Positions 1 to 46,988 of a stretch of DNA of 46,988 nucleotides are shown in pieces. The translations under genes and the position numbers were made by a program. The notes beneath the pieces were generated by a model. It was not told the origin of the DNA. It did no database searches and worked only from the letters and a program-made list of their open reading frames with translations. The stretch spans positions 1 through 46,988 of the forward strand of contig JAMOUT010000048.1 in assembly GCA_027061995.1 (NCBI GenBank), read 5' to 3'. Positions within the stretch are counted from its first letter, which is position 1, and every line of letters starts with the position of its first letter. The stretch comes from Candidatus Aminicenantota bacterium. Its GTDB lineage: Bacteria; Acidobacteriota; Aminicenantia; JAMOAD01.

Positions 1-1
1 T

Positions 2-91
2 AATATAACCGATAAATTTTATATTGAAACAGGCGGCATACCGATGCCCGGTATTTGGTTTTTAACGGGAATAAAAGTCGGGGTGGGATAA
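2..91 (+). CDS. 3' end of an outer-membrane beta-barrel protein (partial)
   Basis: An open frame enters from the left edge and stops at 89-91 after 29 residues. The residues alternate hydrophobic and polar and include PMPGIWFLTGIKVGVG. This resembles the last strands of TonB-dependent receptors, where a proline-glycine turn precedes a final strand. The last residue is glycine instead of the usual aromatic. Only the tail is visible, so the family is a guess and the substrate unknown. No convincing terminator follows. Positions 92-236 hold only the promoter and leader of the next gene. Confidence 0.4.
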   Translation, partial: NITDKFYIETGGIPMPGIWFLTGIKVGVG

Positions 92-174
92 ACATTTAAA
101 AAAGGATGAATTATATTGTTTTATCCTATAATAGTTTGAAATTTAAGAACTTATACTCAGAGAATGGAACCAAT

Positions 175-203
175 TTGATAGAGTTTTAATCATCTGTTAT
201 AAT
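175..203 (+). promoter_or_regulatory. sigma70-like promoter for the epimerase gene
   Basis: TTGATA at 175-180, a 17-nt spacer and a perfect TATAAT at 198-203. The leader contains a strong Shine-Dalgarno AAGGAGG at 225-231, six bases before the ATG at 237. Confidence 0.75.
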
Positions 204-236
204 TGCTCTTTAATAATCAAGTTAAAGGAGGCGCTT

Positions 237-1277
237 ATGAAAATACTTGTAACCGGAGGAGCCGGTTTCTTAGGTTATCATACTGTTAATAATTTTTATA
301 AAAAAGGGATTACCGAAATTGATATTCTTGATATCGCTGATTATATAAAGGAGGAGTATCCCGAAACAATAAGATATCATAATGTTGATGTTCGCGATAA
401 AGAAAATCTTGAAAAAGTTATTAAAGAGGGGGGATACGATATTATAATCCATGAAGCAGCCGCACTTCCTTTATGGAGTAAAAAAGATATATATACGACA
501 ATGATAGACGGAACAAGAAATGTTCTTGATTTTGCCAAAAAATACGGAATTAAAAGAGTTATATATATATCTTCAACAGCTGTTTACGGCGTTCCCAAAT
601 ATCACCCCATATATGAAAATAGTCCGAGAGTAGGAGTGGGAGCTTACGGAGAAGCTAAGATTAAAGCGGAAGATATCTGTTTTGAATATAGAAAAGAACT
701 TATTGTTCCCGTTATAAGACCTAAAACATTCATAGGCACTGCAAGGCTTGGCGTATTTCAAATCTTATATGATTGGGTCGAGAGTGGCACGAGAATCCCT
801 GTTATAGGTAACGGGAAAAACAGATATCAACTTCTTGAAGTTGAAGATCTTGTTGATGCAATCTATCTTGCGGTAACTTCCGATCCTGAAAAAGCAAATG
901 ATACTTTTAATGTGGGGGCTGAAAAATTCGGCACCGTTCGTGAAGATGTCGGGGCTTTATGTGATTATGCAAAGAGTGGTTCCAAAGTTTTACCTGTTCC
1001 TTCCATTTTAGTAAAACCTTTTCTTATGCTTTTCGAAGCTATGAATCTTTCCCCTCTTTACAAATGGGTTTACGGAACTGCGGATAAAGAATCTTTTGTT
1101 GATATAACAAAAATAAAGGAAAAACTCGGTTGGCAACCAAAATACAGTAATGCGGATGCTCTTATAAGATCCTATCAGTGGTATCTTGACAATAAAGATT
1201 CTATTCACGGAGAAGGGGTAACCCATAGAGTTGGATGGAATCAGGGGATTTTAAAACTTTTTAAAAAGATTTTATAA
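237..1277 (+). CDS. NAD-dependent epimerase/dehydratase (extended SDR)
   Basis: This is a 346-residue extended short-chain dehydrogenase that probably epimerises, dehydrates or reduces a nucleotide sugar in the cytoplasm. The N-terminal Rossmann motif TGGAGFLG (residues 6-13) binds NAD(P). SST at 112-114 and Y137-x3-K141 form the catalytic triad. The length is typical of UDP-glucose 4-epimerase-like proteins, but the substrate cannot be told. A consensus promoter and Shine-Dalgarno support the start. An Rsm22-type methyltransferase gene follows after 6 nt and is probably co-transcribed. No other sugar-nucleotide genes lie nearby, so this is not part of a visible polysaccharide cluster. Confidence 0.85.
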   Translation: MKILVTGGAGFLGYHTVNNFYKKGITEIDILDIADYIKEEYPETIRYHNVDVRDKENLEKVIKEGGYDIIIHEAAALPLWSKKDIYTTMIDGTRNVLDFAKKYGIKRVIYISSTAVYGVPKYHPIYENSPRVGVGAYGEAKIKAEDICFEYRKELIVPVIRPKTFIGTARLGVFQILYDWVESGTRIPVIGNGKNRYQLLEVEDLVDAIYLAVTSDPEKANDTFNVGAEKFGTVREDVGALCDYAKSGSKVLPVPSILVKPFLMLFEAMNLSPLYKWVYGTADKESFVDITKIKEKLGWQPKYSNADALIRSYQWYLDNKDSIHGEGVTHRVGWNQGILKLFKKIL

Positions 1278-1283
1278 ATTAAG

Positions 1284-2336
1284 ATGTTTTTTAATCCGAT
1301 TTTTCCGGAGCAATATGAAAAAAGGATTATAAAGCATTTTAATTATGATCAATATAAACTTGCCACATATTCAAAAGAGGTTAAAACACTCTCCGATATT
1401 TTCCTTAATAAAAAGATTATCCCCGATTATTTTCAAAAAGAACAGTTCTTAAGAGCATACTCCTTTTACTATTTCCCTCAAAATTATATAAAAACAAAAT
1501 ATCTTTTATCGATTATCTCATCAATTATAAATAAAAAAAAGAAAATAAATATTCTTGATTTTGGTGGGGGGCCCGGAAATTCCACTCTTGCTGTCAGAGA
1601 TTTTGTCAAGGAAAAAGATTATAAAATTTTTTATTTTGACAAACAAAAAGAGGGTTATGATTTTCTAAAATCAATTGATGAAGATAAAAATATTATAAGA
1701 GTTGATATAAATGATTTGGAAGAAAAACAGGATATCATTATTTTTTCCTATACACTTAAAGAGACAGGTAAAAATATCATGAATATCATAAAAAAAATAA
1801 AAAAGAATATTAAAGAAGAAACTATTTTCATATTTCTTGATGCTCCCGACCCCGAAGTTTTAAAATTGATAAACAATATTAAAAAAGAGTTTATAAGGGA
1901 AGGTTTTAATATTATCTATCCGTGCAGAAGCGGTAATTGCCCTATTCTTAAACTTAAGGAAGAGGAAAGGACATGTTATACTCAGATAGAGTGGGTAATT
2001 CCTAATATTATCTCGGAGATAAACAGAAAACTTTTCTTCAGAATCAAATATCTTAAATTTTCCTCCTTGATAGTATCAAAAGAGATATATCCGATTAATT
2101 ACCTTTTTGCAATCTCCCCCTATATAGGGGAAAAAGGGAAAGGGAAAATATTCTTTTGCTCTGAAAGAGGAAGGATTGAATTTGAACTTCTAAAAAAAGA
2201 GATTACGGAAAATAACCGAGAATTTTTAAACATTAAAAGGGGGATGGCTGTTGATATTGAGTTACCTCTTATTAAAGGTAATAAATTCAGACTCTCAAAG
2301 AAGAGTAAAGTTAAAATTATTGACAGAATAGTTTGA
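1284..2336 (+). CDS. Rsm22-family SAM-dependent methyltransferase-like protein
   Basis: The protein has 350 residues. A glycine-rich SAM-binding motif LDFGGGPG lies at residues 91-98 of a Rossmann-type core. Further on, PCRSGNCP supplies C214 and C219, with C231 shortly after, followed by a basic stretch ending in KYLKFSSL. This order (glycine motif, cysteine-proline motif, FSYL-like end) is characteristic of Rsm22, a protein tied to small-ribosomal-subunit assembly whose cysteines bind an iron-sulfur cluster. Only three of the usual four cysteines are evident. No ribosome binding site precedes the ATG; expression may depend on the epimerase mRNA. The gene ends 2 nt from the converging fmt gene. 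Confidence 0.6.
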   Translation: MFFNPIFPEQYEKRIIKHFNYDQYKLATYSKEVKTLSDIFLNKKIIPDYFQKEQFLRAYSFYYFPQNYIKTKYLLSIISSIINKKKKINILDFGGGPGNSTLAVRDFVKEKDYKIFYFDKQKEGYDFLKSIDEDKNIIRVDINDLEEKQDIIIFSYTLKETGKNIMNIIKKIKKNIKEETIFIFLDAPDPEVLKLINNIKKEFIREGFNIIYPCRSGNCPILKLKEEERTCYTQIEWVIPNIISEINRKLFFRIKYLKFSSLIVSKEIYPINYLFAISPYIGEKGKGKIFFCSERGRIEFELLKKEITENNREFLNIKRGMAVDIELPLIKGNKFRLSKKSKVKIIDRIV

Positions 2337-2338
2337 TA

Positions 2339-3262
2339 TCAAAGGATATCCCCCTCTTTAAGTCTTGCTCCGTTTATGAAATCATAGGCGGACATCACTC
2401 TTTTCCCCTCGGGTTTGACTTTCTTTATCAAGATAGTTTTCTTATCACCGCAAACAACGGAAAATCCCTCTCTCGTTATCTTTTTTATCTCACCGATTTC
2501 ACCGTTTTTTAGCTCATCTCTTACAGCTTCAACAATTATCAATCTTTTGTTATTATGAAAAGTAAAAGCTGATGGCCAAGGGGTAAAGGCTCTGATCATT
2601 CTGAGTATTTTTTCAGAATCAAAACTCCAATCAAATTCACCATCCTTTTTATCTATCTTTCTCGCATAGCTTGCTTTTTCATCATCCTGTTCAACAGGGA
2701 TAATAAAATCAATATTCTTTATAACTTTCACCAATTCCATCGCTCCCATGGAAGAAAGTTTATCTCTTATATCATAAGCATAATCTTTTTCCTCTATGTT
2801 TATCTCTTTTTGAGAGTAAATGGGACCCGCATCAAGTTTTTTTACAAGTTTTATTATGGATATCCCCGTTTTTTTATCTCCGTTTAATATTGCGGTTTCA
2901 ACCGGTGAAGCCCCTCTTAATTTCGGCAATAATGAAAAATGAAGGTTCAAAGTTCCGAATCTCGGAAATTCAAGAATTTTAACAGGAATGATTTTTCCGT
3001 AAGACACTACAACCGCAATATCAATATCAAATGAAAAATATTTTTTTCTGAATTCCTGGTCAAGTTTCTCGGGTGTGAGGATATTTTTTATTCCTAATTC
3101 AATAGCTCTTTCTTTAACTATCGAAGGCATTAATTTTCTACCTCTACCTTTGGGTCTGTCGGGAGAAGTGATAATAGCTTTTATTACAAACTTCTTCGAT
3201 AAAAGTTCGAGAGATTTTAGGGATACTTCGGAACTCCCCCAAAAACCAATCTTTCTTACCAT
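2339..3262 (-). CDS. fmt: Methionyl-tRNA formyltransferase
   Basis: This 307-residue enzyme transfers a formyl group from 10-formyl-tetrahydrofolate to initiator Met-tRNA. The catalytic set N106, H108 (in NLHFSLLP) and D144 matches E. coli N108, H110 and D146, and RGASPV follows as usual. The smaller C-terminal OB-fold domain for tRNA binding is present from about residue 205. The start overlaps the end of def by 7 nt, and GGAGG sits only one base from the ATG, so translation is probably coupled to def. The pairing with deformylase is the classical N-formylmethionine module. Confidence 0.95.
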   Translation of the reverse strand: MVRKIGFWGSSEVSLKSLELLSKKFVIKAIITSPDRPKGRGRKLMPSIVKERAIELGIKNILTPEKLDQEFRKKYFSFDIDIAVVVSYGKIIPVKILEFPRFGTLNLHFSLLPKLRGASPVETAILNGDKKTGISIIKLVKKLDAGPIYSQKEINIEEKDYAYDIRDKLSSMGAMELVKVIKNIDFIIPVEQDDEKASYARKIDKKDGEFDWSFDSEKILRMIRAFTPWPSAFTFHNNKRLIIVEAVRDELKNGEIGEIKKITREGFSVVCGDKKTILIKKVKPEGKRVMSAYDFINGARLKEGDIL

Positions 3263-3804
3263 CCCTCCTCTTTTCTCTGCTTTTTTAATCTGTTTAATAC
3301 AAGTTTTTTCTTTATCGGGGAAAGATAATCTATAAACAGTTTGCCGTGAAGATGATCGAGTTCATGTTGGAAAACCCTCGCAAGAAGTCCCTCCGCCTCT
3401 ATCTCTATCTCTTTCCCGTTAATATCCATAGCTTTTAATAATACTTTATATTTTCTTTTAACACTTTCGGTAATTCCCGGGACACTCAAACAACCCTCTT
3501 CTCCGAGCTCCGAACCTTCACTTTCCGTGATTACGGGATTTATTAAGACAAGCTTTTTACTCGGTTCTTCATTAAGTTTAAGATCCGCTATAAAAAACCT
3601 TTTTGTTGAACCAACCTGAGTGGCTGCAAGACCTATCCCTCTGTTTTGATACATCGTGTAAAACATCTTTTTTATAAAATCGACAAGTTCTCCGTTTATA
3701 TCTTTTACCGGTTCGGTTTCTATTCTTAAAATCTCATCACCGACTTTATAAATTTTAAGTTCATCTTCTATAATCTCTATCTCTTTTTCTTCTTGATTTT
3801 TCAT
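3256..3804 (-). CDS. def: Peptide deformylase
   Basis: This 182-residue metalloenzyme removes the formyl group from nascent proteins. All three family motifs are present: GIGLAATQVG (56-65), EGCLSVPG (103-110, metal ligand C105) and QHELDH (146-151, ligands H147 and H151, catalytic E148). About 15 charged residues extend the N-terminus beyond the usual start. The -10 box of a good promoter ends 5 nt before the ATG and there is no Shine-Dalgarno, so the mRNA appears leaderless. It is the first gene of def-fmt. Confidence 0.95.
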   Translation of the reverse strand: MKNQEEKEIEIIEDELKIYKVGDEILRIETEPVKDINGELVDFIKKMFYTMYQNRGIGLAATQVGSTKRFFIADLKLNEEPSKKLVLINPVITESEGSELGEEGCLSVPGITESVKRKYKVLLKAMDINGKEIEIEAEGLLARVFQHELDHLHGKLFIDYLSPIKKKLVLNRLKKQRKEEGW

Positions 3805-3809
3805 GTAAA

Positions 3810-3838
3810 ATTTTACCCTATTTAATGGTATTAGTCAA
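3810..3838 (-). promoter_or_regulatory. def-fmt promoter, apparently leaderless
   Basis: On the minus strand, TTGACT (3833-3838), 17 nt, then TAAAAT (3810-3815). Only 5 nt separate the -10 box from the ATG at 3804, so the expected start point falls on or next to the A of the start codon. Confidence 0.7.
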
Positions 3839-3890
3839 TTCTTATTTCTCTCGTCTCCTTACTTATTTTCTCTTTTAAAATACTCATCAT

Positions 3891-4067
3891 TTATCCAGCT
3901 TTTGTAGAATAAGATACTCTTAATTTTCCGTTTTTCTCAAGCTCGTAAGCTTTTTCTGGATATTTAAACAGACAAATTAAAATACTGAAAACTAAATACC
4001 CTGCAATATCTATCAAATTAATCAATAATAATGAAAAATCATAATCATATTCTTGGTTATATGGCAT
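3891..4067 (-). CDS. Possible 58-residue single-pass membrane protein
   Basis: An ATG at 4067 opens a 58-codon frame ending in TAA at 3891. The product has an acidic N-terminus (MPYNQEYDYD), one hydrophobic span (about residues 11-34) and a charged tail (KYPEKAYELEKNGKLR), a plausible layout for a small inner-membrane protein. There is no Shine-Dalgarno. A TATTAT lies 8 nt upstream but its -35 is poor. The gene would diverge from groES and precede def, which has its own promoter. I recognise no family. It occupies an otherwise empty 350-base gap and could be chance. Confidence 0.35.
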   Translation of the reverse strand: MPYNQEYDYDFSLLLINLIDIAGYLVFSILICLFKYPEKAYELEKNGKLRVSYSTKAG

Positions 4068-4086
4068 TATATCATATAATATGAGC

Positions 4087-4115
4087 TTGACATTGTCATA
4101 TTACTGTGCTATTAT
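4087..4115 (+). promoter_or_regulatory. groESL promoter
   Basis: TTGACA at 4087-4092, exactly 17 nt, then TATTAT at 4110-4115. Both hexamers are at or near consensus. Transcription should begin near 4122, giving a leader of about 33 nt with AAAGGAGG before the groES ATG. Confidence 0.85.
4088..4098 (+). promoter_or_regulatory. Candidate heat-shock operator over the groE -35 box
   Basis: TGACA-T-TGTCA is an inverted repeat with 5-bp arms overlapping the -35 hexamer, followed by TATT. The dnaK promoter has the same arms with a 3-nt centre and the same TATT flank. No CIRCE element is present in either region. The repressor is unknown. Confidence 0.45.
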
Positions 4116-4154
4116 TAGCATGTTAATAAAATAATTGATAAAGGAGGTAAACAG

Positions 4155-4445
4155 ATGAAATTATCACCATTGTATGACAGGGTTGTTCTTAAAAGAATCG
4201 AAGAAGACGAAGTTAAAAAAGGTTCTATAATTATTCCGGATACTGCAAAAGAAAAACCGCAGCAGGCGGAAGTTGTAGCGGTTGGCCCGGGAAAAGTTAC
4301 CGAGGATGGTAAAACAATCCCTTTAATGGTTAAAGTCGGAGACAAAGTCTTAATCGGAAAATATGCAGGAAACGAGATTAAGGTCGATAATGAAGAATTG
4401 GTTATTGCAAGGGAAGATGAAATCCTTGCAAGGATCGAAGGATAA
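4155..4445 (+). CDS. groES: Co-chaperonin GroES
   Basis: This 96-residue protein is the heptameric lid of the GroEL folding chamber. The N-terminus ([12 protein letters not shown]) is the conserved beta-barrel start, the mobile loop lies around residues 18-34, and [15 protein letters not shown] is the conserved C-terminal strand region. Length is standard. It leads a two-gene operon with groEL 15 nt downstream, each with a strong Shine-Dalgarno (AAAGGAGG and AAGGAGG). Confidence 0.97.
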
Positions 4446-4460
4446 TTAAGGAGGTAAAAA

Positions 4461-6074
<1,614 letters not shown>

Positions 6075-6090
6075 TCCGAAAAACAGATAT

Positions 6091-6125
6091 AAAAAAAAGC
6101 GGGCTTTAATTAGCCCGCTTTTTTT
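6091..6125 (+). terminator. Intrinsic terminator of groESL
   Basis: Arms AGCGGGCT (6098-6105) and AGCCCGCT (6112-6119) with a 6-nt loop are followed by a run of seven T. An A-run on the left could let it work weakly in reverse, but no converging gene needs it. Confidence 0.9.
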
Positions 6126-6216
6126 GTTTACAAACAATTATAAAACCAGAATTAATTTGTTAAACACTCTCACAGAGAACTTTAAAGAAATTCATTGAGA
6201 CAGGTCTCGTAATTTC

Positions 6217-6245
6217 TTGTAAATAATCATATTTTATGCTATATT
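6217..6245 (+). promoter_or_regulatory. Promoter of the remA-gmk-coaBC run
   Basis: TTGTAA (6217-6222), 17 nt, TATATT (6240-6245). The leader is short (about 14 nt) and holds AGGAGG at 6256-6261, four bases before the ATG at 6266. Confidence 0.6.
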
Positions 6246-6265
6246 TTTGTATTATAGGAGGAAAA

Positions 6266-6514
6266 ATGGGTGAAAAAGTTAGTGTGATTAGCGTCGGATT
6301 TAATAATTTTGTTGCAAGAGATAAGATAATAGCCATTACAGCTGTTAATACCAATCCTATTAAAAGAGCGATTAGGATAGCTCAAGAGGAAAATAGACTG
6401 ATAGATGCCACAATGGGTAAAAAAGTTAAAGCAGCTATATTTATTAATAGCAATCAATTGGTTTTATCCGCTTTAACACCTCAAACATTATATCTGAGAC
6501 TTACAGAGGAATGA
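6266..6514 (+). CDS. DUF370 / RemA-like small regulatory protein
   Basis: The protein has 82 residues. Conserved DUF370 features are the VGFNNFVARDKIIAI start, the central PIKRAIRIAQEENRLIDATMGKK block and LVLSALTPQTLYLR at the end. In Bacillus subtilis RemA is a DNA-binding activator of matrix genes; in distant lineages the role is unknown. I chose the ATG at 6266 because AGGAGG is correctly spaced there. An in-frame ATG at 6236 lies over the -10 box. It overlaps gmk by 4 nt (ATGA), a widespread remA-gmk linkage. Confidence 0.85.
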   Translation: MGEKVSVISVGFNNFVARDKIIAITAVNTNPIKRAIRIAQEENRLIDATMGKKVKAAIFINSNQLVLSALTPQTLYLRLTEE

Positions 6515-7110
6515 GTTCACCTCTCCTTTTTGTAATAACCGGAGTTTCAGGGGGAGGAAAATCAACTCTTATCTCTCATATTATAAAAAAATACGGTTTT
6601 TCTTTTTCCATCTCTCATACAACAAGAAAACCTCGTGAGGGGGAAATAGACGGAAAAGACTATCATTTCATAGATGAAAATAAATTTAAAGAGATGATTG
6701 AAAAAGAGCATTTTATAGAGTGGGCGAAGGTTTACGGAAATCTATACGGAACTTCAAAAGGGGAGATTAAAAAACTTTTCGATAAAGGTAAAAATATAAT
6801 TCTTGATCTTGATATTCAAGGAGCAAATAATATAAAAAAGATTTATCCAGATTCGATAGCCATTTTCATATTAACCAAGAATATATCTGTTTTAAAAGAG
6901 AGACTCTTAAAAAGAGGGGAAAAGGATTTAGAAACAAGAATCATGAAAATCAAACAAACACTTAAAGAGATTGATAATTATGATTATCTGTTGATAAATG
7001 ATGAGATTAAAACTTCTTACATAAAGATTGACTCCATAGTGGAAGCTGAGAGCATGAAAATAAAAAATCTTGATTTAAACAAGATAATAGATTCTTTTTG
7101 GGAAAAATGA
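6511..7110 (+). CDS. gmk: Guanylate kinase
   Basis: This 199-residue enzyme phosphorylates GMP to GDP with ATP. The P-loop GVSGGGKS is at residues 11-18, followed by the GMP-binding SHTTRKPREGEIDGKDYHF and the IILDLDIQGA strand. The start overlaps the remA-like stop and the stop overlaps the coaBC start, both as ATGA. rpoZ, commonly found between gmk and coaBC, is absent. Confidence 0.95.
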   Translation: MSSPLLFVITGVSGGGKSTLISHIIKKYGFSFSISHTTRKPREGEIDGKDYHFIDENKFKEMIEKEHFIEWAKVYGNLYGTSKGEIKKLFDKGKNIILDLDIQGANNIKKIYPDSIAIFILTKNISVLKERLLKRGEKDLETRIMKIKQTLKEIDNYDYLLINDEIKTSYIKIDSIVEAESMKIKNLDLNKIIDSFWEK

Positions 7111-8300
7111 AAAAGATAATTCTCGGAGTAACGGGCTCCATTGCATCATATAAAGCGGTTGAAATAGTTCGTTTGCTTAAAAAAAGAGGATATTCCGTAA
7201 GTGTTGTTATGACCCCCGATTCCGTAAACTTCATATCACCTCTCATATTTGAAATTATCTCGGAAAATAAAGTTATAATCGATCAATTTAAAGATTCGGA
7301 TAATTATAAAGTTGAACATGTTAAAATGGCAAGAGAAACCGAACTTTTTGTTATTGCTCCCGCAAGCCTGAATACAATCGGAAAATTTACCTCGGGAATC
7401 GCTGATAATTTTTTAACACTTCTTTTCTTTGCTTACACGGGGAAAGTCCTTATAGCTCCCGCGATGAACACCGCAATGTATCTTCACCCTGTTAATAAAA
7501 AAAACATTGAATATTTAAAATCAATAGGTGTGGATTTCATATCTCCGTCGGAAGGTTCCCTTGCATGCGGAGAAGAGGGGGTGGGAAGACTTGCCGAACC
7601 TGAAGATATAGTTGATATTATTGAAAGCTATCTCGAAAAAAAACTTTATAAAGGAAAGAGGATACTTGTTTCCGGCGGAGGAACAAGGGAGAAGATAGAT
7701 GATTTTCGGTTCATTACTAATCCCTCGTCGGGTAAAACAGGAGTTGAATTTGCAAGAATAGCGAGAAATTTCGGAGCTGAAACAACTCTGGTATCAGGGA
7801 AAAACAATCTGAAAATTCCGCAAGGAATCAATTATATTGAGATCGAAAGCGGGAAAGAGATGTATGAAGAGTTAAATAAAAAAATCAAAGAGGCGGATAT
7901 TCTTATTATGTCAGCCGCAGTATCTGATTTTAAACCCTCCGATTATAAAAAAGGAAAAATCAAGAAAACAGATTTTTCTCTTAATCTGAAACTTGATAAA
8001 AATCCCGATATTTTAAAAGAGCTTTCCTTAAAGAAAAAAGGAAACCAGATTTTCGTGGGATTTTCAGCTGAATATGGTTTGGAAAAAAAAGAAGCGGAAA
8101 AAAAGCTTAAAGAGAAAAACCTTGATATAATAATACTAAATTCCATTAAAGAAAAAAATCTCGGATTCGGTTCAGAGGATAATCGCACTATCCTAATATT
8201 TAAAGACGGAGATATTATTGATACGGGAGTTATTTCAAAAAGGGAGCTTGCCAAATTGGTTTTGGAAAAAATATATGATAAATGGATAAGAAAAACATAG
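7107..8300 (+). CDS. coaBC: Bifunctional phosphopantothenoylcysteine decarboxylase/synthetase
   Basis: This 397-residue fusion makes 4'-phosphopantetheine for coenzyme A. The N-terminal flavoprotein CoaC half has catalytic H71, the PAMN motif (N121) and C154 in LACGEEG. The C-terminal CoaB half has NPSSGKTG and the dimer lysine region (KKTDFSLNLKLDKNPDIL). The start is the ATG at 7107 in the ATGA overlap with gmk. A TTG 9 nt upstream is in frame but unnecessary. It overlaps the glycosylase gene by 19 nt. Confidence 0.96.
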   Translation: MKKIILGVTGSIASYKAVEIVRLLKKRGYSVSVVMTPDSVNFISPLIFEIISENKVIIDQFKDSDNYKVEHVKMARETELFVIAPASLNTIGKFTSGIADNFLTLLFFAYTGKVLIAPAMNTAMYLHPVNKKNIEYLKSIGVDFISPSEGSLACGEEGVGRLAEPEDIVDIIESYLEKKLYKGKRILVSGGGTREKIDDFRFITNPSSGKTGVEFARIARNFGAETTLVSGKNNLKIPQGINYIEIESGKEMYEELNKKIKEADILIMSAAVSDFKPSDYKKGKIKKTDFSLNLKLDKNPDILKELSLKKKGNQIFVGFSAEYGLEKKEAEKKLKEKNLDIIILNSIKEKNLGFGSEDNRTILIFKDGDIIDTGVISKRELAKLVLEKIYDKWIRKT

Positions 8301-9022
8301 AGAAAATCTTGTATTTAAAAGAGTTAGGGGTGGAATACCTTTCAAAGGATATTATATATATATATTCTGATAATAAAATCAATAAAAAAGAGAAAAAACA
8401 AAAATTTAGTCAAAATAAAACAATAAACAATAATCCCATTATTAAAAAAGGGAAGAGAAAAGAGGAATTTCTTGAAGAGATAAAAAAAGAGGTTTTTTCC
8501 TGTAAAAAATGTCCTCTTTTTGAAACAAAGAAAAATTATGTTTTCGGGGAGGGGAGCATTAATGCTAACATAATGTTTGTCGGGGAGGCTCCCGGAGCTG
8601 ATGAAGATATTCAGGGAAGACCTTTTGTTGGAAAAGCGGGGAAAAAATTAACAGAGATGATTCATGCCATGGGTTATAAAAGGGAAGAGATTTATATAGC
8701 AAACATTGTAAAGTGCAGACCCCCTGGAAACGCAACCCCTACCCCCGAGATCAGGAAAACCTGTTTTCCTTTTCTCCAAAAACAGATAGCAATTATTAAA
8801 CCCAAAGTTATTATTACAATGGGTAATGTTGCAACCCAAACACTACTGAACACTAAACAGACTATTACAAAAATAAGGGGGAATTTCGGTTTTTATCAAA
8901 ATATTCCTGTGATGCCCACTTATCACCCTTCGTATATAATCAGAAATTATACTATAAATATCAGAAAGCAATCTTGGAGTGATCTTCAAAAAGTGATGAA
9001 ATATATAGATGAAAGCAATTAG
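8282..9022 (+). CDS. Family 4 uracil-DNA glycosylase (iron-sulfur)
   Basis: This 246-residue enzyme removes uracil from DNA. Cysteines C74, C77, C145 and C161 match the [4Fe-4S] ligands of type 4/5 glycosylases. GEAPGADED (101-109) is the active-site loop and HPSYI (215-219) the second motif. About 65 N-terminal residues form a lysine- and asparagine-rich extension not needed for the fold, possibly a DNA- or partner-binding tail. It overlaps coaBC by 19 nt and priA by 14 nt, so translation is likely coupled. Confidence 0.9.
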   Translation: MDKKNIEKILYLKELGVEYLSKDIIYIYSDNKINKKEKKQKFSQNKTINNNPIIKKGKRKEEFLEEIKKEVFSCKKCPLFETKKNYVFGEGSINANIMFVGEAPGADEDIQGRPFVGKAGKKLTEMIHAMGYKREEIYIANIVKCRPPGNATPTPEIRKTCFPFLQKQIAIIKPKVIITMGNVATQTLLNTKQTITKIRGNFGFYQNIPVMPTYHPSYIIRNYTINIRKQSWSDLQKVMKYIDESN

Positions 9023-10850
9023 TGTAGCGGTAAATATAAATACTTATAAGCAATTTTCCTACTATTACGAAGGGAAAGATGATATCTTATTCAAAAGGGT
9101 AAAAATTCCTTTCGGAAAATATCCTCAAACAGGCGTTGTAACAAATTATTTGGAGAACTATAAAGAGGGAAGATTTAAAACAAAAAAAATAATGGAGGTT
9201 TTGGACAAAAAAAGATTTATTGATAAAAAACATTTTAATTATCTTGATTTTATCAATAAAAAACTTTTACTCCCGCAGGGAAAAACCTTTAATCTTGCTT
9301 ACCCTCCGTTTTATGATTATGAAGGGGAAATCAGTTCTTTAAAGAAAGAGGATAAAAACAAAAAATCTGAAAAGGATATTTTAACTCTTGATATAGGATT
9401 TTCTTTTGAAACGGTTTTAAAAAGTATTAAAGAGGATATTAAATCGGGAAAAAAAATAAAGCTGGTTTTTCCCGATTATTTTCTTTTAAAACAATTTTCC
9501 GCTTTTATGAAGAATATTAACGGATTTTTTTATTCTGAAATTGCTAAAGGTGGCAAACGAAAACAATTTTGGGAAAAATATTTAAAAGGAGATTTTAATG
9601 TAATCTCCGGTATCCTATATCCCCTTTTTATCCCTGATTTTGACAAAACAATCTATTATATTATAGATGAAGCTCCTTTAAAATTTAATCTTTTACACCC
9701 GTTTCCCGTTAATCTTACAGATATCGCTTTTCTAAATTATCATAAGAAAAAAAATCTGAGATTTTTTTCCCTTGCCCCTTCAATAAAAACTTACAAATTT
9801 GTAAAAGACAACAATGGAATTATAAAAAAAGAGAAGGTAAGAAAAAAAAATATCTATTTTGCTAAGCATAAAAACAGAGTTTTACCCAAAGAGATTAAAG
9901 AGGAGATAAAAGATCATCTTCAGGATAAAAAGATTCTCCTTATTGTTAATAGAACAGGGGTTAAAAATTATCTGTATTGCCCCCGTTGCAAAACCATCGC
10001 CCTATGCCCGAAAGACAAAACACCTTTGAGTTTTGATGAAAAATCGGATATTGTCTTTTGTCCCGCATGTAAAAAAAAGTTTAAATCTCCGATGAAATGT
10101 GAAATATGCGGACATAATTATATTATTATAAAAAAAAGGGGGACAAACACTATTAAAAATTCTCTTGAGAAATATCTTTTCGAATCGGAAACATCAGATA
10201 AAGAGGATAAGGGGAAATTGATAGAAGTTTATTCAAGAGGGGTTGTCGGTAAAACAAAGGAGGAGGAGAAAATATTTAAAAGATTTAAAAAAGGAGATAC
10301 TTCCGTTCTTATAGGGACCAATCTTGCAATTAAACCTTTTGAATTTCAAAACCTTACTCTTATAATATATTTTTATCCCGAGCTTGATTTGTCCAATATA
10401 AATCCTGAAAACTCGGAAAAAATTTTTTATAATCTTGAATCATTGAACAGAATGATTGGTGAAAACGGAAAGATTATAATAAAATCGGATTACCCCGATT
10501 TTTATGTTATCGATGAGTTTAAGAATCATGATTATGAACATTTTTTTAAAACAGAGCTTGAGATCAGGGAAAAATTGGAATACTTCCCGATCCGAGAATT
10601 TATAAAGATTGAAGTTAGAGCTGTTAAAAAACAAAGCGGTCTTAAAAAGATAAAAAAATACAGAAAACTATTGGAAGATAGTAAGGGAAAAATAGAGATA
10701 TTCGGACCTTTTCATTCCAAAAAAAAGGATTATTCCTCTTTTTACCTTATTTTAAAAGCAAAAGATATGGATAATTTATTGGATGTCATCGGTAATAAAA
10801 TATTACCGGAATCGGATAATTCCACACTCTTTCACATTAACAGATTATGA
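9009..10850 (+). CDS. priA: PriA-like primosomal protein with degenerate helicase motifs
   Basis: PriA normally recognises stalled forks and unwinds the lagging arm. This 613-residue homologue keeps the N-terminal 3'-DNA-binding domain, the zinc domain and the C-terminal domain. The ATPase motifs have decayed. The Walker A region (124-140) reads DIGFSFET without GKT. DEEH is IIDEAP at 218-223. SATPS is SLAPS (254-258). GTQM-x-KGHDF is GTNLAIKPFEF. The QxxGRAGR arginine-finger motif is unrecognisable. Seven zinc cysteines remain (C324, C327, C333, C351, C354, C364, C367); the eighth is D336. The frame is intact, so this looks like a maintained pseudohelicase, as described for Deinococcus PriA. 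Its place after coaBC is conserved. Confidence 0.8.
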   Translation: MKAISVAVNINTYKQFSYYYEGKDDILFKRVKIPFGKYPQTGVVTNYLENYKEGRFKTKKIMEVLDKKRFIDKKHFNYLDFINKKLLLPQGKTFNLAYPPFYDYEGEISSLKKEDKNKKSEKDILTLDIGFSFETVLKSIKEDIKSGKKIKLVFPDYFLLKQFSAFMKNINGFFYSEIAKGGKRKQFWEKYLKGDFNVISGILYPLFIPDFDKTIYYIIDEAPLKFNLLHPFPVNLTDIAFLNYHKKKNLRFFSLAPSIKTYKFVKDNNGIIKKEKVRKKNIYFAKHKNRVLPKEIKEEIKDHLQDKKILLIVNRTGVKNYLYCPRCKTIALCPKDKTPLSFDEKSDIVFCPACKKKFKSPMKCEICGHNYIIIKKRGTNTIKNSLEKYLFESETSDKEDKGKLIEVYSRGVVGKTKEEEKIFKRFKKGDTSVLIGTNLAIKPFEFQNLTLIIYFYPELDLSNINPENSEKIFYNLESLNRMIGENGKIIIKSDYPDFYVIDEFKNHDYEHFFKTELEIREKLEYFPIREFIKIEVRAVKKQSGLKKIKKYRKLLEDSKGKIEIFGPFHSKKKDYSSFYLILKAKDMDNLLDVIGNKILPESDNSTLFHINRL

Positions 10851-10887
10851 TTTCCATTATTTAACCTAAATCTCAAACAAGGTGCAC

Positions 10888-10916
10888 TTGAAGAGGCGGT
10901 TATAATAGTTTACAAT
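10888..10916 (+). promoter_or_regulatory. ileS-lspA-lgt promoter
   Basis: TTGAAG (10888-10893), 17 nt, TACAAT (10911-10916), with GGAGG a few bases before the ileS ATG. The 88-nt gap after priA has no hairpin terminator, so readthrough from the upstream run is also possible. The leader is too short for a T-box. Confidence 0.55.
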
Positions 10917-10938
10917 ATGGATTTATCGGAGGTGGAAA

Positions 10939-13704
10939 ATGGGAGATAGAAAATGGGTAGAAACAATAAACCTACCTAAAACAGAGTTTCCTATGAAAGC
11001 GAAACTTAATCAAAGAGAGCCTGATTTTTTAAAAAAATGGGAAGAGCTTGATATTTATAATAAGCTCAGAGAAGAGAAAAAGGATTCCCCTATATTTATC
11101 CTTCATGATGGTCCCCCGTATGCAAACGGTCGAATACATCTCGGGCATGCACTGAACAAGATACTTAAAGATTTCATAGTTAAATATAAGACTATGAGAG
11201 GATTTAATGTTCCTTTTGTTCCGGGTTGGGATTGTCACGGATTACCAATAGAAAAAAAAGTTGATATTGAGCTTGGGGAAAAGAAAAAAGGGATGAAAAA
11301 GATTGAGATACGAAAAGAGTGTGAAAAATATGCAAATAAATATATAGATATACAAAGGGAAGATTTTAAAAGATTGGGAGTTTTCGGAGATTGGGAACAC
11401 CCTTATCTTACTATAGATAAAAATTATGAATACCATATATTAAAATATTTTTCCTCTTTTGTAAAAAACGGAAATGTTTACAGAAAGAAAAAACCTATAT
11501 ATTGGTGTGCGAGTTGTCAGACAGCTCTTGCAGAGGCTGAAATAGAGTATCATGATCATAAAAGTCCTTCTGTCTTTGTCAGATTTAAAATTAAAGATAT
11601 TGAGAAAAAATTTCCCGAATTTAAAGATAAAACAAGTTATGTGATAATTTGGACTACAACACCGTGGACTCTTCCCGCTAATCTTGCGGTCGCTCTTCAC
11701 CCGGATTTTGAATATGATATTTTTGAATATAATGGTGAGTATTATGTTTCCGCATCAAGGCTTGTTCCCGTAATAGCTGAAAAATTCGGATGGGGGAATT
11801 ATAAAACCATTAAAAGGGTTAAGGGAAAAGATTTTGAAGGTTTAAAGGCTCAACATCCTATTTTTGATGACAAAGATTCTGTTTTTGTTCTCGCCGATTA
11901 TGTTACTCTTGAACAGGGAACAGGTTGTGTTCATACTGCTCCCGGCCATGGTGAAGATGATTATCTGACCGGTCTCAAATATAATCTTGAAGTTTATGCT
12001 CCCGTCGATAACGAGGGTAAATTCGATAAAACCGTTCCCAAATATCAAGGGATTCATGTTTTCAAAGCGAACAGTATGATTAAAGAGGATTTGAAAAAAG
12101 AGGGAAAACTCATATATGAAGAGGATATTTCACACTCCTATCCCCACTGTTGGAGATGTAAAAACCCGATTATTTTCAGAGCAACCGAACAATGGTTTAT
12201 CTCTCTTGATAAAGGGGAGTTAAGAAAAAAAGCAACAGAGGAGATTAAAAAAGTCAGATGGATTCCCGAATGGGGAGAAGAAAGGATAAAAAACATGGTT
12301 GAAAACAGACCCGACTGGTGTATATCAAGACAGAGGTCCTGGGGTGTTCCTATCCCCGCTTTTTATTGTAAGGATTGCGGAGAAACAATTATAGATGAAA
12401 ATATTGTTTTAAAAGTGGCTGACATATTTAAAGAAAAAGGTTCAAATTCATGGTTTGAACTTGATGCAAAAGAGTTTTTGCCCAAAGATTACAAATGTCC
12501 CCATTGTGGTTCCGATAATCTTGTAAAGGAGGAGGATATCCTTGATGTATGGTTTGAATCCGGTGCAAGTCATTCTGTTCTTGAATACAGAGAGGGGCAT
12601 AAATACCCCGCGGATATCTATATAGAGGGAAACGATCAATACAGAGGGTGGTTTCAAAGTTCTCTTCTTGTGGGAGTTTCAGCTAAAAACAATTCCCCCT
12701 ATAAAACAGTTATTACACACGGATGGGTTCTCGATGAAAAGGGGAGAGCAATGTCAAAATCCATGGGAAATGTTATAGAGCCTCAGGAGATTATAAAAGA
12801 TAAAGGGGCGGAGATAATAAGACTGTGGGTTGCAATGGTAAACTATAAGGAAGATCTTAAACTCGGAAAACAGATTTTAAGCACCCTCACTGACGCATAT
12901 AAAAAGATAAGAAATACATGGAGATTTATGCTCGGAAATCTCTCCGATTACTCTTTTAAGAAAGAAGACGGGAAAAAGGATCTTTCCGTAATAGACAGAT
13001 ATATCCTTTCAAGGTATGTGGAATTGCAAAAACAAATCATCGAAGCTTATGAAGAGTTTCAATATTATAAAATATATCATCTTATCTATAATTTCTTTGT
13101 TATTGATTTGAGCAATTTTTATCTTCATATCACAAAAGATAAATTATATTGTTCCGCTCCTGCGGATCCCGAAAGGAAAGGGATTCAATACACTATGTTT
13201 AAAATATTATACGGGACTCTGAAATTAATGGCACCTATTCTACCATTCACCACCGAAGAAGCCTACGGCTATCTCCCTGATTTTGAAGGTAAAAAACAGT
13301 CGATTCACCTTGAATCTATTGAAGAGGAAGAGAATAAATGGATTACGGATGAAGAGAATAATGAGATATTGAAAATCATGGAGATAAGAGAAGTGGTCCT
13401 AAAAGGGATAGAAACAGCAAGAGAAAATAAAAAGATAAAAGATTCCCTTGAAACAACACTTTTTATAGAAGTTCCCGAAGAATATCTTCCTGTTTCCGAA
13501 AAATACGGTAAGTATTTTAAAGAACTCTTTGTTGTATCTGATATTAGTTTTAAAAAAGGAAAAGAGATAAAAGTCTCCGTTGAAAAGTTTGAAGCTGAGA
13601 AATGTCCGAGATGCTGGAATTATTCCACGGAGATAGGTAAAGACAGTGATTATCCGGAACTATGCCCGAGATGTGCATCCGTTATGAGAAGAATTGAGAA
13701 ATGA
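10939..13704 (+). CDS. ileS: Isoleucyl-tRNA synthetase
   Basis: This 921-residue class I synthetase charges tRNA-Ile. Signatures in order: PYANGRIHLGHALNK (HIGH motif), the CP1 editing domain with TTTPWTLPANLAV and GTGCVHTAPGHGEDDY, AMSKSMGN (the KMSKS loop), and a C-terminal zinc finger with two CPRC pairs. The zinc finger and length are those of the bacterial eukaryote-distant (IleS1) type. It overlaps lspA by 4 nt. Confidence 0.97.
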   Translation: MGDRKWVETINLPKTEFPMKAKLNQREPDFLKKWEELDIYNKLREEKKDSPIFILHDGPPYANGRIHLGHALNKILKDFIVKYKTMRGFNVPFVPGWDCHGLPIEKKVDIELGEKKKGMKKIEIRKECEKYANKYIDIQREDFKRLGVFGDWEHPYLTIDKNYEYHILKYFSSFVKNGNVYRKKKPIYWCASCQTALAEAEIEYHDHKSPSVFVRFKIKDIEKKFPEFKDKTSYVIIWTTTPWTLPANLAVALHPDFEYDIFEYNGEYYVSASRLVPVIAEKFGWGNYKTIKRVKGKDFEGLKAQHPIFDDKDSVFVLADYVTLEQGTGCVHTAPGHGEDDYLTGLKYNLEVYAPVDNEGKFDKTVPKYQGIHVFKANSMIKEDLKKEGKLIYEEDISHSYPHCWRCKNPIIFRATEQWFISLDKGELRKKATEEIKKVRWIPEWGEERIKNMVENRPDWCISRQRSWGVPIPAFYCKDCGETIIDENIVLKVADIFKEKGSNSWFELDAKEFLPKDYKCPHCGSDNLVKEEDILDVWFESGASHSVLEYREGHKYPADIYIEGNDQYRGWFQSSLLVGVSAKNNSPYKTVITHGWVLDEKGRAMSKSMGNVIEPQEIIKDKGAEIIRLWVAMVNYKEDLKLGKQILSTLTDAYKKIRNTWRFMLGNLSDYSFKKEDGKKDLSVIDRYILSRYVELQKQIIEAYEEFQYYKIYHLIYNFFVIDLSNFYLHITKDKLYCSAPADPERKGIQYTMFKILYGTLKLMAPILPFTTEEAYGYLPDFEGKKQSIHLESIEEEENKWITDEENNEILKIMEIREVVLKGIETARENKKIKDSLETTLFIEVPEEYLPVSEKYGKYFKELFVVSDISFKKGKEIKVSVEKFEAEKCPRCWNYSTEIGKDSDYPELCPRCASVMRRIEK

Positions 13705-14189
13705 AGAAAAAACACACTGTTTTTTTAGTATTCGGATTCGTAATCTTTATCCTTGATCAACTATCAAAATCATATATTGATAAAACAATCCAAATCTATC
13801 AAATAAAATCGATAATTCCCGGATTTTTAAGGATAACCAAAACTTATAATAAAGGGGTTGTATTCGGATTCCTTAACGGGATGAATAATCCTATTATAAG
13901 TAATATCATTACAATAATCTCAGTATCAGCTTTGATTATTTTAATATATCTCTTTTTAAAATCAAATACATCTTTTATAGCCGAATTATCAATGACTATG
14001 ATTGTTGCGGGAGCCATAGGTAATATATTTGATCGGATAGTCAGAGGAAGAGTTGTTGATTTTATAGAGGTGTATTATAAAAGATTCAGTTGGCCTGTTT
14101 TTAATATTGCTGATTCTTTTATTTCTATCGGCGTGGTTCTTTTAATTTTGTGTGAACTAAGGAGGAAAGATGCATCCGATACTAATTAA
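13701..14189 (+). CDS. lspA: Lipoprotein signal peptidase II
   Basis: This 162-residue inner-membrane aspartyl protease cuts prolipoprotein signal peptides. It has four hydrophobic spans and both catalytic aspartates: D111 in GNIFDR and D138 in FNIADS. The start overlaps the ileS stop (ATGA) and the end overlaps lgt by 20 nt. With lgt this gives the two core lipoprotein-maturation steps in one operon. Confidence 0.95.
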   Translation: MKKKHTVFLVFGFVIFILDQLSKSYIDKTIQIYQIKSIIPGFLRITKTYNKGVVFGFLNGMNNPIISNIITIISVSALIILIYLFLKSNTSFIAELSMTMIVAGAIGNIFDRIVRGRVVDFIEVYYKRFSWPVFNIADSFISIGVVLLILCELRRKDASDTN

Positions 14190-14967
14190 AATTTTCGGAA
14201 TTACAATTTATACTTATGGCTTTATGTTTGCTCTCGGTCTCGGATTAGCGATTTATCTGTCTATTCTAACGGCAAAAAAGGAAAATATTGATCCCGATAA
14301 ATTATCGGATATGATTTTTTGGACTGTTATAATAGGGATAATAGGGGCAAAGCTTCTGCTTGTAATAACAAATCCGGAAATGCTGAAATCAAGCCAAGCA
14401 TTTATGGATATTTTAAGATCGGGTGGAACTTTTTACGGAGGTATAGTATTCGGTCTTCCTTTTGCGGTATGGTATGCTCACAGAAAAAAACTTCCTTTAT
14501 TAAAAATATCCGATATAATCGCCCCTTATATTGCTCTCGGGCATTCCCTCGGAAGATTGGGATGTTTTTCCGCAGGTTGCTGCTACGGGAGAGCCACCAA
14601 CTCTTTTCTCGGAGTGATGTTTAAAAATCCCATAGCACATGAAAATACCGGGGTTCCGCTATATACAAAGATATACCCCACGCAATTGATGGAATCCATC
14701 TTAAATTTCCTGAATTTCATAGTTCTTTTTATTTTTTACAGAAAGAAAAAATACGATGGAACGGTTTTAATACTCTATGTGATGAATTATGCGGTTATCA
14801 GATTTTTCATGGAATTTTTCAGAGGAGATGTTGACAGAGGATATGTTTTCGGAGGGCTGTCTCATCCTTGGACATCTTTATCCATTCCTCAGTTTATATC
14901 TTTAATAGGGTTTTTCGGTGGCCTTTTCTTGTGGTTGAGGATAAAGAAGAAAAACAGCAAATCATAA
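14170..14967 (+). CDS. lgt: Prolipoprotein diacylglyceryl transferase
   Basis: This 265-residue multi-pass enzyme attaches diacylglycerol to the lipobox cysteine before LspA acts. The family signature appears as HSLGRLGCFSAGCCYGR, with the usual N-terminal half HPI...YGFMFALG and the downstream YPTQLMES and RFFMEFFRGD blocks. A strong Shine-Dalgarno (AAGGAGG) lies inside the end of lspA. The stop codon overlaps that of the converging moeA paralogue by 6 nt. Confidence 0.95.
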   Translation: MHPILIKIFGITIYTYGFMFALGLGLAIYLSILTAKKENIDPDKLSDMIFWTVIIGIIGAKLLLVITNPEMLKSSQAFMDILRSGGTFYGGIVFGLPFAVWYAHRKKLPLLKISDIIAPYIALGHSLGRLGCFSAGCCYGRATNSFLGVMFKNPIAHENTGVPLYTKIYPTQLMESILNFLNFIVLFIFYRKKKYDGTVLILYVMNYAVIRFFMEFFRGDVDRGYVFGGLSHPWTSLSIPQFISLIGFFGGLFLWLRIKKKNSKS

Positions 14968-16860
14968 AAGTATCTTATATCCCCCAAATTTCTCAGCTCT
15001 TTGTTTTAATTCTTTGGATTTTAATATCTTTAACAATAAAGAATAATTATCTGTTTCCGAAAAATCCTTTAAAAACAGAAGTTCATATTTTTCATCGGCA
15101 ATCGGAATAAAATCAAGCCCGAGAATTTTGGCAACCGCCATAATCCCTATCCCGCAATCAGCTTCCCCTCTCTTAACAATTATACCTGTTTCAAGATGGG
15201 TAAAAACCTCCCTGTCATACCCTTTTATATCATCGGGTTTAATCTTTTTTTGTTTTAAAAGATAATCAAACAATATTCTTGTTCCCGAACCTCTCTGTCT
15301 GTTTATAAAAGAGAGTCTTTTTTGTTTAAGATCCTCTATTTTACTTATCCTTTTCTCCCCTTTTTTCACTAAAAACCCTTGTTGTCTCATAAGAAAAGGT
15401 AATCTTACATATCTATCTTTTTCTAAATATTTTTCAATAAAGGAGGTGTTGTATTCCCCCGTTTTTTCATCCAAAAGGTGGATTCCGGAAAAATGGGTTA
15501 TTCTGTTTTTTATGGCAGTCAGTCCCCCGAAAGAACCGACATTAATTATTGAAATATCTTTTATCCAATCCCTCTTTTTCATGATATCTCTTATCTCCGA
15601 GATTAAAAAATCATTTGAGCCGACAAAAATTATTTGATTGTCTATATTTTCTTTTTTAATAAGAAGGGTGATATCTTTTTTCTCCCCCTTGTTTATCCCC
15701 TCTACATCCTCTTCTATCTCCAAAATTCCGTTTTTTTCGATGAAAGGGGTTAATACCGACGAACCTCGTTTGAGAGGATAAAAATAATAATCATTTGATA
15801 TTTTCCCTGTTTTTATTTTTATAAATTCTCTCATCCCGAGCTTGGAGAATATTTTAAAAGCCGAAATTGCTTTGATTTTTTCATTGGAAAAATTGTATAA
15901 AGTAAAAAAAGATGATATCTCTTTGATAAATTCATTTAAAACGCCTGCGGCAGCTCCGGGATATCCGGGTAAACAAAAAACAGGTTTTTCCGCTATTTCT
16001 CCGAAACAAAAAGGTTTTCCCGGGATATAATTAACTCCGTGGAAATATATTTTACCTTTTTTTTCTATGAGAGAGGGGATAAAATCTTTTGACCCCGAAG
16101 ATGTTCCCGCTGAAAAGAAAATAGCATCATATTTTTCGATATTATCATCCACCTCTTTTTCTATATCATTTACAATATCCTTTATAATCGGAGATACATC
16201 AACTTCAAACCCCCATTCTTCAAGATAACTCTTTATAAAAAGTGTGTTTGTTTCATAAATTTTATTATCTGTTAAAGGGTTATCCCGTTCAACTATCTCA
16301 TCTCCGGTAGGGATAATTAACACCTTCGTTTTTTTTAAAACTTTTATTTTGTTTACTCCCGCTGCAAATAATAAAGCCATTGTTTCAGGCAAAATTTTAG
16401 TGTAAGAGGGTATTATCATCTCCCCTTCGGATATATCTTCCCCTATACTCCTCATATTCCCGTAAAAAGGGATAGGGGCAAAAATTTCCACCTCTTTTTC
16501 CGATATTTTTCTGATATTTTCTATCATTATAACAGCATTGAATTTTTCAGGAATAGGATAACCTGTATTTACAAAAACAAAATCTTCCTCGATTTTAAGT
16601 TTAACCGGTTTATTGGGAGTTGCAAAACCGGTATCTTCGTATCGAACGGCTATTCCATCCATTGCCGAAGTTGTATAAGGGGGAACGGATTTCAGGCTAT
16701 AAACAGGCTCCGCAGTGATCCTGCCGAGCGATTTTTCAGTTTCTATTATCTCTTGTTCAAGCTTTTTCAGAGGGGACAGTTCTTTTAATTTTTTTTTAAG
16801 TATCTCTTTGGCTTTAAAAAAATCTGTTTTGCTGAAATAGATTTTTCTGTTAAAATTCAT
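14962..16860 (-). CDS. MoeA-like molybdenum insertase with C-terminal periplasmic-binding-like domain
   Basis: Of 632 residues, about the first 410 form a MoeA unit: VPPYTTSAMDGIAV near the N-terminus, the PTGDEI motif and the FFSAGTSSG and PGKPFCFG blocks. The last 220 residues resemble the type 2 periplasmic-binding fold found with MoeA or ModE (PBP-like), including the RQRGSGTR motif and the GEADCGIGI block. The domain probably senses a cytoplasmic ligand such as an oxyanion or pterin. It overlaps the upstream moeA by 11 nt and so lies second in the operon. No other molybdenum cofactor genes are nearby. Confidence 0.85.
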   Translation of the reverse strand: MNFNRKIYFSKTDFFKAKEILKKKLKELSPLKKLEQEIIETEKSLGRITAEPVYSLKSVPPYTTSAMDGIAVRYEDTGFATPNKPVKLKIEEDFVFVNTGYPIPEKFNAVIMIENIRKISEKEVEIFAPIPFYGNMRSIGEDISEGEMIIPSYTKILPETMALLFAAGVNKIKVLKKTKVLIIPTGDEIVERDNPLTDNKIYETNTLFIKSYLEEWGFEVDVSPIIKDIVNDIEKEVDDNIEKYDAIFFSAGTSSGSKDFIPSLIEKKGKIYFHGVNYIPGKPFCFGEIAEKPVFCLPGYPGAAAGVLNEFIKEISSFFTLYNFSNEKIKAISAFKIFSKLGMREFIKIKTGKISNDYYFYPLKRGSSVLTPFIEKNGILEIEEDVEGINKGEKKDITLLIKKENIDNQIIFVGSNDFLISEIRDIMKKRDWIKDISIINVGSFGGLTAIKNRITHFSGIHLLDEKTGEYNTSFIEKYLEKDRYVRLPFLMRQQGFLVKKGEKRISKIEDLKQKRLSFINRQRGSGTRILFDYLLKQKKIKPDDIKGYDREVFTHLETGIIVKRGEADCGIGIMAVAKILGLDFIPIADEKYELLFLKDFSETDNYSLLLKILKSKELKQRAEKFGGYKILL

Positions 16861-18073
16861 AATACTCCACCTCTTCTCCTTCGTAAACCCCCTCCTTATT
16901 TTCGGAGATTCTTATAAACCCGGTTGATTCTTTTATAAGTGAAATTAATCCTGATTCTCCCAAAAGGGGGCGGACAAAATATCCGTTATCTTTTTTATAT
17001 TTTATGCTCGGGATAAAACTTTCTCTTCCCACTTTTTTAGATAGGTTTCTGTCAACGGGAAGATAACCCGAAGGGGTGATTTTATAATTATTTCCCCCCT
17101 CCATTTTAAGAACAAGGGGTAATACTATGGTATAAGCGGAAATAAAGGAGGAAAGAGGATGACCGGGAAGTCCTACGAATATTTTATTTTCCCCCTCACC
17201 GAATATAACAGGTTTTCCGGGAGAAACTCGCATACCGTGGAAAAGAATTTTGGAAAATCCGGATAAAACATCATAAGTTATATCTCTTGTCCCCATGGAA
17301 CTTCCACCTGAAATCAGAAACAGATCAAATTTATTAAGATTTTTTTCAATTATATTATAGAGTTCATTATAATCATCTTTTATTATTCCCAAGAAAACAA
17401 CAGTCTCATTCATTTCTTCCAAAAGTCTTGACAAAATAAAAGAATTGGTATCTCTTATTTGACCTTTTTCCCTTGTTTTTGTTTTATAATCTATTATTTC
17501 ATCTCCGGTTGATATAATTCCTATCTTTAATTTTTTATAAATTTTAAGAGAATATATACCGGAGGCAATCAATGCCTGGATACTATTATTATTTAAAATC
17601 TCACCTTTATTAACTATAATTTCACCTTTCCCGTAATCTTCATCAAATAATATGATGTTTTCCCCTTTTCCGACAGATGAATAGATTTCAACCCATTCAT
17701 CGGATTCCTCACAATTTTCAATCATAACAACTCCGTCAGCCCCTTCGGGAATAGCACCGCCGGTTGATATTTTAGCAGCTTCCCCCGAATTAAGTTTTAT
17801 TTCGGAAATCTCTCCCATTTTAATCTCCCCTATGATTTTAAGAACGGAGGGGATTGATGCGGAAGCCCCTTTAACATCTTCGGATTTAACCGCATAACCG
17901 TCAACAGTGGATCTTGAAAAGCCCGGGATATTCTCTTTGGCAAAAATATTTTCAAAGGAGATATGGTCTCGAGCGGTAAAAACCGAAGATATTATATAAT
18001 CATTTTTAAATTCAAGATTATCAAGCAGATTTTCCCATTCAATATAAGATATTGTCTTTAAAAATTCTTTCAT
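16850..18073 (-). CDS. moeA: Molybdopterin molybdenumtransferase MoeA
   Basis: This 407-residue protein inserts molybdate or tungstate into adenylylated molybdopterin. Recognisable blocks are IPGFSRSTVDGYAV, ISTGGAIPEGADGVVMIE, the STGDEI loop, LISGGSSMGTRD and SPGKPVIFG, and a C-terminal beta-barrel. There is no Shine-Dalgarno before the ATG. The spermidine-synthase-like gene ends 29 nt upstream on the same strand, so it may be third-to-first in one transcript. Two different MoeA proteins side by side suggest separate handling of molybdenum and tungsten, an inference only. Confidence 0.92.
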   Translation of the reverse strand: MKEFLKTISYIEWENLLDNLEFKNDYIISSVFTARDHISFENIFAKENIPGFSRSTVDGYAVKSEDVKGASASIPSVLKIIGEIKMGEISEIKLNSGEAAKISTGGAIPEGADGVVMIENCEESDEWVEIYSSVGKGENIILFDEDYGKGEIIVNKGEILNNNSIQALIASGIYSLKIYKKLKIGIISTGDEIIDYKTKTREKGQIRDTNSFILSRLLEEMNETVVFLGIIKDDYNELYNIIEKNLNKFDLFLISGGSSMGTRDITYDVLSGFSKILFHGMRVSPGKPVIFGEGENKIFVGLPGHPLSSFISAYTIVLPLVLKMEGGNNYKITPSGYLPVDRNLSKKVGRESFIPSIKYKKDNGYFVRPLLGESGLISLIKESTGFIRISENKEGVYEGEEVEYYEF

Positions 18074-18102
18074 AATGTATTATCTTATAAAACGGGAAAA
18101 AA

Positions 18103-20412
18103 TTAAAGTTTATCCTTTTTCAAAGAAGAATAATAAATTATCCCCGCGATAAGGTAAAATAGTGCGGAGAAGAATAAAACAATGGAAAAATTCCAATTGA
18201 TAGCTATAATTATTGTTAAAACAGAGCCGAGAACTGTTGCAAAAGCATTCGCTCCCCAAGCCCAACTAATAGTATGTTTCTCTTTTTCCCCGAGATAATT
18301 TATCCCTGTCGGGAAAAACATCCCCATAAAAAATCCGGGAATGGAGATAAGGATAAAAGTTATTAAGAATCTATAAATAAGCCTAAGATGAATAAGAGAA
18401 GATATGATTTTAAAAAGGGTCAGAGAATAAAAAGAGATAATGAAAAAAAGAAAAATCCCAAGATACAGAATTGTTTTTTCTCCCAATCTTTTTTCAACCT
18501 TTTTAGCCGCAAGGCTACCAAGACCGGACGCAATAAGCAAAGATGAAATTATCGCCGAAATAGAATATGCCGGATTTCCAAGATATAGTTGAAAAATTTT
18601 AATCATTATAATTTCAATCATTATAAAGGACAATCCGATTAGAAAAAAATAACTTATTATATTAAGAGATGCCTTTTCTTTTGATGAAAATTTTAACGGA
18701 AGAATGATTAATATAAGAGGGAGTAGTATAGACAATATTAAAACCGAGAGATAAACCGTATTAGAATAAATTATACCCCATTTTATAACCCCTTCGGCCA
18801 TACCTTTAACATACACATTTTTGAATTTGAACTGTCCGATTTTATTAGGTTGATTAAAATAGGGTGAGTTATCATAAACAGGAGACAAATTAACCGAAGA
18901 TTCCTTTATGGCTTTTTTATAATCAGGCGATATTATTCTATAATAAATATTGTTTTTTTTAATAAAGGGGGAATAAATCACCTCTTTTTTACCCGCGAAT
19001 TCGGTTAAAATTTCAACCTCTTTTTTTGTTATATCCCCTTTTTTCATAAAGAAAAAGTTAAATCCTTTTTTTGCTTGAATAATAAAAAATTTTTTTTCGG
19101 GATGTTCCACATCCATCTCCCTAAGTGCTTGAAAAGCGGTGGAAAAAAGTCTTTCTCCGAACCAATGGACAATGGTAACATAACCGTCTTTATTTAAATG
19201 ATTCCAATAATCTTTAAAACTTTCCACCGTATAGATATATGCTTCGGCTATACTTAATCCCCCTGATAATAAAATATCCGCATTATGGGAATTCACCATT
19301 TGTATTACATCGAACTTTTGTTTAATCCTTTTAATAACACTCCTTCCCTCATCATTCAATAAAATCACATTAGGTCTTCTGAAAATATTACCTATATATC
19401 TTGAATATTTTGTTCTAACAATAGAGCATATTTCGGGATCCATCTCAACTGCGACAATCTTTTTAACTTTATGAGACAAGGCACACAGAACCTCATATCC
19501 CCCCGAAGAACCTATAATCAAAGTGGCTCTGTTTTTTGTTAGTTGATACGGAATCGCTTCTTGTGACCAATTAATTACTCCGAGCCTTCTTAAATTACCG
19601 TTAAAACTAACAAGCCAAGATTGCATGGTTCCCGCATCTATCCAAACAACTTTTTTGTTTTTATTTATAAAAGGGGAAACATCTATCTTGTTTATCGGAC
19701 TCCATTTACTATATTCGATTGTCTTATTGTAATAATGTAAAAGATACGCCCTTTTAACCATTTTAGGAACAATGGGAAAAATCTTTTGACTATATTTAAA
19801 CATAATCATAAAACTAAATAAGATTAATCCCAAAGCAATTATTTTTTTTGACTTTTTAAGACCGGTAATTAATATCCATGATATAGCCAACAGCAAAAAG
19901 ATTAAAATAATGATTTTTGAAGGACCGTATTTTGTTATCAAGGGAATAATGGCTATTCCACCTATTGCAGCTCCGACAAGATCCACGAAATAAAGTTTTC
20001 CTATCTCGGACGAATATATTGTAAATATAAGAACGAGCGAAGCTCCGGCAAAAAAGAATGGAATTATTAAAATAATCACATTTAAAAAGAATAAAAGAAA
20101 ATTTGTAATAGGATTAAAAAGATTTAAAAAGTCTATGTTGGTTAAAAGTGTCAGTTTATATATAATCGGTAACATTATTGCATAAGATATTAAAAAGAAT
20201 TCAAGATATTTTATTGCATTTTTACTTTTCGTTATTTTTTTTATTGATAAATAAACACCGCTTAGTCCGTAACCGAACATGGCGAGAGAGATCATTAAAA
20301 AAGCAAATGAGCTTGTATATATTACGGAAAAAACTCTCGTATATAAAATTTCTATTAAAACAGTAGAAAAAGTTATTACAAATATTGTAAAAAGTAGATT
20401 TATTTTTTTCAT
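18103..20412 (-). CDS. Membrane-fused spermidine-synthase-like protein
   Basis: This 769-residue protein has an N-terminal bundle of about seven membrane spans, a soluble Rossmann methyltransferase-like domain (SAM loop IIGSSGGYE near 299-307, VAVEMDPEI after it) and a C-terminal bundle of about six to seven spans. That is the architecture of the fused MFS/spermidine synthase family. The catalytic D-S/T-x-D-P gate of true aminopropyltransferases appears as NSHNAD near 370, so polyamine synthesis is unlikely. The substrate is unknown. Shine-Dalgarno GGAGGAA and a promoter support the start. Confidence 0.7.
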   Translation of the reverse strand: MKKINLLFTIFVITFSTVLIEILYTRVFSVIYTSSFAFLMISLAMFGYGLSGVYLSIKKITKSKNAIKYLEFFLISYAIMLPIIYKLTLLTNIDFLNLFNPITNFLLFFLNVIILIIPFFFAGASLVLIFTIYSSEIGKLYFVDLVGAAIGGIAIIPLITKYGPSKIIILIFLLLAISWILITGLKKSKKIIALGLILFSFMIMFKYSQKIFPIVPKMVKRAYLLHYYNKTIEYSKWSPINKIDVSPFINKNKKVVWIDAGTMQSWLVSFNGNLRRLGVINWSQEAIPYQLTKNRATLIIGSSGGYEVLCALSHKVKKIVAVEMDPEICSIVRTKYSRYIGNIFRRPNVILLNDEGRSVIKRIKQKFDVIQMVNSHNADILLSGGLSIAEAYIYTVESFKDYWNHLNKDGYVTIVHWFGERLFSTAFQALREMDVEHPEKKFFIIQAKKGFNFFFMKKGDITKKEVEILTEFAGKKEVIYSPFIKKNNIYYRIISPDYKKAIKESSVNLSPVYDNSPYFNQPNKIGQFKFKNVYVKGMAEGVIKWGIIYSNTVYLSVLILSILLPLILIILPLKFSSKEKASLNIISYFFLIGLSFIMIEIIMIKIFQLYLGNPAYSISAIISSLLIASGLGSLAAKKVEKRLGEKTILYLGIFLFFIISFYSLTLFKIISSLIHLRLIYRFLITFILISIPGFFMGMFFPTGINYLGEKEKHTISWAWGANAFATVLGSVLTIIIAINWNFSIVLFFSALFYLIAGIIYYSSLKKDKL

Positions 20413-20436
20413 AATTCCTCCGATAATTTGGTTCTT

Positions 20437-20465
20437 ATTATATTATATAATATAATCAATAGCAA
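20437..20465 (-). promoter_or_regulatory. Promoter of the spermidine-synthase-like gene
   Basis: On the minus strand, TTGCTA (20460-20465), 17 nt, TATAAT (20437-20442). The surrounding TATATAATATAAT tract offers alternative -10 boxes. Apart from this and the tRNA promoter, 20413-20691 shows no feature. Confidence 0.55.
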
Positions 20466-20650
20466 TATGGTTATTCCCAAATCCTCAAATAAGAAAACCT
20501 GAGAAAGAGGCGATACAAAAAAAACAAGAGTGTAAACATGATGTTAATGATATCTTTATTTAAAAAATCAGAATCAACTTTTAAAGAGCTTTTGAACCTC
20601 TCAAGGTTATTGATCACTCTTACAATTCACAATATTCCACTTTCCATTAC

Positions 20651-20679
20651 TTGATTTTTTTCCTGTTTTCATATATAAA
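20651..20679 (+). promoter_or_regulatory. Promoter of tRNA-Ser-mutS
   Basis: TTGATT (20651-20656), 17 nt, TATAAA (20674-20679). The predicted start is about 5 nt before the tRNA. No other promoter lies between here and mutS. Confidence 0.65.
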
Positions 20680-20691
20680 TATGGTGGCGAC

Positions 20692-20783
<92 letters not shown>

Positions 20784-20791
20784 TTAAAAAA

Positions 20792-23422
20792 ATGTCTGAC
20801 AAAAAAAAAGAACTTACCCCTGTGATGAAGCAATATCTTTCAATAAAAGAGGGATATCAGGATACTATTCTTTTATACAGGATGGGGGATTTTTACGAAC
20901 TGTTTTTTGAAGATGCGGTTGAGGGGGCTAAAATTCTTCAAATAGCATTAACATCAAGAGACAGAAACAAAGAGAATCCGATTCCCATGTGTGGTTTTCC
21001 CTATCATGCTGCGGAAAATTACATAAAAAAATTGCTTGAAGCGGGGAAAAAGGTTGCTGTCTGCGAGCAAGTTGAAGACCCGAAACTTGCAAAAAAAATA
21101 GTTAAAAGGGAAGTTGTAAAAGTTCTCACACCGGGAACAGCTCTTGAATTTGAGAATCAAAAAGATAATATCTTCATAGCTTCCATATTCCTTAATAATT
21201 ATAATTGGGGGATTTTCATAATAGATATATCCACGGGGGAAGCTTATTGCACAGAGGAAAAAGAAGATATCGGATTTAAACGACTTGTCAGGGAACTTGA
21301 TAATTTTACACCGAGGGAGATAATTGTTTCGGAAGAGGAGGAGGGTGATTTTTATAATATTCTTGAAAAACTTTCCTATACGGATATTATCCTTAATACT
21401 GTGGAGGAATGGTATTTTACATATGAAAACGGGATAAAAGAGATTAAACAGAATTTCAGTGTTTCAACTCTTGAAGGTTTCGGTATTTCCGAAAAAGAGA
21501 TGATTTTATCTGCGGCAGGCGGAGTTTTCAGATACCTGAAAAAGATAAGAAAAGAGAGTTTGCCTGAATTTAAAAGTATAAGAAATTACGAAAAAAATGA
21601 TTTTATGATATTGGATTCCATTACTCAATCAACACTTGAAATTTTTAAAGAATCACGATACAAAAGAAAAGAGGGTTCACTTTTCGGTATTCTTGATAAA
21701 ACACAAACAAGTATGGGAAGCAGAACTATAAAGGGATGGCTCATGCATCCTTTATTATCCCCCGGAAAAATTAATAATAGGCTTGACGGGGTAGAGGAAT
21801 TAACAAAAAAAACAATTTTAAGAGAGGACCTGAAAGATAGAATTAAAAATATATATGATCTTGATAGATTATCCTCTAAGATATCTTCGAAAACCGCCAA
21901 TCCCAAGGATTTGATTTCACTGAGAAATTCAATGGAAAATCTTCCCGAGATAAAATTATACATGAAGCAGGGGGAAAGTGATATTTTAAAAGAGCTTTTT
22001 ACCATGACGGATTCTCTCGATGATTTAAAAACATTTATTGATAATGCTATAACCGATAACCCCTCTCATACAATAACCGACGGGGGGATAATAAGGAAAG
22101 GGTATAATGAGGAACTTGATAAATTGAGAGAGATAGCTTTTTCGGGAAAGGAATATATTGCGCAACTTGAAGAGAAAGAGAAAAAGAGGACGGGGATTAA
22201 TACTTTAAGGGTGGGATTTAATAAAATTTTCGGTTTTTATATAGAAATCTCAAAAGCGGCGGCAAGAGACAAGGAATTACCCGAAGATTATATAAGAAAA
22301 CAAACACTTGTTAATTCGGAAAGATACATATCTCAGGAACTTAAAGAATATGAACAGATGGTTATGGGAGCCGAGGAAAAGATAAAAAAGATAGAGTATG
22401 AATTATTTATAGAGATAAGGGATAAAATTAAAAAAGAGATTAAAAGGATTATGCAAACATCCAAAGCGATTGCAACTCTTGATGCGCTTTTATCTCTTGC
22501 AACGGTAGCCGTCCGATACGGTTATAACAGGCCCATATTGTATGACGGTGATACGATAGAGATAATAGAAGGGAGACATCCTGTTGTAGAAATTATGAAT
22601 AATTCCTCTTTTGTTCCCAATGATGCTCTTCTTGATACAAGGGAAAACCAAGTCATAATTCTTACGGGCCCTAACATGGGGGGTAAATCCACTTATCTGC
22701 GACAAGTTGCGATAATTAATCTTATGGCGCAAATGGGTTCTTTTGTCCCTGCGGCAATTGCAAAAATAGGAATAACGGATAGAATCTTCACCCGTATAGG
22801 TGCATCCGATTATCTCGGAGGGGGACAATCCACTTTTATGGTGGAGATGATAGAAACCGCTCATATTCTTCAAAATGCAAGTTCCAAAAGTCTCATTCTG
22901 CTCGATGAAATAGGAAGAGGGACATCAACTTACGATGGTATGGCTATTGCTTGGTCTGTAATAGAATATCTTCACAGTAACGGCAAAATTCGTCCGAAAA
23001 CCTTGTTTGCCACCCATTATCATCAATTAACAATGATAGAAGATTATCTTAAAAGGGTAAAAAATTATCATATGACTGTTAAAAAAGGGAAGAAGGGGAT
23101 TGTTTTTTTATATAAGGTATATAAAGGTCCGAGCGATGAAAGTTTCGGGATAGAGGTTGCAAAATTAGCCGGAATCCCTAAAGATGTTATAGACAGAGCC
23201 AAAGATCTGTTATTCAATATGGAGAAAAGAGATAATATACTTCAATATAAGAAAAAAGCGGATACTGTAAATGAACAAAGGTTACTCTTTTCTCAGAAAA
23301 AACAGGAGAAGGATTGTTCAGAGCATGAAAAAATAATGGAAGAGATTAAAAAAATAGATATCAATGAAATCACTCCGATTGAAGCCCTGACTTTTTTAAA
23401 TGATTTAAAGAAGATGGTATAG
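20792..23422 (+). CDS. mutS: DNA mismatch repair protein MutS
   Basis: This 876-residue ATPase binds mismatches. The mismatch-wedge motif DFYE lies at about residues 33-36, Walker A GPNMGGKST near 625, and Walker B LLDEIGRGTSTYDG after it. The last residues (TPIEALTFLNDLK) match the C-terminal tail of MutS1. I start at the ATG at 20792. An in-frame GTG at 20756 would lie inside the tRNA. No Shine-Dalgarno precedes the ATG, and the whole tRNA-mutS gap is ttaaaaaa. mutL is not in the window. Confidence 0.96.
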   Translation: MSDKKKELTPVMKQYLSIKEGYQDTILLYRMGDFYELFFEDAVEGAKILQIALTSRDRNKENPIPMCGFPYHAAENYIKKLLEAGKKVAVCEQVEDPKLAKKIVKREVVKVLTPGTALEFENQKDNIFIASIFLNNYNWGIFIIDISTGEAYCTEEKEDIGFKRLVRELDNFTPREIIVSEEEEGDFYNILEKLSYTDIILNTVEEWYFTYENGIKEIKQNFSVSTLEGFGISEKEMILSAAGGVFRYLKKIRKESLPEFKSIRNYEKNDFMILDSITQSTLEIFKESRYKRKEGSLFGILDKTQTSMGSRTIKGWLMHPLLSPGKINNRLDGVEELTKKTILREDLKDRIKNIYDLDRLSSKISSKTANPKDLISLRNSMENLPEIKLYMKQGESDILKELFTMTDSLDDLKTFIDNAITDNPSHTITDGGIIRKGYNEELDKLREIAFSGKEYIAQLEEKEKKRTGINTLRVGFNKIFGFYIEISKAAARDKELPEDYIRKQTLVNSERYISQELKEYEQMVMGAEEKIKKIEYELFIEIRDKIKKEIKRIMQTSKAIATLDALLSLATVAVRYGYNRPILYDGDTIEIIEGRHPVVEIMNNSSFVPNDALLDTRENQVIILTGPNMGGKSTYLRQVAIINLMAQMGSFVPAAIAKIGITDRIFTRIGASDYLGGGQSTFMVEMIETAHILQNASSKSLILLDEIGRGTSTYDGMAIAWSVIEYLHSNGKIRPKTLFATHYHQLTMIEDYLKRVKNYHMTVKKGKKGIVFLYKVYKGPSDESFGIEVAKLAGIPKDVIDRAKDLLFNMEKRDNILQYKKKADTVNEQRLLFSQKKQEKDCSEHEKIMEEIKKIDINEITPIEALTFLNDLKKMV

Positions 23423-23544
23423 TTTAGTTTTAAATCATAAATGATTATAACCATAAAGGATATCCATACTTTTTAATTATTCGAACGCTACGAAAACCAT
23501 AAATGAAGAGGGAAAATTAGTGCGACGGGTGTAATATAGGACTA

Positions 23545-23573
23545 TTGACCGAAAAGAGGAATTCGGATAAAAT
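23545..23573 (+). promoter_or_regulatory. Promoter of the M20 peptidase gene
   Basis: TTGACC (23545-23550), 17 nt, TAAAAT (23568-23573). It lies inside an upstream TTG-started extension of the reading frame, which supports the downstream ATG at 23605. The rest of 23423-23544 holds nothing I can name. Confidence 0.65.
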
Positions 23574-23604
23574 GAATTCTTCTATTGTTAAAGAGGAGGA
23601 AAAG

Positions 23605-24840
23605 ATGGATAAACAATCATTATTTGAAAAAATCAACTCATACAAAGATGAAATGATAGATTTGCAAAAAAGGATAACTTCCATTCCGGCCTTAGGGCCT
23701 GAAAGCGGAGGTGAGGGAGAATATAAGAGAGCCGAATTTTTAAAAAAATGGATAAAAGAAAATCTTGGCATTAAAGAGATCATGGAGATTAATGCTCCCG
23801 ATGACAGAGTCCCGTCCAAAGTAAGACCTAACCTTATATTCTTTTATCCCGGGAAAAACAATGATAAAACAATCTGGATAATGACCCATATGGATATTGT
23901 TCCCGCAGGAGATCTTTCTCAATGGAAAAACAACCCTTTTCAAGCCTGGATAGAGGGAGACAAACTTTACGGAAGAGGAGTCGAGGATAATCAACAAGAG
24001 ATGGTTGCCTCTCTTTTTGCTTTAAAAGCACTTAAAGAGGAAAATATTGTTCCCGATTATAGAATCGGTATTGTTCTTGTTGCAGACGAAGAAACAGGCT
24101 CCGAATACGGCATCAGTTATGTCCTTGACAAAGAAGGGGATATGTTTAAAAAAGATGATTTGATAATAGTCCCCGATGCGGGAAGTCCCGACGGTTCTTT
24201 AATTGAAGTAGCCGAAAAATCCATCCTTTGGTGCAAATTTCATATTCATGGAAAACAAACTCATGCTTCAACACCGGAACTCGGGATAAATGCTCACAGA
24301 GCCGCCGCTCATCTTGCGGTTAAATTGGATAATCTCCATAAAGTTTTTGATAAAAGTGATTCTGTTTTTGATCCCCCTATTTCAACTTTTGAACCGACTA
24401 AAAAAGAGAAGAATGTTCCAAATATAAATACAATTCCTGCCGAGGATATCTTTTATCTTGATGCAAGGGTTTTACCCGACTATTCTTTAAAAGAGGTAAA
24501 AAAAGAGATTGAAAAATATTGTTCCGAAATTGAAAAAGAGTTTAAAGTTAAAATTGATATTGATTATCCTCAATATGCTGAAGCGGCTCCTCCTACTCCA
24601 ACGGATTCCGAGGTTGTTGTAAAACTCGGAAAAGCGATTCGGGAAACTTTGGGAATTAAAACAAAAGCGATAGGGATAGGGGGAGGCACGGTTGCAGCGG
24701 AATTCAGGAGAAAAAATCTTAATGTTGCCGTTTGGGCTACTCAAGATGAACTTGCCCACGAACCCAACGAATATATTGTCATAGAGAATATGGTAAAAGA
24801 TGCTAAAGTATATGCCACCCTTTTTATTCAGGAAAGTTGA
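23605..24840 (+). CDS. M20-family zinc peptidase (ArgE/DapE/ACY1-type)
   Basis: This 411-residue dizinc hydrolase probably cleaves dipeptides or acylated amino acids in the cytoplasm. Metal and catalytic residues are in place: H95 and D97 in MTHMDIVP, D128 in GRGVEDNQQ, E162-E163 in ADEETGSEYG, D191 in IVPDAGSPDG, and the late HEPNEY histidine. The exact substrate cannot be assigned. AGAGGAGGA precedes the chosen ATG. The gene is joined to cutA through a one-base TGATG overlap. Confidence 0.88.
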   Translation: MDKQSLFEKINSYKDEMIDLQKRITSIPALGPESGGEGEYKRAEFLKKWIKENLGIKEIMEINAPDDRVPSKVRPNLIFFYPGKNNDKTIWIMTHMDIVPAGDLSQWKNNPFQAWIEGDKLYGRGVEDNQQEMVASLFALKALKEENIVPDYRIGIVLVADEETGSEYGISYVLDKEGDMFKKDDLIIVPDAGSPDGSLIEVAEKSILWCKFHIHGKQTHASTPELGINAHRAAAHLAVKLDNLHKVFDKSDSVFDPPISTFEPTKKEKNVPNINTIPAEDIFYLDARVLPDYSLKEVKKEIEKYCSEIEKEFKVKIDIDYPQYAEAAPPTPTDSEVVVKLGKAIRETLGIKTKAIGIGGGTVAAEFRRKNLNVAVWATQDELAHEPNEYIVIENMVKDAKVYATLFIQES

Positions 24841-25163
24841 TGGATTATTATATGATTATTTCGACTATTGATAATAAAGAGATAGGGATTGATATGGCGA
24901 AAAATCTTATAAATAAAAATTTAGCGGCTTGTGTTAATATTATAGATCAAATAACTTCCGTTTATAAATGGAAAGGGAAAATGGAGACTATCAATGAATA
25001 TATGTTATTAATTAAAACAACAGCGGATAAAAAACAAAAAACCATCGAAAAGATAAAAACTCTTCATCCTTATGAGCTACCGGAGATAATTAGCTTTAAG
25101 ATAGAAGGTGGGGATGAAGAATATTTAAAATGGGTTAATGAAATCAGCGGAGGAAAAAAATGA
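24840..25163 (+). CDS. cutA: CutA-family protein
   Basis: This 107-residue trimeric ferredoxin-like protein belongs to the CutA1 family, linked to divalent-cation tolerance in E. coli though its biochemical role is unsettled. The family features NLAACVNII, ITSVYKWKGK, the KTTADKK turn and HPYELPEII are all present. I chose the ATG at 24840 over a TTG 3 nt earlier. The start shares a base with the upstream stop, and the end overlaps the beta-barrel gene by 4 nt. Confidence 0.92.
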   Translation: MDYYMIISTIDNKEIGIDMAKNLINKNLAACVNIIDQITSVYKWKGKMETINEYMLLIKTTADKKQKTIEKIKTLHPYELPEIISFKIEGGDEEYLKWVNEISGGKK

Positions 25164-25804
25164 GAAAAAATATTATATCTACCATAATTATGTTGTTTTT
25201 GGGATTCTCTTTATTAAACGGGAGCAGTATTCATCTGAAACTCGGATTTGGTTATAATGGGTATAATCTTGAGAATGTCAGCAATTATACGACAAAAGAA
25301 CCCAAGTATAGTTTTGTAGGGGGAATCACAACTGAATTCACTTTAAGCAGAGCTTTTGCAATTGAAACAGGCGCTCTATATAAACATTACAGAGGCGATG
25401 TCGGGGTTAAATATCTTTTTGAGGAAACTAAAGAGATCGGAACATATCAGGCGAAATTTAAAACAAAATATATATCCATTCCAATACTATTGAAAATCTA
25501 TTTTTTAAATGAAGAATTATCTCCGTATTTAAGCTTGGGGATTAATACCAATTTTTATCTTAGTTCGAAATATTCTTTTACGGATGAACAAAATACGGGA
25601 TTAGGGCCCTATTCGGGAAAATACAAAAATATCAACCTCTTTCTTGATATAGCCTTTGGTGTTCTCGCTTTTCCCGATACTCTCGGAATAGAAGTCGAAT
25701 TACATGTAACAAAAAGTTTTAGAGATCTGTATGATACGGAGGATATGAATTCTCCTAATATCAAACTAAACGGGATTGAACTTATTTTCGGAAAAAGATT
25801 TTAA
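25160..25804 (+). CDS. Outer-membrane beta-barrel protein (PorT/OmpW-like size)
   Basis: This is a 214-residue secreted protein. It has an N-terminal signal peptide (positive MRKN, hydrophobic span to about residue 20, small residues at 21-23), then alternating strands such as IHLKLGFGYNGYNL, FAIETGALYKHYRG and PYLSLGINTNFYLSS. It ends in phenylalanine (GKRF), the classic barrel terminus. Eight strands would fit. The function is unknown and may be structural. It supports a diderm envelope. Confidence 0.7.
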   Translation: MRKNIISTIIMLFLGFSLLNGSSIHLKLGFGYNGYNLENVSNYTTKEPKYSFVGGITTEFTLSRAFAIETGALYKHYRGDVGVKYLFEETKEIGTYQAKFKTKYISIPILLKIYFLNEELSPYLSLGINTNFYLSSKYSFTDEQNTGLGPYSGKYKNINLFLDIAFGVLAFPDTLGIEVELHVTKSFRDLYDTEDMNSPNIKLNGIELIFGKRF

Positions 25805-25852
25805 TAAAATGGTTTTGCAACAAATACCGATAAAATTTTCGTATATTATAAT

Positions 25853-26407
25853 ATGAAGGAATTAATAAAATACGGAAAAAAAATGGTGCTTTCAGGGCTT
25901 GTTGACTCTCACTTCGGTAATGTATCGAAAAGAATAGGTAATAATATGCTCATCTCTTTAACAGGAAGTATGCTTGACGAACTTGAGGGGGAAATAATAG
26001 AGGTTCCTGTTTTTGAAGACTCTTCGATAGATATAATAGCTTCAACAGAGATAAAAATGCATAGAGAGATATATAAAAGAACGGCGGCTCTTTCCATTTT
26101 ACACGGACATTCCCCTTTTGCGGTGATATTATCAATGATAGAAAAAGGTAAAAGTATAAAACCCGAAGATTCCGAAAGCTTATATCTTTTACATGAGATT
26201 CCTCTTGTTAACGGGGGAGTGGGAACTGAAAAATTAGCAGAGAATGTGGCTGAAAAATTAAAAGAGCACAAAGGGGTGATTATTAAAGGGCATGGAACCG
26301 TTGCAAAAGGACAAACCGTGGATGAGGCGTTTGTAATTCTCTCAAGTATAGAGCATTCGTGCCAATTAAAATATTATGTTGATTTAATGAAAAAAACTGG
26401 AAATTAG
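25853..26407 (+). CDS. Class II aldolase/adducin-family protein
   Basis: This 184-residue zinc enzyme is related to fuculose-phosphate aldolase. E66, H84, H86 and H147 have nearly the spacing of E73, H92, H94 and H155 in the E. coli enzyme, with the blocks LHGHSPFA and KGHGTV. The family also includes MtnB-type dehydratases, so the reaction is uncertain. No Shine-Dalgarno precedes the ATG. A TATAAT directly abuts it and TATATT ends 5 nt upstream, but no good -35 is seen. Confidence 0.82.
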   Translation: MKELIKYGKKMVLSGLVDSHFGNVSKRIGNNMLISLTGSMLDELEGEIIEVPVFEDSSIDIIASTEIKMHREIYKRTAALSILHGHSPFAVILSMIEKGKSIKPEDSESLYLLHEIPLVNGGVGTEKLAENVAEKLKEHKGVIIKGHGTVAKGQTVDEAFVILSSIEHSCQLKYYVDLMKKTGN

Positions 26408-26416
26408 GAGGTCGTC

Positions 26417-27103
26417 ATGTTTATAAAAGAATTACGAGCAGCTTTAGAAATAATTTTTGACCCGGTTAGAATATTAAAAAGAGCGATTGAACTAAAAAAA
26501 TACTGGATTCCCATGGCTATAATACTTGTGGTTTTATCAGCTTTTTCTTTTTATACCGCACCTATTCAACATGCAGACCAAGTGCAATATATTAATAATA
26601 ATCCTAAGATCATGCAAAGATTAAGCCCCGAACAGATAGAAAAAATGAAGGAATATAATCCCTCAAAATTTATTCCTCAATTATTAATAACCATAATCGT
26701 TACAATCCCTCTTGCCATTCTATTTCTTGCAGTTTTTATAAACTGGTTTTCTCAATTGGCGGAAATTGAAATTTCTTACCTTACGGCTTTAACAATAGCC
26801 TCTTACACAAGTTATATTGACTTTTTATGGGGAAGTATTGTTAAAAACATATTAGCCATCATAAAAGGTTCTTATCTGTCGGTATCCACCTCTTTCACCC
26901 TTTTTGCACCTGGACTAACTTATAACTCAAAAACATACAAAATTCTTTCATCTTTCGATTTTTTTAATATGTGGAGTTATGTTTTAATAGCTCTGGGAAT
27001 AAGTTTGCTCCCCGGTGGAACCATTAAAAAAGGGGCAATTATAGCAGGTGTGATTTTTATTATGAAAACAATCATTGTTATAGGTTTTTCCATGATTTTT
27101 TAA
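26417..27103 (+). CDS. Yip1-domain membrane protein
   Basis: This 228-residue integral membrane protein begins with a short cytoplasmic helix (FDPVRILKRAIE) typical of bacterial Yip1-domain proteins, followed by about five hydrophobic spans. The first span is followed by a periplasmic-looking loop (about residues 52-88). The function is unknown across the bacterial family. A good Shine-Dalgarno (AGGAGG) precedes the ATG. It sits between the aldolase and a secreted thioredoxin. Confidence 0.65.
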   Translation: MFIKELRAALEIIFDPVRILKRAIELKKYWIPMAIILVVLSAFSFYTAPIQHADQVQYINNNPKIMQRLSPEQIEKMKEYNPSKFIPQLLITIIVTIPLAILFLAVFINWFSQLAEIEISYLTALTIASYTSYIDFLWGSIVKNILAIIKGSYLSVSTSFTLFAPGLTYNSKTYKILSSFDFFNMWSYVLIALGISLLPGGTIKKGAIIAGVIFIMKTIIVIGFSMIF

Positions 27104-27124
27104 TAAATAATCGGGAGGTAAAAA

Positions 27125-27589
27125 ATGAAAAAAATCATATCATTTATTATTATCATTAGTTTTGCGTTGGTTTCTTTTTCAGCTTCAAAAATTGTAATTA
27201 TGGGAAAAACAAACCCTTCGGAGATTTTCTTGTTAAAAAGCTGGAAACAAATATATGAAAATTACGCACCGGATATGGAAACCATTAAAAAGATATCTTC
27301 TCTTAACAAAAAGATAAAAGTTAAGATATTTTTCGGAACATGGTGTAAAGATTCAAGAAACAATGTTCCCAAACTTATAAGGATATTTGAAAATTTGCCC
27401 GATTATAAAGTTGAATATACAGGGATTATTTGGAGAACTTGTGATAAGACAGGATTATATAAAACCTATAATCTTGAAAGAGTGCCGACAATTATCTTTT
27501 ATCAGGGGGAAAAAGAGATAGGAAGAATCATTGAAAATCCTAAGCAGACCCTTGAAAAAGATATTTTAAATATTGTATCTGATAATTGA
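27125..27589 (+). CDS. Secreted thioredoxin-fold protein with CxxS active site
   Basis: The product has 154 residues: a signal peptide (about 1-19) and then one thioredoxin fold. The active site is W73-C74-K-D-S77, so the resolving cysteine is serine. The cis-proline region reads RVPTIIFY. CxxS thioredoxins can form mixed disulfides or reduce glutathionylated targets but cannot complete a normal dithiol cycle. C103 (RTCDK) is the only other cysteine in the mature region. GGGAGG precedes the start. Confidence 0.72.
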   Translation: MKKIISFIIIISFALVSFSASKIVIMGKTNPSEIFLLKSWKQIYENYAPDMETIKKISSLNKKIKVKIFFGTWCKDSRNNVPKLIRIFENLPDYKVEYTGIIWRTCDKTGLYKTYNLERVPTIIFYQGEKEIGRIIENPKQTLEKDILNIVSDN

Positions 27590-28212
27590 AAAATATAAGC
27601 ATATACCTTATTGCTGATCTTACAAAAGAAACGGAAAAATTTTTTCTCCATAAATTGGAAATTTTATTATATACGGGGATAAACTTTTTCCAATTAAGAG
27701 CAAAAGATTATAATGATGATATTATCCGCAGTTGGATAGAAAAAATAAAAAATATTAACAGTAAATATAATGCCGAATTTATAATAGATGATTATTGGTA
27801 TTTTGTCCGAGAATTTGAACTTGACGGAGTTCATCTCGGCAGAGAAGATTTCCCTCCAGAAATTGTCCGATATATTCTCCCTGATAAAATAATAGGGTGG
27901 ACTGTAAATAGTATGAATGACCTTAAAGAGGAGATATTAAGTAAGATAAACTATATAGGGGTAGGTCCCGCATTTAAAACAAAAACAAAAAAGAGGTTGT
28001 CACCGATTCTCGGTCCCGAGGGGATAAAAAACATAATAAATCAAAGAGATATTCCATATTTCGCTATAGGAGGAATAACGGATAAAAATATTTCAAAGCT
28101 TTTAAATTACGGGATAAATCATTTTGCCCTATCCTCTTATCTGATGAAAGCTGAAGATCCAAGAAAAGCATTAAATCTTTTAAAAAATCAAATAGATAGT
28201 TTTCTTAAATAA
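27586..28212 (+). CDS. ThiE/TenI-family thiamine-phosphate synthase-like protein
   Basis: This 208-residue TIM-barrel protein is related to the enzyme joining the thiazole and pyrimidine parts of thiamine. FFQLRAKDYNDD, FIIDDYW, GVHLGREDFP and the phosphate-loop VGPAFKTKTKKR match the family. The usual IGxSxH motif is IGWTVN. No other thi gene or TPP riboswitch is nearby, so TenI-like function is possible. The start appears to be TTG at 27586, overlapping the upstream stop as TTGA; no usable ATG exists. The end overlaps the converging mpl by 25 nt. Confidence 0.75.
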   Translation: MKNISIYLIADLTKETEKFFLHKLEILLYTGINFFQLRAKDYNDDIIRSWIEKIKNINSKYNAEFIIDDYWYFVREFELDGVHLGREDFPPEIVRYILPDKIIGWTVNSMNDLKEEILSKINYIGVGPAFKTKTKKRLSPILGPEGIKNIINQRDIPYFAIGGITDKNISKLLNYGINHFALSSYLMKAEDPRKALNLLKNQIDSFLK

Positions 28213-29603
28213 GCGGGTATTTTTTCATTTAATGATAATCTTTTACCATTTGAAAGGGTCAGAATAATCATCTGTTGTTGTATAAAATTATTAATCTCTT
28301 TTAAAACCTGTTCCCCATTATATTTTTCATCTATAAAAAGTTTGACAATTTTCCCTTTTTCTTCGAGTTCTTTCTTTATTCCAAAAATATCAAGCCTTTC
28401 CGTCTTCTTTACCTTGTTTTTGCCTTTTATATCAAGAATAAAAATTATATCTGACAAGGAAAGAGATTCCCCCACCTCTTTCTGAAAAATATTTTTCCTT
28501 AAGGACCAAGAAGCAGGTTCAAAAATAGTCAGAATTTTTTTCAATGGAAAACTGTTTTTCACACTTTCAAGAGTCTTTTTTATAGCGGTCGGGTGATGGG
28601 CAAAATCATCGATATATACGATATTTCCGGAATCAAATAAAACTTGCTGCCTTCTGATAACTCCTCTGAAAGCTGAAACAATGGTCTTTATCTTTTCGGT
28701 ATCCACATTATTTTTATACATATAATAAATTGCCGGCAAGGAATTTTCAATATTATATTCACCTATAAGATTCAACTTAAATTTCCCGAGATTTTCTTTC
28801 CCTATCTCAAGCTCAAATTCAAAAGGATACTGTTTTTTCAGAGTTTTGTATCTGATATACGATTTTTTGTTTTTACCGTAGAAAATATTTTTTGAATAAC
28901 TTTTTTTTGAAAGATTTATTGAGTTTTTACAACTATCATTTACAAAAATTTCCCCTTTTGAAGGAACCTGTTTTATCAAATTTTCAAAATTTTTTAAATA
29001 TTCTTTTTCGGAGGAAAAGATATCCGCATGATCATATTCAACAGATTTGAGAATAAGATTGTTGGGATAATAATGAAAAAATTTACTCTTTTTATCAAAA
29101 AATGCGGTTTCATATTCATCCCCTTCTATAATAAAATATTTTCCTTTTCCTATGGAATAATTCGAGTTTAAATCAACCGGTTTTCCCCCTATAAAAAATC
29201 CCGGTTTTAATCCGGCTGCATTAAAAGAGTATGAGAGAAAACCCGTTGTAGTGGTTTTCCCGTGAGTTCCGGCGACAACAATTCTCTCTCTGTTTTTCAA
29301 AAAGAAAAACCATAATGCCTCAGCCATTGACATATAAGGGATATTTTCATTTAAAACAAATTCCCCCTCGGGATTCCCTCTCCCCACTATATTTCCTATA
29401 ATAACCAAATCAGGTTTGATTTTTTTAATGTTGACACTCTTGTATCCGTAAAAAAGCTCTATGTTAAATGATTCAACAATCTCCTTTATCGGCGAAAAAC
29501 ATCCTGAATCAGAGCCCGCTATATTATAACCGGCATCATGTAATAAACCGGCAAGAGAGGACATCCCCGTTCCGCATATCCCTATTAAATAGATTTTTTT
29601 CAT
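28188..29603 (-). CDS. mpl: UDP-N-acetylmuramate:tripeptide ligase Mpl
   Basis: This 471-residue Mur ligase reattaches the recycled L-Ala-gamma-D-Glu-meso-DAP tripeptide to UDP-MurNAc. The N-terminal motif GICGTGMS (8-15) and the ATP loop GTHGKTTTT (112-120) are clear. GNIVGRGNPEGEFVL and the run EGDEYETAFFDKKSKF distinguish Mpl from MurC. It implies diaminopimelate-type peptidoglycan. The start is one base after the FIST gene stop, indicating coupling. It is last in the DUF362-hisS-FIST-mpl run. Confidence 0.85.
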   Translation of the reverse strand: MKKIYLIGICGTGMSSLAGLLHDAGYNIAGSDSGCFSPIKEIVESFNIELFYGYKSVNIKKIKPDLVIIGNIVGRGNPEGEFVLNENIPYMSMAEALWFFFLKNRERIVVAGTHGKTTTTGFLSYSFNAAGLKPGFFIGGKPVDLNSNYSIGKGKYFIIEGDEYETAFFDKKSKFFHYYPNNLILKSVEYDHADIFSSEKEYLKNFENLIKQVPSKGEIFVNDSCKNSINLSKKSYSKNIFYGKNKKSYIRYKTLKKQYPFEFELEIGKENLGKFKLNLIGEYNIENSLPAIYYMYKNNVDTEKIKTIVSAFRGVIRRQQVLFDSGNIVYIDDFAHHPTAIKKTLESVKNSFPLKKILTIFEPASWSLRKNIFQKEVGESLSLSDIIFILDIKGKNKVKKTERLDIFGIKKELEEKGKIVKLFIDEKYNGEQVLKEINNFIQQQMIILTLSNGKRLSLNEKIPAYLRKLSI

Positions 29604-29604
29604 T

Positions 29605-30420
29605 TTAAAGAATTGTTTTAATAAACATATTATCAGATATTTTATTATCTGTTTCAGAATTAAAATAAAACTGCTGTTTTGTTCCTATCCCTATAAACGG
29701 TCGTTTTGGTAAAAAAGATTTAAGATTCTCTGTAATATTTTTCAAAGAGGGGCCTATAACTATCTCCCCTTTTTCAATAAAATCTTGTTTGGGAATATTT
29801 TCATCAAGAACAGAGAACCTTTTCTCTTTTTTTGAAAAAATACCGAGCATCAACATTGATTTTCCTATTATCGGACTATTATAAAAAAGGCCGGAGCTAT
29901 CAATGTTTGTAATTGATTCTCCCGTAAAACCTCCGACAATTTTGACATTTGCATTTGAAACCGCTTTTTTTATATGTTTGAAAAGACTCTCTTTATAATA
30001 AAAATTGTCATCAACAAAAGCTAATATTGTCAAATTATCCCCGTTTTTCCTTGAGTTAAAATAATTAATCGATTCATCTATCTTTTTATAAAGATTTTTA
30101 CTTCTCCCTTCAAGCAGAATAGTTTCAATTCTTATGGAGGGAGAGGCTTTTTTTTCTCCGATTATCACCCCTTTCTTATAGAAACCTTTATTTGTAATAA
30201 TGGCTCCCGAAGATATTACTCCGAAGATAAGATTTTTTCCTTCTGTTTCTTTTAATATAATTTCTCTCGCTAATCTCGGTTCTTTATAAAGATCGGAAAC
30301 ACTGAAAAACAGATAACTGTTTTCCGAATAATCGGGAGAATCGATTATCTCTTTTACAGCTTTCTCCGTTGCTTTGATTATATTATCATTTTCGCAAAAA
30401 GACACTCTTAAATTATTCAT
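29605..30420 (-). CDS. FIST-like sensor-domain protein
   Basis: This 271-residue soluble protein has features of the FIST N-terminal domain: an early beta-alpha core, LIFGVISSGAI, KGVIIGEKKASPS, LAFVDDNF and IVGGFTGES followed by a GLFYNSPIIGKSMLMLGIF strand pair. FIST domains are thought to bind small ligands, perhaps amino acids. The C-terminal part is shorter than a full FIST_C domain and no signalling output domain is attached. It overlaps hisS by 8 nt. The assignment is by pattern only. Confidence 0.45.
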   Translation of the reverse strand: MNNLRVSFCENDNIIKATEKAVKEIIDSPDYSENSYLFFSVSDLYKEPRLAREIILKETEGKNLIFGVISSGAIITNKGFYKKGVIIGEKKASPSIRIETILLEGRSKNLYKKIDESINYFNSRKNGDNLTILAFVDDNFYYKESLFKHIKKAVSNANVKIVGGFTGESITNIDSSGLFYNSPIIGKSMLMLGIFSKKEKRFSVLDENIPKQDFIEKGEIVIGPSLKNITENLKSFLPKRPFIGIGTKQQFYFNSETDNKISDNMFIKTIL

Positions 30421-31729
30421 GTAACAGTTCTCTTATATGATTGATTATCTTGTCTTGTTTTACTCTTGTTTGTTCCCTGTTTATAAGGTTCTTTAATGTG
30501 AGCTCCCCTTTTTTGTTTTCTTCCTCTCCGAGAATCAACATTAAAGGAATCCCCTTATTTAAAGCATAGGTAATCTGTTTTCTTAAATCTTTTTTACCGA
30601 GATACAGATCTGTTTTTATCCCCTCTTTTCTTAACTCTTCGGTAAGAGAGATAGTTTTTTTTAATAATTTTTCATCCTGCACGGCAAAAAGAACCTGAAC
30701 GACGGTTTTTTTATCAAAAGGATACATATTAAGTTCATCCATAACTGTTATAATTCTTTCAAGGCCGATTGATGAACCTGTGGCGGGGATATTCTGTCCG
30801 GAGAAAATCCCTATTAAATTATCGTATCTTCCCCCCCCTGTAATACTCCCTATTTTAGGAGTTGTAAGTGTTGTCTCAGATATGATTCCGGTATAATAAT
30901 CAAGCCCCCGAGCTAAAAACGGATTAAAATTAATATATTTTTCATCAACACTGAAATATTCAAGATATTTTAAAATCTCCTGAATCTCTTGTATAAAAGG
31001 TTCTCGAGTGGAGAGCCCTTCAAATATCTTATTAAGCTTTGATATTTTTTCGGAATTTGTTCCAGTGATTTCAAGAAGAGTAAAAATTTTTCCTCTCTCA
31101 TTTTCGGAAAATCCGGTTTTTTCCAATTGCTCTTTTACCCCTTTTTCTCCGAGTTTATCATATTTATCAATAGCTCTTGCTATTAAAAATTCTTTTTTTT
31201 CATCCACCTGTAAATATTCAACGAGTGTTTTGAATATCTTTCTTGAATTAATATTTATAATAAAATTATCAAAACCAAGTTTTTTTAAAATAGTATATAA
31301 AATTTTTAGTATCTCGGCATCTGCAAGAAGTGAATTAACCCCGATAATATCTATATCACACTGGTAAAACTCCCTGAATCTCCCTTTCTGAGGTTTATCA
31401 GCTCTCCAAACAGGTTGTATCTGATATCTTTTGAAAGGTCTCGGAAGTTTTTGAAGATGGTTTGCAACAAATCTTGCCAAAGGAACCGTCAAATCATATC
31501 TTAATCCTACCTCTCTCTCCCCCCTGTCTTTAAATTTATAAAGAAGTTTTTCTTCATCTCCGTATTTTCCCGACAAAACACTCCATAGCTCAATTGCAGG
31601 TGTTTCTATAGGTTCAAATCCATAGTTTTCAAAAACCTCTTTTATAATCGAAATAACGAAATTTCTCTTCAACATATCTTCTGGGAGAAAATCTCTCATC
31701 CCTTTGTAAGCTGAAACCTTAACGGACAT
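30413..31729 (-). CDS. hisS: Histidyl-tRNA synthetase
   Basis: This class IIa synthetase has 438 residues from the chosen start. YKGMRDFLPED is the conserved N-terminus, motif 2 is FREFYQCDIDIIG, the histidine-binding RGLDYYTG is present, and motif 3 is GSSIGLERI. The anticodon-binding domain fills the last 100 residues. I prefer the ATG at 31729 because it fits the family N-terminus and has AGAAGGG against it. An ATG at 31762 is possible. It overlaps DUF362 by 11 nt. Confidence 0.95.
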   Translation of the reverse strand: MSVKVSAYKGMRDFLPEDMLKRNFVISIIKEVFENYGFEPIETPAIELWSVLSGKYGDEEKLLYKFKDRGEREVGLRYDLTVPLARFVANHLQKLPRPFKRYQIQPVWRADKPQKGRFREFYQCDIDIIGVNSLLADAEILKILYTILKKLGFDNFIININSRKIFKTLVEYLQVDEKKEFLIARAIDKYDKLGEKGVKEQLEKTGFSENERGKIFTLLEITGTNSEKISKLNKIFEGLSTREPFIQEIQEILKYLEYFSVDEKYINFNPFLARGLDYYTGIISETTLTTPKIGSITGGGRYDNLIGIFSGQNIPATGSSIGLERIITVMDELNMYPFDKKTVVQVLFAVQDEKLLKKTISLTEELRKEGIKTDLYLGKKDLRKQITYALNKGIPLMLILGEEENKKGELTLKNLINREQTRVKQDKIINHIRELLHE

Positions 31730-32660
31730 CCCTTCTTTCTCTCCACTTTTTTTGATTTTCATAATGGGGATGAGCTCTGTAAGGAAATTTTACATAATCT
31801 ATTCTTTCACCTATCACCGCGCGAAAATCAGTCGAGCCGAGATTTCTTTTTTTTGCATAATGGATATAACCTATATCATCCGGTTTAAACCCCATTACAA
31901 AAGCACCGAGAGCATCAGCCTTAACAAAATCGGTTGAAGCTATCGCAAATCCGTGAAAAACAGGGCTCCCTTTTAAAGGACCTTTTCCTTCCATTCCGTA
32001 TTGTCCGTCTATAATGCTCAGATCAGGATTAATTCTTGCAACAACTTCGGTAAGATTCTTGTGCGCCACTCTTATCGCTTTCAGATATTTAGGCATCGAA
32101 TAAAGACTTCTTTTCGTTCCGTCCTCGTATTTTATTCCGTAAATCTTTATTTTATCTTTCGGATGAATAAAACCAATCATATTAGCCATTGTTAAAGCAA
32201 CAATGAGAAAATCATGTGTTTTGGGAGATACCAAGGATATCATATAATCATATTCGGGTTTAACAACTCTTACAGAATCTCTGGACCCATCCAACAGTGT
32301 TATCGGAACAGATATATTATGCTCCATCGCGTCAAGATTCAAAAGATTAACATTAAATCTTTCAAGAGTATTATACTTGAATCTCTTAAATATCTCCTCC
32401 GTGTTTTTTGTGTAATAGTATCCTTCCGAGCCCTCCGCTATCGTTATCTTTTCTATTGAAGGGAATTTTTTTAAATACTCAATAATAGCTTCAACAGCTT
32501 CAACATTAGTATTGGAATAAATCTCCTTAAATCCGGGAAGATTAACCTTTATCAAAATATTCTTTTTGTTATACAGCTGAATATCATGAGTGATAAGGTC
32601 CAATACTTTTGTGATATTTTCTTTTCGTTTAGCATATTTTACTAATGCAATCTTTTTCAT
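31719..32660 (-). CDS. DUF362-domain protein
   Basis: The protein has 313 residues. DUF362 features include an N-terminal KVNLPG block, an acidic IAEGSEGYYYTKNT region, SLVSPKTHDFLIVALTMANMIGFIHPKDK, LSIIDGQYGMEGKGP and the FVKADALGAFVMGF end. Relatives often carry ferredoxin domains, but this one has no cysteine clusters. The biochemical role is unknown. It heads the hisS-FIST-mpl run with a good promoter about 28 nt upstream and only a weak ribosome binding site. Confidence 0.75.
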   Translation of the reverse strand: MKKIALVKYAKRKENITKVLDLITHDIQLYNKKNILIKVNLPGFKEIYSNTNVEAVEAIIEYLKKFPSIEKITIAEGSEGYYYTKNTEEIFKRFKYNTLERFNVNLLNLDAMEHNISVPITLLDGSRDSVRVVKPEYDYMISLVSPKTHDFLIVALTMANMIGFIHPKDKIKIYGIKYEDGTKRSLYSMPKYLKAIRVAHKNLTEVVARINPDLSIIDGQYGMEGKGPLKGSPVFHGFAIASTDFVKADALGAFVMGFKPDDIGYIHYAKKRNLGSTDFRAVIGERIDYVKFPYRAHPHYENQKKWRERRDVR

Positions 32661-32688
32661 ATTTTATCCCGTTTTATTTAAGTATCAT

Positions 32689-32717
32689 ATAATAATTTTA
32701 AATCATAATAATGTCAA
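32689..32717 (-). promoter_or_regulatory. Promoter of the DUF362-hisS-FIST-mpl run
   Basis: On the minus strand, TTGACA (32712-32717), 17 nt, TATTAT (32689-32694). The remainder of the gap up to 32887 contains only a weak AT hairpin near the end of the symporter gene. Confidence 0.75.
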
Positions 32718-32887
32718 ATCATTAAAAACTATCAATTATTAATCGTAAATTTAAAAAGGACTTGATATGGAAAAGCCTCTATGGGGTAATACAGGTCTGA
32801 TAAAAAAGGTAGGGAACAGCTGTGAATAAATGGAATTGGTAATAGCCTCCGCCATAAAGATAATAACCGATTATTACTTTTTTTATA

Positions 32888-34243
32888 TTATTTAATCAAA
32901 AGGGAAGATAAAATAATAATAAAGAGAATCGGAGGGAGGATAAATCTCAAAAAGAAACCCCACAATTTGCCGAATTTAAAAATTTTCCCGGATTTATTAA
33001 TCTCTTTAAGTGCTTTATTATATTTCCAAATATATCCGACAAAAATAGCGATAAAAAAACCGCCTACCAACAAAGAGATATTTCCCCACACAAAATCCAT
33101 TATACTGAGGAAATCTTTTTTTATAAAAGGGATATCATTAAAAAAATTTCCGGGTTTATTTGCAAAAATCGAAGGGATTCCGAATAGAAAAGAGAGAAGC
33201 CCTACAGCTAAAGCAGCTTTTTTTCTATTCCATTTTTTCTCATCAATAAGATAAGCAACCGGCACTTCCAATAAAGAGATGGTTGAAGTTAATGCAGCTA
33301 TCAAAAGCAGAAAGAAAAAGAGAGAGCCGAAAATAGCCCCTCCCGATATTTTGGAAAAAACAACCGGCAGTATTACAAAAACAAGGGATGGACCTTGCGC
33401 CGGACTCATTCCGGGAACCGTGAAAAGGGTGGGAAAAATAATAAGTCCCGCCATTATGGCAACAAAAGTATCAAGGGAAACCACCCACAATGCTGAAGAG
33501 GGAAGATAGTCGGAATCCGATAGATAACTTCCGTATGTCATTATTGTTCCCATCCCGAGAGACAATGAAAAAAATGCCTGCGTAATTGCGTATAAAACAA
33601 CTTTCGAGTTGATTTTGGAAAAATCAGGCTTAAGATAAAACAAAAGACCTTTTGAAGCTCCTTCAAAAGAAACCGATTTAATCGCAAGATAGACTAAGAT
33701 TATAAAAAGAACAGGCATCAAAATTTTCGTCAGTTTTTCAATCCCCCCTTTAATTCCGAAAGAAACAACAATTACTGTCAGAGAGATAAAAATCAAAAGA
33801 AGCAAAAAGTTTAAGCCTGTATTAGATGAAAAACTTAAAAACATCTTTTGAACGGAAGCTTTTGTTAGAGTTTTTGAAAAATCCCCTTTTATTGCTTTTA
33901 TGCTGTATCCAACCGTCCATCCGGCAATAACAGCATAATAAGAGAGAATCATTACAGCAGTAAAAACTCCGAGAATTCCAACTAAAAACCATGGTGATTT
34001 TGGTCTTTTTTCTTTAAAAGCGCCAACTGGATTTCTCTTTGTTGCTCTACCGAGCGAAACTTCAGCGAGAAAAAGGGTTAAACCTACGGTAAAAGCTGCT
34101 ATTATATAGATGAGAACAAAAGCGGCTCCTCCGTTCATCCCTGTTTGATACGGAAACCGCCATATATTTCCAAGTCCTATTGCTGAGCCCGAGGCTGCAA
34201 GAATAAAAGCCATTTTTGAGCCCCAGCCACCTCTTTTCTCCAT
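32888..34243 (-). CDS. Sodium-dependent transporter of the neurotransmitter:sodium symporter family
   Basis: This 451-residue inner-membrane protein with about eleven spans probably imports amino acids with sodium. The unwound first helix carries the family signature SAIGLGNIWRFPYQTG (about 15-30), followed by NGGAAFVLIYI. A glutamine- and serine-rich helix 6 region (YAITQAFFSLSLGMG) matches the substrate site of LeuT and MhsT. Bacterial members usually carry amino acids, but the substrate cannot be read. AGGAAGGAG precedes the ATG. It follows the oxidoreductase after 15 nt. Confidence 0.9.
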   Translation of the reverse strand: MEKRGGWGSKMAFILAASGSAIGLGNIWRFPYQTGMNGGAAFVLIYIIAAFTVGLTLFLAEVSLGRATKRNPVGAFKEKRPKSPWFLVGILGVFTAVMILSYYAVIAGWTVGYSIKAIKGDFSKTLTKASVQKMFLSFSSNTGLNFLLLLIFISLTVIVVSFGIKGGIEKLTKILMPVLFIILVYLAIKSVSFEGASKGLLFYLKPDFSKINSKVVLYAITQAFFSLSLGMGTIMTYGSYLSDSDYLPSSALWVVSLDTFVAIMAGLIIFPTLFTVPGMSPAQGPSLVFVILPVVFSKISGGAIFGSLFFFLLLIAALTSTISLLEVPVAYLIDEKKWNRKKAALAVGLLSFLFGIPSIFANKPGNFFNDIPFIKKDFLSIMDFVWGNISLLVGGFFIAIFVGYIWKYNKALKEINKSGKIFKFGKLWGFFLRFILPPILFIIILSSLLIK

Positions 34244-34258
34244 AATACACTCCTTCCT

Positions 34259-35233
34259 TTATCTATTTTTTAATATCTCTTCAATGGCTGAAACAACCTT
34301 AATACCGAAGACTCCGTCACTTACAGGTTTTTTCCCTTTTTTAACAGATTGTATAAAATCATCTATCATGGTGAACAGGGGTTCCGAAGTATCCAATCGC
34401 GGACTTATTACATCACCTATTCTATAACTTAATTGGTATTCTCCGAAATTATCAGGTTCGAGTTTTTCAACTTTTTTATCGTATATTTTAATTTTTTCCT
34501 CAGGCTCGGTATCATTATAAACAACCATCTTATCCGTTCCCACGATAATGGTTTCCCTTATTTTTTTGGGAGAAAGCCAGCTAACCAATCCTTCGGCAAT
34601 AGCTCCGTTTGAAAATTCGGTAAATATAAATCCGATATCAGGGTTTTTTCCGACGCTTGTTTTTAAGAATGATTCCCCTTTGGTTAATCTGATATTCTCT
34701 CCCATCCAATAAAAAATCATTGACAAATCATGCGGCAGAAGATCCCAAATAACATTAACCGCTTTTTGATGAATCCCCAGATTTATTCTTCTGAAAGATA
34801 TATATTCAATATCACCGATTTCATCGGCTTCTATCAATTCTTTTATTTTAATTACAGGGGGACTGTATAAAAAAGTGTGACCACTCATAATTCGGAGAGA
34901 TTTTTTTTCCGCATACTCAACCAATTCCTTTGCTTGTTCGGAAGATGTAACAAAAGGTTTTTCAAGATAAAGATGTTTTTCCGATTCAAGAACTTTTCTC
35001 CCCAAATCATAATGGGTTTCCGGAGGTGTTATTATAAAAACTCCGGTTAATTCTTTATTTAAAAGGTTATTAAAAGAATCACAGTTTATAACAGAGGGAA
35101 AAGATTCTTTTATTTTTTTTATTACTTTCGGATTATCATCATATATGTAGAGATTCTCAACCTCTCTGTGTTTTTGCAGATTTCTAACAATATTTTTTCC
35201 CCAATAACCTATACCGACAACTCCTATATTCAT
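34259..35233 (-). CDS. Gfo/Idh/MocA-family oxidoreductase
   Basis: This 324-residue NAD(P)-dependent dehydrogenase probably acts on a sugar or sugar nucleotide. The N-terminal Rossmann motif GVVGIGYWGKNIVRN (3-17) and the EKPF motif around residue 95, carrying the conserved lysine, are clear. WDLLPHDLSMIFYW matches the catalytic histidine region of WlbA-like members acting on UDP-HexNAc acids. No matching sugar genes are nearby. AAGGAGAG lies before the start, and the symporter is co-transcribed. Confidence 0.85.
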   Translation of the reverse strand: MNIGVVGIGYWGKNIVRNLQKHREVENLYIYDDNPKVIKKIKESFPSVINCDSFNNLLNKELTGVFIITPPETHYDLGRKVLESEKHLYLEKPFVTSSEQAKELVEYAEKKSLRIMSGHTFLYSPPVIKIKELIEADEIGDIEYISFRRINLGIHQKAVNVIWDLLPHDLSMIFYWMGENIRLTKGESFLKTSVGKNPDIGFIFTEFSNGAIAEGLVSWLSPKKIRETIIVGTDKMVVYNDTEPEEKIKIYDKKVEKLEPDNFGEYQLSYRIGDVISPRLDTSEPLFTMIDDFIQSVKKGKKPVSDGVFGIKVVSAIEEILKNR

Positions 35234-35262
35234 ATTCTCTCCTTAATAAATTAATAAAAACC

Positions 35263-35291
35263 ATTATATCAATATCTTTTTTCATTGACAA
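35263..35291 (-). promoter_or_regulatory. Promoter of the oxidoreductase-symporter pair
   Basis: On the minus strand, TTGTCA (35286-35291), 17 nt, TATAAT (35263-35268), then a leader with a normal Shine-Dalgarno. Confidence 0.7.
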
Positions 35292-35323
35292 GAAAAGTAT
35301 TCGTTAAATATGTTTTTAGCGGA

Positions 35324-36748
35324 TTAACCATTTGCATCTTCTATGAGTTCCTCAACTTCAATCTCTTTTCTTGATATTTTGCCCTTAATTACAGGCTTTT
35401 GCCAGGATCCTTTTAAATAAAGGATAAAAATAAAGATAACGGTAAAAATATTTGAAAAGAGCATGCTCCACCAAACACCAAAATGCCCCATTGACATTTT
35501 TATTATGAATAACCAAAGGAGAGGGAGTCTGACCAACCAAATTCTCAATAGAGAGGATACCATTACAGGCATAGTATGCCCCGAACCTTGGAAAACTCCG
35601 GCATATATTCTGAAAATGGCAAAAAATATTACCGAAGGGGATACTATATAAAACATCTGTCTCCCTATGTTTTGAACAAGGGGATCGTGGGGAATAAAAA
35701 AGATCATAATATATCTTCCCGCAAATGCTGTTAAAATCATCGTTGGTATTAAAAAACCAAGAATTATAAAAAGCCCCTTCATAACGGAATCTTTTGCTCT
35801 TTGTAATTTATCGGCTCCGAGACTTTGCCCCACTATTGTTGTAATTGCCGCTGATATTCCAAGGGCCGGAAGCATGAAGAGATGAACCATTCTAAAACCT
35901 ATCCCCGCCGCTGCCACAACAGCACTTCCAAGCGTATTTATCACCCCTTGAATAATAATGAAACCAAGAGATGAACCGGCCATCCCAAAGGAAACAGGAA
36001 GACCTATTTTTATTATTTTTTTTATAATTTCAATGTCCGGCAAAAGACAACTTAAAATTAATTTAATCCCTCTTTTCCCGCTGAAAAGCTCGTAAATACC
36101 TATCGCCGATGCTAAACCTCTACTGATAATTGTCGCAATTGCCGCCCCTATAACCCCCATAGCGGGAAAACCAAACCAACCGAAGATCATTATCGGGTCA
36201 AGTATAAGATTTAAAACCACTGTTATAAATTGGACCTTAAGCGGAGATTTCGTATCTCCGTACCCGTTTAAAACCCCTTGATACACAAAAAAAGGAACTG
36301 AAAAAACAAGTCCCAAAAGCATTGTTTTCAAATACCCCCGAGTATATAAAAAAGCATCCGAAGGAGTTTTCAGGAGATTTAAAAGAGGGGTGGCAAAAAG
36401 ATATCCGACGAAACTCAATAAAAAAACAAACCCTGTTAAAAAAACCAAAATCTGCCCTGTAACTTTTCTTGCTTTAAGAGAGTCTTCCGCTCCGGTATAT
36501 TGAGCTACAAGCGAAGTTCCCGCCGTGGCAAATCCAATTGCAAAGGAGACTATGAAAAATATAAGTTGAAAAGAGATAAAGGGAGCTGAAAGCTGAGCTC
36601 TTCCGAGTTTTCCAAGCCAATAAGCGTCAACAAGATTATAAAAAGTTTGTATTACAGAGGATAAAGCTATCGGCCAACCTAATATTAGGATTGTTTTTGT
36701 CAGATTTCCTTCAAGAACATTAAATTTATCTTTATTATTCGGAATCAT
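35324..36748 (-). CDS. MATE-family efflux transporter
   Basis: This 474-residue inner-membrane protein has about twelve spans in two homologous halves. Family blocks include GWPIALSSVIQTFYNLVDAYWLG at the first helix, ATAGTSLVAQYTGA, and ITTIVGQSLGADKLQRAK in the second half. It would export cationic drugs or metabolites using sodium or protons; the substrate is unknown. No Shine-Dalgarno precedes the ATG, which lies 12 nt after tRNA-Lys. The promoter upstream of tRNA-Arg is the only one visible for it. Confidence 0.9.
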   Translation of the reverse strand: MIPNNKDKFNVLEGNLTKTILILGWPIALSSVIQTFYNLVDAYWLGKLGRAQLSAPFISFQLIFFIVSFAIGFATAGTSLVAQYTGAEDSLKARKVTGQILVFLTGFVFLLSFVGYLFATPLLNLLKTPSDAFLYTRGYLKTMLLGLVFSVPFFVYQGVLNGYGDTKSPLKVQFITVVLNLILDPIMIFGWFGFPAMGVIGAAIATIISRGLASAIGIYELFSGKRGIKLILSCLLPDIEIIKKIIKIGLPVSFGMAGSSLGFIIIQGVINTLGSAVVAAAGIGFRMVHLFMLPALGISAAITTIVGQSLGADKLQRAKDSVMKGLFIILGFLIPTMILTAFAGRYIMIFFIPHDPLVQNIGRQMFYIVSPSVIFFAIFRIYAGVFQGSGHTMPVMVSSLLRIWLVRLPLLWLFIIKMSMGHFGVWWSMLFSNIFTVIFIFILYLKGSWQKPVIKGKISRKEIEVEELIEDANG

Positions 36749-36760
36749 TCGGTCTTAATG

Positions 36761-36833
36761 TGACCCGTGCAGGGATCGAACCTGCGACCATCTGATTAAG
36801 AGTCAGATGCTCTACCTGCTGAGCTAACGGGCC
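36761..36833 (-). tRNA. tRNA-Lys (anticodon CUU)
   Basis: 73 nt without an encoded CCA. The acceptor GGCCCGT pairs with ACGGGTC, including one G-U. The anticodon loop CTCTTAA carries CTT (plus-strand 36798-36800). The T loop is TTCGATC and the discriminator is A. It lies 8 nt after tRNA-Arg and 12 nt before the MATE gene. Confidence 0.95.
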
Positions 36834-36841
36834 ACTTATTT

Positions 36842-36915
36842 CACGCCCGGCAGGACTCGAACCTGCAGCCGGCGGATTCGAAGTCCGACGCTCTGTCCAG
36901 TTGAGCTACGGGCGC
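36842..36915 (-). tRNA. tRNA-Arg (anticodon UCG)
   Basis: 74 nt without an encoded CCA. The acceptor GCGCCCG pairs with CGGGCGT, with a G1-U72 wobble at the end. The anticodon loop CTTCGAA carries TCG (plus-strand 36879-36881). The T loop is TTCGAGT and the discriminator is G. It is first in the tRNA-Arg-tRNA-Lys-MATE unit. Confidence 0.95.
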
Positions 36916-36927
36916 TTCAAAAAAATG

Positions 36928-36956
36928 ATTATACCATTTTACAACCCTTTCTTCAA
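36928..36956 (-). promoter_or_regulatory. Promoter of tRNA-Arg-tRNA-Lys-MATE
   Basis: On the minus strand, TTGAAG (36951-36956), 17 nt, TATAAT (36928-36933), about 12 nt before the tRNA-Arg 5' end. Confidence 0.7.
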
Positions 36957-37086
36957 GATTATTAGAGCATAACCCCATTACACAAAAAATCATTTGTTTT
37001 TTCAGAAAAAAATAACATAATATAATATAATTTTATCTTGCTCTGCGATATCATTGTAAAATTGTAGCCGAGCTAATAAAATCCAA

Positions 37087-37115
37087 TTGACAAAAAAACC
37101 ATTCTTTGATAGTAT
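37087..37115 (+). promoter_or_regulatory. Promoter of the M50 protease gene, apparently leaderless
   Basis: TTGACA (37087-37092), 17 nt, TAGTAT (37110-37115). The ATG begins at 37122, seven bases after the -10 box, where transcription is expected to begin. There is no Shine-Dalgarno. Positions 36957-37086 show nothing else. Confidence 0.7.
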
Positions 37116-37121
37116 TTATTT

Positions 37122-37799
37122 ATGGATTTTAATATTATTTTAATAGTAATAGATATTGTGGTTATACTGTTTGCAGTATCTATTCACGAAGCATCCCACG
37201 GATATGTGGCATACAGATTCGGGGATCCTACTCCCGAAATCCAGGGAAGATTAACTCTTAATCCGATAGCGCATCTTGATCTTGTAGGCTCGGTAATAAT
37301 ACCGTTTTTTCTCGTTATTTCCCATCTGCCTGTATTCGGATGGGCAAAACCCGTTATGATTGATCCGAGAAATTTTGACGGGGATTATAATCAAATAAGA
37401 AAAAAAACCGCTTGGGTCGCCCTTGCAGGCCCTGCCTCCAACTTTATTGTTGCTATTATTTCGGGATTATTGTTAAGGTTAATTTTTTTTTCAAATCCGC
37501 AAATAAAGTATTTTGTTTATACGAGAACAAACATCAGTTCATCCCCTCTTGTCGGTTTGGCATTTATTTTATTCGAGCTTTTTGTAATAAATACCTTCTT
37601 AGGTCTTTTTAATCTCATTCCCATACCCCCTCTTGACGGAGGAAATATTGTATCCGGATTATTACCACCGAAAGTTGCATATACATATGATAAAATAAAA
37701 CCTTTCGGATTTTTTATTCTGTTGCTTTTATTGTTTACGAATTTATATTCCTATTTTATTATGCCTGTTTTTAAATTATTTTTAATAATACCGGGGTGA
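37122..37799 (+). CDS. M50-family (site-2 protease-like) membrane metalloprotease
   Basis: This 225-residue membrane zinc protease has the active-site helix motif HEASH at residues 22-26 and a late NLIPIPPLDGGNI motif supplying the third zinc ligand (Asp), with about five to six hydrophobic spans. There is no PDZ domain, as in the short SpoIVFB/YwhC-like group. Substrates are unknown. It appears to be translated from a leaderless mRNA and leads a run into trpS, scpA and scpB. Confidence 0.9.
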   Translation: MDFNIILIVIDIVVILFAVSIHEASHGYVAYRFGDPTPEIQGRLTLNPIAHLDLVGSVIIPFFLVISHLPVFGWAKPVMIDPRNFDGDYNQIRKKTAWVALAGPASNFIVAIISGLLLRLIFFSNPQIKYFVYTRTNISSSPLVGLAFILFELFVINTFLGLFNLIPIPPLDGGNIVSGLLPPKVAYTYDKIKPFGFFILLLLLFTNLYSYFIMPVFKLFLIIPG

Positions 37800-37803
37800 T
37801 TTA

Positions 37804-38793
37804 ATGAAAAAGATAGTCGTAAGCGGAATGAGGCCTACCGGGCCATTGCATATAGGACATCTTGTAGGTGCTTTGAAAAATTGGGTTAAACTTCAACAGG
37901 AGTATCAAACTTTTTTTCTTGTCGCTTCTCTTCATGCTTTAACTTCGGAATATGCCAATTCCGATAAAATAATGGAATGGTCAAAAGAGATGATAGCTGA
38001 TTGGGTTAGCGTAGGGATAGATCCGAAAAAATCCGTTATCTTTGATCATTCAAAAGTGGATCCCCATTATCAATTACATCTTATTTTATCAATGATAACT
38101 CCGAAAGGTTGGCTTGAGAGGGTTCCCACTTATAAAGAACAAATTAAGCAACTTAAAGCGAAAAACATAGATACTTACGGTTTTCTCGGATACCCTGTTT
38201 TACAAACCGTTGACATAATATTATATAAAGGGGAGCTTGTTCCTGTAGGAGAAGATCAAGTCTCTCATATAGAGCTTTCTCGAGAGATTGTCAGAAGGTT
38301 TAACGGCTTATACGGAGATGTTTTTCCCGAACCAAAACCTTTGTTAACAAAAGTTCCTAAACTCCCCGGTCTTGACGGGAGAAAAATGAGTAAAAGCTAT
38401 GATAATGCAATATACTTAAAAGAGGATTTTAATGAAGTGAAAAAGAAAATTTTTCCCATGATGACAGATACGAGAAGAAAAAGAAGAAGTGATCCGGGGA
38501 TACCTGAGGATTGCCCTGTTTTTTATTATCACAAGGCTTTTTCAGAGAACGAAGAGATAAAAGAGATAGATAATGGCTGTAGGAAAGCATCCATAGGATG
38601 TATTGATTGTAAAAAAATACTAATAAAAAATCTTGAGAAAACTCTTGTTCCGATAAAGGATAAAAGGGAAGCAATATTAAAAGATAAGGATATAATTAAT
38701 GATATATTGAAAGACGGAAACAAAAAAGCTGATACAGTTGCAAAATCAACCATGATTGAGGTATTCAAAGGGATGGGGTTTTCCGATGAATGA
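37804..38793 (+). CDS. trpS: Tryptophanyl-tRNA synthetase
   Basis: This 329-residue class I enzyme charges tRNA-Trp. PTGPLHIGH (11-19) is the HIGH motif, GRKMSKSYDN the KMSKS loop, and GYPVLQTVDIILYKGELVPVGEDQ lines the tryptophan pocket. Four bases separate it from the protease gene, with GGGGTGA as a modest ribosome binding site. The placement of an M50 protease, trpS and scpAB together is common in bacteria. Confidence 0.95.
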   Translation: MKKIVVSGMRPTGPLHIGHLVGALKNWVKLQQEYQTFFLVASLHALTSEYANSDKIMEWSKEMIADWVSVGIDPKKSVIFDHSKVDPHYQLHLILSMITPKGWLERVPTYKEQIKQLKAKNIDTYGFLGYPVLQTVDIILYKGELVPVGEDQVSHIELSREIVRRFNGLYGDVFPEPKPLLTKVPKLPGLDGRKMSKSYDNAIYLKEDFNEVKKKIFPMMTDTRRKRRSDPGIPEDCPVFYYHKAFSENEEIKEIDNGCRKASIGCIDCKKILIKNLEKTLVPIKDKREAILKDKDIINDILKDGNKKADTVAKSTMIEVFKGMGFSDE

Positions 38794-39529
38794 ATTTATA
38801 ATAAAAACCGGATATTTTGAAGGACCTTTTGATCTGCTATTGTATCTCGTAAAGAAGCAGGAAGTTGAAATTAAAGATATTAATATATCAATCATAATTT
38901 ATGATTATCTTAATTATCTTAAAAATAAAGAATTTATCAATCTGGATAGAGAAGCTGATTTTATTACAATAGCGGCAACACTAATATTTTTAAAATCAAG
39001 GGCTGTTTTACCGGCAACAAAAGAAGAGGAAGATTCCGAATTTTCACATAATGAAAATTATGAAATCCTTGATAAATTAAAAGATTTTGAGCATATAAAA
39101 AAAATAATGGAGATACTTGAAAATAATTATAGAGAGGAAAGAGCGGCTTTAAAAGTAAAAATCGATTATAATGATGAGAAAGAATTTGAGATTTATCCTG
39201 TGAGCGTATATCTTCTGGCAGAGACTTTTTTCAAACTTTTAAAAAGAAGAGAGGAAAAAGAGTCTTTCAGGTTAAAAGAGAGAGGTTTGAATTTACGAGA
39301 TTTTTTGCCATCCTTTTTATCAATAATCAGGAAAAATAATTTTTTAGATTTTACCGATTATTTTTACAATTGCGAAGATTATGATCAGGCTTTTCTCTCT
39401 TTTTTTGCTCTGCTTGAACTTGTTAAAAGAAAAAAAATCATAGCCATTCAGGAAACAGCCTTCGGGAAAATACTATTATTTCCTAAAAGAAGAAAAAAGA
39501 AAGAGACTGAAATTTATGAAATCAACTGA
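38786..39529 (+). CDS. scpA: Segregation and condensation protein A
   Basis: This 247-residue kleisin bridges SMC heads in the condensin that compacts the chromosome. The N-terminal YFEGPFDLLLYLVKKQEVEIKDINIS block is diagnostic. The middle is charged and the C-terminal winged-helix domain follows. I use the ATG at 38786, which overlaps trpS by 8 nt. A TTG 30 nt upstream is in frame but lies inside trpS. scpB overlaps its end by 14 nt. smc is not in the window. Confidence 0.93.
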   Translation: MNEFIIKTGYFEGPFDLLLYLVKKQEVEIKDINISIIIYDYLNYLKNKEFINLDREADFITIAATLIFLKSRAVLPATKEEEDSEFSHNENYEILDKLKDFEHIKKIMEILENNYREERAALKVKIDYNDEKEFEIYPVSVYLLAETFFKLLKRREEKESFRLKERGLNLRDFLPSFLSIIRKNNFLDFTDYFYNCEDYDQAFLSFFALLELVKRKKIIAIQETAFGKILLFPKRRKKKETEIYEIN

Positions 39530-40091
39530 GAATCGAAAAGAACAAAAAGAAAAAACAAGACAAATTATTGAAGCTATTATTTTCACTTCAAAATATACTG
39601 TAAAAAAAGAGGAGATTTTCTCTTTTTTTAAGGATACGGATAAAAAAATAATAGAAGAGATAATAGATGAAATAAAAAATATCTATGAGATTAATTCAAG
39701 TCTTTATCTTGACGATAAAGGGGGAAGGCTGATTTTTAAAACAAAACATGATATATTTCCGTATATAAAGGAGTTTTTCGGACTAAAAAAGGAGCTACGA
39801 TTTTCAAAAGCCGCTCTTGAGACATTGGCTCTCATAGCATATAAACAACCTATAACCCTTAAAGAGATATCTTATTTCAGAGGAACACAATCTTCTTATA
39901 TGCTTAAACAATTATTGGATGCCAATCTTATAAAAATAAAGGGGAGAAAGAAGGTTCCAGGACATCCTCTTTTATACGGAACAACCGAAAAATTCCTTGA
40001 AATTTTCGGATTATCCGATACCGATGAGTTGCCTTCGGTTGAAGAGATGCAACAATTACTAAAAGACAGCGAAAATTCGGAAGAAAACTGA
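39516..40091 (+). CDS. scpB: Segregation and condensation protein B
   Basis: This 191-residue partner of ScpA in the SMC complex has two winged-helix domains. The conserved run KAALETLALIAYKQPITLKE, then GRKKVPGHPLLYGTTEKFLEIFGL, is unmistakable. It overlaps scpA by 14 nt. The tail is acidic. The TPR lipoprotein gene that follows has its own promoter. Confidence 0.95.
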   Translation: MKSTENRKEQKEKTRQIIEAIIFTSKYTVKKEEIFSFFKDTDKKIIEEIIDEIKNIYEINSSLYLDDKGGRLIFKTKHDIFPYIKEFFGLKKELRFSKAALETLALIAYKQPITLKEISYFRGTQSSYMLKQLLDANLIKIKGRKKVPGHPLLYGTTEKFLEIFGLSDTDELPSVEEMQQLLKDSENSEEN

Positions 40092-40107
40092 AAAAATTCA
40101 TTAGGCT

Positions 40108-40136
40108 TGATTTTTCTTCTTTTTTCTTTTAAACTA
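40108..40136 (+). promoter_or_regulatory. Promoter of the TPR lipoprotein gene
   Basis: TTGATT (40108-40113), 17 nt of mostly T and C, TAAACT (40131-40136). AGGAGG follows before the ATG at 40160. Confidence 0.5.
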
Positions 40137-40159
40137 TTGGATAATTATAGGAGGTCAGT

Positions 40160-41665
40160 ATGAAGAAAGGAAAAACTCTGTTATTTATCACAATAATCAT
40201 AGGAATTGTTTTCCTATTTAGTGTTTCGTGCAAAAAACTAAGCTATTCCACATTAAACGGAAACTTCCATTTTAAAAAAGCTAATGCCAAATATCTTGAG
40301 GAGGATTACCAGTCAGCGGCAAAAGAATATGAAAACACAATTAAAGCGAACCCCGATTTTATAGCTGCTTATTATTATCTTGGTGCTTGCTATCAACAAT
40401 TGTTCAAACCCAACTTACCTGTTAATAAAAAGATAGTCGAGGAATTGGGTAATAAACTTGATAAAATAACAGATTTGAAAAAGTTGCAAAGCGTTGTTTA
40501 CCAAATTAATTTAATCAATGATTATAATAAATTAATTGATTATATAAAGAATTTAAAAGTTGAAGAAGAAAAGGAAATAAAAGAAAAGGAAATAAAAGAA
40601 GAAGAAATAAAAGAAGTAGCGGAAAACTCGGAAAAAAAGATTAAGGAGCAAACGGAAGTAAAAGAACAAGAAAAAGATGATAAAACACAGGTAAAAGATG
40701 TAAAAGAAAACGAGAAGCCCGAAAACGAGAAAAAAGAATTAACAATAGATGAAAAAGTTGCGTTAATCATAAAAAAATGGGAAGAAGAAAAGAAAGCAGA
40801 GGAAGCAAGAAAAAAAGCTGAAGCAGAAGCCAAGAGAAAAGCTCAACAAGCTTTGATTGTAACAGAGCAACCGGCCCAAACAACAGGAAATAAAAGTCCT
40901 GAAGAAATAAAGCCTCCTGAACTTACCCCTCAGCAGAAAAAGATGATGGTTAAAAATACTGTTAGAGCGATTAAAGCTCTTGCCAACGCTATACTAGTAA
41001 AAAATTTCGATACCGCATCAATGGATTCAGCTATTGCTCTCGCCGAACTTTACGATAATCTTGGTATCTTTGAGAAGGCTGAAGAATACTACAATGATTT
41101 ATTGAAAAAATATAATACTAACAAAGCTTATTATGTTATCTCGGAATTTTACAGTAAATACGGTAAAGATAAAAAAGCGGAGGAATATCTTAACAAAGCT
41201 ATTTCATTGAATCCTAATGATCCCGACGGATATCTCTTCTTAGCAAAATTTTATTCCGAAAATATGCAAAGATACGATGACGCAATCAAAGCCATAGAAA
41301 AAATGATACAATTAATTAATAAAGATCCTAATGTGGATAATCATCAAAAAGCTGTTGCTTACTATTGGCTTGGTTTTTATTCGTGGATAAAAAGTTTCAA
41401 GAAAAAATATTTACCCAAAGAAGAAAGAATAAAAGTTTTAAATAAAGGATTTGCTGCATTGGAGAAGGCTATGGAATTAGATGAAAATTACCCTGAGCCC
41501 TATGCTTATTATAATTTATTGCTAAGAGAAAAAATTAAAGTGGATCCTAAAAATAAAAATAAATATATTATGGAAGCTAATAAATATGGTGCTAAATTTA
41601 CGGAATTATACAAAAAGCTTATGGCAAGAAAAAAACTTGCAAAAGAGTTGGAAAAACAGAAATAA
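40160..41665 (+). CDS. TPR-repeat lipoprotein with charged coiled-coil linker
   Basis: The product has 501 residues. A lipoprotein signal ends at the lipobox FSVSC, with C24 as the lipid anchor. A TPR-like pair follows (about 35-75), then a highly charged Glu/Lys-rich helix (about 130-230) with a triple EIKE repeat, then several TPR repeats (about 290-460). It probably scaffolds envelope protein complexes. Partners are unknown. Downstream come a terminator and tRNA-Pro. The charged linker is encoded by slippage-prone repeats. Confidence 0.75.
   Translation: MKKGKTLLFITIIIGIVFLFSVSCKKLSYSTLNGNFHFKKANAKYLEEDYQSAAKEYENTIKANPDFIAAYYYLGACYQQLFKPNLPVNKKIVEELGNKLDKITDLKKLQSVVYQINLINDYNKLIDYIKNLKVEEEKEIKEKEIKEEEIKEVAENSEKKIKEQTEVKEQEKDDKTQVKDVKENEKPENEKKELTIDEKVALIIKKWEEEKKAEEARKKAEAEAKRKAQQALIVTEQPAQTTGNKSPEEIKPPELTPQQKKMMVKNTVRAIKALANAILVKNFDTASMDSAIALAELYDNLGIFEKAEEYYNDLLKKYNTNKAYYVISEFYSKYGKDKKAEEYLNKAISLNPNDPDGYLFLAKFYSENMQRYDDAIKAIEKMIQLINKDPNVDNHQKAVAYYWLGFYSWIKSFKKKYLPKEERIKVLNKGFAALEKAMELDENYPEPYAYYNLLLREKIKVDPKNKNKYIMEANKYGAKFTELYKKLMARKKLAKELEKQK
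40574..40618 (+). repeat. Three tandem 15-bp repeats inside the TPR lipoprotein gene
   Basis: Units at 40574, 40589 and 40604 each start GAAATAAAAGAA and encode EIKEK, EIKEE and EIKEV. Changes in copy number would keep the frame and alter only the length of the charged helix. Confidence 0.7.
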
Positions 41666-41681
41666 AGTAGGAATATATTTT

Positions 41682-41712
41682 AAAAGGGGAGGGTAAAACC
41701 TCCCCTTTTTTT
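41682..41712 (+). terminator. Terminator after the TPR lipoprotein gene
   Basis: Arms AAAAGGGGAGG (41682-41692) and CCTCCCCTTTT (41699-41709) around the loop GTAAAA, followed by T to 41712. It ends only 14 nt before tRNA-Pro. Confidence 0.88.
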
Positions 41713-41726
41713 ATTAGCAGAGTTTA

Positions 41727-41800
41727 CGGGGCGTAGCGCAGCCTGGTAGCGCACCTGCTTCGGGAGCAGGGGGTCGGAGGTTCAAATCCTCTCGCCCCGA
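41727..41800 (+). tRNA. tRNA-Pro (anticodon CGG)
   Basis: 74 nt without an encoded CCA. The acceptor CGGGGCG pairs fully with CGCCCCG. Anticodon stem CCTGC/GCAGG encloses TTCGGGA with CGG at 41761-41763. The T loop is TTCAAAT and the discriminator is A. No promoter can be placed between the preceding terminator and the tRNA. Confidence 0.95.
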
Positions 41801-41815
41801 TAATTTTTATAATGA

Positions 41816-42088
41816 ATGATAGCAAAAAGATATATTATTAAAGGAAGGGTTCAAGGGGTTGGTTTCAGGTATTTTGTTTATAGAAAAGCTCTTCAATTAT
41901 CCATAAAGGGATATGTTAAAAATTTGTCTAACGGTGATGTGGAAGTTGAAGCCGTAGCTTTTGACGAAAATATCAAAGAGTTTGAAAAACACTTATGGAA
42001 AGGTCCCGTTCTATCTAATGTTATTAAAATAAAAATCACTGAGATTCCCAATACTCTTAATTATTCATCTTTTGAAATCAGATACTGA
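41816..42088 (+). CDS. acyP: Acylphosphatase
   Basis: This 90-residue alpha/beta sandwich enzyme hydrolyses acyl phosphates. The signature [11 protein letters not shown] contains the phosphate loop and catalytic R18, and [10 protein letters not shown] contains N36, matching R23 and N41 of the muscle enzyme. Length is typical. The ATG is 15 nt after tRNA-Pro with no Shine-Dalgarno, so it probably depends on tRNA-Pro transcription. Confidence 0.93.
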
Positions 42089-42149
42089 TTTTCTGATAAA
42101 ATATTAAATTTAACTAAATTGACATAAGATAAAATTTAAATGATTGATA

Positions 42150-42185
42150 AAAAAAGGGGGAGATTATATGAATCTCCCCCTCTTT
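42150..42185 (-). terminator. Terminator of dnaK, probably bidirectional
   Basis: Arms GGGGGAGATT (42156-42165) and AATCTCCCCC (42171-42180) around a 5-nt loop. On the minus strand a run of T follows, ideal for dnaK. On the plus strand TCTTTTCC follows, so it could also stop acyP transcripts. Confidence 0.85.
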
Positions 42186-42204
42186 TCCTTATATATGATT
42201 GTTC

Positions 42205-44145
42205 TTAGTCTGCATCCTCAAACTCAGCATCAATTACTTCGTCATCCTTACCTTTTGTATCTTTCTGTGAACCATCTTCATTTTGTGTTCCTCCCGAATT
42301 ATCATCTCCCTGCGGAGAACCATCAGGTTGACCGGTTTGTGAGGATTGTTGCTGATAAAGTTTGGAAGCAATTTTCCCCGATATATTGTTTAATTTTTGT
42401 AAAACAGCCTCTATCTCCTCTTTAGTTTGAGCTTTTTCTTTAACCTCTTTCGCTTCCCTTATAAGTCCTTCAAGCTCCGAAGTCTCTTCGGGTGAGAGTT
42501 TTTCTTTATTTTCATCTTTTAGTTTTTCAAGTTGGAAAGCGAGATTATCCAATTGATTTTTTGCCTCTATCATCTCTTTCTTTTTCTCATCCTCTTCTCT
42601 ATGAGCCTCCGCCTCTTTCACCATATTGTCTATCTCCTCTTTGGAAAGTCCGCTTGATGAGGTTATTGTAATCTGTTGTGATTTGCCTGTTGCAAGATCT
42701 TTTGCGGAAACATTTAATATCCCGTTAGCATCAATATCAAAAGTAACTTCTATCTGAGGAACACCTCTTGGTGCGGGTGGAATACCGACAAGATGAAATT
42801 TGCCGAGTGTTCTGTTATCTTTTGCCATCTCTCTTTCACCCTGAACAACATGAATTTCAACCGAAGTTTGATTATTTTCGGCAGTGGTGAAAATCTCCGA
42901 TTTTTTCGTGGGAATAGTTGTATTTCTCGGAATAAGCTTGTGAGCTATTCCTCCGAGAGTTTCAATACCAAGAGAGAGGGGAGTTACATCAAGAAGAAGA
43001 ATGTCTTTCACATCTCCTCCGAGCACAGCTCCCTGAATTGCGGCACCGAGCGCCACAACTTCATCGGGGTTCACCCCTTTATGCGGTTCTTTTCCAAAAA
43101 AGTCCTTGACCATCTGTTGCACTTTGGGGATTCTTGTGGAACCTCCCACGAGAATAACCTCATTTATATCATTAGGAGTTAACCCCGCATCTTCAAGAGC
43201 GGCTTTTGTCGGATCAAGTGTCCTTTTAAGAATATCTGATATCAGGTTTTCCATCTGAGCTCTTGTCAGCTTCATTACGATATGCTTGGGTCCTGAAGCA
43301 TCCGCAGTAATAAAAGGAAGGTTAATTTCAGTTTCAAGAGTTGATGATAGTTCTATCTTAGCTTTTTCAGCTGCATCTTTTAATCTTTGGAGTGCCATCT
43401 TATCTTTGCTTAAATCAATCCCATTTTCTTTTTTGAAATTGTCAATCATCCAATCAATAATTTTCTGATCAATGTTATCTCCACCGAGATGTGTATCTCC
43501 GTTTGTCGCTTTAACTTCAACAACATTATCACCGACTTCAAGAATAGAGATATCAAAAGTCCCGCCACCAAAATCAAAAACAGCAATAGTCTCATTCTTC
43601 TTTTTATCAAGTCCGTAAGCAAGAGCAGCTGCCGTAGGTTCGTTTATTATCCTTTTGACATTCAAACCGGCTATTTTTCCTGCATTTTTGGTTGCCTGTC
43701 TTTGAGCATCATTAAAGTAAGCCGGAACCGTAATAACAGCGTCCGTTACTTTTTCGCCCAAATATGCTTCCGCCGCATCTTTTAGTTTTTGTAGAATTTT
43801 CGCCGATATTTCCGGTGGGGAATACATCTTTCCGTCTATTTCCACACGGGCATCATTATGCGGTCCTTTTACCACCTTATATGGGACCATTTTAATCTCT
43901 TCCTGAACCTCGTCAAACATTCTTCCCATAAATCTTTTTATTGAAAATATCGTCTTTTCGGGGTTTGTTATTGCTTGTCTTTTGGCAATCTTTCCAACCA
44001 AAACATCACCATCCTTAGTATAGGCAACAACCGAAGGCGTTGTTCTGTCCCCCTCCTGATTAACAATAACCTTTGATTCACTACCCTCCATTACGGCAAC
44101 AACCGAATTAGTTGTTCCCAAATCAATTCCAATGATTTTTCCCAT
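42205..44145 (-). CDS. dnaK: Chaperone DnaK (Hsp70)
   Basis: This 646-residue ATP-dependent chaperone starts with [13 protein letters not shown] (phosphate 1). It contains [31 protein letters not shown] and [13 protein letters not shown] in the ATPase domain, and [17 protein letters not shown] at the linker. It ends in the acidic tail [19 protein letters not shown] precedes the start. Unusually it stands alone between its own promoter and terminator; grpE, dnaJ and hrcA are absent from the window. Confidence 0.97.
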
Positions 44146-44175
44146 TTTTTTCCTCCTTATAATTTAATATATTGT

Positions 44176-44204
44176 ATAATAACATAAATATGACAACATG
44201 TCAA
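44176..44204 (-). promoter_or_regulatory. dnaK promoter
   Basis: On the minus strand, TTGACA (44199-44204), 17 nt, TATTAT (44176-44181). The same hexamers and spacing occur at groE. Confidence 0.85.
44191..44203 (-). promoter_or_regulatory. Candidate heat-shock operator over the dnaK -35 box
   Basis: TGACA-TGT-TGTCA on the minus strand, followed by TATT, overlaps the -35 hexamer. The groE promoter has the same arms in the same place with a 1-nt centre. The bound regulator is unknown. Confidence 0.45.
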
Positions 44205-44237
44205 ATATATTATCTGATAATACTTGACTCATATTAA

Positions 44238-45485
44238 TCAACTTGGGTCACCTCTTCCATCTTCATGGTTTTTAATTATTTTGAAAAAGAAATAAAAGCT
44301 TCCGATAAACATTATCAGTTCTACTATCCCTCGTGCCATAATAACCCCCTCCACTCCCCAAAAATAACCCAATGATACATCTAATATTATTATAAGGATC
44401 GATGATAAAAAATTTATATAAAACCTTATATTCTGAAATCCGGTGGAGGTTAGGGTAATTCCGGTGAAATATGTGATAAACCTGAAAAATATAAAGATGG
44501 AAAAATAAATAAGATAAATTGAAGAGTTACCGTTTCCCGCTCTGTTAAAAACGGAAAGAAGTAAATTCCTGCTGAAAAATAAAACCACGGATGAAAAAAA
44601 GGCGAGAAACACAATTATAAATAAAACCTGTTTACTAAACTCTTTAAAACCTTTTTTTTCCTTTCCTTTAAATAACCTCGAAATAAAAGGGGTTAATGCA
44701 TAAGATATCACCTCCGCGAGAATTCCAAAAGCAAGATATATTCTAACAGCGAGGAAATAATCGCCAAGTAATACTTTCCCAATGAAAAAGGATAAGACAA
44801 GAACATCTATTTGCCGAATCGTCAGATTGGATAAACTGGAAAACCAATAGAATTTACCCTCTCTAAAAAATTTTAGCTTGATTTTAATGGTTTTAAGTCT
44901 TATCATATCTCTTAATAAAAAAAGTTTAAAACCCACTATAATAATCAAAATTAGAATTCTCAATAGAAAGATTTGTTCGATATTATAAAACTTTTCAGGA
45001 AAAAGGATGATAGATATGAAGATCATTATAAAGGATAAAAAATTTGAGATGAATTCCAGATTCATCTTTTCCTTACCGAGGAGCATTCCGCCGAGATTTT
45101 TTTCCATCCCGAGCAATAAACCCGAGAAAAAGGAGAGAAACAATAATTCCGAATTAATTTTATTATATAAAAACAAACCTGCGCTTAACAGGGGAAGAGA
45201 AACAAGAGAGCCGATTACAGTGGCGGAAAAAAATTCATTGAAGATATCCGACTCTTTATTTTTATCCCCTCTTTTATAGGCGAGTTCTTTGCCGAAAAAA
45301 AGATAAAGATTCATGGAAGAAAATGCACTGAAAAACTGAAAAAAGAAAAATACGATCCCGTAAATTCCGAGAGCTTCCTTATTAAGATTTCTTGAAATAA
45401 AATAGATAATAAAAAGATTAGTTCCTGTTATAAACCCTCTTGATAATACCGAATAAATCGATGTGTTTAAAATCCTTTTTAACAT
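44238..45485 (-). CDS. Polysaccharide flippase-like (MVF/MOP superfamily) membrane protein
   Basis: This membrane protein of about 415 residues has 11-12 spans and resembles Wzx-type flippases that move lipid-linked saccharides across the inner membrane. The N-terminal run YSVLSRGFITGTNLFIIYFI and the FLAVRIYLAFGILAEVISYALTPFIS block fit the family. I prefer the ATG at 45485, which has GGAGGAG upstream (spacing about 12 nt). The ATG at 45506 would put that GGAGG inside the gene. No glycosyltransferases are nearby. Confidence 0.75.
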   Translation of the reverse strand: MLKRILNTSIYSVLSRGFITGTNLFIIYFISRNLNKEALGIYGIVFFFFQFFSAFSSMNLYLFFGKELAYKRGDKNKESDIFNEFFSATVIGSLVSLPLLSAGLFLYNKINSELLFLSFFSGLLLGMEKNLGGMLLGKEKMNLEFISNFLSFIMIFISIILFPEKFYNIEQIFLLRILILIIIVGFKLFLLRDMIRLKTIKIKLKFFREGKFYWFSSLSNLTIRQIDVLVLSFFIGKVLLGDYFLAVRIYLAFGILAEVISYALTPFISRLFKGKEKKGFKEFSKQVLFIIVFLAFFSSVVLFFSRNLLLSVFNRAGNGNSSIYLIYFSIFIFFRFITYFTGITLTSTGFQNIRFYINFLSSILIIILDVSLGYFWGVEGVIMARGIVELIMFIGSFYFFFKIIKNHEDGRGDPS

Positions 45486-45563
45486 CCGTTTACAAGTCTC
45501 CTCCATAATATAATGATAGATAAATCACATAGCTGAACTTATTATTATACTTATCCACATAAG

Positions 45564-45592
45564 ATATTAAACAAAGCGGGGATAAAAGTCAA
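45564..45592 (-). promoter_or_regulatory. Probable promoter of the flippase gene
   Basis: On the minus strand, TTGACT (45587-45592), 17 nt, TAATAT (45564-45569). It would give a leader of roughly 70 nt. Confidence 0.5.
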
Positions 45593-45680
45593 TATTGCTT
45601 TATTGAAGCATAGATTAATAATGATTTATCCTTATAAATAATCTTTTATATCCGTATTTGTTTTAATTTGGGGGTTTATA

Positions 45681-45709
45681 TAGACAAATGAATTGTTTTA
45701 TATTATTAT
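45681..45709 (+). promoter_or_regulatory. nfnAB promoter
   Basis: TAGACA (45681-45686), 17 nt, TATTAT (45704-45709), then AGGAGG before the ATG at 45739. Confidence 0.65.
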
Positions 45710-45738
45710 ACTATTTATTATATTAATTAGGAGGAATT

Positions 45739-46578
45739 ATGTATAACATCATAGAGAAAAAACTAATTGCGGAAAATGAGTATCTTATGAAAATTATTGC
45801 CCCGCGTATAGCAAAAAAAAGAAAAGCGGGACAATTTATCATTTTAATTCCCTCCAAAGGAGATGAGAGAATACCTCTGACTATTGTTGATTCATCTATT
45901 GACGAAGGTTGGATTGAAATTATTTTTCAGGTTGTGGGAGCAACAACTTTCAAATTGTCTTTAAAAGAGGTTGGCGAGGAACTCTACTCATTTGTCGGAC
46001 CTCTCGGAAAACCGACTCATATTGAAAAATGGGGAACAACTGTTATGGTTGGAGGTGGTGTTGGTATAGCCCCTCTGTATCCTATCACAAAGGCTGTTAA
46101 AGAAGCAGGGAATAAGGTAATAACCATTCTCGGCGCAAGAACAAAAAATCTTTTAATCCTTGAAGATAGAATGAAAATCATATCGGATCGTTTTCTTGTT
46201 TATACTGATGACGGAAGTTACGGAGAAAAGGGGTTGGTTACAGATGCTATAAAGAGAGTTGTTGAGGAAGGGGAAGATATAAAACAAGTGATAGCGATAG
46301 GACCTGCCATTATGATGAAATTCGTCTCACTTCTTACAAAAGAATATAATTTCCCGACTCTTGTCAGTTTGAATACGATTATGGTGGATGGAACCGGAAT
46401 GTGCGGAAGCTGTAGAATCTCGGTCGGAGGACAAACAAAATTTGTTTGTGTTGATGGCCCTGAATTTGATGCTCATCAAGTTGATTGGGAAAATATGTTA
46501 AAAAGAGCAACCGTTTACAAAGAACAGGAAAAAGTTGCCTATGAAAAATTATTAAAAGAATATCAAAAAGGAAATTAA
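45739..46578 (+). CDS. nfnA: NfnA: FAD- and [2Fe-2S]-containing subunit of NADH-dependent ferredoxin:NADP+ reductase
   Basis: This 279-residue ferredoxin-NADP reductase-like subunit has an FAD domain (DERIPLTIVDSS), a nucleotide domain with GGGVGIAPLYPITKA, and a C-terminal [2Fe-2S] site formed by VDGTGMCGSC and FVCVDG (one Asp, three Cys, as in NfnA). With NfnB it bifurcates electrons between NADPH, NAD+ and ferredoxin in strict anaerobes. Sulfide dehydrogenase subunit is an older name for close relatives. nfnB begins 10 nt downstream. Confidence 0.9.
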   Translation: MYNIIEKKLIAENEYLMKIIAPRIAKKRKAGQFIILIPSKGDERIPLTIVDSSIDEGWIEIIFQVVGATTFKLSLKEVGEELYSFVGPLGKPTHIEKWGTTVMVGGGVGIAPLYPITKAVKEAGNKVITILGARTKNLLILEDRMKIISDRFLVYTDDGSYGEKGLVTDAIKRVVEEGEDIKQVIAIGPAIMMKFVSLLTKEYNFPTLVSLNTIMVDGTGMCGSCRISVGGQTKFVCVDGPEFDAHQVDWENMLKRATVYKEQEKVAYEKLLKEYQKGN

Positions 46579-46588
46579 GGAGGAGAAA

Positions 46589-46988
46589 ATGTCAAAAGAA
46601 AACATAGATAAAATAATTCAGGAAATAAATATCGAAAGAAAAGAGGAGTGGAGAGCTGTTCTAAGAAAAAGTATCAGAGCAAAAGCAAGAGGAGAGGTTG
46701 ACAGGCATCATATGATAGAAAGGGAACCTAATGTAAGAAACAAGGTTTTCGAAGAGGTTAATCTCGGTTATACCGAAGAACTCGCTATTGCGGAAGCAAA
46801 GAGATGTCTTGATTGTCCCTCTCCGACCTGTGTTCAGGGATGCCCTGTGGCAGTTAAAATCCCGAGTTTTATAAAATTGGTTGAAGAAAGGAAATTTCTT
46901 GAAGCTGCGAAAAAAATCAAAGAAACAAATTCTTTTCCCGCGGTTTGCGGAAGAGTATGTCCTCAGGAAGATCAATGTGAAGGAAATT
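46589..46988 (+). CDS. nfnB: NfnB: GltD-like FAD/[4Fe-4S] subunit (partial, runs off the window)
   Basis: The first 133 residues are visible. The N-terminal iron-sulfur domain has C73, C76, C81 and C85, and then C120, C124 and C130, the ligand pattern for two [4Fe-4S] clusters in glutamate synthase small-subunit-like proteins. TAAGGAGGAG precedes the ATG. The adjacency to nfnA decides NfnB over a glutamate synthase subunit. The NADPH and FAD domains lie beyond the right edge. Confidence 0.88.
   Translation, partial: MSKENIDKIIQEINIERKEEWRAVLRKSIRAKARGEVDRHHMIEREPNVRNKVFEEVNLGYTEELAIAEAKRCLDCPSPTCVQGCPVAVKIPSFIKLVEERKFLEAAKKIKETNSFPAVCGRVCPQEDQCEGN

What the first reader, a model, noticed from the sequence alone, without database searches (positions are those of the whole stretch)
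9009..10850. PriA homologue that has lost its helicase active site
Walker A, DEEH, SATPS and the QxxGRAGR motif are all degenerate while the frame is intact. The DNA-binding and zinc regions are kept, with seven of eight zinc cysteines (the fourth is D336). Deinococcus radiodurans PriA is a reported pseudohelicase, but the trait is rare. It implies replication restart by structural recognition only, or with another helicase doing the unwinding.
Basis: partly seen in the sequence, partly recalled or inferred. Interest (0 to 1): 0.6.

Follow-up and report, generated by a model that had tools for sequence, protein, structure and literature searches.

The report
ATPase-dead PriA, widespread across Aminicenantia
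The only copy of PriA (the protein that restarts interrupted DNA copying) in this uncultured Aminicenantes bacterium has lost the parts that burn ATP and unwind DNA, and nearly the whole bacterial class shares the loss, so PriA probably works there as a docking platform rather than a motor.

Summary
Confirmed and extended. ORF 9009-10850 (+, 613 aa) is an intact single-copy PriA with no Walker A, no DEEH histidine, no SATPS and no QxxGRAGR arginines. Seven of eight zinc cysteines remain; the fourth is D336, conserved in all four sequenced members of its family. The gene is under purifying selection (dN/dS about 0.15-0.2) and ends a conserved gmk-coaBC-udg-priA run. No second PriA exists in the assembly: other hits are Mfd, RecG and UvrB. 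The loss is not local. All 59 genomes examined from 11 of 12 families of the class (named relatives: "Candidatus Aminicenantes") lack the ATPase motifs. One family (f4, 7/7 genomes) has an intact PriA, but at a non-syntenic locus. The 30 other Acidobacteriota PriAs examined (the best-scoring ones) are intact. One Aquificota and one Patescibacteria PriA also lack the motifs, so "rare" is too strong. Best reading: a pseudohelicase, as shown for Deinococcus radiodurans PriA, that recognises forks and SSB and recruits DnaB without unwinding. ATPase loss is near certain; the scaffold role is inferred. New variant of a known kind.

The parts
9009..10850 (+). priA pseudohelicase, 613 aa, single copy
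   Evidence: no second PriA
9009..9308 (+). 3' DNA-binding domain (aa 1-100)
   Evidence: Pfam PF17764 at aa 5-99, E 2.1e-12
9309..9386 (+). short linker (aa 101-126) where other PriAs carry a winged-helix domain of about 95 aa: deleted here
   Evidence: alignment with outgroup and class PriAs
9387..9410 (+). degenerate motif I (Walker A) position, aa 127-134 LDIGFSFE; lysine absent
9663..9680 (+). motif II position, aa 219-224 IDEAPL: D220-E221 kept, H lost
9768..9782 (+). motif III position, aa 254-258 SLAPS in place of SATPS
9978..10109 (+). zinc-binding cysteine-rich region (C324, C327, C333, D336, C351, C354, C364, C367)
10314..10337 (+). motif V position, aa 436-443 GTNLAIKP; G-T kept
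10440..10457 (+). motif VI position, aa 478-483 SLNRMI in place of QxxGRAGR
10509..10847 (+). C-terminal domain (aa 501-613); E516, R520 and P527 invariant in a 13-sequence class alignment
8282..9022 (+). uracil-DNA glycosylase, overlaps the priA start by 14 bp
   Evidence: Pfam PF03167; overlap read from the sequence
7098..8300 (+). coaBC, part of the conserved gmk-coaBC-udg-priA run
6511..7110 (+). gmk, first gene of the conserved run

Best explanation
This is the orthologous, functioning PriA of the organism, which has become a pseudohelicase: a structure-specific fork- and SSB-binding scaffold with no ATPase. It recognises a stalled fork or D-loop through the 3'BD, the C-terminal domain and the collapsed helicase lobes, docks on the SSB tail, and brings in the DnaB helicase, through a loader where one is present. 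Clearing of the nascent lagging strand is left to another enzyme (RecG is present) or is not needed. Shown: loss of motifs I, III and VI and of the winged helix; single copy; purifying selection; conserved gene order; class-wide distribution; SSB tail ending in LPF. Inferred: absence of ATPase in vitro, the scaffold function, and the identity of any helping helicase. Evolution (inferred): the pseudohelicase sits at the ancestral coaBC-udg-priA position; the one family with an intact PriA (f4) carries it elsewhere, having lost udg-priA from its gmk-coaBC locus, so f4 most likely replaced the dead copy rather than kept the ancestral one.
For: Motif table over about 50 PriAs: every non-f4 class member lacks the motif I and VI residues, f4 and outgroup keep them. 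Tally: 59 genomes without, 7 f4 genomes with. dN/dS 0.15-0.2 within the family and 0.15-0.26 in other pseudohelicase pairs, against 0.11-0.12 for f4. Other PriA-like hits in the genome are Mfd, RecG and UvrB. Synteny gmk-coaBC-udg-priA in f1, f2, f3, f5, f6, f7, f8 and f12; coaBC-udg beside priA in outgroup G220; absent around f4 priA, whose gmk-coaBC locus lacks udg and priA. Top PDB fold hits are PriA. SSB tail GSDEGLPF and DnaB present. Precedent: D. radiodurans PriA has no ATPase or unwinding but binds forks and DnaB (PMC4504706); ATPase-deficient E. coli PriA still assembles primosomes (PMC4504706).
Against: No biochemistry. The AlphaFold model is weak (mean pLDDT 57.6; the first 131 residues below 50), so a rebuilt non-canonical nucleotide site cannot be excluded, and D220-E221 of motif II is retained. 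The DnaC/DnaI-like loader of relatives was not found in this assembly, nor was DciA, so the hand-off partner is unidentified here. RpoB+RpoC and PriA trees disagree on how many losses there were.
Confidence: 0.8

Rival explanations
1. The PriA is a relic: replication restart has moved to another protein and the gene is drifting, not yet lost.
For: Several catalytic motifs and one whole domain are gone; dN/dS of pseudohelicase pairs (0.15-0.26) is somewhat above that of intact f4 PriAs (0.11-0.12).
Against: Open frame in the genomes examined, dN/dS far below 1, even conservation of 3'BD, zinc region and CTD, retention in essentially every class genome searched.
Confidence: 0.06
2. A divergent but working ATPase: a rearranged P-loop replaces Walker A and the protein still unwinds DNA.
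For: D-E of motif II and G-T of motif V are kept in the family.
Against: No [AG]x4GK[ST] in the protein, no arginine finger at motif VI, and in family f5 motif II is lost as well. Replacing the P-loop lysine alone abolishes activity in E. coli PriA (K230R; PMC4504706).
Confidence: 0.05
3. An intact second PriA lies in the missing 5% of this metagenome-assembled genome.
For: Assembly of 104 contigs, 95% complete.
Against: Three other same-family genomes at 97-99% completeness also have one, motif-less copy, and the class survey shows essentially one full-length PriA per genome.
Confidence: 0.03
4. Evolution: two or three independent losses of the helicase motifs in the class, with f4 keeping the ancestral active PriA that merely moved.
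For: RpoB and RpoB+RpoC trees place f4 with f1 and f5 and reject one clade of all non-f4 members (p-AU 0.003 and 0.0012).
Against: PriA tree without motif columns puts all pseudohelicases in one 100/100 clade; most non-f4 families share the same one-residue shortening of motif I; dead copies sit at the ancestral locus while f4's does not. Non-helicase domains alone cannot decide.
Confidence: 0.3

Closest known systems
Deinococcus radiodurans PriA (pseudohelicase, PMC4504706)
   Same: PriA orthologue with ruined helicase motifs I and II and DNA binding kept; shown experimentally to lack ATPase and unwinding but to bind forks and DnaB.
   Different: There the P-loop lysine is replaced by arginine; here the P-loop is shortened and the lysine absent, motifs III and VI are gone too, and the winged-helix domain is deleted. 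Different phylum, so the loss is independent.
E. coli PriA K230R (priA300) and the winged-helix-deleted E. coli PriA (PDB 6dcr)
   Same: Laboratory versions of the same two lesions: ATPase-dead PriA and PriA without the winged helix. 6dcr is the second-best fold match of the model.
   Different: Engineered one at a time; here both occur together in nature. I did not read a functional study of the 6dcr construct.
Actinobacterial PriA (NCBIfam PRK14873)
   Same: From memory, UniProt cautions that these PriAs have no detectable helicase domains.
   Different: Not tested here; the window protein matches PRK14873 models far less well (E 1.5e-8 at best) than PRK05580 models.
Intact PriA of family f4 in the same class (e.g. 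L014, L015)
   Same: Same class; 705-706 aa PriA with 3'BD, winged helix, lobes and zinc region.
   Different: All ATPase motifs intact and gene at a non-syntenic locus.

Membership tests
PriA (primosomal protein N') | Profile match along the protein | tested here: met
   NF004066 E 3.6e-43, TIGR00595 E 1.2e-39 over aa 134-594, but below the curated cut-offs
PriA (primosomal protein N') | N-terminal 3' DNA-binding domain | tested here: met
   PF17764 over aa 5-99, full profile, E 2.1e-12
PriA (primosomal protein N') | Winged-helix domain | tested here: not met
   About 95 aa between 3'BD and lobe 1 missing; also missing in families f5 and f6. Treated as a derived loss, since orthology rests on gene position, profile and fold
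PriA (primosomal protein N') | Eight zinc cysteines in lobe 2 | tested here: not met
   Seven cysteines plus D336, same in all four family members
PriA (primosomal protein N') | PriA fold | tested here: met
   Nine best Foldseek PDB hits are PriA, best E 1.7e-24, on a low-confidence model
PriA (primosomal protein N') | Orthologous gene position in the lineage | tested here: met
   gmk-coaBC-udg-priA in eight families; coaBC-udg beside priA in outgroup G220
Active SF2 DNA helicase | Walker A GxxGxGK[ST] at motif I | tested here: not met
   No [AG]x4GK[ST] anywhere; DIGFSFET at the position
Active SF2 DNA helicase | QxxGRxGR at motif VI | tested here: not met
   SLNRMI at the position
PriA pseudohelicase (D. 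radiodurans type) | No ATPase or unwinding in vitro, fork and DnaB binding kept | not testable with these tools
   Needs purified protein
PriA pseudohelicase (D. radiodurans type) | Gene kept under purifying selection as the only priA | tested here: met
   dN/dS 0.15-0.2 in the family; one PriA in the genome

The most novel reading that the evidence does not exclude
PriA lost its motor early in the class Aminicenantia and has served as a motor-less scaffold across nearly the whole class since; in family f4 the dead copy was deleted and replaced by a motor-bearing PriA at a new locus: a natural loss-and-restoration experiment on what the PriA helicase is for.
Probability: 0.5. Interest if true: 0.55.

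Novelty: new variant of a known kind. Interest (0 to 1): 0.45.

Why it matters
PriA is usually described as a helicase, and whether its motor matters for restart is still disputed (a 2023 review says so for B. subtilis, PMC10804225). A class-wide, long-standing loss under purifying selection suggests that the recognition and recruitment functions are the indispensable ones. The winged-helix-less, motor-less 613-residue version is a small natural scaffold for biochemistry, and the f4 family offers a matched comparison with an apparently active PriA.

Tried and rejected
Second PriA in the genome: other hits identified as Mfd, RecG and UvrB. NCBIfam PriA cut-off as a proxy for activity: rejected, since many motif-less class members score well above the TIGR00595 cut-off. 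A loose Walker A pattern matched four non-f4 proteins; for two of them (L056, L148) the aligned motif I position shows the matches lie elsewhere, while L061 and L064 were checked only by the stricter GxxGxGK pattern, which they lack. The first RpoB tree used wrong-strand frames for three genomes and was redone. A 13-sequence alignment was too diverse for the genome-contig scan. A second structure job with four sequences was worse (mean pLDDT 46). The tree of non-helicase domains gave no decision on the number of losses. No paper was found joining PriA and Aminicenantes, and the actinobacterial case was not documented in the passages read.

Full report
Observation. The window (contig C48 of a 2.36 Mb, 104-contig, 95% complete genome) holds one uninterrupted 613-aa frame at 9009-10850 +. 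Profiles identify it as PriA along its length: NF004066 E 3.6e-43, TIGR00595 E 1.2e-39, 3'BD PF17764 E 2.1e-12; the best sequence hits in the PDB are PriA chains. The ATPase motifs are gone. There is no [AG]x4GK[ST] anywhere; motif I reads DIGFSFET, one residue short and without lysine; motif II IIDEAP keeps D220-E221 but not the histidine; SATPS is SLAPS; QxxGRAGR is SLNRMI. Zinc cysteines 324, 327, 333, 351, 354, 364 and 367 are present and 336 is D, conserved as D in all four family members.

Structure. An AlphaFold model from the six sequences that could be used is of low overall confidence (mean pLDDT 57.6; residues 1-131 below 50) but better over the lobes, zinc region and CTD. Its nine best PDB matches are all PriA (E 1.7e-24 to 7e-16), among them the winged-helix-deleted E. 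coli PriA 6dcr. The model is too weak to rule out an unusual nucleotide site.

Is the gene alive? The frame is open in the relatives examined. Nei-Gojobori dN/dS is 0.15 for the closest family pair and 0.16-0.20 for more distant, partly saturated pairs; other pseudohelicase pairs give 0.15-0.26, intact f4 pairs 0.11-0.12. Within the family, 3'BD, zinc region, lobe 2 and CTD are about equally conserved (54-60% identity). priA overlaps udg by 14 bp and follows gmk-coaBC-udg. The SSB of this genome ends GSDEGLPF, keeping the PF tip to which PriA is known to bind (established knowledge; PDB 4nl8 is PriA bound to the SSB tail peptide). DnaB is present. The other PriA-like hits in the genome are Mfd, RecG and UvrB, so there is no second PriA in the assembly.

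How far does the loss reach? Same-family records are titled Candidatus Aminicenantes. In the class (142 species searched) I read PriA from 59 genomes in families f1, f2, f3 and f5-f12 and 7 in f4 (counted as distinct proteins). None of the 59 has the motif I or motif VI residues under strict patterns; all 7 f4 proteins have GITGSGKT or GVTGSGKS and QMxGRAGR, and the f4 proteins aligned also keep DEEH and ATPS. A loose P-loop pattern hits four non-f4 proteins; in the two of these that I aligned the hit lies outside the motif I position. The 30 Acidobacteriota outgroup PriAs fetched are intact, but they are the best-scoring of 349 non-class genomes searched, so a few degenerate ones could have been missed. 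A PriA from an Aquificota record (L099) and one from a Patescibacteria record (L100) also lack motifs I and VI. Deinococcus-Thermus is the published case (PMC4504706); Actinomycetota is a further one from memory, untested here.

When was it lost? A PriA tree without motif columns unites all pseudohelicases (100/100) with f4 as sister. RpoB and RpoB+RpoC trees instead place f4 with f1 and f5 and reject a single non-f4 clade (p-AU 0.003, 0.0012). The PriA tree may be pulled by shared relaxation of the lobes, and the non-helicase domains alone do not decide. Gene order helps: gmk-coaBC-udg-priA is conserved in eight pseudohelicase families, and coaBC-udg lies beside the intact priA of outgroup G220, so the dead copies sit at what looks like the ancestral locus. 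In f4, priA lies elsewhere with differing neighbours, and gmk-coaBC has no udg or priA after it. The simplest account is one early loss, then replacement of the dead copy in f4. Two or three losses plus relocation in f4 remains possible (about 0.3). No cross-phylum PriA tree could be built here to find a donor.

How it most likely works. As a scaffold: fork and 3'-end recognition by 3'BD and CTD, docking on SSB, recruitment of DnaB. Two published facts make this plausible: ATPase-deficient E. coli PriA still assembles primosomes, and D. radiodurans PriA binds forks and DnaB without ATPase or unwinding (both PMC4504706). In E. coli, RecG is proposed to direct correct PriA binding, and PriA helicase can be harmful when RecG and RuvAB are absent (PMC4752480); RecG is present here, so a motor-less PriA guided by RecG is a reasonable but untested picture. 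Relatives carry a DnaC/DnaI-like AAA+ protein of about 254 aa with an N-terminal Cys motif, near sigma-factor and MoxR-like genes; it was not found in this assembly, and DciA was not found in any of the 26 class genomes searched.

Verdict. Observation confirmed; interpretation right in kind, too narrow in extent. New variant of a known kind: a motor-less PriA also lacking the winged helix, in a class where motor-less PriA is the rule. Interest 0.45.

Noticed in passing
G000 whole genome; L153-L157: A DnaC/DnaI-like AAA+ helicase loader (about 254 aa, Cys-rich N-terminus, near sigma-factor and MoxR-like genes) is found across the class but not in this assembly; DciA was not detected in any of 26 class genomes searched.
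   Followed up: partly
L099:2380-4437 (Aquificota record) and L100:1815-3725 (Patescibacteria record): Both PriAs lack Walker A and QxxGRAGR, suggesting further independent losses in other phyla.
   Followed up: partly
L209-L215 and L189-L191 (family f4): In f4 the gmk-coaBC locus has lost udg and priA, and an intact priA lies elsewhere, with different neighbours in the two f4 loci compared.
   Followed up: partly
L149 and other family f5 genomes: Family f5 has the most degraded PriAs (motif II also lost) and includes genomes of 7-10 Mb, very large next to the 2-3 Mb usual in the class.
   Followed up: no
14962-16860 -: A 632-aa ORF that looks like a MoeA-type protein fused to a C-terminal substrate-binding-like domain (read by eye from the translation, no profile run).
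   Followed up: no
4461-6074 +: GroEL whose C-terminus ends PPMDMY rather than the usual Gly-Met-rich tail (read by eye).
   Followed up: no
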